NCBI GenBank assembly: GCA_937936465.1
Contig: CALDDH010000005.1
Coordinates: 1-64,000, forward strand
Origin: an uncultured Mycoplasmatales bacterium
Lineage (GTDB): Bacteria; Bacillota_I; Bacilli_A; UBA3375
Direction of reading: 5' to 3'
DNA: 64,000 bases
Of the stretch, positions 1-64,000 are shown in pieces. Under the pieces are notes generated by a model. The model saw only the letters and a list, made by a program, of their open reading frames with translations, did not search any database and was not told the origin of the DNA. Both the position numbers and the translations under genes were made by a program. The first letter of the stretch is position 1. Each line of letters starts with the position of its first letter.

Positions 1-62
1 TTATCTAGTTTTGAGTGTTTTTATACACTTGTTTTACATTATGTTATACAATATATACATAA

Positions 63-172
63 TCTGGTATTGATTGTGCTGGTGTTACACCTGTTCCCAT
101 CTCGAACACAGAAGTTAAGCCCAGTCACGCTTGATGTAGTACGTTTTCGTGCAAGATATAGTCTTTGCCAGT
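63..172 (+). rRNA. rrf: 5S ribosomal RNA
   Basis: The 5S signature segment CGAACACAGAAGTTAAGC lies near 103-120. The ends pair as a terminal helix: CTGGTA at 64-69 with TGCCAG at 166-171. The length of about 110 nt fits 5S rRNA. The rest of the rRNA operon would lie upstream, outside the window. Confidence 0.95.
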
Positions 173-187
173 TTAAATTAATTAAAT

Positions 188-214
188 TGCCCTTTATTTA
201 AGGCATTTTTTTTT
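188..214 (+). terminator. Rho-independent terminator after 5S rRNA
   Basis: A short bulged stem, TGCC(C)TT pairing with AAGGCA, is followed by a run of nine T at 206-214. It closes the rRNA transcript. Confidence 0.75.
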
Positions 215-246
215 GTATGTTTATACATGTACAAGCTTTTTTATAG

Positions 247-252
247 TATAAT
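247..252 (+). promoter_or_regulatory. Probable -10 box for the glycan locus
   Basis: A perfect TATAAT lies 68 bases upstream of the preferred TTG start at 321. No convincing -35 box is visible at 17 bp. It is the only promoter-like element between the 5S terminator and the first gene. Confidence 0.4.
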
Positions 253-320
253 ATAGTTATTGTTTAAGGATTAAATACATGCACAAAATATTTAACTTTA
301 TCTCTTTTGAAAGGAGTATA

Positions 321-2243
321 TTGAAATTAACAATTGGTATTACAACCTATCAAGAAACAGTTTTTTTAGAAGAATTATTATTTACTATCAATCAAGAATT
401 AAAAATAAATAATCATTTAAATGATATGGTTGAAATATTTTTATATAATGACTGTACTCAAAATCAAGAAACACTAGATATAATTAAAAAATATAGTAAT
501 ATGTACAATTTAATAATTGCAAAAAAAAACCATGGAATGCCTTCGTTTGGACGCAATAAGATACTTGAAAAGGCAATAGGAGAATATATACTTTTTATTG
601 ATGGAGATGATAATTTCATTTCACCAATAAATAATATAATTGCAGAATTAAATAATACTATTGATAAAGATGTACTTGTATCAGAAGTTAAGAAAATACA
701 AGGTGATGGTATTTTAACATATAGTCCATTTATTTATACACATCTATTATTTAATTGTTCAGATGATTTTTTCGATCAAAACTATCATAAATTAATTGTA
801 CACCAAACAGGAATATGGTCAATATATCGAACACAATTTTTAAAAGAGAATAATTTTATATATGATACAGAGCATCGCTATGAAGATAATTTATTTATGA
901 CTCAATTGGCACTGAATAATAATACTCGTTTTGGACGTTTGAATACAAGTTATTATGGGTGGAGAAATAATTTAAACAGTTATAGTCATACAAATCAAGA
1001 TCAAATAATTAAAAGTAGATTATTTTTATATGAACAAACCCTTAGAGAAGTAGAGAAAAATATTAATAGCAATTTTAGTCCTTATTTATTATTTTCTATT
1101 TGGAACCAAACATATACAAACTTAATTAAATCATATCCAAATTTAAATCAAAAACAAAGAAAATATTATTTTAATCAATTAAATTTAATTACAAAAAAAA
1201 ATAATAAATTAGTTAATCAGTTAATGAATAGGACAGATGATTTAACAGATAAATATTTTAAGTTAAGAAAATATAAATTATTTAATCAATATTTTATTTT
1301 AAATAATTTATCTAAACTATATAAAATAAAAATTAATAAAGTTAAATATAAACACAATTTACTTAAAGTTTTTACAATCTTACCAATTAATCGAAAAAAA
1401 ATTTTCTTTACAAGTCAATATGGAAAATACAATGATAATAGCAAGTATTTATATTTAGAGATGAAAAATAATCCTAAGTATAAAAATTTTAAATTTATTT
1501 TTGCAGTTAATGATAGAAATTTAATTAAGCATAAAGATTTCATTGATTTTCATAATAAAGTACTATATTTCTATCACCATTATACATCATCACATATTTA
1601 TTTCAATACATGGTATGATCCGAATATTAAGAAAAGAAAACAACAAACATGGACTCAATTATGGCATGGTATACCTTATAAAAAAGTTTATACAGATATA
1701 AATACTTATGAGCAGACAACACCACTGTTTAAGACAATTAATAAACAAAAATCAATTAGTAACTGGGATAATGTTTGGTCTGTAAATGCATACAATACTA
1801 ATATATTTAAGAATTTATTTCCAAATGTTTATATAATTGAAAAAGAGTATCCAAAAGTACAATGGTTAATTGATAATCAAAATAATTTAAATTTAATTGA
1901 AAAATTAAAAGATAAATATCAATTAGACCAATTTAAAAAGTATATCTTATATGCACCAACATACAGACCTTATCAATACTTTATTAATATTAGTGAAGTA
2001 AAAAAGATAGTTCCAGATGGTTATGAATTACTGGTTCATAAGCATCCAATGTTAAGAACAAATAAAATAAAAGATATAGGTGAATTAAAAGATATTGATG
2101 ACATTCAAGAAATTATTTTAATTACAGATGGTGTTATTACAGACTGTAGTTCAATTAAGTACGATTATAGGCAAATGAATAAGAAAACAATTGAATACTT
2201 TCCAGATAAAGTAAATTATGATCATATTCATGGTATTTATTGA
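321..2243 (+). CDS. Two-domain glycosyltransferase: GT2 fused to TagF-like glycerophosphotransferase
   Basis: The 640-residue cytoplasmic enzyme probably builds an anionic wall glycan. Residues 1-230 form a GT2 (GT-A) domain that opens MKLTIGITTY and carries the metal-binding DGDD near residue 94. The C-terminal third (about 365-640) is a CDP-glycerol glycerophosphotransferase domain of the TagF type, with TQLWHGIPYKK (near 444), APTYR, HKHP and TDCSS motifs. An in-frame ATG lies upstream at 279, but TTG 321 is preferred. It has GAAAGGAG just upstream, and the GT2 fold then starts exactly as in the paralogue at 12644. The stop TGA overlaps the ribosome binding site of the next gene. Substrates are inferred from family only. 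Confidence 0.85.
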   Translation: MKLTIGITTYQETVFLEELLFTINQELKINNHLNDMVEIFLYNDCTQNQETLDIIKKYSNMYNLIIAKKNHGMPSFGRNKILEKAIGEYILFIDGDDNFISPINNIIAELNNTIDKDVLVSEVKKIQGDGILTYSPFIYTHLLFNCSDDFFDQNYHKLIVHQTGIWSIYRTQFLKENNFIYDTEHRYEDNLFMTQLALNNNTRFGRLNTSYYGWRNNLNSYSHTNQDQIIKSRLFLYEQTLREVEKNINSNFSPYLLFSIWNQTYTNLIKSYPNLNQKQRKYYFNQLNLITKKNNKLVNQLMNRTDDLTDKYFKLRKYKLFNQYFILNNLSKLYKIKINKVKYKHNLLKVFTILPINRKKIFFTSQYGKYNDNSKYLYLEMKNNPKYKNFKFIFAVNDRNLIKHKDFIDFHNKVLYFYHHYTSSHIYFNTWYDPNIKKRKQQTWTQLWHGIPYKKVYTDINTYEQTTPLFKTINKQKSISNWDNVWSVNAYNTNIFKNLFPNVYIIEKEYPKVQWLIDNQNNLNLIEKLKDKYQLDQFKKYILYAPTYRPYQYFINISEVKKIVPDGYELLVHKHPMLRTNKIKDIGELKDIDDIQEIILITDGVITDCSSIKYDYRQMNKKTIEYFPDKVNYDHIHGIY

Positions 2244-2257
2244 AAGGAGTAAAGCTA

Positions 2258-4573
2258 ATGGAAGTTTTTTTAATAACAAATTATAAGGAAATAAATTTAA
2301 TGGAAGACCTAGTAATTCCTCATGTTTTTAAAAAAGAAAATTATAATATAGGCAACTATTCATTTTTAAATTTATATAGTTCATTAAATGAAAAAATTAA
2401 TAAGTTTAACGTATCTACTGATGGTGAACATTTTTATTATGAAAATGGATGGTCACTTGAAGAAAATAAAAAATTAATTTTAGATGTTTCAAAAAAGAAA
2501 AAATTATTTGATTTGCCAACTTCTGATTTAGATGGGAATTATATTCAAATAAAGATCAAAGACAATAAAATAAATATAAGAAAAAATGCTTCTTCAATTG
2601 ATAATGTAGCTTACTTTAAAATAAATGAATATATCTTCATATCTAACTCCAATGAAATGTTAGAGCAATTATTAAAACAAAGTAAATTATATGATTTGTT
2701 AGAGATAAACAAAGATTATTATTTAAATAATTCAATTAGTGAGAATAATAGACTATATTGTGGGGGTAAGTATAAACAATTAGATTATGTAAATAATCTT
2801 GAAGAATATGAATATGATGGAAAAAATGTAACCAAGAAATTTGTTGACCAAATAAATATAAATAAATACAAAAATAAATATAAGATAGATAAAAAAGGTT
2901 TTAATGAATATTTTTTAAAAAGATTGAATAATGCAATAAAAGAATTTTTAGAAAAATACAAAATAAATGAATTATCCTTGGATATAACAGGAGGAAGGGA
3001 TTCAAGGGTTCATGTAGCAATTTTTAATAATATTTTAAAAAATAAAATAAAATTGAATGTTATTGGTAATGAAAATCTTCCAGACGTAATTATTGCAAGA
3101 CAAGTTGCCAAGGAATTAAAACTTCCAATTAATGTACTTCATCCTAATCTAAAATCAAAAGATATAAATATACATGAAATGAATAAAGAAACAAATAAAT
3201 CAATGAATTATAAATCATTCTTTTTGGCTTTTAATAAAACACAGTCAATCTATGAATTGAAAAAAATACCAGACATAAAAATAACAGGTGTATTAGGTAA
3301 TGTTATTTTTAATTCACTACAGTTAAAAGGTATGCCAAAATTTTCCAATTATGCTTTTATAAATAAGGAGAATAGCAGGACATTACATAATAAATTTATG
3401 GATTCAATAAATGAAATGGATAAAGTGGTTGATGATGAGTGGTTATCATATTATTTTAATTTAAGGTTTAATAACCACAATAGATTTTTAAATGGATTAT
3501 CATACTCTGCTTTTTCTTTATATAGTTTAGATTGTTTTGCAATATACTCTCTTATTTTACAAAAAGAGAATATTAATCCAGAAATCATTCAAAAAAATAT
3601 CCTTAAATATTATAATAAAAATCTTTTAATTAATATCCCATTTGAAGAGCAAAAATCCTTTGTTGATATAAATACCTTTGAAATTTCTAGTGTTCCACAT
3701 AAAACAAATAAATTTGAATTAAATATTACAAAAGCAAGAAATAAAAAGATAACAACTTTTAAGGATGAAATAAAAGTAATATTATTAAAAAATAATGATC
3801 CAGACTTTATTAATGATGATTTTTGGCAAAGTTTTCATATGAATAATGGTGAACAAAATATCAGGTATTTTATTTTAGGATATTTAGGATATTTATCAGT
3901 TACAAATAAAATTACTCAATGGGAAACTAATAAAGCAATTAGTTTATCGGAGAATACTAAACTTGAACCTGAAGAAAAATTTTATGAAAGAACATATGTT
4001 CAGCCATCTAAATATACATTTGGTATTAAAAATATATACCAAAAAGACGAAGTTTTATGGGGGTTATCATATGTTGATCATATAATTGCAACAGTCATTA
4101 ATATCCATACCAAAGCAAGGTATAATTTAATTATCCATACAATTGGAGTAAAAGGATATTATGAATTTAAATTTGAAAACACTGGACATTATAGATTAAA
4201 TATATTTAATACTAAAACAAAGACATATGTCTATTCTAGTTCAACTATAAAAATAATTCCAAAAGTTGCATTGATTAATAAAATAAATTCATTTCAATAT
4301 AAAGATTATAAATTTAAATGTCACCAAGTAAATGATTATATTGAAGAAATAAAATATAAAGATTTAATTTGGACTTTAAAGTTAAATAGAAATCATTTCG
4401 ATTATACTTTTTATTTTGAAAATAACGATTTGCAAATTATTAAGTTTTGGTATAAACAAGATATAGAATATTCAATATCTAAAGTTAAAAGTTTTACTAT
4501 ATTTTTAAAAGATAAATCAACTAATAAAATAACACAAATGAATTATAAAAAAGAAAGAGGTACTGATGATTGA
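2258..4573 (+). CDS. Asparagine-synthetase-like PP-loop ATPase of a glycan locus
   Basis: The protein has 771 residues. It has a PP-loop of the AsnB/AANH type, DITGGRDSR at about 242-250, which adenylates a carboxylate in this family. The N-terminal ~200 residues look like a degenerate glutaminase-like domain: the protein begins MEVFLITN, so the catalytic Cys2 of class II amidotransferases is absent. Residues beyond about 560 form an extra beta-rich domain of unknown function. The start is ATG 2258 behind AAAGGAG, not the in-frame TTG at 2240. The 3' end overlaps the next gene by 8 bp. Downstream WecB-WecC would make a uronic acid (ManNAcA), so modification of a sugar carboxylate by amide formation is a reasonable inference. 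Confidence 0.75.
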   Translation: MEVFLITNYKEINLMEDLVIPHVFKKENYNIGNYSFLNLYSSLNEKINKFNVSTDGEHFYYENGWSLEENKKLILDVSKKKKLFDLPTSDLDGNYIQIKIKDNKINIRKNASSIDNVAYFKINEYIFISNSNEMLEQLLKQSKLYDLLEINKDYYLNNSISENNRLYCGGKYKQLDYVNNLEEYEYDGKNVTKKFVDQININKYKNKYKIDKKGFNEYFLKRLNNAIKEFLEKYKINELSLDITGGRDSRVHVAIFNNILKNKIKLNVIGNENLPDVIIARQVAKELKLPINVLHPNLKSKDINIHEMNKETNKSMNYKSFFLAFNKTQSIYELKKIPDIKITGVLGNVIFNSLQLKGMPKFSNYAFINKENSRTLHNKFMDSINEMDKVVDDEWLSYYFNLRFNNHNRFLNGLSYSAFSLYSLDCFAIYSLILQKENINPEIIQKNILKYYNKNLLINIPFEEQKSFVDINTFEISSVPHKTNKFELNITKARNKKITTFKDEIKVILLKNNDPDFINDDFWQSFHMNNGEQNIRYFILGYLGYLSVTNKITQWETNKAISLSENTKLEPEEKFYERTYVQPSKYTFGIKNIYQKDEVLWGLSYVDHIIATVINIHTKARYNLIIHTIGVKGYYEFKFENTGHYRLNIFNTKTKTYVYSSSTIKIIPKVALINKINSFQYKDYKFKCHQVNDYIEEIKYKDLIWTLKLNRNHFDYTFYFENNDLQIIKFWYKQDIEYSISKVKSFTIFLKDKSTNKITQMNYKKERGTDD

Positions 4574-7517
4574 ATTATATCCTACAATCAGTTTAGAATT
4601 AAGTAATAGAAATATGATAGAGTTTAAATACAATAGATTTTATTTAAACATTAAGAATAATATAGTTAGTAAAGGTTCAAATAAATATAGGTATTTAATT
4701 AGTGGGTGGATCGATTTTGATAATAAAAAAGTTGTTATAAATAAGGTTAATGATGATTACAAAATTTACTTTAATACAAAATCATGTAGGTTTGAATTAA
4801 TAAATGGGCAAATTGTAGATGGTAAATATTTTCTTACTATTGAGGTTAGAAAGATATCTAAATTGTCTTTAAAACACATCAGTTTTACTAGGCAGGATAA
4901 AATATCAAATCAAATTGTAGATAATTCAAAAACAAATTTATTATATAATAAAATGTATGAAGATGACAAAAATAGAATAATTCAAAAGTTGAAACTAGGT
5001 AACAATATTTTATCTATTGTTGATAAATTCACATATTATAACTTGAAAAATAAATATAATGTAATTAACCTAAAATTAAGCGACGTATATCTGTTGGATG
5101 ATATATTAAGAGAAAACCATTATATCTTAGATATAAAATTCTTCTTTTTAGAGTCTGCTTGGCTTGGAGAAGACAACACTTGGCGTGATAAAGTAGTTAA
5201 ACCATCTCAAGAGGCTCAGGACTTACTTAATATTTTAAGAAAAAATAAAATCAAAGTTGTTTTTTTCAATAAAGAAGATCCATTTCATTTTAATTCTTTC
5301 AAGCATCTGGTGCATAGATCACATTACACACTAACAACAGCACAAGAATGTATTGATGATTATAAAAAGATTACAAAAGAAAATGTAAGTATGTTACAAT
5401 ACTTTTTAAATGAAAAGGAATATAATATCTTTAAAAATAAAGTTGATGTAAAGAATAAAAATATTTTATTTGCAGGAAGTTATTATTATAATTTTCCTGA
5501 AAGAAACGAATTTCTAAAAGAATTTATCAATAGTTTTAACGTTGATATATATGATAGAAATCTTAATTCAATTAATAACTTAAATAAATTCCCTAATCAA
5601 TTTAAAAGTATTATTAAGGGAGGGGGATTAAATCAATTTGAGATAAATAAAATAATTGAGAAATATAAATATGTTATTTCTTTAAATAGCATTGTTGATT
5701 CACAAACAATGATTGCAAGGCGATTTTTTGAACTTATTGCAATGGGTAAAATTCAAATAGCAAATTATAGTCCAGCTGTAGATAAATTAAATTATAATAG
5801 TATAATTTTCTCAGAAACTAATGATATAAATGATCTTAAACAAAAAATACAAAAAAATAATATAACAAGAAAAGAATTATTAAATAATTCTTTTGATATA
5901 TTGCGTAAAAATTCATCGGAAATAGTTTTTAATAAAATAGAAGAAGATTTAAATATAAAAACTCAAAATAATATGGTAGTATACATAGAAGTAACATCAT
6001 TTAGAAAATTTGAATTATTTATCATTAATTTCTTATCATCGCAAAAGAAAAAAAATAATTATTTATTTGTTGTTGCAAATGCAAAAGTCACAAGAAAAAT
6101 TGAATCCAGTATTTATATGGAAATATTGGATATCTTTTTTAATTACAAATCTTTAGAAAAATTAAATGTTCCATTTATTAATTTAGATGAAAATTATACA
6201 TATAATAAAAATTATTTGATTGATGCATATCTGGCTACAAAAGGAATTGAAACATCTAATACAGGAATTAAATTTGCAGAATTTGATAAAATATCTGATT
6301 ATATACAAAATAATAAAACACCAGATATTTATATAAATTATTTAGCTTTTAAAGAACAAAAAAATAATACGATTCAAGTCAATAAAAATTATGAAAAAAA
6401 ATTGATTGATAGTAATGATGTTAATACTGTATTTACTAATATTTACCCAACATATCAAAATTTATATAGAAATGCTTTTGTTCATCAAAGGGTTAGGTAT
6501 TATAATTTAAAATCTAACAATATAGTAATTTTGATGGGTGATAAAAACCATTTCTATGTTTTTGATCATGTTTTAGTTTTATATTTAAATCATGAAGGAT
6601 TTAAAAAATATTTTGATAATCGTGTGTCTTCCGATAAAATTTTCATTCATTTTTTAAGCCCCCAAATTAAGTTTATTCTTGATAAATATGCAATTCAATT
6701 GAAAAAGAATGTGTGGGTTCATGGGGTAGAGGGGATATCATATGAGAGAAGGTCTCCATTTTTATTTGAAACAAATGAGAATATTAAATTTATATTTAAA
6801 AATAGAAAAAAAATGTGGCAAGAAGTTTTTGAAGAAGATAGTTATAAACTAATTTTTATTAGTAATTGGATATATAGTGCCTTTCAAGAAGATATGAATT
6901 ACAATAAAAAACCAATAGATTATAATATTATTTCTAATCCAATTGATACTGAATTTTATAGTTTGAAAGATAAAGACTATTCTAAAATTAAAATCTTGAG
7001 CATTAGGCCTTATGCAAGTAAAACATACGCTAATGATTTAACAGTTAAAACTATTTTAGAATTATCAAAAAAACCATATTTTTCAGAATTAGAGTTCACG
7101 ATTATTGGGAGAGGACAATATTTTGATCAAATCATAAAACCTTTAAAAGATAAAAATTTTAAAAATGTAATAATTTTAGAAACTTTTTTAACTAGAGATG
7201 AGATTAAAGAATATCACAAAAAAAATAATATCTTTCTGTGCCCTACAAGACAAGATTCACAAGGTGTATCAATGTGTGAAGCTGCTTCTAGTGGTTTGGT
7301 TGTTATTACAAATGATAATAGTGCAATTAGAGAATTTATGAATGATGATATATCCATAATAGTTCCTGATGATGATGTTAATGCAATGGTCAAAGGAATA
7401 GAATCATTATATTATAATAAAGATCTTTTAGAAAAAATGTCTAAGGGTGCAAATATAACAATGAATAAGGAATTAAATATTAAATATATATGTGATTTAG
7501 AATTAAAAAGGACTTAA
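4566..7517 (+). CDS. Large multi-module glycosyltransferase (CgeB-like plus GT4)
   Basis: The protein has 983 residues. Residues 1-130 are beta-rich and unassigned. Residues about 190-450 resemble the CgeB/YkvP glycosyltransferase family: WLGEDNTWRDK, ILFAGSYYYNFPERNEF near 299, then RRFFELIAMG. Residues about 690-983 form a GT4 (GT-B) domain with SNPIDTEFY near 789 and a nucleotide-sugar-binding segment PTRQDSQGVSMCEAASSG near 893. Two catalytic modules suggest that it adds two sugars or alternates linkages. The start overlaps the previous gene by 8 bp, which indicates translational coupling. There are no membrane segments, so it is presumably cytoplasmic. The acceptor and donor cannot be told from the sequence. 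Confidence 0.8.
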   Translation: MIELYPTISLELSNRNMIEFKYNRFYLNIKNNIVSKGSNKYRYLISGWIDFDNKKVVINKVNDDYKIYFNTKSCRFELINGQIVDGKYFLTIEVRKISKLSLKHISFTRQDKISNQIVDNSKTNLLYNKMYEDDKNRIIQKLKLGNNILSIVDKFTYYNLKNKYNVINLKLSDVYLLDDILRENHYILDIKFFFLESAWLGEDNTWRDKVVKPSQEAQDLLNILRKNKIKVVFFNKEDPFHFNSFKHLVHRSHYTLTTAQECIDDYKKITKENVSMLQYFLNEKEYNIFKNKVDVKNKNILFAGSYYYNFPERNEFLKEFINSFNVDIYDRNLNSINNLNKFPNQFKSIIKGGGLNQFEINKIIEKYKYVISLNSIVDSQTMIARRFFELIAMGKIQIANYSPAVDKLNYNSIIFSETNDINDLKQKIQKNNITRKELLNNSFDILRKNSSEIVFNKIEEDLNIKTQNNMVVYIEVTSFRKFELFIINFLSSQKKKNNYLFVVANAKVTRKIESSIYMEILDIFFNYKSLEKLNVPFINLDENYTYNKNYLIDAYLATKGIETSNTGIKFAEFDKISDYIQNNKTPDIYINYLAFKEQKNNTIQVNKNYEKKLIDSNDVNTVFTNIYPTYQNLYRNAFVHQRVRYYNLKSNNIVILMGDKNHFYVFDHVLVLYLNHEGFKKYFDNRVSSDKIFIHFLSPQIKFILDKYAIQLKKNVWVHGVEGISYERRSPFLFETNENIKFIFKNRKKMWQEVFEEDSYKLIFISNWIYSAFQEDMNYNKKPIDYNIISNPIDTEFYSLKDKDYSKIKILSIRPYASKTYANDLTVKTILELSKKPYFSELEFTIIGRGQYFDQIIKPLKDKNFKNVIILETFLTRDEIKEYHKKNNIFLCPTRQDSQGVSMCEAASSGLVVITNDNSAIREFMNDDISIIVPDDDVNAMVKGIESLYYNKDLLEKMSKGANITMNKELNIKYICDLELKRT

Positions 7518-7518
7518 G

Positions 7519-8357
7519 TTGAAATATAATTTATATGGAGAGAGTGTTACTAGAGATATTTTCCGTATATCACAAAAAGATAAATTAGTAAAAAAATATT
7601 ATGCTAGAACAAGTTTTTATTCACAGTTTAAAAGTGTTTCATGTAATTATGAATTTAGTCAAAATGATATTGCAAGTAGGATAATTTATGATGATATGAA
7701 TAATATCTTTAAAACAATGAAAGAAACATTAATAATTGACTTAATGTGTGAAGACCTTATACCATATTACTTTAATCAAAAAGTAATAACATATAGTGAG
7801 TATTTTAAAAAAATGAAAAAATTGATGTTAAATTTGAAAAATATCAATTACTTAATTTAAAATCATTTGATAAATTTACTAGTGGATTTGATGAATTTAT
7901 CAACTATAACTATAAAATGAATTCATGGCTTTTAGATAATATATATATAATTAAATATTATCCAGCTAATATTGATGGGCAAGGAAATAAATTATCCACT
8001 TTTTCAGAAGATAAAATAAAAGCAATAAGGGAGAAATATCCAAAAATAAAATTTATAGATTTAAATATAGATTTTATTGCAAATCCATATCATTTAGGGG
8101 GGGACTTTCAGAACTGCATTATCAGGATGATGTCTATAAACGAGGGATGGATTTTATTTTTAAATACACACAAAAACAAAAACAGACATTTACTTATGAA
8201 AAAAAATTACTTTGTTAATACTAAAGGAAGTGAATATTTTAATCATCAGTGGGATATTAAATTAACAAATGATTATTATGCAATTTATTTTTTTGATGAA
8301 AAAGAAGAAATGAAAAAAACTATTATAATCAAAAATATATCCAAGATATATTTATAG
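7519..8357 (+). pseudogene. Frameshifted DUF6270-like gene
   Basis: Two open frames (TTG 7519-7860 and 7917-8357) are parts of one gene. The N-terminus YGESVTRDIF resembles the GSCVSRDIF opening of DUF6270, a family I recall as SGNH-hydrolase-like. Reading shifts by -1 inside the A-runs at 7807-7813 or 7816-7821, continuing as DVKFEKYQLLNLKSFDKF into the second frame. A second -1 shift at the seven-G run 8097-8103 yields a much more protein-like segment, LSELHYQDDVYKRGMDFIF. A +1 shift near the eight-A run 8199-8206 returns to the frame that ends at 8357. The joined product would be about 280 residues. It lies between glycosyltransferase and wecB genes, so a glycan-modifying role was likely. 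Phase variation or assembly error are alternatives to decay. Confidence 0.7.
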
Positions 8358-8379
8358 AAAGTTTTAGGAAGGAGCAAAA

Positions 8380-9471
8380 GTGAAAAAAATAGCAATAATA
8401 TTTGGAACAAGGCCTGAGTTCATTAAAATATATCCAATATATTTGGAAAGTATTAAATATTTTAATACAGTGTTAATAAATACAGGTCAACATCAGGAGA
8501 TGCTTAATAATATATTATTAGATTTTAATATTAATCCAAAATATAATGGTAATATCATGCAAGAAAGTAAAGGATTAAATGAAATACTAACTAATTCATT
8601 AAAATTCATTGATAAAGCATTAGATATTGAGAAACCTGATTTAGTTTTAGTTCACGGAGACACTTCAGCTACATTAGCAGGAGCATTATCATCTTTTTAT
8701 AAACAAATTCAAGTTGGTCATATTGAAGCTGGTCTTAGAACATATAATAAAAAATCTCCATTCCCTGAAGAAGTAAATAGGTTATTAGTTGGAGATATTG
8801 TTGATTACCATTTTACTCCAACATATACAACATATGATAATTTAATTAAAGAGAATAAAAATAAGGATGATATTTATATTGTTGGTAACAGTGCAATAGA
8901 TATGTTAAAATATACAATTAGGAATGATTGGCACCATAATATAATAGATAAAATAAATTCTAATAAAAAAATTATTCTAATAACTATTCACAGAAGAGAA
9001 AACATCAAAGTATTAGTGTCTATTTTTTCAGCTATTAATAATTTAGCAAATAAATATTTTAATGAATATCAATTTGTATACCCAATACATATGAACCCAG
9101 AAATCAGAAAAATAGCTAAAGAACAATTTACTCAAAAAAATATTTATGTAGTAGAGCCGTTGGAAACAATAGACTTTCATAATTTTATGAAAAAATCTGA
9201 AATTATTTTAACAGATAGTGGTGGTATACAAGAAGAAGCACTTGGTATAAATAAGCCTGTTTTTGTAGTTAGAGATACAACTGAAAGACCTGAAGGTGTT
9301 TTAGCAGGAGCATTAAAATTAACAGGTACAGATGAGAAAGAAATTATAAATATTATTACATCCCATTTAGATAATAAAGAATTATTAAATAAAATGATTT
9401 CATCTGATAATCCATACGGTGATGGTACAACTGCAGAGCAAATTATGAAAATTATTAAGGATAAATTATGA
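8380..9471 (+). CDS. wecB: UDP-N-acetylglucosamine 2-epimerase (non-hydrolysing)
   Basis: This cytoplasmic enzyme interconverts UDP-GlcNAc and UDP-ManNAc. Its 363 residues match the family length. The start is GTG 8380 behind AAGGAG. Recognisable motifs are FGTRPEFIK at the N-terminus, VHGDTSATLAG, VGHIEAGLRT, PFPEEVNR and TDSGGIQEE, which cover the substrate and UDP-binding loops. The stop overlaps the start of the dehydrogenase gene in an ATGA arrangement, so the two steps to UDP-ManNAcA are translationally coupled. UDP-ManNAc may also feed linkage-unit synthesis for wall teichoic acid. Confidence 0.95.
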   Translation: MKKIAIIFGTRPEFIKIYPIYLESIKYFNTVLINTGQHQEMLNNILLDFNINPKYNGNIMQESKGLNEILTNSLKFIDKALDIEKPDLVLVHGDTSATLAGALSSFYKQIQVGHIEAGLRTYNKKSPFPEEVNRLLVGDIVDYHFTPTYTTYDNLIKENKNKDDIYIVGNSAIDMLKYTIRNDWHHNIIDKINSNKKIILITIHRRENIKVLVSIFSAINNLANKYFNEYQFVYPIHMNPEIRKIAKEQFTQKNIYVVEPLETIDFHNFMKKSEIILTDSGGIQEEALGINKPVFVVRDTTERPEGVLAGALKLTGTDEKEIINIITSHLDNKELLNKMISSDNPYGDGTTAEQIMKIIKDKL

Positions 9472-10634
9472 AAAATATAACGATTTTAGGGTTAGGATAT
9501 ATTGGTTTGCCAACAGCACTATTTTTTTCTAAGTCAGGATTTAATGTTTGTGCGGTAGATATAAATGAAAAAATAGTTGATCAATTAAATGATGGAAAGA
9601 TAACTTTCAAAGAAGATGGATTAGAAGAATTGTTTTTGAGTACATACAACAACATTGATTTTAATACAAAACCAAAAGAGGCTAATTTATTTATAATTAC
9701 TGTTCCAACACCATTTTTAAAAAATAAAACAATTGATGAAAAATATATAAACAAAGCATTTTTAGACATTAGTAGTTTATTAAAAAAAGGTGATTCAATT
9801 GTTTTAGAGTCCACAGTACCACCAATGATAACAGAGAAATTAATTGAAAAAGTTGGGATGTTAGGTTTTAAAGTTGGAGAAGAGATATATATAGGACATG
9901 TACCAGAAACAATAATACCTGGTAATATGATTAATGAATTTAAAACAAACAGAAGATTAATTGGTGGAGCCACAAAAAAATGCTCAGAAGTTGTAAGTGA
10001 ATTTTATGAGCAAGTTGTAAAAGGAGATATAATTAAAACAGACTTGCGAACTGCTGAATTTGTTAAAGTTATTGAAAATACGTATCGTGATGTAAACATA
10101 GCACTGGCAAATCAATTAATGCATTTATCTGATGAAATGGAAATAGATATATATGAAGCAATTAAAATTGCAAATATGCACCCTAGAGTAAATATCCATA
10201 ACCCAGGACCAGGAGTAGGAGGGCATTGTATTTCTGTTGACCCATGGTTTTTAGTTGGAATATTTAAAGAAAAAGCAAACCTAATTGAAATGGCAAGAAA
10301 TATAAATGATAATCAACCTCAATATATATATGATAAATTAATAAAAAAACATCAAATTAAAAATAAAAAAATAGGTGTATATGGGTTGTCATATAAACCA
10401 AATATAGATGACTTTAGAGAAAGTCCCTCATTCACATTTATTGATATTTTGAAAAAAAATAATAATCAATATATATCATATGATCCAGGAACAATGAGCT
10501 TGGTAGAGACAAACCAGACATTGTCATTTGAAAAATTTATTCAAGAATCAGATTTGATAATTATATATGTAAATCATGACCATCTAAAAGAAAATATGAA
10601 ACTGATTATTGATAAGCAAATGTTTAAAATATAA
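9468..10634 (+). CDS. wecC: UDP-N-acetyl-D-mannosamine dehydrogenase
   Basis: The enzyme oxidises UDP-ManNAc to UDP-ManNAcA with NAD. It has an N-terminal Rossmann motif GLGYIGLPTALFF, a central domain with LVESTVPP-like and ENTYRDVNIALANQ segments, and the catalytic cysteine in GGHCISVDPWFL. The C-terminal UDP-binding domain begins near KKIGVYGLSYKPN. At 388 residues it is slightly shorter than usual. It overlaps wecB by 4 bp. The pairing with wecB makes ManNAc the likely substrate rather than glucose. Some sequence-similar enzymes act on other UDP-sugars. Confidence 0.9.
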   Translation: MKNITILGLGYIGLPTALFFSKSGFNVCAVDINEKIVDQLNDGKITFKEDGLEELFLSTYNNIDFNTKPKEANLFIITVPTPFLKNKTIDEKYINKAFLDISSLLKKGDSIVLESTVPPMITEKLIEKVGMLGFKVGEEIYIGHVPETIIPGNMINEFKTNRRLIGGATKKCSEVVSEFYEQVVKGDIIKTDLRTAEFVKVIENTYRDVNIALANQLMHLSDEMEIDIYEAIKIANMHPRVNIHNPGPGVGGHCISVDPWFLVGIFKEKANLIEMARNINDNQPQYIYDKLIKKHQIKNKKIGVYGLSYKPNIDDFRESPSFTFIDILKKNNNQYISYDPGTMSLVETNQTLSFEKFIQESDLIIIYVNHDHLKENMKLIIDKQMFKI

Positions 10635-10638
10635 ATAA

Positions 10639-10667
10639 TTGACAAATCACCATAAAAGTATTATAAT
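10639..10667 (+). promoter_or_regulatory. Consensus sigma-A promoter of tRNA-Leu
   Basis: A perfect TTGACA at 10639-10644 and a perfect TATAAT at 10662-10667 are separated by 17 bp. They lie just after the wecC stop and 11 bases upstream of the tRNA. Confidence 0.95.
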
Positions 10668-10678
10668 TTATATGGTTT

Positions 10679-10763
10679 GCGGATGTGGCGGAACTGGCAG
10701 ACGCGCTAGACTTAGGATCTAGTACCGTGAGGTGTGGGGGTTCGATTCCCTTCATCCGTACCA
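10679..10763 (+). tRNA. tRNA-Leu (UAG)
   Basis: The acceptor stem GCGGATG pairs with CATCCGT. The anticodon loop CTTAGGA carries TAG and sits on a CTAGA/TCTAG stem. A long variable arm is present, as expected for a class II tRNA. The T-arm contains GGTTCGATTCC, and the CCA end is encoded at 10761-10763. The 85 nt length fits leucine. Confidence 0.97.
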
Positions 10764-10765
10764 AT

Positions 10766-10812
10766 AAAAAGAATATTTAAATTAATATTAAATAATTTAA
10801 ATATTCTTTTTT
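10766..10812 (+). terminator. Terminator after tRNA-Leu
   Basis: A perfect 13 bp stem (10771-10783 with 10794-10806) is followed by T6. A-rich sequence upstream makes it potentially active in both directions. Confidence 0.9.
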
Positions 10813-10842
10813 ATATTATATGAAATTGTGAGGGGTTATAAA

Positions 10843-10935
10843 ATGTTTGTATTAATATTTATTATAATTGTAATGATATTTCCAATTAACCATTTTCTTG
10901 TCATCAACAGAAATAAGAAAAAACTAAAACTTTAA
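10843..10935 (+). CDS. Small single-pass membrane peptide (30 aa), hypothetical
   Basis: ATG 10843 follows the strong ribosome binding site GAGGGG by 8 bases. The peptide is a hydrophobic helix (MFVLIFIIIVMIFPI) followed by a basic tail rich in Lys and Arg. This layout is shared by many small membrane regulators and type I toxins. There is no visible antitoxin RNA, and no family is recognised. Only the start signal and the amphiphilic design support it. Confidence 0.4.
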   Translation: MFVLIFIIIVMIFPINHFLVINRNKKKLKL

Positions 10936-11466
10936 ATGATCAGCAAAAACAAGAAATAATTTTGGATCAACATTTCTTCTTATTCTTTTAGCCACAATAA
11001 ATTCCTTCATGTATAATTTTATTTTATCACTACACAAAAATAACTGCATAAGGTTTTTAACTTAAACAGTTTACTGTGCATTCCCTAGGTTATTTTGGAA
11101 TTAGATTTAGTTTATCAATTCAAATCATCTATTCTTTTGTTAGGTCGATTATATTCGTAATCTTATTTATTATGTCGGGTTACGCTTTACGTATTCTTGA
11201 TATAATTTCAATGATATTAATCTTTTACTTTATTGTTTCAGTTATTAGATTATTTATTTTAATAATTAAATTACTATTAAATATTCCAAATATTACAAGA
11301 CAATGGGATATTTATTCAAATTACTTTCTGATTAAACAATTAATTAAGTGAATAAGCATTTAAAAAAGATTTATTTACATATATTCTTGACTAAAATTAA
11401 GTATTATTGATTTGTTCATATATGTATAATTGAACTAACAAAATGTACACATTAGATAATAATTGC
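10936..11466. other. Low-information region with possible membrane-protein remnant
   Basis: This stretch of about 530 bases holds no confident gene. On the plus strand 11076-11351 is open from a GTG for 91 codons and encodes three hydrophobic segments, but it has no ribosome binding site and may be the tail of a decayed membrane protein. On the minus strand 10924-11010 is open for 28 codons (starting MKEFIVAKRIRRN), also without a start signal. I regard both as relics. Confidence 0.35.
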
Positions 11467-11500
11467 TATAATGTTAGTATATTAAATGTTTAATATACTA
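11444..11500 (+). promoter_or_regulatory. msrA-gpx promoter with overlapping palindromic operator
   Basis: TGTACA at 11444-11449 and TATAAT at 11467-11472 are 17 bp apart. Starting 3 bp after the -10 box is a perfect inverted repeat: 12-bp arms (11475-11486, TAGTATATTAAA, and 11489-11500) around a 2-base centre. The position over the transcription start is ideal for a repressor. The downstream genes repair or detoxify peroxide damage, so a redox-responsive repressor is a natural guess. The sequence is not a typical PerR box. Confidence 0.7.
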
Positions 11501-11522
11501 TTGAAAATAAAAAGGGGTTATA

Positions 11523-12023
11523 ATGAAAGTAATATATTTTGCAGGAGGTTGTTTTTGGGGAGTTGAGAAATATTTTCAACTAATTGATGATCACATTCAA
11601 ACTAAAGTTGGATATATTCAATCATCACACGTGAATCCAACATATAATCAAATAGTAAACTCTGAAGTTGAGGCAATTGAGGCAGTTAAGATAACTTATG
11701 ATCCAGAAAAAATTGGCTTAAATAATTTGCTTGATTACTTGTTTTTAATAATTGATCCAACCCTTAAGTTTCAACAAGGTAATGATATTGGTTATCAATA
11801 TCAAACTGGGGTCTTTTTTGAAAATATTGAAGATCAAGTTGTGATTGATGATTATTTAAATAAAATTAAAGGTAAATATGATCAATTTCATTTTCTAAAC
11901 CAAAAGCTTGATAATTTTTATTTAGCTGAAGATGAGCATCAAAACTATTTAATTAAAGATCCGACTGGATATTGTCATATTGATTTTTCAATAATGAGTA
12001 AAATAAAAAATAATCATAAATGA
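11523..12023 (+). CDS. msrA: Peptide methionine sulfoxide reductase A
   Basis: The enzyme reduces methionine-S-sulfoxide in proteins and as free amino acid. The catalytic cysteine lies in the diagnostic GGCFWG motif at residues 8-13. Further family features are VGYIQSS, EAIEAVKITYDPE, DPT and the GYQYQTGVFF segment. The 166 residues are typical for a single-domain MsrA; no MsrB domain is fused. The start is ATG 11523 behind AAAGGGG. It is followed after 25 bp by the peroxidase gene, forming an oxidative-damage operon. Confidence 0.95.
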   Translation: MKVIYFAGGCFWGVEKYFQLIDDHIQTKVGYIQSSHVNPTYNQIVNSEVEAIEAVKITYDPEKIGLNNLLDYLFLIIDPTLKFQQGNDIGYQYQTGVFFENIEDQVVIDDYLNKIKGKYDQFHFLNQKLDNFYLAEDEHQNYLIKDPTGYCHIDFSIMSKIKNNHK

Positions 12024-12048
12024 GTATTTAAATTAAAAAAGGGGAAAT

Positions 12049-12525
12049 ATGAATATAGTAGATATTAAGTTTTTAAATAGAAGTAAAAAAGCTGTTAGTT
12101 TAAATGATTTTGAAGGTAATGTTTTTCTAATTGTAAATACTGCATCTAAATGTGGTTTTACACCACATTTTGAAGGGTTAGAAGAGTTACATCAAAACTA
12201 CCATGATAAAGGATTACAAATCATTGGTTTTCCGTGTGCGCAGTTTAATAATCAAGACTTTAATGATGCAAATGAGTCAGCCGAATATTGTAAATTAAAT
12301 TATGGTGTTACTTTTCCAATTATGGACAAGATAGATGTCAATGGTAGCAAACAAGCTGAATTGTTTCGTGAACTTAAAAGTCAGCAAAAAGGAATATTTG
12401 GTAGTAAAAAAATTAAATGGAATTTCACTAAATTTTTAATTGTTGATGGAAAAGTAATTAAGCGTTATTCTTCAAAAGTTAAACCAGCAGACATCGAAGA
12501 AGATTTACTTAACTATTTAAAATAA
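12049..12525 (+). CDS. gpx: Glutathione-peroxidase-family thiol peroxidase
   Basis: The protein reduces hydroperoxides, and in bacteria of this type probably uses thioredoxin. Key segments are NTASKCGFTPHFEGL with the peroxidatic Cys, GFPCAQFNNQDF with the second Cys and the conserved Gln, and WNFTKFLI with the conserved Trp and Asn. It is a Cys-type, not a selenocysteine, enzyme. The 158 residues match the family. The ribosome binding site GGGG lies 6 bases before ATG 12049. It is co-transcribed with msrA. Confidence 0.93.
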   Translation: MNIVDIKFLNRSKKAVSLNDFEGNVFLIVNTASKCGFTPHFEGLEELHQNYHDKGLQIIGFPCAQFNNQDFNDANESAEYCKLNYGVTFPIMDKIDVNGSKQAELFRELKSQQKGIFGSKKIKWNFTKFLIVDGKVIKRYSSKVKPADIEEDLLNYLK

Positions 12526-12603
12526 ATATACAAATTTAAAAGTTTGAAAATTTAAAGTTTTAGATTAAATTAAATATGGATAGAAACTTAAATTAGAAAA
12601 TGT

Positions 12604-12609
12604 TATAAT
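12604..12609 (+). promoter_or_regulatory. Probable -10 box for the TagF-like gene pair
   Basis: TATAAT lies 35 bases upstream of ATG 12644. The -35 candidate at 17 bp is weak (TAGAAA). Confidence 0.45.
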
Positions 12610-12643
12610 AATAGTATAAAAGATATTGAGGAGAATTAATTAG

Positions 12644-15442
12644 ATGGCTAATAAATTACTAACTATTGGTATTACCACATATGATAATAGTCAATATATT
12701 AATCAGTTATTAAATATAATCAACCACCAAATAAAAATTGATCAAAATCTTTTGAATTTGGTGGATTTTTCTCTATATGATGATTTAAGTAGTGATAGTA
12801 GTTTTTTAAATAAGTTGCCGACTTATTTTAATGTATATCAAGCAAAAGTTAATAGTGGCTCGCCATCAGTTGGAAGAAATCATATTATAAATCAAGCAAA
12901 CAGTCAGTATATTTTATTTATTGATGGAGATGATATGTTGTTGAGTAATATTAACTTAATATTAGATAAGCTACTTAATAATCAACATGATCTAATAGTT
13001 ACGCCAGTCAAGATGATTAATAGTAATACTATTATGCCATCACCATTTTTATATAATGACAAATTATTTAATTCAAATAGTAGTCAAGATCTAATTGAAA
13101 AAATTTGTGTTCATCAAACAGGTATTTGGAGTATTTATAAATTAAGTTTCTTAAAAGAGCATAATATACAATATAGAGCAGATATTAGATATGAAGATAA
13201 TTATTTTCTATATAGTATCTTATTAAATAACCCACAAATACAAGCTCTAAATCTTAATTACTATGGTTGGAGACAACATCAGCAAAGTTTTAGTAATTCA
13301 AGCTTTTCTTTTGATAGTAGAGTTGAATTGTTTAAAGAAACATTAAAGCTTCTTAAGTTACATCCAGAACATAAATTATCGCCTTATATATTGTTTTCAA
13401 TTTATAACCAAACATATTCTAATTTACTAATTAATCACTTTAAATTATCTAATAAAGAGATTAAATTAAATTACCATAAATTAAAAGAACTTGAAAAAAA
13501 CAATCAAAAGTTAATAAAAGGTTTAAAAGCAAGGTCAAATAAACAAGTTACTGCCTTTTATTTTGATAAAACTAAAGATAATATATTTAATAATTACTCA
13601 TTTTTTAAACTATTTAAATTATATAAACAAGTTAAAGAAAATAAGTCTAAAATTGATTTGTTTCTTTTAAAAGTTGTTATTTACTTTCCACATAATAAAC
13701 GTGAGAAAAAAAGTAATAAAAAAAGTTTATACAATCAAGATAGATATATTAATTTATACAGCGATGGCTTTTTAAAGCACTTTAAATATTTTAATAAGTT
13801 ACCAAAATTTTTAAAAGAAGCAATTATTTATCAAATTGAGTGGAATCTAAAAGAGTTAAAAGAAAGTAAGCTTATTTTAAAGCCAGAACAAAGACTTAAA
13901 AGAGAACTTGATTTACAAGTCTTATTTAAACAAATTGACTTCAGTTATATAGCGAGTCATCCACAATGTTTTAATGATACTTATCAAATAGGGATCAATA
14001 ATAAATATTATAATTTAAAAAATGATTTAAAAGCTAAAATTACATATGTTCAAGAAACAGAATTTTATTATAAGTTTTTACTAATTGATAGTGATGATAT
14101 TTATAATGAAAATCAAGTAGCTAATATTAATTCAAATATTTCAGATGATCTAAATAATAATCAAGTAAATAATTGGGATATTTATTTAGATGATGTAAAG
14201 TATCAAGTGAGTGATTTAGATAACCGTTTTAAACAAATCAATTTAAATCATAAAGCATTTGTTAATTATCGTTATATTAAGATTGAGAAGAAATATCAAA
14301 GTATAATAATTGAGCATAATAAAATAAATCAATTAATTCCTTTTAATTACGAATATCAAGATAAGGAATTTAATCAAGCAAGTTCAATTATTTTATTTGA
14401 CCGAGAGAATAAAGCTGATGATAATGCTGAAGTCTTTTATAACTGGATGAAAGCTAATCACCCACAATATAATAATATATATTATGCAATTAGAAAAGAA
14501 AGTAGCGATTATATAAGGTTAAAAAAAGAAGGATTTAAGTTAGTTGATTATGGAAGTAAGGAATTTGATAAATTATATCTTAACAGTGACTTTATAATTA
14601 GTAGTGGGTTAGATGAAAGTTTAATATCTGATTATAAGAAACTAAGATTAACTACTAAATCAAAGGCCAAATTTATCTTTTTACAACACGGTGTGATCAC
14701 CGATGACTTAAGTGAATTGTTAAGGAATAAGTTAATTGATAAAATAATTGTAACAGCGAACATTGAATATGATAACTTAGTTAATAAATATCATTTTTTT
14801 AAAGAAGAAGTTATGCTAACAGGTCTTCCACGATTTGATAAATTATATGATAATTCAAAGAAAGAAATATTACTGCAATTAACTTGGAGAAATTTATATC
14901 ATAATTATAATAGTAGCGAGATTAATAAAACAAATTATATTCAAAAGATTAAAAGGATATTGAGTGATCCAACCTTAATTAATAAATTAAAATCAAGTGG
15001 ATACATTATTAAATATATTGCACATCCACAAATGAATCAACATCTTGATTTATTTAAAAGTTATGATAATGAAAATATTGAAATTTTAAATGTTAATAAT
15101 ATAAGTTATCGTGATCAATTTGCAGCTGCTAAATTATTAGTTACAGATTACTCTTCGGTGTTTGCTGATTTTAGTTATTTAAAAAAACCAGTTATTTATT
15201 ATCAAGATGATTTAGATGATTTTTATAGGTCGCATACTTATGGTCAAGAGATAAATTATCAAAAAGGTGGACTTGGACCAGTTACCCAAAACCATCAAGA
15301 TTTAATTAATCAAATAATTGAGTATATTGACAATGAGTGTCAGGTAGAAGATAAATATATTAAGAGAATAGATAAGTTCTTTAAATACAATGATCAAAAT
15401 AACTGTCAAAGACTCTATGATCGTTTAAAAGAAGACTATTAA
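12644..15442 (+). CDS. GT2-TagF bifunctional wall-polymer polymerase
   Basis: The 932-residue protein is a paralogue of the gene at 321. The N-terminal GT2 domain shows LTIGITTY, DGDD at 94-97, VHQTGIWSIY, RYEDN and YYGWRQH. A long middle region (about 300-570) includes a beta-rich segment. The C-terminal TagF-type glycerophosphotransferase domain starts near 585 (LFDRENKADDNAEVF) and carries LQHGVITDD near 680, LTGLPRFDKL, AHP and TDYSSVFADF near 835. Together these suggest transfer of a sugar and of a polyol phosphate by one polypeptide. The start has GAGGAG 10 bases upstream. A related gene follows after 12 bp. Confidence 0.88.
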   Translation: MANKLLTIGITTYDNSQYINQLLNIINHQIKIDQNLLNLVDFSLYDDLSSDSSFLNKLPTYFNVYQAKVNSGSPSVGRNHIINQANSQYILFIDGDDMLLSNINLILDKLLNNQHDLIVTPVKMINSNTIMPSPFLYNDKLFNSNSSQDLIEKICVHQTGIWSIYKLSFLKEHNIQYRADIRYEDNYFLYSILLNNPQIQALNLNYYGWRQHQQSFSNSSFSFDSRVELFKETLKLLKLHPEHKLSPYILFSIYNQTYSNLLINHFKLSNKEIKLNYHKLKELEKNNQKLIKGLKARSNKQVTAFYFDKTKDNIFNNYSFFKLFKLYKQVKENKSKIDLFLLKVVIYFPHNKREKKSNKKSLYNQDRYINLYSDGFLKHFKYFNKLPKFLKEAIIYQIEWNLKELKESKLILKPEQRLKRELDLQVLFKQIDFSYIASHPQCFNDTYQIGINNKYYNLKNDLKAKITYVQETEFYYKFLLIDSDDIYNENQVANINSNISDDLNNNQVNNWDIYLDDVKYQVSDLDNRFKQINLNHKAFVNYRYIKIEKKYQSIIIEHNKINQLIPFNYEYQDKEFNQASSIILFDRENKADDNAEVFYNWMKANHPQYNNIYYAIRKESSDYIRLKKEGFKLVDYGSKEFDKLYLNSDFIISSGLDESLISDYKKLRLTTKSKAKFIFLQHGVITDDLSELLRNKLIDKIIVTANIEYDNLVNKYHFFKEEVMLTGLPRFDKLYDNSKKEILLQLTWRNLYHNYNSSEINKTNYIQKIKRILSDPTLINKLKSSGYIIKYIAHPQMNQHLDLFKSYDNENIEILNVNNISYRDQFAAAKLLVTDYSSVFADFSYLKKPVIYYQDDLDDFYRSHTYGQEINYQKGGLGPVTQNHQDLINQIIEYIDNECQVEDKYIKRIDKFFKYNDQNNCQRLYDRLKEDY

Positions 15443-15454
15443 GCAAAGGAAATT

Positions 15455-17902
15455 ATGAATAAGATATTGAACGTAATTGAAAAAATAAAAATGGCTTTAA
15501 AATTAATTAGTTTTAAGCATCCAATCAGAAACATTAAAAAAATAACTAGAGAAGTTATTTACAATCTATTTAAATCAAAAACTTCAACATTCACAATAAT
15601 AACTGAAATTAAAGATATTGAAGTAACGCATATTAATAAATACTTTAATACAATAATAAATAATAATTATCAACTTGATAAAGTTGAAATTATTTTATAT
15701 GGAGAAATAAGTAATCAAGAAATTGAAAGAGAAATTAATGAGTGGATAGTTGAATATCCAAAGATTATTAAGCTAATAAAAGACAGTGATATAAATAAAG
15801 CAGTCCAAGTAAGTCAAAATAACTGGATAACTTTTATTAAATTTAATGATTTTATTGACTTTAATTATTTTAAGCAAATAGATAAAGCAATATATGTTAG
15901 TAAAGGACAACCATTAGTATGTGCAAAGCCAATTACTTATAATGAATTAAATCAAACTTTCATTAATGACAATCCTTTTGCTAGTAAATACAAAACATTT
16001 TTCTCAACTATTAAAAGAGATTTAACCAAAGAACAAATGTCTTTTGAAAGAGAAACAAAGTTAGCTTTTTTCAATAGAGCTATTTTAAATCAAAAAAAAA
16101 TTGAATTTACAAATCAAACAACTGACTTTAAAGAGCAAACTTTTATTTGGCAATATTTAAAGCAAATAGATAATTATAATATTACATACGTTAGGTCAGC
16201 CAAATATTATGCACGTAAACAAAATCAAATCAATAATGATTTAGATCCAAGTTTCTATACAAGGGGTTTAAACTATTATTTAGACCTTCTAGTCTTATCA
16301 AGTGATTACAAGCTAGAGATTAAAGAGACAATAATTAATGCAATTATTTATGATTTAATTCGTAATATTAAGAATTTAGAATGGAAACAAGTTGATCTAA
16401 TAAACGATCAAAGAATTATTCGTGAAGATTATTTAAGTCAAATATTTAAGCTAATACCCTTTGAAAATATAATCAAAAGAAAAAAACAATGTTCAAGAAA
16501 TTATCAAATTGGAATTAACAAAAGGTATTATAGTAATTTAGGTGAAATAAATAATAAAATAAAATATATTCAAGAAACAAAAGACTATTATAAGTATTTA
16601 CTAATTGATTCAGAGGACAATTGGGAATTTTACTTAGATAATCAAAAATATCAAGTGAGTGACTTAGAAAATAGAATACAATATACTTATATAAATGATC
16701 AAGTTTTTACAAATAGAAGATATATAAAAATATATAAGAAATACACTGATGTCAGATTTGAGTATTTAGGAGTTAAACAAGAATTGCCAATTGTAAATTT
16801 TAAATATCAAGATAAAGAGTTTAATCAAGATAGTATTATTCTCTTATTTGATCGTGAAAATAAAGCTGATGATAATGCTGAAGTCTTTTACGAGTGGATG
16901 CAAGCAAAACACCCAGAATATGAGCGAGTGTATTATGTTCTTAGTAAAGATAGTATTGATTGGAAAAGACTAGATGCTAAAGGTTATAAACTTGTAGATT
17001 ATGGTAGTAAAAACTTTGAAAAGTTATATCAACAAGCTGATTTCTTACTTAGTAGTTCACTTCATGCATCTTTAATATCAAATTATAAACAAATGAGATA
17101 TAATGGCAAAAAAAGAAAAGCACATTCTAAGTTTGTTTTCTTACAGCATGGAATTATTTTAAATGACATGTCTAAATGGTTTGGAAATCGTAAGATTGAT
17201 CAAATGGTTGTAACTGCAAACCCAGAATATCATAATTTAGTTAATAAATATACTTTTTTTGATGATCAAATAATACATAGTGGATTACCAAGGTATGATA
17301 AATTGTATACTAATCCACAAAAAGAAATATTACTTCAATTAACATGGCGAAAAGAATTACAGGAAATGACAACTGAAGAAATAAGCAAAAGTGATTATAT
17401 TAAAAAAATTAAAAATATACTAAAAGATTCCGGTTTATTATCTAAATTAAAAGAATATGGTTATATTTTGAAGTATATACCACATCCAGAAATTAATCCT
17501 CATATATCTTTATTTAAAGAAAATGAAAATGAATATATACAAGCTATAGATGCAACTAAAATTATTTATCGAGATCAGTTTGCAAGGGCAAATTTAATGA
17601 TAACCGATTATTCATCTGTATTTACCGATTTTTGTTATTTAAAAAAACCAGTAATTTATTATCAAGATGATTATACTGAATTTTACAAAGCCCATATATA
17701 TGGTCCTGAAGTAAATTATAAGAGTGCAGGATTAGGACCAGTTCAAGAAAATCATCAAGATTTAATTAATAAGATAATTGAATACATTGATAATGACTGC
17801 CAGATGGAAGAGAAATATATTCAAAGAGTAAATCAGTTTTTTAAATATAATGATCAAAATAATTGTCAAAGGTTATATGATCGTTTAAGAGCAGATTATT
17901 AG
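15455..17902 (+). CDS. TagF-like polyol-phosphate transferase with degenerate GT2 domain
   Basis: The protein has 815 residues. The C-terminal half is closely related to the preceding gene, with long stretches nearly identical in DNA. It carries LFDRENKADDNAEVFYEWM near 466, LQHGIILNDMS near 563, SGLPRYDKL and TDYSSVFTDFCYLKKP near 717, the expected signature of the CDP-glycerol glycerophosphotransferase family. The N-terminal ~250 residues can be read as a GT2-like fold, but they lack the DGDD motif and the ITTY opening. That module may be inactive or have become a binding domain. The gene lies in the same operon as its paralogue and arose by tandem duplication. Confidence 0.85.
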   Translation: MNKILNVIEKIKMALKLISFKHPIRNIKKITREVIYNLFKSKTSTFTIITEIKDIEVTHINKYFNTIINNNYQLDKVEIILYGEISNQEIEREINEWIVEYPKIIKLIKDSDINKAVQVSQNNWITFIKFNDFIDFNYFKQIDKAIYVSKGQPLVCAKPITYNELNQTFINDNPFASKYKTFFSTIKRDLTKEQMSFERETKLAFFNRAILNQKKIEFTNQTTDFKEQTFIWQYLKQIDNYNITYVRSAKYYARKQNQINNDLDPSFYTRGLNYYLDLLVLSSDYKLEIKETIINAIIYDLIRNIKNLEWKQVDLINDQRIIREDYLSQIFKLIPFENIIKRKKQCSRNYQIGINKRYYSNLGEINNKIKYIQETKDYYKYLLIDSEDNWEFYLDNQKYQVSDLENRIQYTYINDQVFTNRRYIKIYKKYTDVRFEYLGVKQELPIVNFKYQDKEFNQDSIILLFDRENKADDNAEVFYEWMQAKHPEYERVYYVLSKDSIDWKRLDAKGYKLVDYGSKNFEKLYQQADFLLSSSLHASLISNYKQMRYNGKKRKAHSKFVFLQHGIILNDMSKWFGNRKIDQMVVTANPEYHNLVNKYTFFDDQIIHSGLPRYDKLYTNPQKEILLQLTWRKELQEMTTEEISKSDYIKKIKNILKDSGLLSKLKEYGYILKYIPHPEINPHISLFKENENEYIQAIDATKIIYRDQFARANLMITDYSSVFTDFCYLKKPVIYYQDDYTEFYKAHIYGPEVNYKSAGLGPVQENHQDLINKIIEYIDNDCQMEEKYIQRVNQFFKYNDQNNCQRLYDRLRADY

Positions 17903-17913
17903 AAAGGGCTTAT

Positions 17914-19557
17914 ATGCAAAATATAATTGAAAACTATTTGAATAATCCTAATATCGAATATTATTTAAAAGAGCAAGTCAATCAAATGGATGAAATAGAG
18001 TTAAGTAACAGCTTTAATAATTCACTTCAATTTGGGACTGCAGGTATTAGAGGGATAATGGGTCCTGGTCCAAATAAAATGAATATATACACTATTCGCC
18101 ATGTTACCTTAGGTCTAGCTAATTATTTATTAAAAGAATATCCAAATCAACAGTTAAGTGTTGCAATTGGATATGATTCAAGGAATTACTCTGTTGAGTT
18201 TAGTCAGAATATTATTTCTGTTTTAAGTAGTTTAAATATTAAAGCCTATGTATATGATCAAGTTAAACCAACACCACTATTATCTTATGCTGTAAGACAT
18301 TTTAACTGTCACGCTGGAATTATGATAACTGCTTCTCATAATCCAAAAGAATATAATGGTTATAAGGTTTATAATCAAACAGGATGTCAAATTAATTTAG
18401 ATGTAGCAAATAAAATATCAAATGAAATGAAATTAATTGAAAATATATATGATTATCCTGTGCTTGACTTTTTCAAAATAAAAGATAGTAGTTTAATTGA
18501 GTATATAAATGAAGATATAGATGATATTTATTTAAAAGATATTGAAGATATCATTTTAAATAATCCAGAAGAAAAAAAAAGTAAAGTTGTCTTTTCTCCA
18601 CTACATGGAACATCTGGAAAGATAGTTCCTAAAGCATTAAATTATTTTGGATATCATAATCTTGTTTTAGTTAAAGAGCAAATGGTAGTTGATGGTAACT
18701 TTCCTGATGCACCAAGTATGAACCCAGAAGAATTAGCTAGTTTTGATTTAGCAAAAAAATATGCTATTGAAAATAACAGTGATTTAATTATTGTCAATGA
18801 CCCTGATGCTGACAGGTTAGGTGTGATGTATTTAGATAACAACAATAATTATCAAGTATTAACAGGTAACCAGACTGGAGCATTATTATTAGATTATATC
18901 ATTAATCAAAAAAAATTAACTGGATCAGAAGTTGTTTATAATACAATTGTAACGGGAGAATTAGGTAACCAAATAGTTAAACAATCAGGCATTAAACTTG
19001 AGCAAACATTAACTGGTTTTAAATTTATTGGTGAGAAAATAGCAAAATTAGAAAATAAAGAAGATTTCATGTTTGGTTATGAAGAAAGTTATGGTTATTT
19101 AATTAATAGTTGTGTTAGGGATAAAGATGCAATTCAAGCAGTCATCAGCGTTGTAGAAATGGTTAATTTTTATTTAAATAAAAAGATTAATATTGGTGAT
19201 AAGTTAAATCAACTATATCATATATATGGACACTTCATTGAGGAGACAAAATCTATTAATTTACAACAAGAAGGATCAAAAGAAAAAATAAATAGTATCT
19301 TTAACAAATATCAAAATATAAAAGAAGTAGCTGGTATTGAAGTCATTAAAGTAGAAGATTATAGCCTGGGTATTAATGGATTACCAAAAGAGAAAGTTTT
19401 GAAAATCTATTTAAAAGATTATGGATGGTTTGCTATTAGGCCAAGTGGAACAGAGCCTAAATTAAAATTATACTTCTCAATTAAAGTTAATCAAGATAAT
19501 AATATTAATATAGAGTATGATACAATAGTTCAGTGTATTGAAAAAGAAATAGCTTAA
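17914..19557 (+). CDS. pgcA: Phosphoglucomutase / phosphomannomutase (alpha-phosphohexomutase)
   Basis: The enzyme interconverts glucose-6-phosphate and glucose-1-phosphate, the entry to UDP-glucose. The 547 residues match the long bacterial pgcA type. Visible motifs are FGTAGIRGIMGPGPN, the phosphoserine loop TASHNP at 139-144, the metal-binding DPDADRLG, GFKFIGEK, FGYEESYGYL and the phosphate-binding RPSGTEPKLK near the C-terminus. It follows the TagF-like pair by 11 bp and probably supplies sugar nucleotides for the same surface polymer or for glycolipid anchors. Confidence 0.93.
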   Translation: MQNIIENYLNNPNIEYYLKEQVNQMDEIELSNSFNNSLQFGTAGIRGIMGPGPNKMNIYTIRHVTLGLANYLLKEYPNQQLSVAIGYDSRNYSVEFSQNIISVLSSLNIKAYVYDQVKPTPLLSYAVRHFNCHAGIMITASHNPKEYNGYKVYNQTGCQINLDVANKISNEMKLIENIYDYPVLDFFKIKDSSLIEYINEDIDDIYLKDIEDIILNNPEEKKSKVVFSPLHGTSGKIVPKALNYFGYHNLVLVKEQMVVDGNFPDAPSMNPEELASFDLAKKYAIENNSDLIIVNDPDADRLGVMYLDNNNNYQVLTGNQTGALLLDYIINQKKLTGSEVVYNTIVTGELGNQIVKQSGIKLEQTLTGFKFIGEKIAKLENKEDFMFGYEESYGYLINSCVRDKDAIQAVISVVEMVNFYLNKKINIGDKLNQLYHIYGHFIEETKSINLQQEGSKEKINSIFNKYQNIKEVAGIEVIKVEDYSLGINGLPKEKVLKIYLKDYGWFAIRPSGTEPKLKLYFSIKVNQDNNINIEYDTIVQCIEKEIA

Positions 19558-19658
19558 AGTATTTCTTTTTAACAAAAACAAATAAATAGTATGTGAATAT
19601 ATTTATTATATATTTTAATTTATCTAAGTCAAGGTACATTTACTCACATAAAATATGA

Positions 19659-19664
19659 TATAAT
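19659..19664 (+). promoter_or_regulatory. Probable -10 box for acpP-glucosaminidase
   Basis: TATAAT lies about 60 bases before the ACP start. The -35 box is not clear. No terminator was seen between pgcA and this point. Confidence 0.4.
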
Positions 19665-19724
19665 AATAGAGAATATAAATAGTGCAATATTAAAGACCTA
19701 ATAAAATAATAATAAAGGATAAAA

Positions 19725-19958
19725 ATGAATATTGAAAAAATAGTTATAATTAAATTTGCAACCTTCTTAAAAGTAGAAGAAGATAAGATTACAAAAGAAA
19801 GTCTTTTAAAAGAAGATTTAAATTTAGATTCACTTGATTTAGTTGAATTAGTAATTGAATTTGAAGAAGAATTTAATATAGAAATTGAAAATGAAGATGT
19901 AGAAAGTATAAAATCAATTAATGATATAATTGTTTTTATTGAAAACAAGGAGAAATAG
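19725..19958 (+). CDS. acpP: Acyl carrier protein
   Basis: This 77-residue acidic helical protein has the phosphopantetheine attachment site DSLD, with Ser36, inside DLNLDSLDLVELVIEFEEEF. It carries acyl chains for lipid synthesis or another acylation. It is far from any fatty-acid gene in this window, and its stop codon is immediately followed by the ATG of a secreted glucosaminidase. It may therefore serve a special acylation, or be the general ACP in an unusual place. Confidence 0.9.
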   Translation: MNIEKIVIIKFATFLKVEEDKITKESLLKEDLNLDSLDLVELVIEFEEEFNIEIENEDVESIKSINDIIVFIENKEK

Positions 19959-22661
19959 ATGAATAAAAAAATTTTAATAGTATCAAGTATAATTTTAGTT
20001 TTAATCGGATTTTCAAGTTACCAAATATTAGCAACTAATTCAAACTTTATTGGTTTTGAAAATAAAAGTCAAAATAGTTTAAGATTTAATAAAAATTTAG
20101 AAAATACAGAAGAAGAAAGTAAAACTGATGATTTAAAATCAGAAGAAATTGAATTGCCTGTGATAAATATTACTGATATTGATCAAACAAGACAAAGTAG
20201 TGACGTAATAAATACTGGTGAAGGAAAAGATGAATATTTAGTCAGTTCTAATGTTGACCAAGAAAGAGTTAATAGTAATTCAGGTATGCAAACAATAAAA
20301 ATTGATAATAATGAGCAAACATCAACATATTATACAGTTAGTAATGATGGTGAAATAAAATCTGAGATTAAATCTAAATCTGATCTTGATAACAGCTTAG
20401 AGTCAGATAATATTGTTGAAGTAGTAAACAATAAAATAATTGCCACTAATAGTGGTTTAATTAGAACTAATGGTGGATATGATCAAACATTATATATGTA
20501 TAGTACACTTGAAGATGCAAGTAATCAAAAATCAGGAACATCTATTTCAGGTGGTGGTTATGAGGGTACATATCATGATACTATTGAGTACAATAATCAA
20601 TATTATGTACAAATGACAATAAGTGGATTTACTGGATATATGAGTTTAGAAGATGTGACAATTATTCCATCAAATTTAGTTAAGTCAAAAAGTTATTATA
20701 CAAATAATAATGGAGATTGGACATATTATTCTTCAATAGACCCTTTAACATCTGATAGTTATGAAGAAATTATAGTTGGAAGTAGTCCAGAGTGGGCTGA
20801 AGTTGGAGTTAAGTATTATACTAATGATGATATTAATTACTACACAACAAATGAATTAAATGGATATAAATTAGCATCAGAAGAAATTATGCCATACAAT
20901 AGTTCGGAAACTTATTTTCAAAATTTGTCATTCAGATCAAAAAGTAATTATACGGCATCAGATTATAAAAATTATTTAAATAGTAAAGGGCACACTGATT
21001 CACAATATTATAATTCTACATCAGCGTTTATTGATGCTCAAAATTTAGAATATATGAACTCAATGATGATGTTTGCATTTGCTAACCATGAAAGTGCATA
21101 TGGGACAAGTACATATTCTAAACGTTGTAATAATTTCTTTGGAAGAGGTGCATATGATTCAAGTCCAGATAATGCTTGTATTGATTATGGTTATGATACA
21201 CCACGTGATGGAATACTTGCTCAAGCAATCTTCATGCAAACGGCATATTTTGATCCTTTAGATTGGAAATATAATGGAACTCATTTTGGAAATAAAACTT
21301 CAGGAATAAATGTTAAATATGCAAGTGATCCTGATTGGGGTAAGAAAAATTCAAGTCATACATATAATATAGATCAATATTTAGGTGGTAAAGAAGATCG
21401 TTTATATACCCTTTTGAAAATGAATGATGCAAGGTATGTTTTTAAAGAGTCAGGATTAGATAATAAGGTAAAAATAAATGGTGATAGTATTAATCAAAAT
21501 ACATATGACTTAGTTGGAAATGGAGATTCATCAGCAAGCATGACAAATGTTGTTGTGCTAGATGAAACATCAAGTGCATATAAAGTATGGGTTCCAACAG
21601 CAGTAAACACAGGGGGAACATGTCAATATACACCATCGGCTAAAGGTTCATACCCAAATTATAATGGTACATCAAATATAAGTGTTCCAACAGGAACAGC
21701 ACACTATGCATGTGATTATGATTCATGGGAAGATCAAGAGTATTGGATTGGTAAAGAAAATACTAGTATTATTAATGAAGGAAGTTATGGAACTGAAACA
21801 TATGATGTCATTAAAGAGGAAGATGATACTGGTAAATTAGTTTATAAATTTTATTTAAAAGAAGGAACAAATAAAATTATATATGGTGAAAAATATAATG
21901 ATAATAACCAAGTTTATAAATATTATGAATATTATCCTGGAACAGAATATAACTCTGATGGAAGCCATGGTAAAAATTTAGAATATATGTTTCATGTAAA
22001 GGCTGGAACAGATGAAATAAAATATGCAACTGGTTATAATGAAAAAACTGAAATAGTAAATTATTATGAATATTATCCTGGAACTAAATATGGTTCTCAT
22101 TCAAAAAAAATAAAATATGTATATAAAATAAAACCTGGAACTCAAGAAGTAGAAAGTGCTTTTAGAAAAAACACAGGTAATAAGGTAAATAGATATTATG
22201 AATATTATCCTGGCACACAGTATGGTGCACATTCAAACAAAATAAAGTATCAATATGATGTAAAGGCAGGAACAAAAGAATTAAAAGAGGCCTTAAGAAA
22301 AAATAGCAATAACAAAGTAGATAGATATTATAAGTATTATCCTGGCACACAGTATGGTGCACATTCAAACAAAATAAAGTATCAATATGATGTAAAGGCA
22401 GGAACAAAAGAATTACAAGGGGCCTTAAGAAAAAATAGCAGTAATAAAGTAGATAGATATTATGAATATTATCCTAATTCACAATATGGATCTTCAAGTA
22501 AAAAAATAAAATATGAATTTAATGTAGAAGTTGGAACAAAAACATTAATTAATGCATACAAATATAGTGAAAATGGTAATAAAATAATAAAATATTTATA
22601 TTATCCAAATACTCAGTATGGAAATCATAGTGATAAAATAAAAGAAAAAATATATTTATAA
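19959..22661 (+). CDS. Secreted beta-N-acetylglucosaminidase with SH3-like and tandem repeat domains
   Basis: The 900-residue exported wall hydrolase starts with a signal peptide or anchor (residues 1-26, MNKKILIVSS then hydrophobic). An acidic linker follows, then SH3b-like segments around 160-300. A GH73/LytD-type glucosaminidase domain spans about 325-490, with the catalytic Glu in NHESAYGTS near 376-384 and NNFFGRGAYD after it. Residues 626-891 are six 44-46-residue repeats built on YYEYYPGTQYG and KIKYxYDVKAGT, plus a partial seventh. The enzyme cuts GlcNAc-MurNAc bonds, probably in cell separation. The repeats are Tyr- and Lys-rich and may bind wall polymer; no LPXTG is present. It is directly fused in transcript to an ACP gene. 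Confidence 0.9.
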   Translation: MNKKILIVSSIILVLIGFSSYQILATNSNFIGFENKSQNSLRFNKNLENTEEESKTDDLKSEEIELPVINITDIDQTRQSSDVINTGEGKDEYLVSSNVDQERVNSNSGMQTIKIDNNEQTSTYYTVSNDGEIKSEIKSKSDLDNSLESDNIVEVVNNKIIATNSGLIRTNGGYDQTLYMYSTLEDASNQKSGTSISGGGYEGTYHDTIEYNNQYYVQMTISGFTGYMSLEDVTIIPSNLVKSKSYYTNNNGDWTYYSSIDPLTSDSYEEIIVGSSPEWAEVGVKYYTNDDINYYTTNELNGYKLASEEIMPYNSSETYFQNLSFRSKSNYTASDYKNYLNSKGHTDSQYYNSTSAFIDAQNLEYMNSMMMFAFANHESAYGTSTYSKRCNNFFGRGAYDSSPDNACIDYGYDTPRDGILAQAIFMQTAYFDPLDWKYNGTHFGNKTSGINVKYASDPDWGKKNSSHTYNIDQYLGGKEDRLYTLLKMNDARYVFKESGLDNKVKINGDSINQNTYDLVGNGDSSASMTNVVVLDETSSAYKVWVPTAVNTGGTCQYTPSAKGSYPNYNGTSNISVPTGTAHYACDYDSWEDQEYWIGKENTSIINEGSYGTETYDVIKEEDDTGKLVYKFYLKEGTNKIIYGEKYNDNNQVYKYYEYYPGTEYNSDGSHGKNLEYMFHVKAGTDEIKYATGYNEKTEIVNYYEYYPGTKYGSHSKKIKYVYKIKPGTQEVESAFRKNTGNKVNRYYEYYPGTQYGAHSNKIKYQYDVKAGTKELKEALRKNSNNKVDRYYKYYPGTQYGAHSNKIKYQYDVKAGTKELQGALRKNSSNKVDRYYEYYPNSQYGSSSKKIKYEFNVEVGTKTLINAYKYSENGNKIIKYLYYPNTQYGNHSDKIKEKIYL
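21834..22634 (+). repeat. Six tandem ~132 bp coding repeats
   Basis: The repeat period is 132 bp (44 codons; the first unit is 46 codons). Units begin at about 21834, 21972, 22104, 22236, 22368 and 22500. Units four and five are almost identical in DNA, for instance TATTATCCTGGCACACAG at 22203 and again at 22335. That implies recent duplication or gene conversion. Copy number is likely to vary between strains. Confidence 0.9.
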
Positions 22662-22703
22662 TATATTTTCTTTATTATAAATAATAATATTAGAGGATAT
22701 TAA

Positions 22704-24002
22704 ATGAGATTTAAATATATAAGTTACATTAAGAGTGCTTTTGAATCACCGGAACTTAATAATGAAAAAGGTAAATTCAATATTCGTCAGGCTAGTCCAT
22801 TAGAATTATTTTTTGATCTAGTGTTTGTTATTCTACTTGCAAATATTGGACATCTTTTCTATGATTTATCGATTGAAAATATTATATTAACAATTGCTTT
22901 ATATGTATCTATTTATGCAGTCTGGTCAGATATGAATATGTATTTCATGCGTTTCTTCAATGCTAGTTACCGCGTTAGGTTTGGTCTTGTATTAATTATG
23001 ATGCCACTTCTTTGGTTAGCTGGTATTAATGATTTTCATACACAACAAAGTATTGAATTAGTAGTCCTTGCATTTTTCTTTTCTAAAATGGCACTTATGA
23101 TTGTTTGGTATACAACTGTTTTTAAAAACAATAAAGTTGATAATCAGATATTTAAAAAAACAGTTAAAATTGAGTTGCAAGGTTTACTTATTTCTTCACT
23201 AATTATTTTAATTGTTTTTGTTTATCCAACAATTTTATTCTTATCATTGATGTTAATATTATCTTTATTATTTGAAGTGTTGTATATTAATTTAATGTAT
23301 AAAAGATATTTTAAAGAATTAATTGCTGATGAAAATAAAAAGACAAGTAATAAGAATAACACAATTGAAAGTGTCTTATTAAGTAAGCACATGCCACAAA
23401 TTGATTATGAGTTATTAAAAGAACGACATGTTCTATTCTTAATACTTGTTTTTGGTGAAGGGGTTGTTTCATCTGTTAAGATTTTCAATATTGATATAAC
23501 AGCAATATTTTCTTTACTCGACATGTTCTTTATGTTTGCAATTGTCGTCTTCTTTTTCTTTCGTGTATATGAAGAATTTATTATAATGGAATACAATGAC
23601 CATATTAAGAAAACAATTACATTCAACCACATGACTTTTGCAATGGTTATCTTAATTTTATTTTCACTTTTAGGTGCAATTACTGTTGAGCAAAATATAT
23701 TATTCATTTCATATCGCATATTAATATCATTACTACTTATTTACAATTGTATTTGGCACTTAGTTAAAAATATTAAACCTAAAACTAGAAATTTATCAAA
23801 ATCTGAGAATTACTTTAGAAAGTTAGATAATAAAATATTAATAGTTATGGTTTTCTTAGCTGTATCACTTATATTTATTACTAAAGTAACAACCTTTTTA
23901 CTAGTGGTGATGATTTATTTCTTTATTCACCTAATTCCAATTGTTTATCGTTATGCTAACTTTAAAAATAAAATTAATCAAAATAATAATATTCAAATAT
24001 AA
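22704..24002 (+). CDS. LtrA family (low temperature requirement protein A) membrane protein
   Basis: The 432-residue polytopic membrane protein has about ten or more hydrophobic segments. The family hallmark is near the N-terminus: RQASPLELFFDLVFVILLA. The family name comes from a cold-growth phenotype in Listeria, and the biochemical role is unknown. A charged cytoplasmic loop lies around 200-235. The start ATG has TAGAGG upstream. It stands 42 bp after the glucosaminidase and 18 bp before truB, so it may be read with either. Confidence 0.85.
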   Translation: MRFKYISYIKSAFESPELNNEKGKFNIRQASPLELFFDLVFVILLANIGHLFYDLSIENIILTIALYVSIYAVWSDMNMYFMRFFNASYRVRFGLVLIMMPLLWLAGINDFHTQQSIELVVLAFFFSKMALMIVWYTTVFKNNKVDNQIFKKTVKIELQGLLISSLIILIVFVYPTILFLSLMLILSLLFEVLYINLMYKRYFKELIADENKKTSNKNNTIESVLLSKHMPQIDYELLKERHVLFLILVFGEGVVSSVKIFNIDITAIFSLLDMFFMFAIVVFFFFRVYEEFIIMEYNDHIKKTITFNHMTFAMVILILFSLLGAITVEQNILFISYRILISLLLIYNCIWHLVKNIKPKTRNLSKSENYFRKLDNKILIVMVFLAVSLIFITKVTTFLLVVMIYFFIHLIPIVYRYANFKNKINQNNNIQI

Positions 24003-24020
24003 AATCAATTAAGGAGTAAT

Positions 24021-24893
24021 GTGCAGTCAGGATTTTTAGTTATTAATAAGCAACCAAACATGACGTCATTTGATGTTATACGTGATATTAGAAGAACATT
24101 AAATACGAAGAAAGTTGGTCATAGTGGAACGCTTGATCCAATGGCAACAGGAGTCTTAGTTGTAGCTGTTGGTAAAGCAACTAAATATATCCCACTATTA
24201 TCAAAAAATAAATATAAAACTTATATCCTTGAAATGGAGTTTGGTTTGCATACAGATACATATGATATTGAAGGTCAAGTTTTACAAAGAGAAGAAGTTG
24301 AGATTCATCTTAACGAACTTGAGCAAGTAATTAAAAGTTTTATATGTAAGTATGATCAATACCCACCGATTTACAGCGCTAAGAAAGTTGATGGTAAAAG
24401 ATTATATGAATATGCACGCAGTAACCAAGAAGTTGAAATTAAATCAAGTAGTATCGAAATATTTGACTTGAAAATTATAAGTTCACTTGAAAATAATAAA
24501 ATAACATTAGAAGCAAAGGTTTCTAAAGGTACATATATTAGAAGTTTAATTGTTGATATTGCCAAAGAGCTTGGGACAATTGCAACAATGACTAAGCTTA
24601 AACGAATTGAAAGTGATGGATTTCATATTGATCAAGCAATTGAAATTGGTGATATTAAAAGTCAAGAAATCATAAATTTTGCTGAATATTTAGGTGAAAA
24701 ATATTATAATGTAATAGTATCAGGTAATACACAAAAATTAGTTGAAAATGGATATTCATTTGAACCACTTGACATTGAGTATCCAATCGTCTATACAACA
24801 GAAAAGAAAGAGGTTTTAGCATTATATAAAAAAGTTTCTGATCAAGTAACTAAACCTATAATTTTGCTAGAAAATAAAAATGAAAATCTATAA
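24021..24893 (+). CDS. truB: tRNA pseudouridine(55) synthase
   Basis: The enzyme makes pseudouridine 55 in the T-loop of all tRNAs. The catalytic Asp is in HSGTLDPMATGVLVV (about residues 34-48). Other landmarks are the N-terminal GFLVINKQPNMTSFDV, the PPIYSAKKVDGKRLYEYAR substrate loop and VSKGTYIRSL. The 290 residues are normal. The start GTG 24021 is preceded by AAGGAG. The gene overlaps ribF by 14 bp, the classical truB-ribF arrangement of Bacilli. Confidence 0.96.
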   Translation: MQSGFLVINKQPNMTSFDVIRDIRRTLNTKKVGHSGTLDPMATGVLVVAVGKATKYIPLLSKNKYKTYILEMEFGLHTDTYDIEGQVLQREEVEIHLNELEQVIKSFICKYDQYPPIYSAKKVDGKRLYEYARSNQEVEIKSSSIEIFDLKIISSLENNKITLEAKVSKGTYIRSLIVDIAKELGTIATMTKLKRIESDGFHIDQAIEIGDIKSQEIINFAEYLGEKYYNVIVSGNTQKLVENGYSFEPLDIEYPIVYTTEKKEVLALYKKVSDQVTKPIILLENKNENL

Positions 24894-25758
24894 AATAGAT
24901 AACTTAAATAAGATATATAACTCAGATGATAAATGCGTTGCACTTGGTTTGTTTGACGGCGTTCATATCGGACACCAAAAATTAATTAAGCAATTAATTG
25001 ATGACTCGCAAGAAAGCAATCAAATTCCAACTATAATAACAATGGAAAACAATTTTAATAAACAAGGTGACCTTCTAATAGCACTTAAAGATAGAATTGA
25101 TAAATTTAAACAATTAGGTGTAAAAGTTGTTTATGTGCTGCAAATGAATGAAAATAATATTAATAAATCAAAAGAAGAATTTATTAGTTTTTTAAAGGTT
25201 AATAATTTTCTAAAAGTATATGTTGGAGAAGATTTTAAATTTGGTAAAAATGCCCAAGGAAATATAAATGATTTAAAAGAATCATTTCCAATATTTATTT
25301 TACAAGATTACTTATATAATAATCAAAGAGTCTCAACGAGTTATATTAAAGAGTTAATAAAAGATAATAATTTTAATCAAATTAAAAGCATATTAGGTGA
25401 AGAGTTTTATATTAAAGGACAAGTTGTTCATGGCAAGAAACTGGGAAGAACAATCGGGATACCAACAGCGAACCTTGAAGTATTTAATGATAACATTAAG
25501 ACTGGTGTTTATGCTACAATAACTGTATTAGATAATCAAAAATATACAAGTATTACAAATGTTGGTATTAACCCAACAGTAGGTGGCACAACTCATAAAG
25601 TTGAAGTACATATTCTTGGTAGTTTTAATAAAGATATATATGACAAGGAAATAAAAGTTATCTTTAAATATAAGATCAGAGAAGAAAAGAAATTTTCAAG
25701 TGTTGAAGATTTAAAGAATCAAATAGAAAAAGATATCAGACAAATTAAGGAGAAATAG
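24880..25758 (+). CDS. ribF: Bifunctional riboflavin kinase / FAD synthetase
   Basis: The protein converts riboflavin to FMN and then to FAD. The N-terminal FAD-synthetase (nucleotidyltransferase) domain has ALGLFDGVHIGHQKLI and STSYIKELI. The C-terminal flavokinase domain (about 180-292) has GKKLGRTIGIPTANL and TGVYATITV. At 292 residues it is close to the family norm. The ATG lies inside the 3' end of truB, and the stop overlaps the GTG of asnS by one base, so the three genes form one coupled operon. Confidence 0.95.
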   Translation: MKIYKIDNLNKIYNSDDKCVALGLFDGVHIGHQKLIKQLIDDSQESNQIPTIITMENNFNKQGDLLIALKDRIDKFKQLGVKVVYVLQMNENNINKSKEEFISFLKVNNFLKVYVGEDFKFGKNAQGNINDLKESFPIFILQDYLYNNQRVSTSYIKELIKDNNFNQIKSILGEEFYIKGQVVHGKKLGRTIGIPTANLEVFNDNIKTGVYATITVLDNQKYTSITNVGINPTVGGTTHKVEVHILGSFNKDIYDKEIKVIFKYKIREEKKFSSVEDLKNQIEKDIRQIKEK

Positions 25759-27146
25759 TGGAAATTAAACAAGTGATGGAACAAACTCTACAATTAGATG
25801 GTCAAGCTATAGAAATATATGGATGGATTAGAAATCATCGTGTTGGTAAAAATATCAATTTCATGATGATTAATGATGGAACATCTTTTGACACGCTGCA
25901 AGTTGTTTATAAAGAACTTGATAATATAGATGTTGTTCAAAAATTCAATATTGCAACAGCTGTGAAAATAAATGGAATTGTAAAATTAACTCCAAGTGGT
26001 AAACAAGAATTAGAAGTGCTTGCAACTTCTATTGAATTGCTGGCTGAAAGTAATGAAGATTATCCACTACAACCTAAAAAGCACACTTATGAATTTTTAC
26101 GTGAAATTGCCCACTTAAGAACAAGATCAAATACTTTCAATGCTGTCTTTAAAATTCGTAGTTATGTATCACAAGTTTTACATCGTTATTTTGAAGAAGA
26201 AGGTTTTGTAAATGTTCATACACCAATTATTACTGGTGCAGATGCCGAAGGTGCCGGAGAGATGTTTCAAGTTACTTCTCTTGACTTAGAGCAGATCAAT
26301 TTAGATGATAATAATAAAGTTGAATATAATAAAGACTTCTTTGGTAAAAAGGCTAATTTAACTGTTTCAGGTCAATTACTTGCCGAAACTTATGCTTTAT
26401 CTTTCAATAAAGTATATACATTTGGTCCAACTTTTAGAGCTGAAAAATCAAACACGACAAGACATGTACCAGAATTTTGGATGTTAGAACCTGAGATAGC
26501 ATTTTCTGATTTAGATGATGTCATTAAGTTATCACAAAATATGCTTATATATGTTGTGGAGCAAGTATTAACTAAATGCCCTAAAGAAATAGAGTTTTTA
26601 AATAGTTTACTGGATTATGACTTAAATCAAAGACTTAAAAATTTAGTTAATGCAAAATTTGAAAGAATGACATATACAAAAGCAATTGAAGTCTTACAAG
26701 TGGAAGTAGAAAATGGTGTTAAATTTGAAAATAAAGTTGAGTGGGGAATTGACTTAGCAACTGAACATGAAAAACACTTAACTGATCAAGTTTATAATGC
26801 CCCTGTTTTCATAACAGATTATCCAAAAGATATTAAAGCATTTTATATGCGTATTAATAGTGATCAGAAAACAGTTGCCGCAATGGATTTATTAGTTCCT
26901 GGAATTGGTGAATTAATTGGGGGTAGTCAAAGGGAAGAAAGATATGATAATTTACTTGCAATGATGAAAGAAAAAAATATTGATATTCAAGAATTACAAT
27001 GGTATTTAGATTTAAGAAAATATGGGTGCGTGAAACATGGTGGTTTTGGAATGGGATTTGAAAGACTGATTATGTACATTACTGGAATGGAAAATATTCG
27101 TGATGTTCTTCCTTTTCCAAGGGGTGTTAAGTCACTTGAGTTTTAA
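25758..27146 (+). CDS. asnS: Asparaginyl-tRNA synthetase
   Basis: This class IIb synthetase has 462 residues. The N-terminal OB-fold anticodon-binding domain begins IYGWIRNHRVGKNINFMMIN. The catalytic core shows motif 1 around VNVHTPIITGADAEGAGEMF, motif 2 FGPTFRAEKSNTTRHVPEF, and motif 3 GGFGMGFERLIMY. The THxPxxT-type and SGQLLAE segments identify AsnRS rather than AspRS. A GTG start overlaps the ribF stop. A strong terminator follows at once. Confidence 0.96.
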   Translation: MEIKQVMEQTLQLDGQAIEIYGWIRNHRVGKNINFMMINDGTSFDTLQVVYKELDNIDVVQKFNIATAVKINGIVKLTPSGKQELEVLATSIELLAESNEDYPLQPKKHTYEFLREIAHLRTRSNTFNAVFKIRSYVSQVLHRYFEEEGFVNVHTPIITGADAEGAGEMFQVTSLDLEQINLDDNNKVEYNKDFFGKKANLTVSGQLLAETYALSFNKVYTFGPTFRAEKSNTTRHVPEFWMLEPEIAFSDLDDVIKLSQNMLIYVVEQVLTKCPKEIEFLNSLLDYDLNQRLKNLVNAKFERMTYTKAIEVLQVEVENGVKFENKVEWGIDLATEHEKHLTDQVYNAPVFITDYPKDIKAFYMRINSDQKTVAAMDLLVPGIGELIGGSQREERYDNLLAMMKEKNIDIQELQWYLDLRKYGCVKHGGFGMGFERLIMYITGMENIRDVLPFPRGVKSLEF

Positions 27147-27156
27147 TAACAATTAG

Positions 27157-27184
27157 AAAAAGAGATTATAATAATCTCTTTTTT
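27157..27184 (+). terminator. Terminator after asnS
   Basis: An AAAGAGATTA stem with a matching TAATCTCTTT arm and a T6 run closes the truB-ribF-asnS operon. Confidence 0.9.
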
Positions 27185-27308
27185 ATATGCCATTTATCAT
27201 TATTAGATATATTTTAAATAAAACTTTTGCTACCGTCAAAACTTTTTAATTCTATTATTTTACTTTATTTATCTTTTATTAAGAGATTGATTATAATAGT
27301 TATATTAA

Positions 27309-27338
27309 TAAAAAAACACTTACAAGTTGTAAGTGCAT
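27309..27338 (-). terminator. Terminator of the minus-strand lipoprotein operon
   Basis: A 9 bp stem CACTTACAA/TTGTAAGTG at 27317-27335 is flanked on the plus strand by A-rich 27309-27316. That gives a U-tail only for minus-strand transcripts. It lies just downstream of the gene ending at 27354. Confidence 0.85.
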
Positions 27339-27353
27339 TTGATAATACTTAAG

Positions 27354-28382
27354 TTAAATTGCATCATTAATTATATCGACACTTTGTGAAATTAGTAATG
27401 CATTTTTACCTGTAATTGTAAAGCCACTACCTATAATAATATCTAGTTTTGGCTCTTCATTTTTCTCAAGTCCAATATTAATAGTTGTGAATGTTATTGA
27501 ATCATCATCAAGTTTAGGTGTTCCATTATTATCATAAACATATCCATCTTCTGGAATGTATAAATCTATGTAGTTAAGTGGTGATAATTGATCAGTAAAG
27601 TGATGGTCATCATCAACATCAAGGTTTGTAAGAATATTATTAATCACATCACTTATTTGATCTTGAATATCATTTAAAAGATCTTGAACTATTTGATTTA
27701 TTTGATCAATTGCATCAGCTTTTATTTCTTCGATAAATTTCTCTAACTCTTGGGCTGTTCCATCAAATGATGCTTCAATATTTTTTCTAATATCAGCTTT
27801 TAATTCTGCTTGGAATTGATCACTTGTAAATAATGCTAATTTATTTTTTGCTCCATTTACTTTTTCCTTAATACTTGGAGAAATATATTTAGCTTGATTA
27901 ATTAAATCAGTTACTTTATTAACTGCGTTTTTAATTCTATTTGTATCAAGAGTATCAAATTTAGCTTTAAGGACTTTTACCTTATCTAATACATTAGTTA
28001 ATTTAACTTTTAAATCTGTAGCTTTATCAGTTTGACCAAGAACTCCAATTAGGTTTTGATAATGTTGATTGAAAATTGGAATACTATAATCAATTAAAAA
28101 TTGAACTAAGAACTCTTCAGTCCACCAACCTTTTTCAACACCTTGGTCTAAGTAATCCATAAATTCTTCTGACATAATTAAACCTGTTATTATATAATCT
28201 TTTTGAATAACTGGATCTTTTGTTTCTTTAAGTAGTGTATTTATGTTGGTAAGTTCATCCCCATAGTCTTCTTTTGCAAAGTAAACAAATGATCCAACAG
28301 AAAGTGCAACAATTAAAACAAGTCCTAATATTCCGGCAATTATTCCACTTATGAATGGACTACCTTTAAAAAAATTCATCAT
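27354..28382 (-). CDS. Membrane-anchored extracellular protein of unknown function
   Basis: The 342-residue protein has one N-terminal transmembrane helix (about 12-33, ISGIIAGILGLVLIVALSVG). A long helical, probably coiled-coil region (60-235) rich in Lys, Asp and Gln follows, and then a beta-rich C-terminal domain (about 255-342). No family is recognised. It lies 2 bp downstream of a lipoprotein gene on the same strand and shares its promoter and terminator, so the pair probably forms one envelope complex. The outside location of the C-terminus is inferred from the positive-inside rule. Confidence 0.75.
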   Translation of the reverse strand: MMNFFKGSPFISGIIAGILGLVLIVALSVGSFVYFAKEDYGDELTNINTLLKETKDPVIQKDYIITGLIMSEEFMDYLDQGVEKGWWTEEFLVQFLIDYSIPIFNQHYQNLIGVLGQTDKATDLKVKLTNVLDKVKVLKAKFDTLDTNRIKNAVNKVTDLINQAKYISPSIKEKVNGAKNKLALFTSDQFQAELKADIRKNIEASFDGTAQELEKFIEEIKADAIDQINQIVQDLLNDIQDQISDVINNILTNLDVDDDHHFTDQLSPLNYIDLYIPEDGYVYDNNGTPKLDDDSITFTTINIGLEKNEEPKLDIIIGSGFTITGKNALLISQSVDIINDAI

Positions 28383-28384
28383 AA

Positions 28385-28924
28385 TTAATTCTCCTCTGCT
28401 TCTGCTGTTTTATCAATTAATGGCTCTGTTTCTAATTCATGCTCTAAAGTAGGTTCAACTTTTTTTCTTTCTAAGTTATTATTATCTAAAGTCCAAGTAA
28501 TACTATCCTCATCTTTAGCGCTTTCAGAATAATATAAAGTATATGTATCATTGACATCGATTGGAAAGACAATTGTAATGCTACCTTCTTCTAAGGGACT
28601 TAAAGTAGTTCTAAATACTTTATCGTTTTCATCAATTAATACATGTCTTCTTTGTGATGATCCATCATCTAAACTAAAACTATTAAGAGTTTTAATGACA
28701 ATATCTTCATCTGATGTATTGGCAAACTTTAAATCTACTGCTAAATAATCATCAAATTCTAATGGTAATTCTTCTTCATCTTTAAAGAAGTCAGCATAAT
28801 AATAGTCGGTAACAGTAATGTTATAATCTTTTAATTCAACTGAACTACCAACCTGAGCCTCTTCTTGACTTGAACACCCTGTTAAGAAAAACAAAGGTAC
28901 AAATAAAATTAATATTTTTTTCAT
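28385..28924 (-). CDS. Lipoprotein with DUF4352-like immunoglobulin-type domain
   Basis: The signal peptide MKKILILFVPLFFLTGCSS contains a lipobox (LTGC), so the mature protein is lipid-anchored outside the membrane. The 179-residue product carries a beta-sandwich of the DUF4352 kind (YNITVTDYYYADFF, DYLAVDLKFANTSDEDIVI) and an acidic C-terminal tail. The start is placed at 28924 because AGGTGG lies 9 bases upstream. An earlier in-frame ATG at 28945 has no ribosome binding site and would extend the signal peptide. Function is unknown, and it is co-transcribed with the membrane protein next to it. Confidence 0.85.
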   Translation of the reverse strand: MKKILILFVPLFFLTGCSSQEEAQVGSSVELKDYNITVTDYYYADFFKDEEELPLEFDDYLAVDLKFANTSDEDIVIKTLNSFSLDDGSSQRRHVLIDENDKVFRTTLSPLEEGSITIVFPIDVNDTYTLYYSESAKDEDSITWTLDNNNLERKKVEPTLEHELETEPLIDKTAEAEEN

Positions 28925-29002
28925 GTTTTTAAACCACCTATTCATTTTAGTTTGAAGTTCAAAGTATTTTTTTTTAAAAAACTAAAAATTCAAATTATTA
29001 TT

Positions 29003-29031
29003 ATTATACAATGGATTATTTAATTTGTCAA
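29003..29031 (-). promoter_or_regulatory. Consensus promoter of the lipoprotein operon
   Basis: On the minus strand a perfect TTGACA (29031-29026) and a perfect TATAAT (29008-29003) are separated by 17 bp. This predicts a start near 28996 and a leader of about 70 nt. Confidence 0.9.
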
Positions 29032-29075
29032 ATCATTATTTAATTAAAATAAAATGAAAAAAGACAATAAATAAT

Positions 29076-29104
29076 TTGACAAGTAGATGGAAATCTGTTA
29101 AAAT
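29076..29104 (+). promoter_or_regulatory. Promoter of tRNA-Val
   Basis: TTGACA at 29076-29081 and TAAAAT at 29099-29104 have a 17 bp spacer, 13 bases before the tRNA. Confidence 0.9.
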
Positions 29105-29117
29105 CTATCTTGTACGT

Positions 29118-29193
29118 GGAGAATTAGCTCAGTTGGGAGAGCATCTGCCTTACAAGCAGAGGGTCAGCGGTTCGAGCCCGTTATTCTCCACCA
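29118..29193 (+). tRNA. tRNA-Val (UAC)
   Basis: A 76 nt cloverleaf has acceptor GGAGAAT pairing with ATTCTCC, anticodon loop CTTACAA carrying TAC on a TCTGC/GCAGA stem, T-arm with GGTTCGAGCC, and encoded CCA at 29191-29193. Confidence 0.97.
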
Positions 29194-29202
29194 TTATATA
29201 AA

Positions 29203-29241
29203 GCTTTGAAGTAAGTAATAACTTATTTCAGAGTTTTTTTT
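29203..29241 (+). terminator. Terminator after tRNA-Val
   Basis: A 13 bp stem (29204-29216 with 29221-29233, two G-U pairs) with a 4-base loop is followed by T8. Confidence 0.9.
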
Positions 29242-29294
29242 ATGTTCATTAATTAAATGATATAATATAATAAATAAATTAGTAAGGAGTATCT

Positions 29295-30146
29295 ATGGCA
29301 ATAAATATCATATCTAAGAAAATTAACGAAGTAGATTATTTAGTTGTTCAAGCTGAAATTGTAGAGGAATTAAAAAAACAAAAATTTAATGTTCAACAAT
29401 TAACAGATCTACAGTATGGATTTAAATATTATGATGAAACCAAAGCATATAGGTCTTCAGTTACAGAAGGTAACACTACATCAATTGGAGAGTATACTAA
29501 GATAATTCAATCTAATCAAGAGATATATGGTTTGAATTCAAAAATAGATGAACAAAAAGAATTATTAAATTTAGTTGGTGTTTATAAAAAGTTTGAATTT
29601 AGTAATAATATTAATTTAAATGAAATTCAAAAAATTAATTATGATTTAGGTAAAGATATCTTGCATAATAATTTCTTAGAATACCGAGGTAGTTTAAAGA
29701 AAACTAATAATTACATTCCTTTTAAATATTTAAACAATGACTATATTAAAAGATTTTCTGAGCCTGAAGTAGTTAAAGAAGATATTAATATCTTCTTTAA
29801 AGGTATACAAGGTTTGCTTGAAACAAATAGTTATCAAATATTTGCTAAGTTTTTAATTATTCATAATGAATTAATATCTATTCACCCTTTTGTCGATGGG
29901 AATGGTAGAACATCAAGAGTAATTGCAGAAGGCTATATTGAAAGCAAAGGGTTAGTTCCATACACTCCATTTTCAGAAGATGAAAAAAAAGAATATCAAT
30001 TATATATGGGTAAATTCTCAGTTGAAGCATCTGAATTGAATTTAAATATTGCATATCGAAATTTCACAAAATATATAATTAGTGTTTACAGTGAAAATAT
30101 AAAGGCAATGCTTAAAAGTCAGAAATATTTAATAGACAATAGTTAA
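29295..30146 (+). CDS. Fic family protein (probable AMPylase) with inhibitory helix
   Basis: The 283-residue protein contains the Fic core HPFVDGNGRTSR at 197-208, so the catalytic His, the acidic residue, the Gly-rich loop and both Arg are intact. These enzymes transfer AMP (or another NMP) to hydroxyl groups of target proteins. The N-terminal part has an (S/T)xxxE(G/N) motif at residues 54-59 (SSVTEG), the self-inhibitory helix of class II Fic proteins, which blocks productive ATP binding. It is therefore an autoinhibited, regulated enzyme and not an obvious toxin of a two-gene module. It is a single gene with AAGGAG upstream, and its target is unknown. Confidence 0.9.
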   Translation: MAINIISKKINEVDYLVVQAEIVEELKKQKFNVQQLTDLQYGFKYYDETKAYRSSVTEGNTTSIGEYTKIIQSNQEIYGLNSKIDEQKELLNLVGVYKKFEFSNNINLNEIQKINYDLGKDILHNNFLEYRGSLKKTNNYIPFKYLNNDYIKRFSEPEVVKEDINIFFKGIQGLLETNSYQIFAKFLIIHNELISIHPFVDGNGRTSRVIAEGYIESKGLVPYTPFSEDEKKEYQLYMGKFSVEASELNLNIAYRNFTKYIISVYSENIKAMLKSQKYLIDNS

Positions 30147-30193
30147 GTTACAATAAATACCTAAGCTAATAAACTTTATATCCCAATATATGA

Positions 30194-30199
30194 TATAAT
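30194..30199 (+). promoter_or_regulatory. -10 box of the structured RNA candidate
   Basis: TATAAT in GATATAATATT lies about 12 bases before the first base of the proposed RNA helix. The -35 box is not evident. Confidence 0.45.
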
Positions 30200-30205
30200 A
30201 TTAAT

Positions 30206-30371
30206 ACTTAAGATACCCGATACAAGGAGGGGACATATCCTTATTAATTGTTTAAGTTATAAAAGGAGATACGGAACTTGCCGGACATTCAAGGAAATGG
30301 TTCAATACCAAAATAATTGTCTTTTATATTGTTGTATAATTAAGAAAACTAATTTTTTAGTTTTCTTTTTT
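30206..30371 (+). ncRNA. Candidate structured RNA / riboswitch-like leader
   Basis: Between fic and the arylsulfotransferase gene lies about 165 nt without a credible ORF. It can fold as follows: a closing helix of CTTAA 30207-30211 with TTAAG 30340-30344, extended by ATAC with GTAT; a hairpin of AAGGA with TCCTT at 30224-30242; and an 8 bp helix of TATAAAAG 30258-30265 with CTTTTATA 30321-30328 enclosing further pairings. A terminator (30342-30350 with 30359-30367, then T6) follows. Its 5' arm overlaps the closing helix, the hallmark of an attenuator. No known riboswitch consensus was recognised. The next gene also has its own -10 box, so a free-standing RNA is equally possible. Confidence 0.5.
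30342..30371 (+). terminator. Intrinsic terminator upstream of the arylsulfotransferase gene
   Basis: AAGAAAACT pairs with AGTTTTCTT around an 8-base loop, ending in a T run at 30366-30371. Three bases of its 5' arm are shared with the closing helix of the RNA described at 30206-30371. Confidence 0.85.
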
Positions 30372-30414
30372 CATTAATGCTTTATAAAAAATTCAATTAG
30401 GTATTTAATTCTGG

Positions 30415-30420
30415 TATAAT
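30415..30420 (+). promoter_or_regulatory. Extended -10 promoter of the arylsulfotransferase gene
   Basis: TGGTATAAT provides the TGn extension. TTCAAT at 30392-30397 is a weak -35 box at 17 bp. Confidence 0.6.
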
Positions 30421-30453
30421 CATTATAAATGCAATTTAATAATAAGGAGAAAG

Positions 30454-32025
30454 ATGAAAAAAAGTTTAATAATATTTATTGTTGGTTTAATTATTTTAGT
30501 TCTTTGGGGTTTATATTCTACCTTTAATCAAAGTAATTATAATAATAATGCTCAAGTAATAAAGCAAGAGGAAATGGTTGATAAGATTAAAGGTGATATA
30601 GAACAGGAAGATTATTCAATTGATAATCCATATGTTTTAGTTGATCCATTAGATTTCAATCCATTAAGTGCACTTGTTTCATTTGAAGTTGATGGTGCAG
30701 TTGAAGTTTCATATGAAGTAATTGGTGAAAACGAATTAACAACTTTTTCATCAGGCAAGAAAACTTATCAAGACCATGTTAATATTCCAGTAATTATGCT
30801 GTTTGAAGATCAAAATAACGAAGTTAAAATTAATGTTGATGATCAGGAAACAATCATTGATATTCAAACTGATGAAGTTGCATGCGATACTTCAACAGTT
30901 GATGTTGTTGATTTAGATGGGGTTGAAAAACCATTTATAATGAATAATAAATATGAAATATATGATATGGAAGGTAACGTTAGATATGCACCAGAAATAC
31001 CAGATTATACAAATTCTAGTAATAAAAATATTGACAATCAATTTTATTTTGTTGATAATGATAATTTGATTATTTATCAAACATCAATATTTGGTCAAAT
31101 TAATCAAGTTTATGAGTTAGAAGATAAAACTAGATCTTTACATCATGATATGACAATTGATAGTGATGGAAACTTATATGCATTATCGGGTGGTGAAAAT
31201 GGAGAAGACTCTGAAGGTGATGTCTCGGGAGAAGTTCAGGAAACACAAGTAGTTAAATTTAATAGTCGTGGAAAAGAAATAAAGACATATGATTTATACG
31301 ATCAATTTATTGACAACAACAAGAATATTCGGGAAAACAGTAAAGGTCCAATTTTAGATCCAATGCATATGAATTCAATAGACTACAATGAACTTGATGA
31401 TACTTTTATCTTTTCGGCTCAAGCCCAAAGTACAATTTTTGCAGTCGATGCTGATAGCTTTAAAGTAGAGTGGGTATTTTCACCTCCTGGTTTTAATACA
31501 GAGCAAACAGATAAACAATTAGAATTAATTGGTGATCAAGACGATGCATATACTTCAGGGCAACATAGTGCTTTTGTAACTGAAAATAGTAAATATGATG
31601 ACTATAGAGTAGAAAATCAATTTGTGATCTCAGTCTTTGATAATAATTATTGTACACAAGATGATGGGGAAGTACTTTATAAAAATGCTGAGCAACCATC
31701 AGATACAACTTCTTGTGAACAAAATTTTTCAACAGCAAATATGTATGCAATCAACACAAATGATATGACCATTGAATTAATTGATCAAATAGATTTAAAT
31801 AATTATTCAGATACAATGGCAAATGTTTTTGATTATGAAGGAGATTTATATTCTATTTATTTTGCTAATGAACAAGGTGAATACAATAATTATTTAACAG
31901 ATGCTGATGGTAATATTAAAGTTCAGGCAAAATTCAATTTAGATGAAGGTGGTTTTAATTATAGATCAAGATACACTTCAGAAAATGAATTAAATCAAAT
32001 GCTTGAAGTAAGTATTGAAGTATAG
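30454..32025 (+). CDS. Arylsulfotransferase (ASST) family membrane-anchored protein
   Basis: The 523-residue protein has an N-terminal hydrophobic anchor (about 3-23), so the rest lies outside the cell. The remainder fits the ASST beta-propeller family: LHHDMTIDSDGNLYALSGG, MHMNSIDYNELDDTFIFSAQ, FAVDADSFKVEWVFSPP and GQHSAFV. These contain the His residues used in PAPS-independent transfer of sulfate between phenolic esters. An N-terminal beta-sandwich domain (about 50-150) precedes the propeller, as in AssT. Substrates are unknown. Many family members in Gram-positives have only the fold, so catalytic activity is not certain. The gene has its own promoter and terminator. Confidence 0.85.
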   Translation: MKKSLIIFIVGLIILVLWGLYSTFNQSNYNNNAQVIKQEEMVDKIKGDIEQEDYSIDNPYVLVDPLDFNPLSALVSFEVDGAVEVSYEVIGENELTTFSSGKKTYQDHVNIPVIMLFEDQNNEVKINVDDQETIIDIQTDEVACDTSTVDVVDLDGVEKPFIMNNKYEIYDMEGNVRYAPEIPDYTNSSNKNIDNQFYFVDNDNLIIYQTSIFGQINQVYELEDKTRSLHHDMTIDSDGNLYALSGGENGEDSEGDVSGEVQETQVVKFNSRGKEIKTYDLYDQFIDNNKNIRENSKGPILDPMHMNSIDYNELDDTFIFSAQAQSTIFAVDADSFKVEWVFSPPGFNTEQTDKQLELIGDQDDAYTSGQHSAFVTENSKYDDYRVENQFVISVFDNNYCTQDDGEVLYKNAEQPSDTTSCEQNFSTANMYAINTNDMTIELIDQIDLNNYSDTMANVFDYEGDLYSIYFANEQGEYNNYLTDADGNIKVQAKFNLDEGGFNYRSRYTSENELNQMLEVSIEV

Positions 32026-32054
32026 ATATTAATAAAATTTAATAAGTAATAAGG

Positions 32055-32096
32055 TAGAGGATATAAGTCTAATTGACTTATATTCTTTTCTTTTTT
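32055..32096 (+). terminator. Terminator after the arylsulfotransferase gene
   Basis: The stem ATATAAGTC with GACTTATAT (32061-32069, 32075-32083) is followed by a T-rich tract. Confidence 0.85.
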
Positions 32097-32174
32097 CTAA
32101 TATAGTTTACTATTTGTTTAAAATGTGTTAAAATTTATTTATAAAGAATATAAATAAGAAATGAGGTTGTGCAT

Positions 32175-32414
32175 ATGAAATTAAATAACATTAAAAATAA
32201 CCTAACTTACAAAATAATCAACTTTGGTAATTTAAATAATGATAAAGTAAATATATTCTATGAACAAGGAATAATTGAAGGCGAAACACTTAGTAAAAAT
32301 ATAGATTTAAAAATAAATAAAAACACTTTGCTTTTAAAAGTAGATGATAAATTATATGCAATTAATAAAAGATATACGCAAGAAATAGAAGTGCAAGAGT
32401 GTTATGAGTTTTAA
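32175..32414 (+). CDS. feoA: FeoA-like ferrous iron transport accessory protein
   Basis: This small, beta-rich, SH3-like protein of 79 residues (ATG 32175; a GTG two codons upstream is also possible) contains the YKIINFGN and GIIEGETL segments expected of FeoA, and it overlaps feoB by 11 bp. FeoA is thought to modulate the FeoB transporter at the cytoplasmic face. The sequence is divergent, so the call rests strongly on the neighbour. Confidence 0.75.
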   Translation: MKLNNIKNNLTYKIINFGNLNNDKVNIFYEQGIIEGETLSKNIDLKINKNTLLLKVDDKLYAINKRYTQEIEVQECYEF

Positions 32415-34365
32415 TAAATACTTACTTGTGGGTAACCCTAATGTTGGTAAAACAACTATTTTTAATTATTTTACAAAAAATAATGAGCGAGCATCTAATA
32501 TTTCAGGTTTAACATTTCAAAGAAAAGAAGCGATCATCCCTAAAACCAATAATGTTATTATTGATCTTCCTGGTATTCATGGTATTGGTGGAGAAGATAA
32601 AATAAATCAAGAGATGGAAGATTATATCTTAACTGATGATTATCAAGGAATAATCTATGTAGCTGATATTAATTATTTAAAAAAGAATTTCTATTTATTA
32701 ATTGATATTTTAGAGTCAGAACAAAAAATTAATTTAGTTTTAAATATGAATGATATCTTTGAAGGTAAACTTAATATTGATCAATTAAAAGATGATTTAG
32801 GTTGTGAAATTACTGTTATGAGTCAAAAAGATGAAGTTGATTTTAATGGCCTTGAATTTAAACGTAGTCAGTTTAAATTGAAGTACCCAGAAAGAGTTGA
32901 AATATTAATTGAAGAGATTATTAAAAATAAAAAAGATATTGAATCAAATGTTAGTGATCGATTTTTAGCTATTCAATTATTAAAAGGAAATAATAACATT
33001 CAAAGCTACTTTAATAATTTAGATGATTTACAAAAATTAATTTCTGAGCAAGAAAAAGAAATAATTGAAACACAAGAAGCACACAGCCTATCAGGTCTAA
33101 TCTTTAAAGTAAGACGTGAATATATAATTGGTTTACTTGATTTAAGTTATCAGAAAAAAGTTAAGGAAATTAGTCCTTTACTTTTAAAGATGGATAAAGT
33201 ATTTCTTCATCCTTTTTGGGGTTATATTGTTTTTGCCTTTGTAATGTGGTTAGTATTCTTCATCTCCTTTCAAATGGCTTTCTTAGGTGACTATATTGAA
33301 GCAATAATGGTCTTTATAAGTACTTATATGAATGATCTTTTAATTAATCTTGGGATCGATGGGGCATTTAATGACTTCTTAATTAATGGATTTTGGGCAG
33401 GATTATCTGGTATTCTTGTTTTCTTACCACAAATAATTATTTTATTTTCACTTTTAACTTTTCTAGAAACTAGTGGATACTTAGCGAGAGTAACTATTTT
33501 ATTTGAAAACTTCTTTCAAAAAATTGGCTTATCAGCTAATTCACTGCTTCCACTAATTAGTGGTCTTGGTTGTAATGTTTTATCTGTTATATCAACTAGA
33601 AGTATTAAGAGTGAGAAGAAAAGAATATCAACTATTTTAGCAATTCCATTTATTTCATGTTCAGCAAGATTGCCAGTGTACATTGTATTCATTGAAGTCT
33701 TCTTTGAGAAGTATCAAGGGATTGTCTTATTCTTACTTTATTTCTTAGGAATAATTGTTGCAATTGCAGTTGCCTATGTTGTTGATAAATTAGTTTTAAA
33801 AGATAAAGAAGAATTAATTATTTTAGATTTACCTGAATATAAAGCAATTCCAATGAATTACTTCTTTAGGGTAGTAATTGCTAAAATAAAAAGTTTTGTT
33901 TTTGGAGCGGGTAAACTAATCTTAGTAGGAGCGTTAGGACTTTGGTTTTTAGTTCACTTTAATTTCCAAGGATATACGCAAGATATTCAAAGTAGTATTT
34001 TATTTAATCTATCTGATATTATTTCTCCTGTTCTTAGTCCACTTGGTTTTGGAACGGCCGAAGCAACAGCTAGTTTCTTTGCGGCTTTCTTAGCAAAAGA
34101 ACTAGCAATATCAGCAATGATTGTTATATATGGTGCATCAACACCGAGTGAGTTATCAACAATTCTAGCACAAAGTTATGATATGGCAAGTGCATTTTCA
34201 TTCATGGTCTTCACCTTGCTTTATATTCCTTGTATTTCAACTTTAGCAGTCATGTATACAGAAACTAGGAAGTGGAAAATTGTCGTTATCTCAGTTGTTA
34301 TGTCTCTAGTAATTGGATACGTTCTTTCGTTTGTCTTTTATAACCTAATAAGTTTGTTTATTTAA
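32404..34365 (+). CDS. feoB: Ferrous iron transporter B
   Basis: FeoB is a membrane Fe(II) uptake protein. The N-terminal G-domain has G1 GNPNVGKT (10-17), G3 DLPG and G4 NMND. A helical linker region follows, and then from about residue 265 the polytopic membrane part, with two Gate-like motifs including PLISGLGCNVLSVIS and PFISCSARLPVY carrying the conserved cysteines. The 653 residues are at the short end of the family because the C-terminal FeoC-like region is missing. It overlaps feoA. Confidence 0.95.
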   Translation: MSFNKYLLVGNPNVGKTTIFNYFTKNNERASNISGLTFQRKEAIIPKTNNVIIDLPGIHGIGGEDKINQEMEDYILTDDYQGIIYVADINYLKKNFYLLIDILESEQKINLVLNMNDIFEGKLNIDQLKDDLGCEITVMSQKDEVDFNGLEFKRSQFKLKYPERVEILIEEIIKNKKDIESNVSDRFLAIQLLKGNNNIQSYFNNLDDLQKLISEQEKEIIETQEAHSLSGLIFKVRREYIIGLLDLSYQKKVKEISPLLLKMDKVFLHPFWGYIVFAFVMWLVFFISFQMAFLGDYIEAIMVFISTYMNDLLINLGIDGAFNDFLINGFWAGLSGILVFLPQIIILFSLLTFLETSGYLARVTILFENFFQKIGLSANSLLPLISGLGCNVLSVISTRSIKSEKKRISTILAIPFISCSARLPVYIVFIEVFFEKYQGIVLFLLYFLGIIVAIAVAYVVDKLVLKDKEELIILDLPEYKAIPMNYFFRVVIAKIKSFVFGAGKLILVGALGLWFLVHFNFQGYTQDIQSSILFNLSDIISPVLSPLGFGTAEATASFFAAFLAKELAISAMIVIYGASTPSELSTILAQSYDMASAFSFMVFTLLYIPCISTLAVMYTETRKWKIVVISVVMSLVIGYVLSFVFYNLISLFI

Positions 34366-34426
34366 GCTATATACTTTATTAATTAAATGGAATGTCTAGT
34401 AAAAAATGTTATAATATATGTATAAG

Positions 34427-34446
34427 TACTCTTAAGTTTAAGAGTA
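34427..34446 (+). promoter_or_regulatory. Palindrome in the leader of the VTT-domain gene
   Basis: A perfect inverted repeat (TACTCTTAA with its complement around GT) lies 12 bases after a TATAAT at 34410-34415 and 34 bases before the ATG. It has no T tail, so it is more likely an operator or leader hairpin than a terminator. Confidence 0.5.
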
Positions 34447-34479
34447 AATATTGACTTATAATTTATTAAGGAAGCAAAA

Positions 34480-35040
34480 ATGTCAGAAATATTAATTGAA
34501 TTTATGCAGAACTTAGGAATATTTGGAATAATATTAAGCATTATTATTAATGTCATATTATCTTTTTTACCTGTTCCTAGTTTTTTCATTACAGCTATTA
34601 ATATTACTGTCTATGGACTAGTTGGTGGCTTTTTAGTCTCATTAGTTGGGGAAAGCGTAGCAGCGTACGTTTCATTTATTGTTTTTCGTAAAGGGTTTAA
34701 ACAAATTTCACGCTCAAAAATCAATCAATTCCCAAGGTTTATGAAAATAATTGATGCAGAACCTAAAGAAGCATTTCAATTGATTTTAGTATTTAGAATG
34801 TTTCCATACGTACCGAGTGGTGTTATTACATACTTTGCAGCAATTGGACAAATAAAAAGTTTTTCATTTACAATTTCTTCAACGATTGGAAAAATACCGG
34901 CAATGATCATCGAAGTTGGATTAGTTTTTTATGCACTAACTTTACCGCTTAATCAGTTGCTGGCGATTGTTTCAATCATTGGAGTAGGATATATAATTTA
35001 TAAAATATATAAAAAAGATAAAAAGGATAAAAATGAATAA
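34480..35040 (+). CDS. VTT/SNARE-associated (TVP38/DedA-type) membrane protein
   Basis: The 186-residue polytopic protein has re-entrant-loop motifs of the VTT family: LSFLPVPSFFITA near the N-terminus, LVFRMFPYVPSGVITYFAA, and SSTIGKIPAMIIEVG. Proteins of this superfamily include lipid scramblases and undecaprenyl-phosphate flippases, so a part in recycling lipid carriers is possible. It ends in a basic tail and overlaps mnmA by 8 bp, placing it at the head of a long operon. Confidence 0.8.
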   Translation: MSEILIEFMQNLGIFGIILSIIINVILSFLPVPSFFITAINITVYGLVGGFLVSLVGESVAAYVSFIVFRKGFKQISRSKINQFPRFMKIIDAEPKEAFQLILVFRMFPYVPSGVITYFAAIGQIKSFSFTISSTIGKIPAMIIEVGLVFYALTLPLNQLLAIVSIIGVGYIIYKIYKKDKKDKNE

Positions 35041-36154
35041 AAAAGTAGTAGTTGGAATGAGTGGAGGAGTTGACTCCTCGGTAGTAGCATATCTTTTAAA
35101 AGATCAAGGTTATGATGTTTATGGTGTCTTTATGCAAAATTGGGACCCTGCAATTAATGGGGACTTAGCAGATCCATATGTAGATAGTGAAATATGTCAA
35201 GCTCAAATTGATTATCAAGATGCCAAAAGTGTCGCTAAAAAAATCGGTATCCCAATTGAAAAAGTTGATTTTATTTCTGAGTATTGGGATCAAGTTTTTC
35301 TATATTTTCTTGAAGAATATAAAAAAGGTCGAACACCTAATCCAGATATTTTATGTAATAAATATATTAAGTTTAAATCATTTATTGATTATGCAACTGA
35401 AAAATATAACCCAGACTATATTGCAATGGGTCACTATGCCCAAGTACAGCATAATCCTGTTCGATTGATAAAAGGAAAAGATAGTAATAAGGATCAAACA
35501 TATTTTCTTGAACAATTAAGTCATGAGCAACTTGCTAAAACATTATTTCCAATTGGTCATTTGAATAAATCAGAAGTCAGAAAAATTGCTCAGGATAATG
35601 GGTTAATTACAGCTAATAAAAAAGATTCAACAGGTATTTGTTTTATTGGAGAGCGAAACTTCACTAATTTCTTAACTTCATATATTCCAACTGAAACAGG
35701 AGAGATAGTTGATATTAGATCTAAGGTTAAACTCGGAGAGCATACAGGATTAATGTTTTATACAATTGGTCAAAGAAAAGGTCTTAAGATTGGAGGTCAT
35801 AATCAATTTCCAAATGTCAAGTGGTATGTATGTGGAAAAGAAATAAATACAAACACTTTATATGTAGCAAGTAGCCTTGAGCCTGAATACTTATTATCAG
35901 ATTATGCTATTATTGAGAATATCAATTGGATTGGTGCTCAATTAGATATTAAGACAGTTAAATTTAGATATCGAGCAAATGAAGTTAAAGTTAAAACCTA
36001 TAAGTGGTTAGATGCAAATACACTAGAAATATATTATGATAATTTTGAAGCAGTAACGCCAGGACAAGCAGCCGTCTTTTACAATGATGACATTTGTTTA
36101 GGTGGAGGAGATATTGATAAAGTATACTATCAAAATGAGCAAAGGCAGGTATAG
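35033..36154 (+). CDS. mnmA: tRNA-specific 2-thiouridylase
   Basis: The enzyme thiolates U34 of tRNA-Lys, -Glu and -Gln. The PP-loop SGGVDSS is at 10-16. The two catalytic cysteines are Cys108 in PNPDILCNKYIKF and Cys203 in DSTGICFIGER. At 373 residues it is complete. The start ATG lies within the preceding gene. The stop is followed directly by the next ATG. Confidence 0.97.
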   Translation: MNKKVVVGMSGGVDSSVVAYLLKDQGYDVYGVFMQNWDPAINGDLADPYVDSEICQAQIDYQDAKSVAKKIGIPIEKVDFISEYWDQVFLYFLEEYKKGRTPNPDILCNKYIKFKSFIDYATEKYNPDYIAMGHYAQVQHNPVRLIKGKDSNKDQTYFLEQLSHEQLAKTLFPIGHLNKSEVRKIAQDNGLITANKKDSTGICFIGERNFTNFLTSYIPTETGEIVDIRSKVKLGEHTGLMFYTIGQRKGLKIGGHNQFPNVKWYVCGKEINTNTLYVASSLEPEYLLSDYAIIENINWIGAQLDIKTVKFRYRANEVKVKTYKWLDANTLEIYYDNFEAVTPGQAAVFYNDDICLGGGDIDKVYYQNEQRQV

Positions 36155-37042
36155 ATGTTTTGGTTAATAACGCAAACAAGTAAAGGGTATGAAATAAATA
36201 AATTTAAAAGCAGTGTTGAAGCTAAGGGTTGGGGGTTTAAAGTAATTGAACTTGAAAAATTAATTGTTTCAGTTATTAATAATCAAATTTTATTTGATTA
36301 TCAAGGTATTGAATTAAATAAACCTGACTATGCCTTGTTTTGGCGTGGATGCAAAACGTCTAATTTAGAGGCACAATTATATAATTATTTAAAAGGTCAT
36401 TCAACTGTCATTTTAAATCAAGTTAATGAAAGTGTTTTATTTTCTAATAAATTTAACTTCTTAATTAATAACTATCAGCTTCAAACAATTGATTCAATTA
36501 AGTTAAGAGCTAATCAAGTTATTTCAAATATAAATATAATTGAAAAAAGACTTGGTTATCCAGTTGTTTTGAAAAGTGATATTGGTTCAGGTGGGCAAGG
36601 TATTTATAAACTAAATAATCAAATTGATTTATTAGCATTAGTTGAAAACATTGATTTATTAGATAGTAATTATCATTTTCACTTACAAAAATATATTGAA
36701 TACGAAACTGATATTAGAGTATATGTAGTTGGAGGAAAGCGCTACTTTATGAAGCGTGAAAACGATCAAAGTTTTAAAGCTAATTATTTTCAAGGGGCTC
36801 AGCTATCAAAATATCAAAGTAGCTTAGAAATTGAGCAGTTTGTTGATAAAATATGTCAACAGTTCAAGTCTAAAATACTTGGAATTGATTTATTGATAGT
36901 TGGAACAGAAATATATTTAACTGAAATAAATTCAGCACCAGGTTTTAAAGGGATTGAAACCGTGTATGAAGATTTGAATATTGCTAAAGTAATAATTGAG
37001 GAGTTTGATGCGCAAAACAAGAGAAATAGAAATTTTAATTGA
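36155..37042 (+). CDS. RimK-like ATP-grasp ligase
   Basis: The 295-residue protein of the ATP-grasp fold has YPVVLKSDIGSGGQGIYK (ATP-binding Lys and Gly-rich loop), a FHLQKYIEYETDIRVYVVGG segment and metal-binding ITEINSAPGFKGIE at the C-terminus. Relatives ligate amino acids (often Glu) to proteins or small carboxylates, such as RimK on ribosomal protein S6. No substrate can be read from the sequence. The N-terminal domain is short. It overlaps the following helical protein by 35 bp, implying coupled expression. Confidence 0.85.
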   Translation: MFWLITQTSKGYEINKFKSSVEAKGWGFKVIELEKLIVSVINNQILFDYQGIELNKPDYALFWRGCKTSNLEAQLYNYLKGHSTVILNQVNESVLFSNKFNFLINNYQLQTIDSIKLRANQVISNINIIEKRLGYPVVLKSDIGSGGQGIYKLNNQIDLLALVENIDLLDSNYHFHLQKYIEYETDIRVYVVGGKRYFMKRENDQSFKANYFQGAQLSKYQSSLEIEQFVDKICQQFKSKILGIDLLIVGTEIYLTEINSAPGFKGIETVYEDLNIAKVIIEEFDAQNKRNRNFN

Positions 37043-38156
37043 AGTATCAAATAAACAATTTGAATATTTAGAATATTCAAGATCATTTATAACTAACAAT
37101 GAATTTTTATCACTTAAAATATCAATTAATAATTTGTTGAAAGCAATATATGATTATGAACAAACAAATAAGCAAGCAGATGATCAAGATTTTAAGTTAT
37201 ATTTTTACCAAATGATATTTCTATCATCACCAATCTTATTTGATTTTATTTATAACGATAATGTTTTGAATGCTAACCGCTTATTGAAAAATAAATTTGT
37301 CTCATTGCCTAAGTATGAAGAGTCTAAAAAATGGTATAAATTTGTTAGAAATTCGCTTGTTCATACAAATAGATACACTTTAAATAACTTTACTGATAAA
37401 ATATATAAAGTAGAGTATAATCAAGTGATTACAATTCATTTTGAGTTAAGACAAAAAGCAATGAAATCTTTTGGTAAATTTATGAACAATCAATTTGTTC
37501 ATTTAAATGAAGGTTATATTGCAAAAGAAAATATTAAAAACAAAAAAGAAATTAAAGCACTTGATATTAAGTTTTCAATTAGTTATCAATATTTAATAAT
37601 ATTTATTAAAAGAGAAATTGACATCTTCATTGAGTACTTAGAAAAAGAAGTTGATAACTTATTTCAAAAAGACCTTCAAAAGTGGAAAAACTATTATATT
37701 CAATATGAAAGTGTAATTAAATATATTATTCAATATAAAGAGATTAATATAAATCAAATTGTTACATTACAAAAGAGTATTAAAAAAATCAAGGATTTTA
37801 GTTTTGAACATCTTTATATTTTAGTTGAGTATTTAGAATATTTAAAAACAATCAGTTATCAGATAAACATTTCAGACCTTCAGTATATTTTAGATATTAC
37901 ATGTGTTGATCCATTTGCTCAAATTGATAATCGTCAGTTACTGTTGATGCAACTTAATAAAAATAAGCAAATACCTAAATATAAAGTTAATTTTTCAAAT
38001 GTTCTTGATTTATTAAATCAAATTCAAAAAGTATCAACACAGCAAGAAAGTCAAATTCAAAGTTTATACCACACTAATTTTCTAATTGTTTATACAGAGA
38101 AGTATTTACAAAGTAAAGAGAATTCAAATAAGGAGTTTCATGAGACAGAAATTTAA
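37008..38156 (+). CDS. Helical protein of unknown function with HEPN-like RNxxxH motif
   Basis: The 382-residue protein, almost entirely alpha-helical by composition, is very rich in Asn, Lys and Ile. No family is recognised. Residues 114-119 read RNSLVH inside KKWYKFVRNSLVHTNRY, matching the R-(polar)-x3-H active-site motif of HEPN nucleases. This short pattern could be chance. The start ATG 37008 has GAGG upstream and gives a 35 bp overlap with the ATP-grasp gene. An earlier in-frame TTG at 36996 is less likely. The 3' end overlaps the CPBP protease gene by 17 bp. Confidence 0.6.
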   Translation: MRKTREIEILIEVSNKQFEYLEYSRSFITNNEFLSLKISINNLLKAIYDYEQTNKQADDQDFKLYFYQMIFLSSPILFDFIYNDNVLNANRLLKNKFVSLPKYEESKKWYKFVRNSLVHTNRYTLNNFTDKIYKVEYNQVITIHFELRQKAMKSFGKFMNNQFVHLNEGYIAKENIKNKKEIKALDIKFSISYQYLIIFIKREIDIFIEYLEKEVDNLFQKDLQKWKNYYIQYESVIKYIIQYKEININQIVTLQKSIKKIKDFSFEHLYILVEYLEYLKTISYQINISDLQYILDITCVDPFAQIDNRQLLLMQLNKNKQIPKYKVNFSNVLDLLNQIQKVSTQQESQIQSLYHTNFLIVYTEKYLQSKENSNKEFHETEI

Positions 38157-38874
38157 GTTAAAAATATTATTAATTGGAATTGTAATTATTTTCACATATT
38201 TCCTATCACAAATATTATTACCAATAATTATAGCATTACCATTTATCACATTTATTGATCAAACAATTAATTATTTAAATTTACTTATGCTTGCAACCGC
38301 AATTTCCTCAATTCTTGTTTGGACTTTTTGGATAGCAATCCTAAGGTCTGATTTTAAAGGTAAACTTAAAGATATATGGTCTCATAAAATAAATTTCTTT
38401 AATAAAGTATTTGTTTATTACTTAATTTCGTATGGATTATCATTTGCTGTTTTAATAATTGGAATTTTAATATTCCCTGAATCTAATGGTCAGGAATCAG
38501 CTAATCAACAGTCACTAGAAGTAATGATTGATTCACTTAATCCAATGGTAATGTTTTTACTAATTGTAGTTGGAGCACCACTAATAGAAGAGTTAGTATT
38601 TAGATTTGCAATAATTGATAAAGTATTTCATTTTCTACGTTACAGATACAGTGCAATAATTAGTGCTATGCTATTTGCAACAATCCATGTAATTGGAAGT
38701 CCAGTAGATGACGCGTGGAATTTCATTTACTTAATCTTAACATACCTACCAATGAGTATTGTTTTGGTTGTTATTTACATTAGAGAAAAAAATATTTACT
38801 ATTCAATTGGTGTACATATGTTAAATAACTTAGTTGCTTTCATAGCACTTGTTAGTTTATTAGAATGGATGTGA
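38140..38874 (+). CDS. CPBP family intramembrane metalloprotease
   Basis: The 244-residue polytopic protein of the CAAX-protease/Abi family has an intact metal site: EELVFR at 150-155 (EExxxR) and FATIH at 179-183 (FxxxH). Bacterial members mature peptides, confer bacteriocin immunity or cut membrane anchors, and the target here is unknown. The start is ATG 38140 with AAGGAG upstream; an open frame extends earlier but has no start signal. It belongs to the same overlapping gene run. Confidence 0.88.
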   Translation: MRQKFKLKILLIGIVIIFTYFLSQILLPIIIALPFITFIDQTINYLNLLMLATAISSILVWTFWIAILRSDFKGKLKDIWSHKINFFNKVFVYYLISYGLSFAVLIIGILIFPESNGQESANQQSLEVMIDSLNPMVMFLLIVVGAPLIEELVFRFAIIDKVFHFLRYRYSAIISAMLFATIHVIGSPVDDAWNFIYLILTYLPMSIVLVVIYIREKNIYYSIGVHMLNNLVAFIALVSLLEWM

Positions 38875-38878
38875 TTTG

Positions 38879-39715
38879 ATGCCAGAAATGCCAGAAGTTG
38901 AAACAGTTAAGCGAGTACTCAGTAAATTATTAGTAGATAAATCTCCTAAAACAATCGAAAAGATTGAAGTTTATTACTCAGGTATTTTAAAAGAGCAAAC
39001 AGCTGAGCAGTTTGAAACTATTTTAAAAGGTCAAACTATTAAAAAGATTGATCGATATGGTAAGTATTTATTTTTCCAATTTGATACACATACAATCATT
39101 TCCCATCTAAGAATGGAAGGTAAATATAATTATAACGACCTAAAACATCCGATTAGTAAACATGATCACATTGTTTTTAATTTTACAGATAAAAGTTGTC
39201 TAACTTATAATGATACAAGAAAATTTGGAACAATGGTTTTAGTTAAAAATGATCAAGTCTTTAATCATAAATCAATTAAAAAACTTGGATTAGAGCCACT
39301 TAACAGTAAATTAGATGCTCTTTATTTACAAACAAAAGCAAGTTCTAAGAAAAAGAAAATAAAAGAATTTTTACTAGATCAAACAATCATTACTGGTCTT
39401 GGGAATATTTACGTTGATGAAGTATTATTTTTAAGTAAAATATATCCAGAAACAACTGTTGATAAATTAAACTTGGGTCAATGGAATTTAATTATTCAAA
39501 ATAGTAATCAAATTATAGCTCAAGCAATTGAAAGTGGTGGAACAACAGTAAAATCATTTGCAGTTAGTGGAGATGTTACAGGACTTTTTCAATATAACTT
39601 AAATGTTTACGGTAGAAAAGGTCAAAAGTGCCCTGTTTGTGAAAGTCAAATCCAGAAAATAAAAGTGGGTGGGCGAGGAACACATTTTTGTAGCCAATGT
39701 CAGGAAATCAAATGA
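38879..39715 (+). CDS. mutM: Formamidopyrimidine-DNA glycosylase
   Basis: MutM is a base-excision repair enzyme for 8-oxoguanine. Translation from ATG 38879 gives MPEMPEVE, exposing the catalytic N-terminal Pro after Met removal; an in-frame TTG one codon earlier would spoil this. Other landmarks are the IDRYGKYLFF beta-strand region, the helix-two-turn-helix LDQTIITGLGNIYVDEVLF, and a C-terminal zinc finger with four cysteines (CPVC and CSQC). The 278 residues are typical. The stop overlaps coaE in an ATGA. Confidence 0.95.
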   Translation: MPEMPEVETVKRVLSKLLVDKSPKTIEKIEVYYSGILKEQTAEQFETILKGQTIKKIDRYGKYLFFQFDTHTIISHLRMEGKYNYNDLKHPISKHDHIVFNFTDKSCLTYNDTRKFGTMVLVKNDQVFNHKSIKKLGLEPLNSKLDALYLQTKASSKKKKIKEFLLDQTIITGLGNIYVDEVLFLSKIYPETTVDKLNLGQWNLIIQNSNQIIAQAIESGGTTVKSFAVSGDVTGLFQYNLNVYGRKGQKCPVCESQIQKIKVGGRGTHFCSQCQEIK

Positions 39716-40260
39716 TTGTTGCAATTTCTGGATATATCGGCGTTGGTAAAACAACAACAGCAAATTATATAGCTAAACAATACCACTTTATTCATTTTAA
39801 CTGTGATAAGCATGTAAAGACACTATACAGTCAAAATGAGCAAGTTATTAAAACAGTTAATAAAGAGATTTTAAATTTAGATAATCAAGATCAAATAAAT
39901 ATTGATAATTTAAAATCAGTCGTCTTTGATCAACCTAGTAAATTAACAGAACTTGAGCAAATTGTTTATCCATATTTAGAGCGTGAAATTAATAAGCTAG
40001 AAGGGAATGTGTTACTTGATTGTCAACAAGTACATAAATTATCAATTAATATTGATCACTTTTTATTAATTAAAAGTTCTAATGATCATATCATCAAGCG
40101 AATTAAACAAAGAGATAATAGAAGTGATTTAGAAATTAATCAGATTCTTGATATTCAAAGAGAAGTTATTCAAAATGATCCAGTAATTGAAATTGATAAT
40201 CAAGCAGATATTAATAGTTTAGAAAAAAAAATAGATCAAATAATGGAGAAGTTATTATGA
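39712..40260 (+). CDS. coaE: Dephospho-CoA kinase (divergent)
   Basis: This enzyme catalyses the last step of coenzyme A synthesis. Start ATG 39712 overlaps the mutM stop and puts the P-loop SGYIGVGKTT at residues 6-15, as usual. Residues after it (HFNCDKHVKTLY) match the substrate Asp region in weakened form, and the LID-type segment IKRIKQRDNRSDLE is present. The 182 residues are short and the sequence is divergent, so the call also uses the mutM-coaE order common in Bacilli. An alternative start at 39697 adds five residues. Confidence 0.8.
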   Translation: MIVAISGYIGVGKTTTANYIAKQYHFIHFNCDKHVKTLYSQNEQVIKTVNKEILNLDNQDQINIDNLKSVVFDQPSKLTELEQIVYPYLEREINKLEGNVLLDCQQVHKLSINIDHFLLIKSSNDHIIKRIKQRDNRSDLEINQILDIQREVIQNDPVIEIDNQADINSLEKKIDQIMEKLL

Positions 40261-40763
40261 AGTATATTGGGAAAATAGTCAATACTCAAGGGATTAAAGG
40301 TGAAGTCAGAATCTTATCAAATTCTGATTTTAAAGATATCAGGTTTGCTGTTGGTAATAAGTTACAAGTTAAAGGATTGAACTTTACTGAAAATATTGTG
40401 ATTGAAAAACACTTTCAGAAGAAAAATTTTGATATAATTAAAATGGAAGGTATCAATAATATAAATGATGCACTTAAATATAAAAACAGTCAAATCTTTG
40501 CTGAAAAATTACTGGATGAAGACTTAGAAGATGGTCAGCACTTTATTGATGATATCATTGGTTTAAATGCAGTTGATCAAGATAACAATCTACTTGGTAA
40601 AGTAGTAGATGTAAAAATTGGTGGATATCAAGATTTACTTGTGATTGAAAATGAAAATAAAAAGAAAAGCTTAATTCCACTTGTTGACGAGTTTGTTTTA
40701 GAAGTAACGGAACAAGTTATTACTTTAAATATAATTGAAGGGTTGATTGATAATGAAGATTAA
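40257..40763 (+). CDS. rimM: Ribosome maturation factor RimM
   Basis: RimM is a 16S rRNA processing factor that binds 30S subunits near S19. The 168 residues show the N-terminal barrel YIGKIVNTQGIKGEVRI and the C-terminal PRC-barrel with IGLNAVDQDNNLLGKV and SLIPLVDEFV. It overlaps coaE by 4 bp and trmD by 11 bp. The neighbours rpsP and rplS, usual in this operon, are missing here. Confidence 0.93.
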   Translation: MKYIGKIVNTQGIKGEVRILSNSDFKDIRFAVGNKLQVKGLNFTENIVIEKHFQKKNFDIIKMEGINNINDALKYKNSQIFAEKLLDEDLEDGQHFIDDIIGLNAVDQDNNLLGKVVDVKIGGYQDLLVIENENKKKSLIPLVDEFVLEVTEQVITLNIIEGLIDNED

Positions 40764-41496
40764 TATATTAACAATCTTTCCAGAGCTATATAATTCATTT
40801 TTATGTGAATCAATTATTGGTCGGGCAATTGCAAGTGATAAGATTGAAGTTAAGATAATTGATATTCGTGATTATACAGCTAATAAACATAAAAAAGTTG
40901 ATGATTATTTATTTGGTGGCGGAGCAGGGATGCTTCTTACTCCTGGTCCAATAGCAAGTGCGATTGAAAGTAATAATCTATCTAAGACAATGATTATTAA
41001 TACATCACCAAGAGGTCAAGTTTTAACTCAAGCACTTGCAAAAGATTTATCTGAGCATCAAGAGATTACTATTTTAGTTGGGCGTTATGAAGGAATAGAT
41101 CAGCGAATAATTGATAAATATGTTAACTTAGAAGTTTCAATTGGTGATTATATTTTAACAGGTGGAGAAATAGCTTCACAAGTAATAATTGAGTCTGTTG
41201 TTAGGCTTCTGCCAAATGTTTTAAGTAATTGTTTATCAAGTCTTGATGAAAGTTTTACGAATGGATTACTTGAAGAAGACCACTACACAAGGCCACAAAA
41301 CTTTGAGGGGTTAGAAGTTCCATCAGAACTTCTATCAGGTCATCACTTAAATATAGCGCAGTGGAAAATAAAAAATAGATTGAAAAAAACATATTTTAAT
41401 CGACCTGATTTATTAGATAGGTATAAATTGAATGATGATGAGCAAAATTATATAGAGCAATTAAAAGGGGAAAAAAATGAAGAAAATAAAAATTAA
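40753..41496 (+). CDS. trmD: tRNA (guanine-N1)-methyltransferase
   Basis: The enzyme methylates G37 of tRNAs with SAM and prevents frameshifting. The trefoil-knot SAM site is seen in LVGRYEGIDQRIIDKYV and SIGDYILTGGE, followed by the flexible linker and LLEEDHYTRPQNFEG. The 247 residues fit. The start is ATG 40753 (MKINILTIFPELY), not the TTG two codons upstream. The gene overlaps rimM and the signal peptidase gene. Confidence 0.96.
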   Translation: MKINILTIFPELYNSFLCESIIGRAIASDKIEVKIIDIRDYTANKHKKVDDYLFGGGAGMLLTPGPIASAIESNNLSKTMIINTSPRGQVLTQALAKDLSEHQEITILVGRYEGIDQRIIDKYVNLEVSIGDYILTGGEIASQVIIESVVRLLPNVLSNCLSSLDESFTNGLLEEDHYTRPQNFEGLEVPSELLSGHHLNIAQWKIKNRLKKTYFNRPDLLDRYKLNDDEQNYIEQLKGEKNEENKN

Positions 41497-41968
41497 TAAT
41501 AAAGTAATTAAATCAATACTAGAATGGGTTTATGTAATTGCCATTGCTTTTGCAGTATACTGGTTAATAAGTCAATTTTTAATCTTTGCTCAAATTTCAG
41601 GAAGTTCAATGATTCCAACCGTTGAAGATGGAGACTATGTTATTGCAGTCAGGCGTTTATATGAACTTGAAACTGATGATGTCATTGCTTTTGAGTATAC
41701 AGAAAACGGGATGAGTGAATACCATATTAAGCGTGTAATTGGCTTGCCGGGTGATCAAGTAAAAGTTGAGGATAATAAGGTTTATGTTAATGATCAACTG
41801 CAAATAGAAGGAAACTATGTTGGATATGAAGAAGGAGTATACAACTTAGAAGAAGATGAGTATTTTGTTGTTGGTGATAATTATGACAATAGTTATGATT
41901 CAAGAAGTCATGGACCAATCAATGAAGAGGATATAATTGGGGAAGTAAAAATTAAATTACCATTTTAA
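41477..41968 (+). CDS. lepB: Signal peptidase I
   Basis: This membrane serine protease removes signal peptides outside the membrane. One N-terminal transmembrane helix (about 16-38) precedes the catalytic Ser44 in SGSSMIPT and the general-base Lys85 in YHIKRVIGLPGD. The C-terminal GDNYDNSYDSRSHGPI box is present. At 163 residues it is a minimal Gram-positive type. It overlaps trmD by 20 bp, an unusual coupling of protein secretion with a tRNA-modification operon. Confidence 0.95.
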   Translation: MKKIKINNKVIKSILEWVYVIAIAFAVYWLISQFLIFAQISGSSMIPTVEDGDYVIAVRRLYELETDDVIAFEYTENGMSEYHIKRVIGLPGDQVKVEDNKVYVNDQLQIEGNYVGYEEGVYNLEEDEYFVVGDNYDNSYDSRSHGPINEEDIIGEVKIKLPF

Positions 41969-41981
41969 TAAAAGGAGAAAT

Positions 41982-43118
41982 ATGCAACATTTATTCACAT
42001 CGGAATCAGTAACAGAAGGGCACCCAGATAAAATAGCTGATCAAATATCAGATGCCATTTTAGATGCAATAATTACATTAGATCCTCAAGCTAAAGTTGC
42101 TTGTGAAGTTTTTACAACAACTGATTACATCTTAATTGGTGGAGAAGTTAGAACAAATGTGTTTGTCGATTATGAACAAATAGCTCGTGGTGTTTTAAAA
42201 AGAATCGGTTATAATAATATTGATTATGGAATTGATTATCAAACTTGCCAAGTAGAAGTTAAAATTCATGAGCAGTCAAATGAAATATTTCATGGTGTTG
42301 AAAAAAGTAATGGAATAATTGGTGCAGGTGACCAAGGGATAATGTTTGGATATGCAACTAAAGAGGCTAATAATTTTATGCCTTATGCGATTGATTATGC
42401 AAATAAACTTGCAGCCAGGTTATCTAAAGTAAGACATGATAAGATTATTAATTATTTAAGGCCAGATGGTAAAACTCAGGTAACAATTGAATATAACCAA
42501 AGTGGGTCTTTAAAAAGAATTCATACTATTTTAATTTCAACTCAACATGATCCAAATATAGATATTCAAACAATTGAAAATGATTTAAAGAAAAATGTAA
42601 TCGATCAAGTCATTGACCCGGAATTAATCGATGAAAAGACATTAATATATATTAATCCATCAGGGAGTTTTATTGTTGGAGGGCCACACGGTGATGCTGG
42701 GCTGACGGGCCGTAAGATAATTGCTGATACATATGGAGGTAGTTGCGCACATGGTGGTGGCGCTTTTTCTGGTAAAGATAGTACAAAAGTTGATCGAAGT
42801 GCAGCGTATATTGCGCGTAAAATAGCTAAAACAATTGTTTGTGCAGATTTAGCTGATAAATGTCAAGTTCAGCTAGCATATGCAATTGGAATTGATCACC
42901 CGCTATCAATTAATATCGATACTTTTAAGACAAATAAAATTGATGAGCAATTAATAATTAATAAAATTAATCAGAACTTTGATTTAACACCAAGTGGAAT
43001 TATTAAAGAACTTGATCTGCAAACACCAATCTTTCAAAAAACAACAATTTATGGCCACTTTGGAAAAGGTCATTTAGCTTGGGAAAGTTTAGATAAGGTA
43101 AATCAGTTTAAAATATAA
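41982..43118 (+). CDS. metK: S-adenosylmethionine synthetase
   Basis: MetK makes SAM from Met and ATP. The three-domain protein has 378 residues with FTSESVTEGHPDKIADQISD at the N-terminus, the ATP-binding hexapeptide GAGDQG, and the P-loop-like GGGAFSGKDSTKVDRS. AAAGGAG lies 6 bases before ATG. The 13 bp gap after lepB keeps it in the operon. No SAM riboswitch is seen. Confidence 0.97.
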   Translation: MQHLFTSESVTEGHPDKIADQISDAILDAIITLDPQAKVACEVFTTTDYILIGGEVRTNVFVDYEQIARGVLKRIGYNNIDYGIDYQTCQVEVKIHEQSNEIFHGVEKSNGIIGAGDQGIMFGYATKEANNFMPYAIDYANKLAARLSKVRHDKIINYLRPDGKTQVTIEYNQSGSLKRIHTILISTQHDPNIDIQTIENDLKKNVIDQVIDPELIDEKTLIYINPSGSFIVGGPHGDAGLTGRKIIADTYGGSCAHGGGAFSGKDSTKVDRSAAYIARKIAKTIVCADLADKCQVQLAYAIGIDHPLSINIDTFKTNKIDEQLIINKINQNFDLTPSGIIKELDLQTPIFQKTTIYGHFGKGHLAWESLDKVNQFKI

Positions 43119-43173
43119 AAAAATTGATACTACTGATCGATTGAAATAATCTTGATAAGTTGAAAGGAGCGAT

Positions 43174-44112
43174 GTGGATAAAAGAATAATTTTTATGGGT
43201 ACACCAATTTTTGCAGCAAGTCTTCTTCAGTTCTTAATTGATCAAAATTATAATATTATTGCAGTTGTTAGTCAACCTGATAAACCAAGTGGAAGAAAAA
43301 AACAAGTTTTAGCAACGCCAGTTAAAGAAGTTGCTAACCGATCAAATATCTTAGTCATTCAACCTGAAAAAATTAAAACAGCATATCAAACAATAGCTGA
43401 TTTACAACCTGATTTAATTATTACAGCAGCTTATGGTCAATTTATTCCAAATGAGATAATTAATTTGCCAAATATTGATTGTATTAATGTTCACGGTTCA
43501 TTATTGCCTAAATATCGTGGAGGAGCACCAATTCATTACAGTGTGCTTAATGGAGACCGAAGGACGGGCGTAACAATCATGCAAATGGCACAAAAAATGG
43601 ATGCTGGGGATATGATATCAAGTAAAGAATTTGAAATAGGTGAAAATGATACAACCTCAATTGTCCACGATAAGATGATTGAAATTGCCAAACAGTTATT
43701 AGTTGAAACTTTGCCTATTATAATAAGCGGTAAATACCCATTAGTTAAACAAGATGAAAGTAAAGTCACTTATAGTCCAAATATTTCTAAAGAACAAGAA
43801 AAAATAGATTGGAAGCAAAGTAGCCAGGTAATTCATAATCAAATTCGTGGGTTAAATTCATGGCCTGGAGCTTATACAACATTTGGTGAAAAACGTTTCA
43901 AAATATATGAAAGTCGTAAGACAAAAATAAAAGTGCAAGGTGTTGATGTTGGAACCATTACACAAGTTGATGAAGATTATATATATGTTGCAACTAAAGA
44001 TTTCTTAATTAAGTTATTAGTAGTTCAACCATTTGGGAAAACAAAGATGAAAAGTAAGGATTATTTGAAAGGTTTAACAAATGAGCAAATTACACATAAG
44101 CAATTTAGATAG
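43174..44112 (+). CDS. fmt: Methionyl-tRNA formyltransferase
   Basis: The enzyme formylates initiator Met-tRNA with 10-formyl-THF. The catalytic region INVHGSLLPKYRGGAPIHY holds the Asn-His pair, and the loop RTGVTIMQMAQKMDAGDMI is present. The C-terminal OB-like domain has NQIRGLNSWPGAYT. The 312 residues are complete. GTG 43174 follows AAAGGAG by 7 bases; an ATG two bases earlier is out of frame. A weak promoter (TTGATA 43124, 17 bp, TAATCT 43147) may lie in the 55 bp gap. Confidence 0.96.
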   Translation: MDKRIIFMGTPIFAASLLQFLIDQNYNIIAVVSQPDKPSGRKKQVLATPVKEVANRSNILVIQPEKIKTAYQTIADLQPDLIITAAYGQFIPNEIINLPNIDCINVHGSLLPKYRGGAPIHYSVLNGDRRTGVTIMQMAQKMDAGDMISSKEFEIGENDTTSIVHDKMIEIAKQLLVETLPIIISGKYPLVKQDESKVTYSPNISKEQEKIDWKQSSQVIHNQIRGLNSWPGAYTTFGEKRFKIYESRKTKIKVQGVDVGTITQVDEDYIYVATKDFLIKLLVVQPFGKTKMKSKDYLKGLTNEQITHKQFR

Positions 44113-44440
44113 TAGTAAAATATATAACTTAAAAATAATAGCAATTTATTCTTTTGGAATGGAAGTTCAAGCAAAGTCAGGGATCAAAGGCTTTATTAAG
44201 ATATCAGAAATAACAGACTTATTTGTTGCGGATATTAGTAAGTTATATACGAAAAATGATCAAGTCTTTGGCTATTTAATTAAGCAAAAAGGTGATAAGA
44301 ACTACTTTAGTTTAAAGGCAGGTCATTCAGCTACTATTTATTTGAAAAAAAGAAATAAGATAGATGAATCAGGTGGTGGATTTTTAGGTTTAAAATATTC
44401 AGAAAAAAAAATATTAAATAAAGGATGGAATAATGATTAA
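44081..44440 (+). CDS. S1-domain RNA-binding protein
   Basis: The 119-residue protein has an S1/OB fold: [20 protein letters not shown] resembles the core strands and loop of S1 domains in YugI/CvfD-type general stress proteins. Such proteins associate with ribosomes in Bacilli. The ATG lies 32 bp inside fmt, and the 3' end overlaps pgi by 8 bp. It may act as a translational regulator, but the specific role is unknown. Confidence 0.7.
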
Positions 44441-45767
44441 ATTAGATAATAAATTTTTAGACAAATTTGTCGGTAGTGAAGAAGTAAAAAATATGCAACC
44501 AATTATTAATATAGCTGATCAAATGCTTAGAGAAAAAACTGGAGCTGGGTCAGATTTTACTGGGTGGGTTGATGGTCCAACAAATCTTGATCAAGCAGAG
44601 CTGACACGAATAAAAGCAGCGAGTAAAAAAATAAATAAAGACTCTGATGTTTTAATTGTTATTGGAATTGGTGGTTCATACTTAGGTTCAAAAGCAGTCT
44701 TAGAGTTTATTAATCATACTTTTGAAAATGAAGTAAATAATCAGAAAACCAAAATATACTTTGCAGGTCAAAATATATCATCAAGTTATTTAAATGACTT
44801 AACTGAAATTATTAAAAATAAAGATTTTTCAATTAATATTATATCTAAGTCTGGTACAACAACAGAACCAGCATTAGCATTTCGTCACTTTAAAAATATT
44901 CTAGTTAATAAATATGGTGAAGAGCAAGCAAACATGAGAATTTATGCAACAACAGATCAAGCAAGAGGGACATTAAAAGAGCAAGCTAATTCTAATGGTT
45001 GGGAGTCTTTTGTAATTCCAGATGATATTGGTGGAAGATTCTCTGTCTTAACAGCTGTAGGGCTTTTGCCAATTGCTGTAAGTGACATTGATATTGATCA
45101 GTTAATTCTTGGAGCAAAAGAAGCACAAGAAAAATATAGTCAAGCAGATTTAAATACAAATGATGCATACTTATATGCAGCTTATCGTAATGTATTGTAC
45201 AATAAAGGTAAAACAATTGAAATGTTAATTGGATATGAGCCAGGACAAACCTTTTTAAATGAATGGTGGAAGCAATTATTTGGTGAAAGTGAAGGAAAAG
45301 AAAATAAAGGTATTTTCCCAGCAAGTGCAATCTTTTCAACAGATCTTCATTCATTAGGTCAATATGTTCAAGAAGGTCGTCGTGATTTGTTTGAAACAGT
45401 GATCTTTTTTGATCAAGTCAAAAGTGATTTAACAATTGAAAGTGATAAAGAGAATAAAGATGAATTAAATTATTTAGCAAGTAAGAAATTTGCTGATGTT
45501 AATAAAAAAGCATTTATTGCAACTTCAATGGCCCACTATGATGGGGGAGTACCTAATATAATTTTAAATGTTAAGGATATGTCAACTAGAGCACTAGGAC
45601 ATTTAATTTACTTCTTTGAAATTTCATGTGCAATATCTGGTTATTTATTAGGTGTTAATCCTTTTGATCAACCAGGAGTTGAAGAGTATAAGAAAAATAT
45701 GTTTGCTTTACTTGGAAAAGATGGATATAATGATTTGAAAATTAAGTTAGAAAGTAGAATTAAATAG
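44433..45767 (+). CDS. pgi: Glucose-6-phosphate isomerase
   Basis: This is the glycolytic isomerase between glucose-6-phosphate and fructose-6-phosphate. The 444 residues correspond to the short Bacilli type. Motifs are [17 protein letters not shown], the sugar-phosphate loop [14 protein letters not shown], the signature [17 protein letters not shown], and the C-terminal [10 protein letters not shown]. The start overlaps the S1-protein gene. Fructose-6-phosphate also feeds UDP-GlcNAc for the wall genes. Confidence 0.97.
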
Positions 45768-45769
45768 CT

Positions 45770-46687
45770 GTGATTTATATTTATTATGGAGATAATGAGT
45801 ATTTAATTCAAAAAGATATAAGTGATCAAATTGGTCAATCTGAGTTAGTTGAAATAGATTTTGATTTAATTAATATGAGTGAGTTGTTTGCGATGATGGC
45901 AAGTCAAGATTTGTTTGCAACTAAAAAAACATATTTATTTACTAATATTGATTTATTTCAAGTCCAGAAAAATAAATACAATAAAATAAATAAAATTTGG
46001 ATTAATAAAATCTTTAATTTAGATGTTGATATTATAATTATGAATACAAAAAAAATAAATAAAAAAGCACAAATATATCATGATCATCATCATCAAATTG
46101 TATATAAAGAATATTTGCAAAAATCAATTAATTTTAAAACTCAGACTAAAAAATATATAAGTGATCAAGGGATAAAAATTGATCAAGAATCATTGGGTAT
46201 ATTAAATGATAATTTTAATGAAGATATGCCTGGTTTCATGAATGAAGTCGAAAAGTTAATTCAATTTACAAATTATCAGATGATAAATAAAAATGATATT
46301 GATCAAATAGGTGTTACAACTACAGAGACAAAAATTTTTCAATTATATAATTTTATCTTTCAAAAAAAACAAGTTAATGCAGTTAATTACTTAAATCAAT
46401 TAGTATCTAATGATGAAGATATTGATGTTCTATTATTAATTGGTTTTAAACAATTACAGAAGTACCATTTAGTTAAGCAATTATCATCAAAATCATTACC
46501 AAGTATGAAAATTGCTAGTTTAATTGAAATAAATAGTTATCAAGTAACTATAATTGAAAAAGAACTAGTTAATTGTGATTTATTACATTTAAGTAAGTTG
46601 GTTGTTGAAGCAAGTAATTTAGACCTTTTATATAAATCAGGTCAAATAAAAAGTTATGATGCATTAATCAAACTAATATTTTTATAA
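45770..46687 (+). CDS. holA: DNA polymerase III delta subunit
   Basis: HolA is the clamp-loader subunit that opens the sliding clamp. It has 305 residues with N-terminal MIYIYYGDNEYLIQKDI, a LFATKKTYLF strand typical of HolA domain I, and a C-terminal helical domain including LLIGFKQLQKYHLVKQL and the final SGQIKSYDALIKLIFL. It starts with GTG two bases after pgi. The family is poorly conserved, but length, order of motifs and position agree. Confidence 0.88.
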   Translation: MIYIYYGDNEYLIQKDISDQIGQSELVEIDFDLINMSELFAMMASQDLFATKKTYLFTNIDLFQVQKNKYNKINKIWINKIFNLDVDIIIMNTKKINKKAQIYHDHHHQIVYKEYLQKSINFKTQTKKYISDQGIKIDQESLGILNDNFNEDMPGFMNEVEKLIQFTNYQMINKNDIDQIGVTTTETKIFQLYNFIFQKKQVNAVNYLNQLVSNDEDIDVLLLIGFKQLQKYHLVKQLSSKSLPSMKIASLIEINSYQVTIIEKELVNCDLLHLSKLVVEASNLDLLYKSGQIKSYDALIKLIFL

Positions 46688-46741
46688 AAAAAATTTAAAA
46701 CAATGTATAATATATTTATTAAATTAATAAGAAGGAGAAAT

Positions 46742-47560
46742 ATGGGTAAAATTGGAATAGTAAATTTTAGTTCAACATCTTTTACAAAGAAAATGCTTGG
46801 TTTTGAAGCACTTGAAACAATTGATTTAGATGTTCAATTAGGTGGAGAGTCATACATTGGCAAAACACTTGAAGAGTTATTTGCTCGAGTAGAAGAAATT
46901 AAAGAGATACCTAAAACTTCACAACCATCACCGAAACATATGGCAGATGCATACTCAAAAATGAATAAGATTTATGATCATGTTATTGTCTTAACACCTG
47001 ATAAAGTCTTATCAGGAACTCATCAAGCTGCTGTCCTTGCATTAGAATTAGTTGAGAACAATAAAAATATCCATATTATTGAAACAAGATCTTTTGCACT
47101 ATCTGAAGCAATCCTTTGTGATAAAGCAATTGATTTAATAAATGATGATCATGATATAGAAAGTATTAAAAGTGAATTAGAAATATTAGCTAAAAAAATT
47201 ACAACTTTTATTATTCCAGGATCATTTGATTATTTAAAAATGAGTGGTCGAGTTAATTTATCACAACAAATAATTGGACGCTTAATGATGATGAAATTAT
47301 TAATTAAACATAAAAATGGATTAGCAGAAGTTTATAAAAAATCTCGTGGAACAAAAAAACTATTAAAAGAGATTCAAGTTGAATTAGAAAATTATAATAT
47401 TGATAAAATATATACAGCAAATATTTTAGCAGATCAAAAACTAGCTGAATTATCTGAATTATTCAATCAATATGAAATAGTAAATACTGATAAGACGAGT
47501 ATTATTATGGCCGCACATTTTGGACCAGATACTTTAGGTTTTGCAATTGTTGATAAATAA
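46742..47560 (+). CDS. DegV family fatty-acid-binding protein
   Basis: The 272-residue protein of the DegV/FakB fold binds single fatty acids and presents them to a kinase (FakA) in Firmicutes. Key segments are PKTSQPSPKHMADAY (the TSxPS loop), VIVLTPDKVLSGTHQAA and SGRVNLSQQIIGRLM. The start is ATG 46742 behind AGAAGGAG. An earlier in-frame ATG at 46703 lies on top of the -10 box TATAAT (46706-46711) and is rejected. A terminator follows. Confidence 0.9.
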   Translation: MGKIGIVNFSSTSFTKKMLGFEALETIDLDVQLGGESYIGKTLEELFARVEEIKEIPKTSQPSPKHMADAYSKMNKIYDHVIVLTPDKVLSGTHQAAVLALELVENNKNIHIIETRSFALSEAILCDKAIDLINDDHDIESIKSELEILAKKITTFIIPGSFDYLKMSGRVNLSQQIIGRLMMMKLLIKHKNGLAEVYKKSRGTKKLLKEIQVELENYNIDKIYTANILADQKLAELSELFNQYEIVNTDKTSIIMAAHFGPDTLGFAIVDK

Positions 47561-47567
47561 TAAAGAG

Positions 47568-47600
47568 ATGGATAAACTAAAAAGGTTTATTCATTTTTTT
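47568..47600 (+). terminator. Terminator after the DegV gene
   Basis: A 10 bp stem ATGGATAAAC with GTTTATTCAT, a 7-base loop and T7 follow the stop codon by 7 bases. Confidence 0.85.
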
Positions 47601-47631
47601 ATTACTTATTGTTGTTATTAATCTTAAGTAT

Positions 47632-47661
47632 AAAAAAAGAAAAGCCATATAGGCTTTTCTT
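47632..47661 (-). terminator. Minus-strand terminator of the sRNA candidate
   Basis: A perfect 10 bp stem with loop ATATA (47637-47646 with 47652-47661) is preceded on the plus strand by A-rich 47632-47636. A U tail therefore exists only on the minus transcript. Confidence 0.9.
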
Positions 47662-47791
47662 ATCTATAGTAGTTTCATATAATTCTAATCATTAGATGAT
47701 TAGAGAGGGGATTATGAGACTAATAAAGTTAATTCGAATATTGTTTGAGGGGATATAAATACATAAAGAGTATGTGACAAATTATTGCCAC
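47632..47791 (-). ncRNA. Candidate sRNA with two C-rich anti-Shine-Dalgarno motifs
   Basis: Read on the minus strand, a transcript starting near 47791 opens with a hairpin GUGGCA/UGUCAC whose G-U pair works only on this strand. It then carries two identical AUCCCCUC motifs (47754-47747 and 47712-47705), a hairpin CUAAUCAU-CUA-AUGAUUAG, and ends in a strong terminator AAGAAAAGCC/GGCUUUUCUU with a U tail. The motifs are complementary to GAGGGGAU ribosome binding sites. This design resembles the C-rich sRNAs of Firmicutes (RsaE/RoxS type), although no sequence match is claimed. No ORF is visible. It has its own consensus promoter. Confidence 0.75.
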
Positions 47792-47797
47792 AAGATA

Positions 47798-47826
47798 AGT
47801 ATAACAGAAACTAATTGTTATGTCAA
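47798..47826 (-). promoter_or_regulatory. Consensus minus-strand promoter of the sRNA candidate
   Basis: A perfect TTGACA (47826-47821) is followed after 17 bp by TATACT (47803-47798), with a G start 7 bases on. Confidence 0.9.
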
Positions 47827-48062
47827 TCTATTTGTGTAATAAATTTACAAAAGCCCTTAAAATAAGCATTTTTTATTTTTTCAAATTCAAAATAGCTATA
47901 GATAACTATTAAATAAATCAAAAAAGTGGCACGAAAAATATTTGAAAAGAATTAGTAATAGTAAAGTTGAGTACAAATGTTTGAAAAAATGATTAAAATA
48001 GTTAATAATATGCTATAATTTCATAAGGTATCGATCACATAAATTATCTAAAAAGGAGATAA
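47827..48062 (+). promoter_or_regulatory. Leader region with extended -10 promoter of the YitT-type gene
   Basis: TGCTATAAT at 48011-48019 is an extended -10 box 44 bases before ATG 48063. The rest of the interval is AT-rich without an ORF. I saw no other element in it. Confidence 0.55.
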
Positions 48063-48956
48063 ATGAAAAGTAATTTGCAATTAGTAAAAGAAGTACTATC
48101 TGATTATCGTACAATGATGATTTTAATTATTGGAACATTAATAAATATAATTGGAATAAACTTATTTTTAGTGCCTTTTAATTTATATCCAATTGGACTT
48201 ATGGGATTATCTTTTGAAATAAATGAAGTTATATATTTAATAACAAATACAACAATTCCAGAAAATATTTTATTCTTTGTTTTGAATATTCCGTTATTTA
48301 TATTATCTTGGAAAAAGATTGGAAAGAAATTTACAATTAAAACAATTATAGTAGTAAGTTTAATGACGTTTTATATGGCAATAATTCCAAACGATGTTAT
48401 TATAATTGATGATATATTCTTAAGTGTTGTTTTCAGTGCAATTATTGCTGGTTTTGGTTTAGGTATCTTACTTAATTCAGGTACATCAACAGGAGGATCT
48501 GATATTATCGCACTATTTATGTCATTAATTAAAGGTAAAACATTTGGAACATTCAATACAATATTTAATAGTTTCATAATATTTTTTGCAGTTCTTTTAA
48601 CACAAGATATATTTACAGGTGTTTATATGTTGATTTTTGTTTATTTCTTTAGTACTTCAGTTGATCGAACTCATAAAATGAGTAAAAAATACACTTTGTT
48701 AATAGTTACTAGTCAGGAAGAAGCAGTTAAAACACAAATTTATGGATCTGAAACTGAAAGAGGTGTAACTATTTTAAATTCACAAGGTGGATTTACGAAC
48801 AACCCAAATAAAACATTAATGATTACTTGTGAGCATTCTGAGTTATACTATATAATTGATTTAATTAAAGTTGCAGATGAAAATGTTTTTATAAGTGTTT
48901 TAGATACTGATACAGTTATTGGAACATTTGAAAATAGTTATAAAAAAAGATTGTAA
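48063..48956 (+). CDS. YitT family membrane protein
   Basis: The 297-residue protein has five or six transmembrane segments in the first two thirds (including GIGINLFLVPFN-like and GFGLGILLNSGTSTGGSDII segments typical of DUF161). A cytoplasmic DUF2179 domain at the C-terminus (about 210-297) contains ERGVTILNSQGGFTN and LMITCEHSELYYI. The function of the family is unknown; the C-terminal domain looks like a small-ligand sensor. It is followed after 10 bp by the Mur ligase gene. Confidence 0.88.
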   Translation: MKSNLQLVKEVLSDYRTMMILIIGTLINIIGINLFLVPFNLYPIGLMGLSFEINEVIYLITNTTIPENILFFVLNIPLFILSWKKIGKKFTIKTIIVVSLMTFYMAIIPNDVIIIDDIFLSVVFSAIIAGFGLGILLNSGTSTGGSDIIALFMSLIKGKTFGTFNTIFNSFIIFFAVLLTQDIFTGVYMLIFVYFFSTSVDRTHKMSKKYTLLIVTSQEEAVKTQIYGSETERGVTILNSQGGFTNNPNKTLMITCEHSELYYIIDLIKVADENVFISVLDTDTVIGTFENSYKKRL

Positions 48957-48966
48957 GTGAGGAAAT

Positions 48967-50556
48967 ATGTTGAGAGTAATCTTTGGTTTAATAAGTAGTT
49001 CAATTATTATTTGTTTATTAGTTATTTATTTTTTAATTAAAACAAAAAAACAATTTCATATTTTACAACAAAGTGGTTATGATCTTAAGCGATATTTTAA
49101 ATATATTTCTGAAAATAAACTTTTCTATATTGCATTTAATGAACTTATTTTACTACTGACGTATTTAATAGTAGATAACTATTTATTTATTAGTTATTTA
49201 ATTATCTTTATATTTGTATATTATAATTTATACTTTATTAACTTAAAAGATAAATATTTTGTTGTAAAAAAGAAATTAGTTTATACAAAGAGAATAAAAA
49301 GACAAATAGTTACATTTATTATATTAAATGTAGTTTTCATTATTTTGTATTTAGTAAATAGTTTTCATATTATTTATTTAATTATATTAATTACTTATTT
49401 TAATTATTTATTATTAATGTTAGCTACATTAATTAATAAGCCGATTGAATCTTTAATTAGAAGAAAGTATCAAAAGAAAGCAATTAATAAACTTAAAGGT
49501 CATCCTAGTTTAGATGTAATTGGGATTACTGGTAGTTATGGAAAAACATCAATCAAGAATATTGTTAACCAAATGTTAGAAGACAACGCGCCAACTCTAA
49601 TGACACCTGAAAGTTATAATACCCCAAATGGTGTTATGATAACTATTAATAATAGTCTAAGCAAATTTCATAAAACTTTTATATGTGAAATGGGTGCATA
49701 TTATCCAGGTGAAATAAAAAAACTTGCTAATATGGTTAGTCCAAGAATTGGAGTAGTTAGTAGCATTGGTAATCAACACCTGGAAACTTTCAAAACAATT
49801 GATAATATCCAAAAAACTAAAATGGAATTAATTGAAAATCTTGTGCCTGGTGGAATTGCAATCTTAAATTATGATGAGAAATATATTAAGAATTATCAAA
49901 TAAAACGTAATGATTTGAGTATTAAAACATATGCAATCGATAACCAAGACTGTGATGTATATGCAAAAGAAATTGAATATGATATTGCTAAAATGCGTTT
50001 TACTTTAGTGGATAATCTTAATAACACAAGTTATCAAATTGAAACTAAACTACTTGGGCGACATAATATTTATAATATTTTATGTGGATACTTAGTTACT
50101 AAAACCAAGGAAATTAAAGTCGATAAAATAATTGCTAGCATTAGTAATTTAAAACCAATTAAACACCGCTTAGAACTAAAGAAAATTGATAATGATACTT
50201 ATATAATCGATGACGCTTTTAATGCCAATCAAGTAGGTATTAATCAAGGGTTAGATATTGTAAGTGTATATGAAGAGTATGCTAAGATAATCATAACACC
50301 TGGGTTAATTGATTTAGGAACAGACCAAAAGCAGGTTAATTATCAGTTAGGTCAGAGTATTGCAAAAAAAGTTGACATAAGCTTTATTATTGGTAAATAC
50401 AATCAACAAGATATAACATCGGGAATTGAAAATATAAATAATCAAAGTCAATATTATACAGAGAAGAATTTCATTGATGCATATAATAAAGCAATGAAAG
50501 TTAAGGGTAAAAAAATAATTTTAATTGCTAATGACTTACCAGATAAATTCAATTGA
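48967..50556 (+). CDS. Membrane-anchored Mur ligase (MurF-like)
   Basis: The 529-residue enzyme has an N-terminal membrane domain of about five helices (1-155). A Mur ligase core follows, with ATP-binding GITGSYGKTS near 185-194, SYNTPNGVM, EMGAYYPGEIKKLA and SIGNQHLETF in the central domain, and the C-terminal DDAFNANQVG loop. The family adds D-Ala-D-Ala to UDP-MurNAc-tripeptide, and the Ddl gene immediately downstream supports that. The membrane fusion is unlike soluble MurF, so the exact substrate is inferred. No other murF lies in the window. Confidence 0.85.
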   Translation: MLRVIFGLISSSIIICLLVIYFLIKTKKQFHILQQSGYDLKRYFKYISENKLFYIAFNELILLLTYLIVDNYLFISYLIIFIFVYYNLYFINLKDKYFVVKKKLVYTKRIKRQIVTFIILNVVFIILYLVNSFHIIYLIILITYFNYLLLMLATLINKPIESLIRRKYQKKAINKLKGHPSLDVIGITGSYGKTSIKNIVNQMLEDNAPTLMTPESYNTPNGVMITINNSLSKFHKTFICEMGAYYPGEIKKLANMVSPRIGVVSSIGNQHLETFKTIDNIQKTKMELIENLVPGGIAILNYDEKYIKNYQIKRNDLSIKTYAIDNQDCDVYAKEIEYDIAKMRFTLVDNLNNTSYQIETKLLGRHNIYNILCGYLVTKTKEIKVDKIIASISNLKPIKHRLELKKIDNDTYIIDDAFNANQVGINQGLDIVSVYEEYAKIIITPGLIDLGTDQKQVNYQLGQSIAKKVDISFIIGKYNQQDITSGIENINNQSQYYTEKNFIDAYNKAMKVKGKKIILIANDLPDKFN

Positions 50557-50566
50557 GGAGGATTAA

Positions 50567-51721
50567 ATGAAAATAAATATAGCAGTCATCTTTGGTGGAC
50601 AAAGCGTAGAACATGAAATATCAATAATAAGTGCAATGCAAGCAATTCAGCACCTTGATCAAAGTAAATATCAAACAATCCCAATTTATATTTCTAAAAG
50701 TGGAAAATTCTTTTCTGATTCCTCGTTTATGAGTATCGAACCATTTAAAGACTTTAATGAAAGTAAATATACTGAAAATATTATTTTCCGAAAAAAGGAT
50801 CAAGTCCACATTCAAGCTAAAACAAAACTGTACAATCAGAAGAAACAAGCAATTGATTTGTTTTTTCCAATTGTACATGGAACAAATGTTGAAGATGGTA
50901 AATTACAAGGCTTTTTAGAAACTATGAAAATACCTGTTGTCGGGCCTAGTGTTTTATCTGGTGCAATTGGTCAGGATAAAGCAGTTATGAAAGATATTTT
51001 AAAGGCTAATGATATTAATCAAACTAAATTTATTTGGGTTAATAAAAATGATCAAGTAAATGTAGTTGATCAATTGATTAATCAGAAGATAGGCTACCCT
51101 GTATTATTGAAACCAGCTAACTTAGGTTCATCAATTGGAATAACAAAAGTAATGGATCAATCTGAATTATCTGATGCTTTAAAAGAATGTTTTACATATG
51201 ATAATAAGATTGTAATTGAACAATTATTATTTGATTTTGAAGAATATAATATTTCAGTAATTGAATTTGAAGATCAATATAAATGTTCAGTAATTGAAAA
51301 AGTTTTAAAGAATGAAGATATTTTATCTTATGAAGATAAATATATGAGTAAAAGTGGGAAAAATACAAATAGTGAAAATAGTGGGATGGCATCATTAACT
51401 CGAGAAATACCTGCCAATTTAAAAGAAGAAGAAGTAACTTATATTCATAAGATGGTTAAAGAAAGTGCAAAAGTCTTAAATTGTCAATCACTTGTTCGTT
51501 TTGACTTAATTAAAACAAAGGATCAGAAATTTTATATAAATGAAGTTAATAACATTCCTGGGTCACTATCATTTTATTTATGGGAAAACAATCAATTTAC
51601 ATATCAAGAGTTATTAGAACAGTTAATTGAGTTATCCGTGAATAAACATTATCGAAAACAAAAATTAGTTTCGAGCTTTACAACAAATGTTTTAAGTTTA
51701 AATAGTAAGGGTGCAAAATGA
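50567..51721 (+). CDS. ddl: D-alanine--D-alanine ligase
   Basis: Ddl makes the D-Ala-D-Ala dipeptide of peptidoglycan. It is an ATP-grasp enzyme of 384 residues with IAVIFGGQSVEHEISIISAMQ, the ATP site KPANLGSSIGITKV, the omega-loop SYEDKYMSKSGK and the metal site FYINEVNNIPG. The Tyr in the omega-loop is compatible with D-Ala rather than D-lactate as second substrate, but this is not decisive. A good GAGGAGG lies before ATG. It overlaps the next gene by 4 bp. Confidence 0.95.
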   Translation: MKINIAVIFGGQSVEHEISIISAMQAIQHLDQSKYQTIPIYISKSGKFFSDSSFMSIEPFKDFNESKYTENIIFRKKDQVHIQAKTKLYNQKKQAIDLFFPIVHGTNVEDGKLQGFLETMKIPVVGPSVLSGAIGQDKAVMKDILKANDINQTKFIWVNKNDQVNVVDQLINQKIGYPVLLKPANLGSSIGITKVMDQSELSDALKECFTYDNKIVIEQLLFDFEEYNISVIEFEDQYKCSVIEKVLKNEDILSYEDKYMSKSGKNTNSENSGMASLTREIPANLKEEEVTYIHKMVKESAKVLNCQSLVRFDLIKTKDQKFYINEVNNIPGSLSFYLWENNQFTYQELLEQLIELSVNKHYRKQKLVSSFTTNVLSLNSKGAK

Positions 51722-52779
51722 AAACAATTGAAGGATTTTTATTAGCATTTATATTAGCAGTTGTTCTAGTTCCATTATTTAGGAGAATTGCAATTAGACT
51801 AAATATAGTTGATCATCCAAATGATCGTAAGATCCACCAAGAAAGCACTCCTTATTTAGGGGGGTTTGTTGTATATTTTGCAGTTTTAATTGCCTATGGT
51901 TTTTATATTGATTTTTCATTTGCAATTCAAGATATATTTATTTGGTTACTTGGATTTTTACTAGTAGTTGTTGGGGCAATTGATGATGCTAAAGATATGA
52001 AAGCAACTAAGAAATTATTAATTCAGTTTTCAATTGCTCTAATGACTAGTTTTATTATGGGTGGGGTAGCTTATATATCAATTGGTGATACAACAATTTA
52101 TTTTTCTGTTGTTGGTGAAATATTAATTCAAACACTATGGATAGTTGTTTTAATCAATGCCTTTAACTTGATCGATGGTTTGGATGGATTAGCATCTGGA
52201 CTTGCTGCGATTTCACTAGTATTTTTATGGATTGCTATGAAACTGAATGGTGGAGATCCAAATGAAATATTTATTATTATTATGATCGGAGCTCTACTTG
52301 GTTTCTTATACCATAATTTTTACCCCTCCAATATCTTTTTAGGAGATGCAGGAAGCATGTTTATCGGTTATTATATTGCAGTATTTGCAGTTGATGGATA
52401 TAAGAGTATTAATGTTACAACAACACTTGTTATTTTCTTTGTTGCAGCAATCCCAATCTTAGATATAATTTTATCAATGATTCGTCGGAAAATAAATGGG
52501 GGAAAAATGTTTGAAGCAGATAGTTTGCATTTTCACCATCGACTACTTTTAAAAGGTTTTAGTCAACAACAAGCAGTTTTAATAATGTACTTAATTATGA
52601 GTATTTATGGTATTTCATCAATTATAATTGCTTTTTCTAATCAAATTACAACAATTTATGTTTTAATTGTATTGTTTATTTTAACTGAATTGATAGTAGA
52701 GTATTTATATATGTTATCAGATAAATATACAATCATCAGGAAAAGCTTAAATAAAATAAGGCGATTAATTAAAAATTAA
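51718..52779 (+). CDS. tagO: Undecaprenyl-phosphate GlcNAc-1-phosphate transferase
   Basis: This polytopic membrane enzyme of the WecA/TagO family starts wall teichoic acid or related polymers by moving GlcNAc-1-P to undecaprenyl phosphate. Its 353 residues contain NIVDHPNDRKIHQESTPYLG, GAIDDAKDM, the Asp-rich NAFNLIDGLDGLASG, FYPSNIFLGDAGSMFIGY, and the sugar-specificity loop with HFHHRLL (HxHH) that separates WecA/TagO from MraY. It connects the peptidoglycan genes here with the TagF-like polymerases at 12644-17902. Confidence 0.93.
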   Translation: MKTIEGFLLAFILAVVLVPLFRRIAIRLNIVDHPNDRKIHQESTPYLGGFVVYFAVLIAYGFYIDFSFAIQDIFIWLLGFLLVVVGAIDDAKDMKATKKLLIQFSIALMTSFIMGGVAYISIGDTTIYFSVVGEILIQTLWIVVLINAFNLIDGLDGLASGLAAISLVFLWIAMKLNGGDPNEIFIIIMIGALLGFLYHNFYPSNIFLGDAGSMFIGYYIAVFAVDGYKSINVTTTLVIFFVAAIPILDIILSMIRRKINGGKMFEADSLHFHHRLLLKGFSQQQAVLIMYLIMSIYGISSIIIAFSNQITTIYVLIVLFILTELIVEYLYMLSDKYTIIRKSLNKIRRLIKN

Positions 52780-52792
52780 TAAGAAGGAAAAA

Positions 52793-53518
52793 ATGAAAGA
52801 ATTAATGATTATAGCAGGGCCTTGTTCAGTTGAATCAGTTGAGCAAATGGATACAATAGTAAGTGAGATTAAAGATGATATCACGCACCTAAGAGCAGGA
52901 GCTTATAAACCAAGGACATTGCCCACCAGCTTTCAAGGTTTAAAAGAAGAAGGAATTGATATTCTTTTAAATATTCAAAAAGAATCAAATATTCCAATAG
53001 TATCAGAAATAGTATCAGAAAAAAATTTAAATAATTTCAGTGATATTGATATCATTCAAATTGGTGCAAGAAATATGCAAAACTATGAACTACTTAAAAG
53101 TGTTGGATCAATGAAGAAAGTAGTTCTTTTAAAAAGAGGTTTTAGTGCAACCCTTCAAGAAGTGTTAGCTAGTGCATCATATTTAACTAATTATGGAGCT
53201 AAAGAAGTAATCATATGTGAAAGAGGAATTAGAACATTTAGTGACAGCGCTAGATTTACATTAGATATCAATTTAATTAATAAAATAAAAGAAAATTCAG
53301 ATTATAAAGTAATAATTGATCCATCACATGCAGCAGGAGATGCAAAGTATGTTGAGTCTTTGGCACTTGCAGGGATTAGTGCTGGAGCTGATGGTTTAAT
53401 CATTGAAGTACATAACAAACCAGATCAAGCTTTAAGTGATTCAAGTCAACAATTACAACCATCTGAATTTAAAGCATTAATTAAGAAAGTACAATTAATA
53501 AATCAAGTTTTAAATTAA
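52793..53518 (+). CDS. aroF: 3-deoxy-7-phosphoheptulonate synthase (type I-beta, core form)
   Basis: This is the first enzyme of the shikimate pathway, joining PEP and erythrose-4-phosphate. The 241 residues form a bare TIM barrel with IIAGPCSVESVEQM, LRAGAYKPRTLPTSFQG and IIDPSHAAGDAKYV. It lacks both the ferredoxin-like and the chorismate-mutase regulatory domains, so direct feedback control is not expected. It stands alone without other aro genes, with AAGAAGG upstream, between tagO and uvrB. Confidence 0.93.
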   Translation: MKELMIIAGPCSVESVEQMDTIVSEIKDDITHLRAGAYKPRTLPTSFQGLKEEGIDILLNIQKESNIPIVSEIVSEKNLNNFSDIDIIQIGARNMQNYELLKSVGSMKKVVLLKRGFSATLQEVLASASYLTNYGAKEVIICERGIRTFSDSARFTLDINLINKIKENSDYKVIIDPSHAAGDAKYVESLALAGISAGADGLIIEVHNKPDQALSDSSQQLQPSEFKALIKKVQLINQVLN

Positions 53519-53537
53519 TATTAATTTAAGGGGAATT

Positions 53538-55475
53538 ATGCAATTTAAATTAGAAAGTGGATTCTCACCAGCGGGAGATCAACCAAAAGCAATTAAAGGA
53601 CTAATGACTGGTTTAAAAGACAATCAAAAAGAACAAGTTTTACTTGGAGCTACAGGTACAGGTAAAACTTTTATTATGGCAAATATCATTGAACAAAATA
53701 AACGGCCAACAATTGTTTTAGCACACAATAAGACACTTGCATCTCAGTTGTATGGAGAACTTAAAGAATTCTTTCCTAATAATCGAGTAGAATACTTTGT
53801 AAGTTATTTTGATTATTATCAACCAGAAGCATATTTACCAGGTAATGATATATACATAGAAAAAGACTCGAAAATAAATGATGAGATTGAGCGTTTAAGA
53901 CATAGTGCTACAGCTTCGCTCTTTGAAGGTGAGGATGTAATAATCGTTTCATCTGTTTCTTGTATATATGGTCTTGGTTCACCAATTGATTATAATAATA
54001 TGGCTTTAAGCTTAAGAGAAGGACAAACAATTAAGCAAAAAGATATCATTTATAAATTAATTGACCTTCAATATCAAAGAAATGATTTAGATATTAAAAG
54101 GAGTAGCTTTAGTGTTAAAGGTGATGTTATTGAGTTTGTCCTACCATATCACGATAAACATAGCTTTAAAATTGAATTTTGGGGAGATGAGATTCAAAGT
54201 ATTAAAGAGATAGATATTATGAGTCAGAAAACTGTTCATAAATTAAAACATGTTGAAGTCTTTCCAGCATCACACTATGTTTTAAATCCCGATAAAGTTG
54301 AAGGAATTGTAGCTGAGATTAAAAGAGATCTTGATCAAGAAGTAGCAAAATTTATTTCAGAAGATAAGCAACTTGAAGCTCAAAGATTAAAACAAAGAAC
54401 AGAGTATGATATTGAAATGATTCGTGAAGTTGGTTACTGCTCAGGAATTGAAAACTATACAAGGTATTTTTCTGGTTTTGCCAAAGGACAAACACCTTAT
54501 ACACTATTAGACTATTTCCCAGAAAATTTCTTAATGATTGTAGATGAGTCACACGTTACATTATCACAAGTGAAAGCTATGTATGAAGGTGATAGAAGAA
54601 GAAAACAAAACTTAGTTGATTATGGATTTAGAGTTAAAGCAGCAATGGATAATAGACCACTTACATTTGATGAATTTAATAATAAATTAGATAAAATTAT
54701 TTATGTGTCTTCAACACCAGCTGAATATGAATTATCCCGAGTTGATCATAAAGTTGTTGAACAAGTTATCAGGCCAACTGGTCTTTTAGACCCAACAATT
54801 GAAATTAGAAAAAAAGAAAATCAAATTGATGATATTATTTCAGAAATTAAAGATGTCCAGAAAAAAGGTCAGAAAATATTAATTACTACTTTAACTAAAA
54901 AGATGTCAGAAGATTTAACTGATTATTTAAAAGAAAAAAAAATTAAGACAGCTTATTTACATAGTGAGATAAAAACTTTACAAAGAGTTCAAATAATCCA
55001 ACAATTAAGATCTGGTAAATATGATGTACTTGTTGGAATTAATTTACTGCGTGAAGGACTTGATATACCAGAAGTTTCACGAGTAATGATATTGGACGCT
55101 GATAAAGCTGGATTTCTTAGGTCTAGAACGTCACTAATTCAAATTATTGGTAGAGCTTCAAGAAATAGTGATGGTAAAGTTGTGATGTATGCAAATGAGA
55201 TGACAAATGCAATGATTCAAGCAATTGATGAAACAGACCGCAGGCGTAATAAACAAATTAAATATAATCAAGATAATAATATTGTTCCAACAACGATTAA
55301 AAAAGATATTGCAAGCTTTGAGATGATTACAGATAACATTGATTTAACAAAAGTTAATAAAAAAGAAAAGAAATTAATTGTCTCAGAACTGATTTTAGAG
55401 CGAGACCGCTTTGCTAAAGCGATGAATTATGAAAAAGCAGCTGAAATAAGAGATTTAATCTTAGAGTTAGGATAA
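53538..55475 (+). CDS. uvrB: UvrABC excinuclease subunit B
   Basis: UvrB is a DNA-damage verification helicase of nucleotide excision repair. Its 645 residues have SGFSPAGDQPKAI at the N-terminus, Walker A GATGTGKT near 37-44, the beta-hairpin region YFDYYQPEAYLP, helicase motifs such as IVDESHVTLSQ and INLLREGLDIPEVS, and a C-terminal UVR motif (ERDRFAKAMNYEKAAEIRD). The usual partner uvrA is not adjacent; mutS follows after 18 bp. Confidence 0.97.
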   Translation: MQFKLESGFSPAGDQPKAIKGLMTGLKDNQKEQVLLGATGTGKTFIMANIIEQNKRPTIVLAHNKTLASQLYGELKEFFPNNRVEYFVSYFDYYQPEAYLPGNDIYIEKDSKINDEIERLRHSATASLFEGEDVIIVSSVSCIYGLGSPIDYNNMALSLREGQTIKQKDIIYKLIDLQYQRNDLDIKRSSFSVKGDVIEFVLPYHDKHSFKIEFWGDEIQSIKEIDIMSQKTVHKLKHVEVFPASHYVLNPDKVEGIVAEIKRDLDQEVAKFISEDKQLEAQRLKQRTEYDIEMIREVGYCSGIENYTRYFSGFAKGQTPYTLLDYFPENFLMIVDESHVTLSQVKAMYEGDRRRKQNLVDYGFRVKAAMDNRPLTFDEFNNKLDKIIYVSSTPAEYELSRVDHKVVEQVIRPTGLLDPTIEIRKKENQIDDIISEIKDVQKKGQKILITTLTKKMSEDLTDYLKEKKIKTAYLHSEIKTLQRVQIIQQLRSGKYDVLVGINLLREGLDIPEVSRVMILDADKAGFLRSRTSLIQIIGRASRNSDGKVVMYANEMTNAMIQAIDETDRRRNKQIKYNQDNNIVPTTIKKDIASFEMITDNIDLTKVNKKEKKLIVSELILERDRFAKAMNYEKAAEIRDLILELG

Positions 55476-55493
55476 TTAAAATAAGGAGGAAAG

Positions 55494-58016
55494 ATGAATA
55501 TTATAGATATTAATAAAGATCAATTAACTAATTCTATTCGTCAATATTATGACATTAAGATTGATCATCTTGATGTTGTTATTTTATTTCAATTAGGTGA
55601 TTTTTATGAAATGTTTTTTGAAGATGCAATTGAAATTTCAAACTTACTTGAATTAACATTAACTACTAAAAATGCGGGCTTAACTGAAAAAATTCCAATG
55701 GCTGGCATCCCGGTTAAAAGTTTAGATGAATATTTAAAAAAATTGATTCAGCATGATAAAAAAGTTGGAATTGTTACGCAGGTAACTGATATTAATATTC
55801 AAAATAATTTAGTTCATAGAAAGTTAAGTAAAATAATAACGCCAGGAACATATCATGACCCTCAAAATAAAGATAATATTTATATATGTGCTATTAGTAA
55901 TGAAATTACACCTAAAATATCATATATTGATTTAGCAACTGGTGAGGCTAATAATGCTGATTTCTTTAACCTTAGTGAAGCTATTAATGAAGCAATTAGA
56001 ATTGGCGTTAAAGAAATAATCGTTGATTACCAAATTGATTTAGATTTCATTGATATTTTAAATCATTATAATATTAAAGTTAATTACTTTGAAAGAGATT
56101 GTGATTTTAAACTTGAAAATCAAATAATTGAGCACAATGATATGACTGATATTAACAATTTATTACTAAATTATTTATGTGCTAATAATCATAATATTTC
56201 ACATGTCACAAATTTCACTTATTTGATTAGTAATAACTATATGAAATTAAGTTTAAGCACACAAAGACAATTAGAATTAATTGAAACGATGAATGATCGT
56301 GAATATAAGGGAAGCTTGTTTGCCTATTTAAATCAAACTAAAACAGCAATGGGTAGAAGGTTACTTAAGAAATGGATAACTAGGCCATTGTTTGATCTTC
56401 AGCAAATTAGCTACCGACAAAATATTGTTGAGTCTTTTAGTACTAATAATCAAACTGTTTTACTAATAATTGATATTTTAAATCAAATATATGATTTTGA
56501 AAGAATAATTGGACGCTTAAATGACGGTGTGATTGCTCCAAGAGAAATGTATCAACTAAAGAAGTCTATTTGTAATTTAAATAATTTAAAACAACTATTA
56601 TTAAAGTTTGATAATAATGATTTAAATCAATTATCAGCTAATGTTGATCCGCTTGATGATATATATCAATTAATTGAACCGGCAATTGAAGAAAATAATT
56701 TGATTAGTTCGTTGCAAGGTGGGATTATTTTAGCTAATTATAATCAAGAACTTGATCGACTGCGTGCTTTGAAATATAATTCAAAACAATGGTTAGCTGA
56801 ATTTGAAATAAAAGAAAGAGAAAAAAGTAATATTAAAAATTTAAAAATTAAGTATAATAAAATTTTTGGGTATTTCATTGAAATTACAAACTCAAATATA
56901 CATTTAGTACCTGATAATTATATTCGTAAACAAACGATGGCTAATTGTGAGCGTTATATAACCGATGAGCTTAAGCAAGTTGAAAATGAAATATTAAATG
57001 CTGAAGATAAAATCAATGATTTAGAAGCATTTTTATTTGATGAAATTAAGCAAAAAATTAAAAAACAAATACCACGCTTAAAAATAGTCGCTAATCAAAT
57101 ATCAATGATTGATGTATTAACTACCTTTAGCAAAATATCACTTGAAAATAATTTAGTTAGACCAAAATTCTCTGAAACTAATCAAATAAATATTGAAGAA
57201 GGAAGACATCCAATAGTTGAAACACTTGTTGATGAGTTTATTGTTAATGACTGCATGATGGATAAAGATATTAAGACATTATTAATTACAGGACCAAATA
57301 TGGCCGGTAAGAGTACATACATGCGTCAAGTTGTCTTAATTTCAATAATGGCACAAATTGGGATGAATGTACCCGCTAAAAAAGCAATATTACCTATCTT
57401 CGATCAAATATTTACAAGAATTGGAGCAAGTGATGATTTAAGTCAAGGTCAAAGTACATTTATGGTTGAAATGAATGAGACGGCATTTGCTTTAAAATAC
57501 TCAACTGATGACTCACTTATTATTTTTGATGAATTAGGTCGTGGGACATCAACTTATGATGGAATTGCTCTAGCTCAAGCAATTATTGAATATTTAGATC
57601 AAAAGAATTTATCAAAAGTATTATTTTCAACTCACTATCACGAACTTGTAACAATTGCACATGATTTAAAAACAGTCAAGAATGTCCATGTTAAAGCTCA
57701 AGAAGTTGATGACAAATTAGTCTTCTATCATAAATTAATTGATGGTGCAGTTCAAAAGAGCTATGGTATTCAAGTAGCATCCCTTGCTAAAATACCAACA
57801 GATGTTATATACCGTTCAAAAGAAATAATTAAACAGTTAGAAAAAGATGAATCAAATCATATTGATATAAATAAAGTTGATAATAGTATTAATAATCAAT
57901 TAATTAATAAAATTAATAATTTAGAAAGTGAATTAAATAAATATTCAGCTTTAAAAGATATTGACCTTAATAATTTAACACCTATGCAAGCATTTGAAAT
58001 ACTTAAAAAAATTTAG
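55494..58016 (+). CDS. mutS: DNA mismatch repair protein MutS
   Basis: MutS is a mismatch recognition ATPase of 840 residues. The mismatch-binding motif is in FQLGDFYEMFFEDA (Phe-x-Glu type, FYE). The lever and clamp domains include YNKIFGYFIEITNSN. The ATPase domain has Walker A TGPNMAGKSTYMRQ near 599, Walker B LIIFDELGRGTST and the STHYHEL His switch. AAGGAGG lies 5 bases before ATG. mutL is not next to it; uvrB is upstream, so this is a repair-gene pair. Confidence 0.97.
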   Translation: MNIIDINKDQLTNSIRQYYDIKIDHLDVVILFQLGDFYEMFFEDAIEISNLLELTLTTKNAGLTEKIPMAGIPVKSLDEYLKKLIQHDKKVGIVTQVTDINIQNNLVHRKLSKIITPGTYHDPQNKDNIYICAISNEITPKISYIDLATGEANNADFFNLSEAINEAIRIGVKEIIVDYQIDLDFIDILNHYNIKVNYFERDCDFKLENQIIEHNDMTDINNLLLNYLCANNHNISHVTNFTYLISNNYMKLSLSTQRQLELIETMNDREYKGSLFAYLNQTKTAMGRRLLKKWITRPLFDLQQISYRQNIVESFSTNNQTVLLIIDILNQIYDFERIIGRLNDGVIAPREMYQLKKSICNLNNLKQLLLKFDNNDLNQLSANVDPLDDIYQLIEPAIEENNLISSLQGGIILANYNQELDRLRALKYNSKQWLAEFEIKEREKSNIKNLKIKYNKIFGYFIEITNSNIHLVPDNYIRKQTMANCERYITDELKQVENEILNAEDKINDLEAFLFDEIKQKIKKQIPRLKIVANQISMIDVLTTFSKISLENNLVRPKFSETNQINIEEGRHPIVETLVDEFIVNDCMMDKDIKTLLITGPNMAGKSTYMRQVVLISIMAQIGMNVPAKKAILPIFDQIFTRIGASDDLSQGQSTFMVEMNETAFALKYSTDDSLIIFDELGRGTSTYDGIALAQAIIEYLDQKNLSKVLFSTHYHELVTIAHDLKTVKNVHVKAQEVDDKLVFYHKLIDGAVQKSYGIQVASLAKIPTDVIYRSKEIIKQLEKDESNHIDINKVDNSINNQLINKINNLESELNKYSALKDIDLNNLTPMQAFEILKKI

Positions 58017-58137
58017 GGCGAAAAATTTTTCCCCAACAAACTAGTAAACAATGGTAAGATAAATATGGGGGAACTTACATTAAGAGTATGAGATTGAATT
58101 TATTAAAATCTACTAAAGTTCTTGTTTGAATAAAAAG

Positions 58138-58160
58138 TATACTGGAGAGTATATTTTTTT
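58138..58160 (+). terminator. Terminator after mutS
   Basis: A 6 bp TATACT/AGTATA stem with loop GGAG is followed by T7. It lies 120 bases after the mutS stop; that spacer holds only a weak GGG/CCC inverted repeat. Confidence 0.7.
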
Positions 58161-58184
58161 TATGAAGTATAGAAAATTAAATAA

Positions 58185-58214
58185 AAAACCCCACTAATTA
58201 TTAAGTGGGGTTTT
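58185..58214 (-). terminator. Bidirectional terminator overlapping the end of the permease gene
   Basis: A perfect 11 bp stem AAAACCCCACT/AGTGGGGTTTT spans the permease stop codon (TAG on the minus strand at 58196-58194). The last six codons lie inside the hairpin. Poly-A and poly-T flanks suit both strands. Confidence 0.9.
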
Positions 58215-59531
58215 TGGCTGATAAAAATACTGACCAATGGCAATTACAATTGATGAAAATCCAATGTAAATTAATCCATTTTCTGTAAAAGAACCAAATA
58301 TTACAGTTAAGTTAACAACTAATGCTAAAAACAAATATATGTAAGTTCTTCTACTTAACTTATTCCTTTTAATTCTTGGTATTATTCCAAGGAATAAAAT
58401 ACAATAAAATACGTAGTTTACAATAACAGGAAGGCTATCTATTTGTATTCCCATGCTTGAAATTATATTTGTTGGATGTCCAGAACTGTCTGTTTGTAAC
58501 GATAATGCATGGATAAGTAAAAAGAAACATACAAATGGAATACCAAATAAAACTGAATTAAGTGACACACCTCTTTTTTGACTAATTTCTTTTAAATTAA
58601 AACGGTCTTTCATCATTTTATTTTGAACTAATGCATGTGGTAATCTAAAGTATGCAAGCATCATTCCGTTTAAACCACCATATACAGAGATCATTACAAA
58701 TAAAGTGATTATCTTATCATTGTTAAAAATTATTTGACTAGCTTGGGCAACATGGGCATCTCCAGATGCAATAATTGAATCGACCCCAATTAAGCGTGTC
58801 ATTCCAACAAAGTATAAGATATAAACAATCATAATAATTGTAGTGCCTAAAACTAATGCTCTTGGTAAGTTCTTTTGAACATTTTTAACTTCTCCTGAAA
58901 TACTTGTTGCTATAATCCATCCATCAAAACTAAATGCGATTGCTATTAATAATGGAAATAAATCAAGTTGTAATGTTTCAGAACTTTGAGATACTTGAGT
59001 TGTTTGACTTGGAGCTAAAAATAAACCAACTATTGCAATTATAATTAAAGGAATTAATTTCAAAACTGTAGAAATTTTTGAAATTAAACCTGAAAAATTA
59101 GTAGAAAAATAATTAGTTAATAAAGTTAGAGTATAAAAGAAAACTGTTAAAATCCATATTCCATCATCGATCCCTAAAAATATTAATGTAAAATCAGCTG
59201 TAACCCATGATAATAAGGCAATCATTGCAGGAAAGTGAATTGTCACTAAAAACCATCCAACACTAAATCCATAACGATGACCTAAAACCATTTGGGAATA
59301 GGCGATTATTCCACCTTCATTATCTGATTCAATTGCATAATTTGAAACAAGTAATGCCCCAAATATTACTCCTGTCCCAATAAATAAAAATGCTAAAACA
59401 CCGATATATGTATTTCCGCCTGAATAAATCAAAATATCATCTGCTTTAAAAAATATTCCTGATCCAATTACTATTCCAATTACAAGACTTATCGTGGTTG
59501 CTATTCCAAACCTTTTTTCTGTACTATTCAT
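58194..59531 (-). CDS. APC superfamily amino acid permease
   Basis: The 445-residue membrane protein has about 12 transmembrane segments. The family opening FGIATTISLVIGIVIGSGIFF in helix 1 forms the substrate site, and NEGGIIAYSQMVLG and AFSFDGWIIATSISGEVKN further support the LAT-like group of amino-acid exchangers. The substrate is not predictable. ATG 59531 is chosen over an in-frame TTG at 59549 because GGAG lies between them. A minus-strand TATAAT at 59572-59567 is the likely -10 box. It is transcribed divergently from the HtrA gene. Confidence 0.88.
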   Translation of the reverse strand: MNSTEKRFGIATTISLVIGIVIGSGIFFKADDILIYSGGNTYIGVLAFLFIGTGVIFGALLVSNYAIESDNEGGIIAYSQMVLGHRYGFSVGWFLVTIHFPAMIALLSWVTADFTLIFLGIDDGIWILTVFFYTLTLLTNYFSTNFSGLISKISTVLKLIPLIIIAIVGLFLAPSQTTQVSQSSETLQLDLFPLLIAIAFSFDGWIIATSISGEVKNVQKNLPRALVLGTTIIMIVYILYFVGMTRLIGVDSIIASGDAHVAQASQIIFNNDKIITLFVMISVYGGLNGMMLAYFRLPHALVQNKMMKDRFNLKEISQKRGVSLNSVLFGIPFVCFFLLIHALSLQTDSSGHPTNIISSMGIQIDSLPVIVNYVFYCILFLGIIPRIKRNKLSRRTYIYLFLALVVNLTVIFGSFTENGLIYIGFSSIVIAIGQYFYQPKTPLNN

Positions 59532-59614
59532 TATCTTTGTCAACTCCAATTTTATTTTTACAGTAAATTATAACATAAATTATTAAAAAAATGAAATATA
59601 ATTTAGTTTTTTGT

Positions 59615-59620
59615 TATAAT
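59615..59620 (+). promoter_or_regulatory. -10 box of the HtrA-like gene
   Basis: TATAAT lies 30 bases before ATG 59651, with a weak -35 TGAAAT at 17 bp. The divergent permease promoter lies only about 45 bases away, so the two may share control. Confidence 0.55.
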
Positions 59621-59650
59621 GGTGATAGAATAAAAAACTAAGGAGGAAAT

Positions 59651-60496
59651 ATGTTTGATATGTTTAAAGGCGCAATAGGTGGTGTTTTAGCATTTTTATT
59701 TTTATTTATGCTAATGTCAATTCTTAACTTATCTTTGGTAGAACCATTTGAAAAAGTAGAAGCACCAGAAAATAATGCTAATCAAGTATATAATGATTCT
59801 GTTGGTGGTGTTATAAGTATTATTAACTATCAAGAACAGGAATCAATTCAAAAATTTTTAACTGGTGAAGAGTCACTTACTGAAACAGCAGTTGGAAGTG
59901 GATTTGTTTATAAACAAGATGAAGAAGGTTATTATTATGCTTTAACTAACAATCATGTTATTGAAGGAAGTGATGATATTCGTATTTTACTTTCATCAGA
60001 AGCATCAACTGATGATAATCTAATTCAAGCTGAAGTATTAGGCTCAGATCCTGTATATGATGTTGCTGTTGTTAAATTTAAAACAGATAAAGATGTAAAA
60101 GTTCTTCCTTTAGGAGATTCAGATGAAATTCAAACAGGTGAAGTAGTTTATGCAATTGGATCACCATATGGAATTGATTTCTCAGGATCAATTACTGCAG
60201 GAATTATATCTGCACCACTTAGAAGTTTTGATCGCCTTGGCTATAGTTATAGTTATATTCAAACTGATGCAGCAATTAACCCTGGAAACAGTGGAGGACC
60301 ACTATTAAATGAAGATGGTGAAGTAGTTGGAATGAATACACTTAAAATAGCTGATGGTGAAACGGATAATATGGGATTTGCAATTCCAATCAATATGGTT
60401 AAAGATATTGCAGAAGAACTGGAAAAAGGTAATATTCCATCTCAAAGTGAAGGCTTTGCAGAAGAATATTCAAAAGGTATTAAAAATATATTTTAA
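59651..60496 (+). CDS. HtrA-like trypsin-family serine protease without PDZ domain
   Basis: The 281-residue protein is anchored by an N-terminal transmembrane helix (about 8-30), with the protease domain outside. The catalytic triad is His102 (TNNHVIEG), Asp137 (VYDVAVVK) and Ser214 (NPGNSGGP). Family members usually degrade or refold damaged exported proteins. Here the chain ends soon after the protease domain, so the C-terminal PDZ domain of HtrA/DegP is missing. AAGGAGG precedes ATG. Confidence 0.92.
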   Translation: MFDMFKGAIGGVLAFLFLFMLMSILNLSLVEPFEKVEAPENNANQVYNDSVGGVISIINYQEQESIQKFLTGEESLTETAVGSGFVYKQDEEGYYYALTNNHVIEGSDDIRILLSSEASTDDNLIQAEVLGSDPVYDVAVVKFKTDKDVKVLPLGDSDEIQTGEVVYAIGSPYGIDFSGSITAGIISAPLRSFDRLGYSYSYIQTDAAINPGNSGGPLLNEDGEVVGMNTLKIADGETDNMGFAIPINMVKDIAEELEKGNIPSQSEGFAEEYSKGIKNIF

Positions 60497-60590
60497 AGGA
60501 AATTAAATTATAATAATAAATATATAAATTTATAAAATAAATATTAACTTATTTAAAATAAAAAATAAAAAAATAGTTTAATTTTATTAA

Positions 60591-60622
60591 GATGATTTCG
60601 ATATTAATTCGAAATCATTTTT
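60591..60622 (+). terminator. Terminator after the HtrA-like gene
   Basis: A perfect 10 bp stem ATGATTTCGA/TCGAAATCAT with a 7-base loop is followed by T5. Confidence 0.9.
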
Positions 60623-61030
60623 CTATTCAATAAATTATTTATAATGTATTTATTAGGAAACTTTATCAAATTAATGGGATAAGAGTATTTATTGAAATCA
60701 TAACTACATATAAAATAAACTTAAATCATAAATTGTTAATTTATTAGAAAGTGGAATAGATTGTCAAATTTTAATGTTACAAAATAATAAATATGATTAC
60801 AATATCATAACCTTTGTTACGTTATATGTAACATATATTCAAACAAATAATTAAATAAAATACATATGTTTTATAGTTAATTTATATAATAAGGAAAAAG
60901 AACATCTGGAATTTAAAATGGTATGTTCAATTATGATAGATATAATTTTTAAAAGATTATTAAAAAGTGTACATCAACTATATGTTGCTTTTGATAAGTG
61001 TATTGATTACTATAAAAATAACTGTACGCA
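60623..61030. other. Intergenic region, AT-rich, no gene seen
   Basis: About 400 bases without a credible ORF or start site. A short inverted repeat TGTTAC-N7-GTAACA at about 60813-60831 could be a protein-binding site. TTGTCA at 60761-60766 has a poor -10 partner. Confidence 0.5.
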
Positions 61031-61059
61031 TTCACATCTTAATTGTAAGGCACTATAAT
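61031..61059 (+). promoter_or_regulatory. Promoter of the second sRNA candidate
   Basis: TTCACA at 61031-61036 and TATAAT at 61054-61059 are separated by 17 bp. Confidence 0.75.
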
Positions 61060-61065
61060 AGGATA

Positions 61066-61185
61066 GAGTAGAATAAGAATATGTAAAAGATATTCAATAA
61101 GCTTTAATACTTTAATTATTATATTTGTTAATCAGCATGTATATTTATATAGGAAAAGACAAGCTGATCAAAGCTTGTCTTTTTA
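61066..61185 (+). ncRNA. Candidate sRNA upstream of the BCCT gene end
   Basis: A transcript of about 120 nt is bounded by a good promoter and a perfect 12 bp terminator. It contains a GAAUAU/AUAUUC hairpin at 61077-61095 and no ORF with a start signal. Its function is unknown. The terminator may instead serve only the convergent BCCT gene, so the call rests mainly on the promoter. Confidence 0.5.
61154..61184. terminator. Bidirectional terminator between sRNA candidate and BCCT gene
   Basis: A 12 bp perfect stem AAAAGACAAGCT/AGCTTGTCTTTT has loop GATCAA. The T run favours the plus strand, and the flanking A run gives a shorter U tail on the minus strand. Confidence 0.9.
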
Positions 61186-61310
61186 AAAATTAAGGTTTTA
61201 TTTTAATTAAATTGGTTTTGATAAGAAAGAAATTATATGAAATGAAAATATTATTTACTATAATAATAATCACCTCATGAACTAATTATAACACCAACTT
61301 AAAAAAATTG

Positions 61311-62864
61311 CTAGGAAAAATTTTTCGCCTCTTTAATTAACATGTATAATAGGCTGAAAACTATGTATATAAAGAGGATTGTAAGAGGAAAACCAACAAT
61401 GATTAAGATCGTTTGAATTAAGTTAAGTCCAGCTGAGCCACCTAGTATTAAAATAATAATAGCAAGTAAACCTTCAATAGATGCCCATAGTATTTTCTGA
61501 TTTCTTGTTGTTTGTCTTTTTCCACCATTAGCAAGACCATCAATAATTAATGATCCTGAATCACTAGATGTAACAAAAAAGTTAATAACTAATATTAATG
61601 ATGTAAACTCTAAGATAATTAATAGGAGTTTAGATTTAATAAGCATATTCAACATTGCAAATAAACTTAATGATACATCTTGGTTTACAATATTTAATAG
61701 TTCACCACCACTTTCATTATTAACAAAGATAGCTGTTGTTCCAAATACACCAAACCATAAAACTGTAATTATAGTTGGAACTAAAATAACTGATAATAAG
61801 AATTCTCTAATAGTTCTTCCTTTTGATATTTTAGCAATAAACATTCCGACAAAAATTGACCAACTAATCCACCATGCTAAATAAAAGATAGTCCATGATT
61901 TGGTCCACTCCGTATCAACATCTTTCACAGATGCACTAACTTGAACTAAATCAAATATATAATATAATAAAGATGAGATTGTTTCTTTAAAGATTAATAA
62001 TGTTGGCCCTAACAATAATAGGAATATAGCAATTCCAAAGGCAATCTTAATGTTATACTCACTTAATAATTTAACACCTTTATTTAAACCGGATATAACG
62101 GATAATGTTGCAAGAAATGTAATGAAGATAATAATAATAACTTGAACTTGAGGCGAGATAGTTATTCCAAATAAATAATTTAAACCAGAATTTATTTGCA
62201 TTGCACCTAAACCTAAAGATGAAGCTAAAGCAAATAAAGTAATTATAATTGCAAAGGCATCAATTATATCACCTGTTATTCCAAAAATCTTATTTTTAAA
62301 TATTGGATAAAATAAACTTCTTGGTGAAAGTGGTAAATTCATATTATATGTATAAAATGCTAAAGCTAATCCCATCACAGCATATATTACCCAAGCGTGG
62401 ATACCCCAATTAAAATAAGTTGTTGCCAAAGCATTTGATGTACTTGATAAATCACTATAAAGAGGAGTGCCTGAACTATGATATAAAGGTTCTGCTACTG
62501 CCCAGAAAATTAAACCAATACCCATCCCAGCACTAAATAGCATTGAGTACCATGAAAAGTTTTTAAATTCTGGTTTTGATTCTTTACCACCAAGTCTTAT
62601 TTTACCTAAAGGTGTAATTACGATAACTATTGCAAATATTATTAATAAATTAGTAACCATAATAAATGAATTGTCAAAATTTATTAGTATATAATCTTGT
62701 AATTGAAAAATCTTATCAACAAAATCTTCTCCAAATATTAAAGCAAAAATTATAAACAATAAGATAAAACTCATTGCCATTAATGTTATATTTAAATTTA
62801 AATCTAATCCATATTTTCTAAAATTCTGTGCATGTAATTTGGAAGTTTTCTTCAAATTAGTCAT
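61311..62864 (-). CDS. BCCT family glycine betaine/choline transporter
   Basis: The 517-residue membrane protein has 12 predicted segments of the betaine-carnitine-choline transporter family. Diagnostic parts are FSAGMGIGLIFWAVAEPLYH (helix 3, with GMGIG at 113-117 as in Na-coupled betaine carriers) and the Trp-rich signature AWWISWSIFVGMFIAKISKG followed by GRTIREF. It imports compatible solutes under osmotic stress. AGGAGAAG lies just before ATG 62864. An extended -10 box (TGCTATAAT, minus strand, 62928-62920) is the likely promoter. Confidence 0.93.
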   Translation of the reverse strand: MTNLKKTSKLHAQNFRKYGLDLNLNITLMAMSFILLFIIFALIFGEDFVDKIFQLQDYILINFDNSFIMVTNLLIIFAIVIVITPLGKIRLGGKESKPEFKNFSWYSMLFSAGMGIGLIFWAVAEPLYHSSGTPLYSDLSSTSNALATTYFNWGIHAWVIYAVMGLALAFYTYNMNLPLSPRSLFYPIFKNKIFGITGDIIDAFAIIITLFALASSLGLGAMQINSGLNYLFGITISPQVQVIIIIFITFLATLSVISGLNKGVKLLSEYNIKIAFGIAIFLLLLGPTLLIFKETISSLLYYIFDLVQVSASVKDVDTEWTKSWTIFYLAWWISWSIFVGMFIAKISKGRTIREFLLSVILVPTIITVLWFGVFGTTAIFVNNESGGELLNIVNQDVSLSLFAMLNMLIKSKLLLIILEFTSLILVINFFVTSSDSGSLIIDGLANGGKRQTTRNQKILWASIEGLLAIIILILGGSAGLNLIQTILIIVGFPLTILFIYIVFSLLYMLIKEAKNFS

Positions 62865-63320
62865 ATCTCTTCTCCTATTCCATTAATGAATAGAGTTAGA
62901 GTGCTTAAAATTTTTAATAATTATAGCATTAGTTAAATACTATAGTTAATTACCATTTTAAAAATGATCCTTAACAAGCCCCAGTTCTATTAGAGATGTT
63001 TTTCGTAGAAAATTTTCTTTTTTACAGAAAATTCATTTTAATCGACTTAGTTTAAACTAAGACTAATAAAAACTCATTATCTAAATAATAATTTTCTTTA
63101 CTTCACATATCAAATATACTTATATATAGTATAATAACATAATTTATAGAAGCATGCAAATTATGTTTTATAAATGAATAATGGGGGAGATTGAAGTTTG
63201 AAGTGCAAAAAAAAGCATATTATAGAAAAAGATAGTTAAAATGTAATTGTCATCACACAAATACATAAAATAACTACCTATATATGCATTATGCAATAGT
63301 TAGTTATTTGGAAGTATTAA
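62865..63320. other. Intergenic region upstream of the BCCT gene
   Basis: It contains the BCCT promoter near 62920-62928 and a perfect 16-base palindrome CTTAGTTTAAACTAAG at 63046-63061, a possible operator. A 14-codon TTG frame at 63191 (after GGGGGAGA) is probably a relic. No gene was found. Confidence 0.5.
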
Positions 63321-63329
63321 CTATGAAAA

Positions 63330-63540
63330 TTACAAATATCTGTCTGCTCATCATTTGGATATCAGTTCGATTAATTGGAGATTCTTCTGGAAATAAACCA
63401 CCTTATAAAACTTCTGTTTTTATGTTTAATGATAAGTTGTTCTATCAGATCATCTTCAAACTTCTTACTTGTCAATATTTTTTATTATTTTTTTATAGTA
63501 TCCAGAAATTGATAGTTCTAAATTATTGCATATTTTCTAT
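63330..63540 (-). pseudogene. Remnant of an IS3-family transposase (OrfB part)
   Basis: On the minus strand 63535-63469 encodes KICNNLELSISGYYKK, the conserved N-terminal SGYYK segment of IS3 OrfB transposases. After a one-base frameshift, SKKFEDDLIEQLIIKHKNRS follows at about 63462-63408, matching the next region of the family. A third shifted piece with INRTDIQMMSRQ follows. The DDE catalytic domain is absent, so the element is dead and truncated. The plus-strand open frame here is a shadow. Confidence 0.6.
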
Positions 63541-63647
63541 TGTATCTGTTTTAGTTAGCCTTGGAAATGTATTGCTTTCTGTAAAACAATTTATAACATC
63601 AAACTTAATCACCTTTTTGATATAATCGCCTTTCATTTTAATTTGAC

Positions 63648-63975
63648 TTTATAAGCCAGTATTATTTTTTTGCTTCTTATAATCCATTTTTTTTGCCACG
63701 TGTTTAGTAAGGAGTGCATCAAAACATTTTGTTTTATAAATTGACCTGTATCTACTGTACAAGTACCTTAATCTAGTATCACCTAGTCTATTTATATCTA
63801 TTCCATTTATTTGAAAAATATACTTTGCTTCTGATACACTATTACTCGTTACAATTCGTGATTTGAACTGTGATGTAAAATTTATTTGTGAATCATATAT
63901 ATATGTAACTACATCATTATTTTTAATTCACTTATAACCTTATCTGAAAATTGCTTGTAATCTATAATAGTTTCT
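63648..63975 (-). pseudogene. Broken ORF of unknown function at the window edge
   Basis: The minus-strand frame reads ETIIDYKQFSDKVISELK, shifts frame at a short A-run near 63925, and continues for about 90 codons (NNDVVTYIYDSQINF through RLGDTRLRYLYSRYR) to a TAA at 63648. Codon quality on both sides of the shift is good, so it is a decayed or frameshifted gene whose start lies at or beyond the window end. No family is recognised. Confidence 0.5.
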
Positions 63976-64000
63976 TAATAAATATTGTTTTACTTTATAG

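Follow-up and report, generated by a model that had tools for sequence, protein, structure and literature searches.

A predicted minus-strand small RNA with two C-rich motifs from an uncultured Mycoplasmatales bacterium

The locus and its predicted transcript

Does the intergenic DNA between a DegV-family gene and a YitT-family gene of this bacterium encode a small RNA (sRNA), and could such an RNA act on translation through the C-rich motifs that it carries? This question was examined in the window, the whole 64,000-nucleotide stretch that was analysed, where the DegV gene is convergent with the proposed RNA gene and the YitT gene is divergent from it. On the minus strand, a promoter was found at 47798-47826, consisting of a -35 element TTGACA (47826-47821), a 17-bp spacer, and a -10 element TATACT (47803-47798) extended by TG. 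It matched the consensus at 11 of 12 positions and was the top promoter-like site of the region 46000-50000 in our promoter scan. The predicted sRNA of approximately 160 nt (47632-47791) would start at a G (47791), 7 nt past the -10 element, and end at an intrinsic terminator (47637-47661) with a 10-bp stem containing 4 GC pairs, a UAUAU loop, and a U tail below 47637. The longest reading frame within it comprises 22 codons, and no frame has a convincing Shine-Dalgarno (SD) sequence. We are highly confident that an RNA gene exists here, and its prediction as a stand-alone gene on the minus strand is well supported. A phage origin of the locus was considered and found to be unsupported.

The promoter spacer holds a perfect inverted repeat, ATAACA-N9-TGTTAT (47801-47821), which is the sole exact copy in the window and is a possible operator. 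A pair of TTTAAG repeats, the CiaR-type element, was absent from the promoter when the sequence was read by eye. Rex was considered as a regulator because a TTTGTAA-TTACACAAA-like repeat lies upstream of the -35 element, and it was rejected, as no Rex DNA-binding domain was found in either genome of the family (its own and a distant one, G001).

The predicted fold of the minus-strand RNA had an energy of -35.3 kcal/mol, compared with -17.6 +/- 3.0 kcal/mol in shuffled sequences (z -5.8), and none of 200 shuffles was as good. It consists of three separate hairpins: a 5' hairpin, a central hairpin, and the terminator. The RNA starts directly with the 5' hairpin, UGUGGCAAUAAUUUGUCACA (47773-47792), of 7-8 bp, one of which is a G-U pair. 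The central hairpin (47670-47722) is made of an inner perfect palindrome (47684-47704) and an outer helix pairing 47670-47679 with 47713-47722. The first C-rich motif, AUCCCCUC (47747-47754), lies in a long unstructured stretch, and the second, identical one (47705-47712) lies in an internal loop of the central hairpin; the partition-function probabilities of being unpaired were 0.94-1.0 and 0.96-1.0, respectively, for their CCCCUC cores. The flank of motif 2, UCAUAA, is mostly paired, and motif 2 together with this flank is the reverse complement of GAGGGGAUUAUGAGA, an SD plus start codon. In DNA, the motif reads ATCCCCTC (47754-47747 and 47712-47705, minus strand), an 8-mer with 9 copies in the 987 kb of genome; the other 7 copies fall in the context of coding sequence, tRNAs, or insertion elements, and a comparable RNA was found at none of them. 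The first-pass annotation had listed the promoter, a 5' hairpin complete only in the minus-strand RNA, two identical motifs, an inner hairpin, a 10-bp terminator with a U tail, and some 160 nt devoid of an open reading frame, and each of these was recovered in the present analysis.

Pairing with translation start regions

Gene calling in 460 kb gave 386 genes, of which 134 had AGGAG as the SD form and 26 had AGGGG, a minor form. The two 18-nt C-rich stretches of the RNA, S1 and S2, preferred start regions over coding controls, with S1 in the top 1% of 400 random intergenic 18-mers and S2 above all of them. This preference was matched by 11 of 200 (S1) and 21 of 200 (S2) shuffles of the same letters; much of the bias is kept in such shuffles, and the RNA is therefore anti-SD-like mainly because it is rich in C and U. 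When the flanks were shuffled and CCCCUC was kept, 75 of 200 and 40 of 200 sequences were as good, so the flanks add nothing significant. Anti-AUG pairing by the flank of motif 2 was likewise tested and was unsupported, since shuffled flanks performed equally well. The complement of motif 2 and its flank, GRGGATTATGA, occurs 7 times in the genome, one occurrence being the sRNA locus itself, and its reversed control 0 times, a comparison of little weight, given that an SD and an ATG are part of start regions in any case. Several of the copies lie at gene starts, and the best duplex was that with recN (-23.0 kcal/mol).

The two open stretches, paired with the 386 start regions, gave a top-10 mean energy of -21.6 kcal/mol. 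Shuffled stretches gave -20.2 +/- 1.1 kcal/mol, and the real value was reached by 11 of 100 shuffled sRNAs; judged by these energies over the 386 genes, an evolved match to particular genes has no statistical support. The genes with AGGGG-type sites that had been put forward as targets fared unequally. Both gpx (-20.9 kcal/mol, rank 8 of 386 genes) and a peptide gene at window position 10843 (-20.2 kcal/mol) are fair candidates as predicted targets, whereas the pairing of msrA (-14.0 kcal/mol) and uvrB (-15.4 kcal/mol) was unremarkable. The peptide gene (10843-10935, plus strand) follows a tRNA gene, has a GAGGGG SD, and encodes a hydrophobic, basic-tailed peptide of 30 residues, MFVLIFIIIVMIFPINHFLVINRNKKKLKL, for which a Pfam match was not found.

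With somewhat better than even confidence, we favour an sRNA gene whose RNA blocks SD sites in trans through its two C-rich patches. The sRNA would be transcribed from a housekeeping-type promoter and end at a terminator, both its own, and it would most likely act in trans and without Hfq, a protein that was not found in either family genome (its own and G001). Either of the two identical exposed patches would start pairing with a G-rich, AGGGG-type ribosome-binding site; the duplex may reach across the start codon, and the ribosome would be kept from entering at the target. Gene anatomy, fold, and exposed motifs were computed here; transcription, trans action, repression, and targets are inferred. 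Of the earlier suggestion of a trans-acting translational regulator, the stand-alone minus-strand gene with C-rich motifs predicted to be unpaired held up, and specific trans-regulation found no statistical support, given the shuffled sRNAs that reached the same energies. In a bolder version, which we consider unlikely, the RNA is a lineage-specific repressor independent of Hfq, whose two equal seeds are complementary to entire start regions, from the SD across the spacer to the AUG. Such a repressor would have evolved separately from the csRNAs, LhrC, and RoxS, in a small-genome lineage of which few members have been sampled, and its targets might include repair and redox genes such as recN and gpx.

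It is possible, if doubtful, that the transcript is real and that its function is independent of the C-rich motifs, through binding of a protein or of RNA polymerase, or that it has little function, the patches being incidental. Such a reading draws on the largely compositional nature of the anti-SD preference and on target energies not beyond those of shuffles; 6S RNA was not found in the family, which leaves room for a housekeeping RNA that may have escaped recognition. It does not, however, account for an identical 8-mer present twice at a distance of 42 bp, unpaired both times and found at only 9 places in the genome, and the three separate hairpins are unlike 6S RNA. Identity with 6S RNA was itself rejected: RF00013 had no match in the own genome or G001, and the fold has no long closed hairpin with a bubble. 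In the own assembly, which is 87% complete, 16S rRNA, Hfq, the Rex domain, and 6S RNA were not found, while a 5S rRNA lies at window positions 63-173. Single gene absences are weak because of this incompleteness; G001 (93% complete) agrees on Hfq, Rex, and 6S RNA.

Strand assignment and chance occurrence

A stable fold is predicted for the plus-strand RNA as well (-40.0 kcal/mol, z -5.0). The one G-U pair in the 5' hairpin had been taken as an argument for the minus strand, and this argument failed: the outer helix of the central hairpin has an A-C mismatch in the minus-strand RNA and a U-G pair in the plus-strand RNA, so that it is complete in the plus-strand RNA only, and G-U pairs therefore cannot decide between the strands. 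The comparison being a draw, the strand call rests on the promoter and the U tail, which favour the minus strand. Should the plus strand nevertheless be the functional one, its hairpin would hide GAGAGGGGATTATG, the SD with the start codon for a peptide of 14 residues, MRLIKLIRILFEGI (47714-47758), a reading to which the better central helix and the low folding energy lend themselves and for which SD-ATTATG arrangements at gene starts of the same genome provide a parallel. We consider it improbable: no plus-strand promoter of the scanned type was found just upstream or nearby (scan of 46000-50000), a separate terminator for DegV appears to lie at about 47570-47600, the second GAGGGG has no usable start codon after it, and the frame is very short.

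The minus-strand gene was then weighed against chance. Promoter-like sites alone are abundant in AT-rich DNA and were no commoner than in shuffles, and promoter-to-terminator cassettes were therefore scanned, defined as intergenic pairs of a promoter with at least 10 of 12 matches and a terminator of 8 bp or more lying 60-300 nt downstream of it. The sample was 460 kb of the own genome, namely the window plus 20 stretches, annotated with a home-made gene caller. The scan yielded 10 matches at about 6 places, 3 of which are tRNA genes: one at window position 29118 and one at position 14400 of stretch L098 were identified by Rfam, and one near position 16240 of stretch L113 looks from its sequence like a tRNA whose variable arm is long, and is not listed at the Rfam threshold. 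The remaining cassettes are the sRNA locus, window positions 61031-61179, and a region of contig 16 with converging transcription. As half of these rare cassettes are tRNA genes, the sRNA locus is very probably a real RNA gene; the criterion picks mostly true RNA genes and is the strongest argument for this one. The cassette at 61031-61179 (plus strand) is a second orphan sRNA candidate, with TTCACA-17-TATAAT, a length of about 115 nt, a 13-bp terminator, and a z of -3.2, located between a gene for a trypsin-like protease and one for a BCCT-type transporter.

That there is no RNA gene here, only a promoter-like site lying by chance upstream of DegV's bidirectional terminator, is slightly less probable still than a functional plus strand. 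The abundance of promoter-like sites is in its favour, but an 11/12 promoter with TG occurs only 13 times in the 460 kb and is linked to an intergenic terminator almost only at tRNA genes, the fold z of -5.8 is left unexplained, and the U tail suits the minus strand. Least probable of all is a trans-acting antitoxin-type RNA directed either at small hydrophobic peptides encoded elsewhere in the genome or at the 30-residue peptide of position 10843. A 20-residue hydrophobic peptide on contig 6 has GGAGGATTATGA in its start region, which pairs with motif 2 with an energy of -15.9 kcal/mol, and the 10843 peptide pairs at -20.2 kcal/mol; yet these energies are unexceptional, and the two hydrophobic-peptide loci, on contigs 6 and 16, seem to be served by convergent promoters of their own on the opposite strand. 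Two similar hydrophobic peptides were seen, MIMLGLIIILILLLLIIVAIKS and MIFIILVMILLLLLIVAIKH, at 16595-16663 of stretch L114 (minus strand) and near 730 of stretch L122 (contig 6, minus strand, about 48185). Each is followed by a terminator and faced from the other side by a consensus-like promoter, TTGACA...TATAAT, a layout that resembles convergent type I toxin-antitoxin (par/Fst-like) loci; the one of the two compared with Pfam gave no match.

Relatives and comparison with known small RNAs

We return to the favoured reading, an sRNA blocking SD sites in trans. Rfam 15 gave no match to the locus at the gathering level and nothing credible at E values up to 10. A single-sequence covariance model found no convincing homologue in 149 relatives, among which there was one other, distant genome of the family (G001); the sole weak match (E 0.078 for one genome) lay mostly inside a coding gene plus a terminator and was taken as chance. 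DNA similarity searches of 60 relatives returned short AT-rich chance matches only, and a second full copy was not found in the own genome. A search for the double motif in 395 genomes of the class was discarded, with 4 genomes matched against 4 for the reversed control, and the foreign matches had different spacers. A scan of genome contigs with the DegV protein led to a distant Clostridia locus only. The DegV and YitT proteins of G001 are 39-40% identical to those of the own genome, a distance that, judged from these sequences, is too great for finding an intergenic sRNA. Synteny was not kept in G001, the sole other family genome compared, where a different gene follows DegV and no CCCCUC RNA was seen.

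If true, the favoured reading would add an SD-blocking sRNA from a small-genome lineage with almost no sampled relatives and without detectable Hfq, and it would suggest that a design of two or more C-rich patches arises repeatedly in low-GC bacteria. The general understanding would be unchanged, because Listeria, Staphylococcus, Bacillus, and Streptococcus already have well-known sRNAs of this type.

In low-GC bacteria, UCCC motifs masking the SD have been described as characteristic of sRNAs (PMC4132741), and a free-standing gene with an accessible C-rich seed, a feature of SD-blocking sRNAs, was found here in the predicted gene and fold. FsrA of Bacillus subtilis has two terminal helices around an unpaired stretch, and C-rich regions (PMC12871923). 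The sRNA described here shares an open stretch between helices and the C-rich regions, but FsrA is 84 nt long, compared with about 160 nt here, and no Rfam match links the two. RsaE/RoxS of Staphylococcus and Bacillus has several C-rich regions that can base-pair with G-rich SD sequences (PMC4409812), and the present sRNA likewise has C-rich regions that could pair in this way. RsaE/RoxS is, however, conserved across Bacillus and Staphylococcus and has a different layout, whereas the present sRNA has no homologue found and no Rfam match. The csRNAs of Streptococcus, small RNAs whose expression depends on CiaR, have hairpins around stretches complementary to the SD and start codon, and a 3' terminator (PMC3091779). 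Similarly, UCUCAUAAUCCCCUC is here the complement of an SD with AUUAUG after it; yet csRNAs occur in several similar copies rather than one, and the anti-AUG part here is mostly in a helix (CAU mostly paired) and has no statistical support. LhrC of Listeria monocytogenes combines redundant UCCC motifs in one RNA that can mask the SD, and Hfq is dispensable for it (PMC4132741). The likeness lies in the redundant C-rich motifs within one RNA; LhrC differs in having three UCCC motifs, one of them in the terminator loop, against two here and none in that loop, and five genes against one, and there is no Rfam or sequence match. In our assessment, the sRNA is an orphan whose functional kind is known from LhrC, RsaE/RoxS, and the csRNAs, and it stands outside those families.
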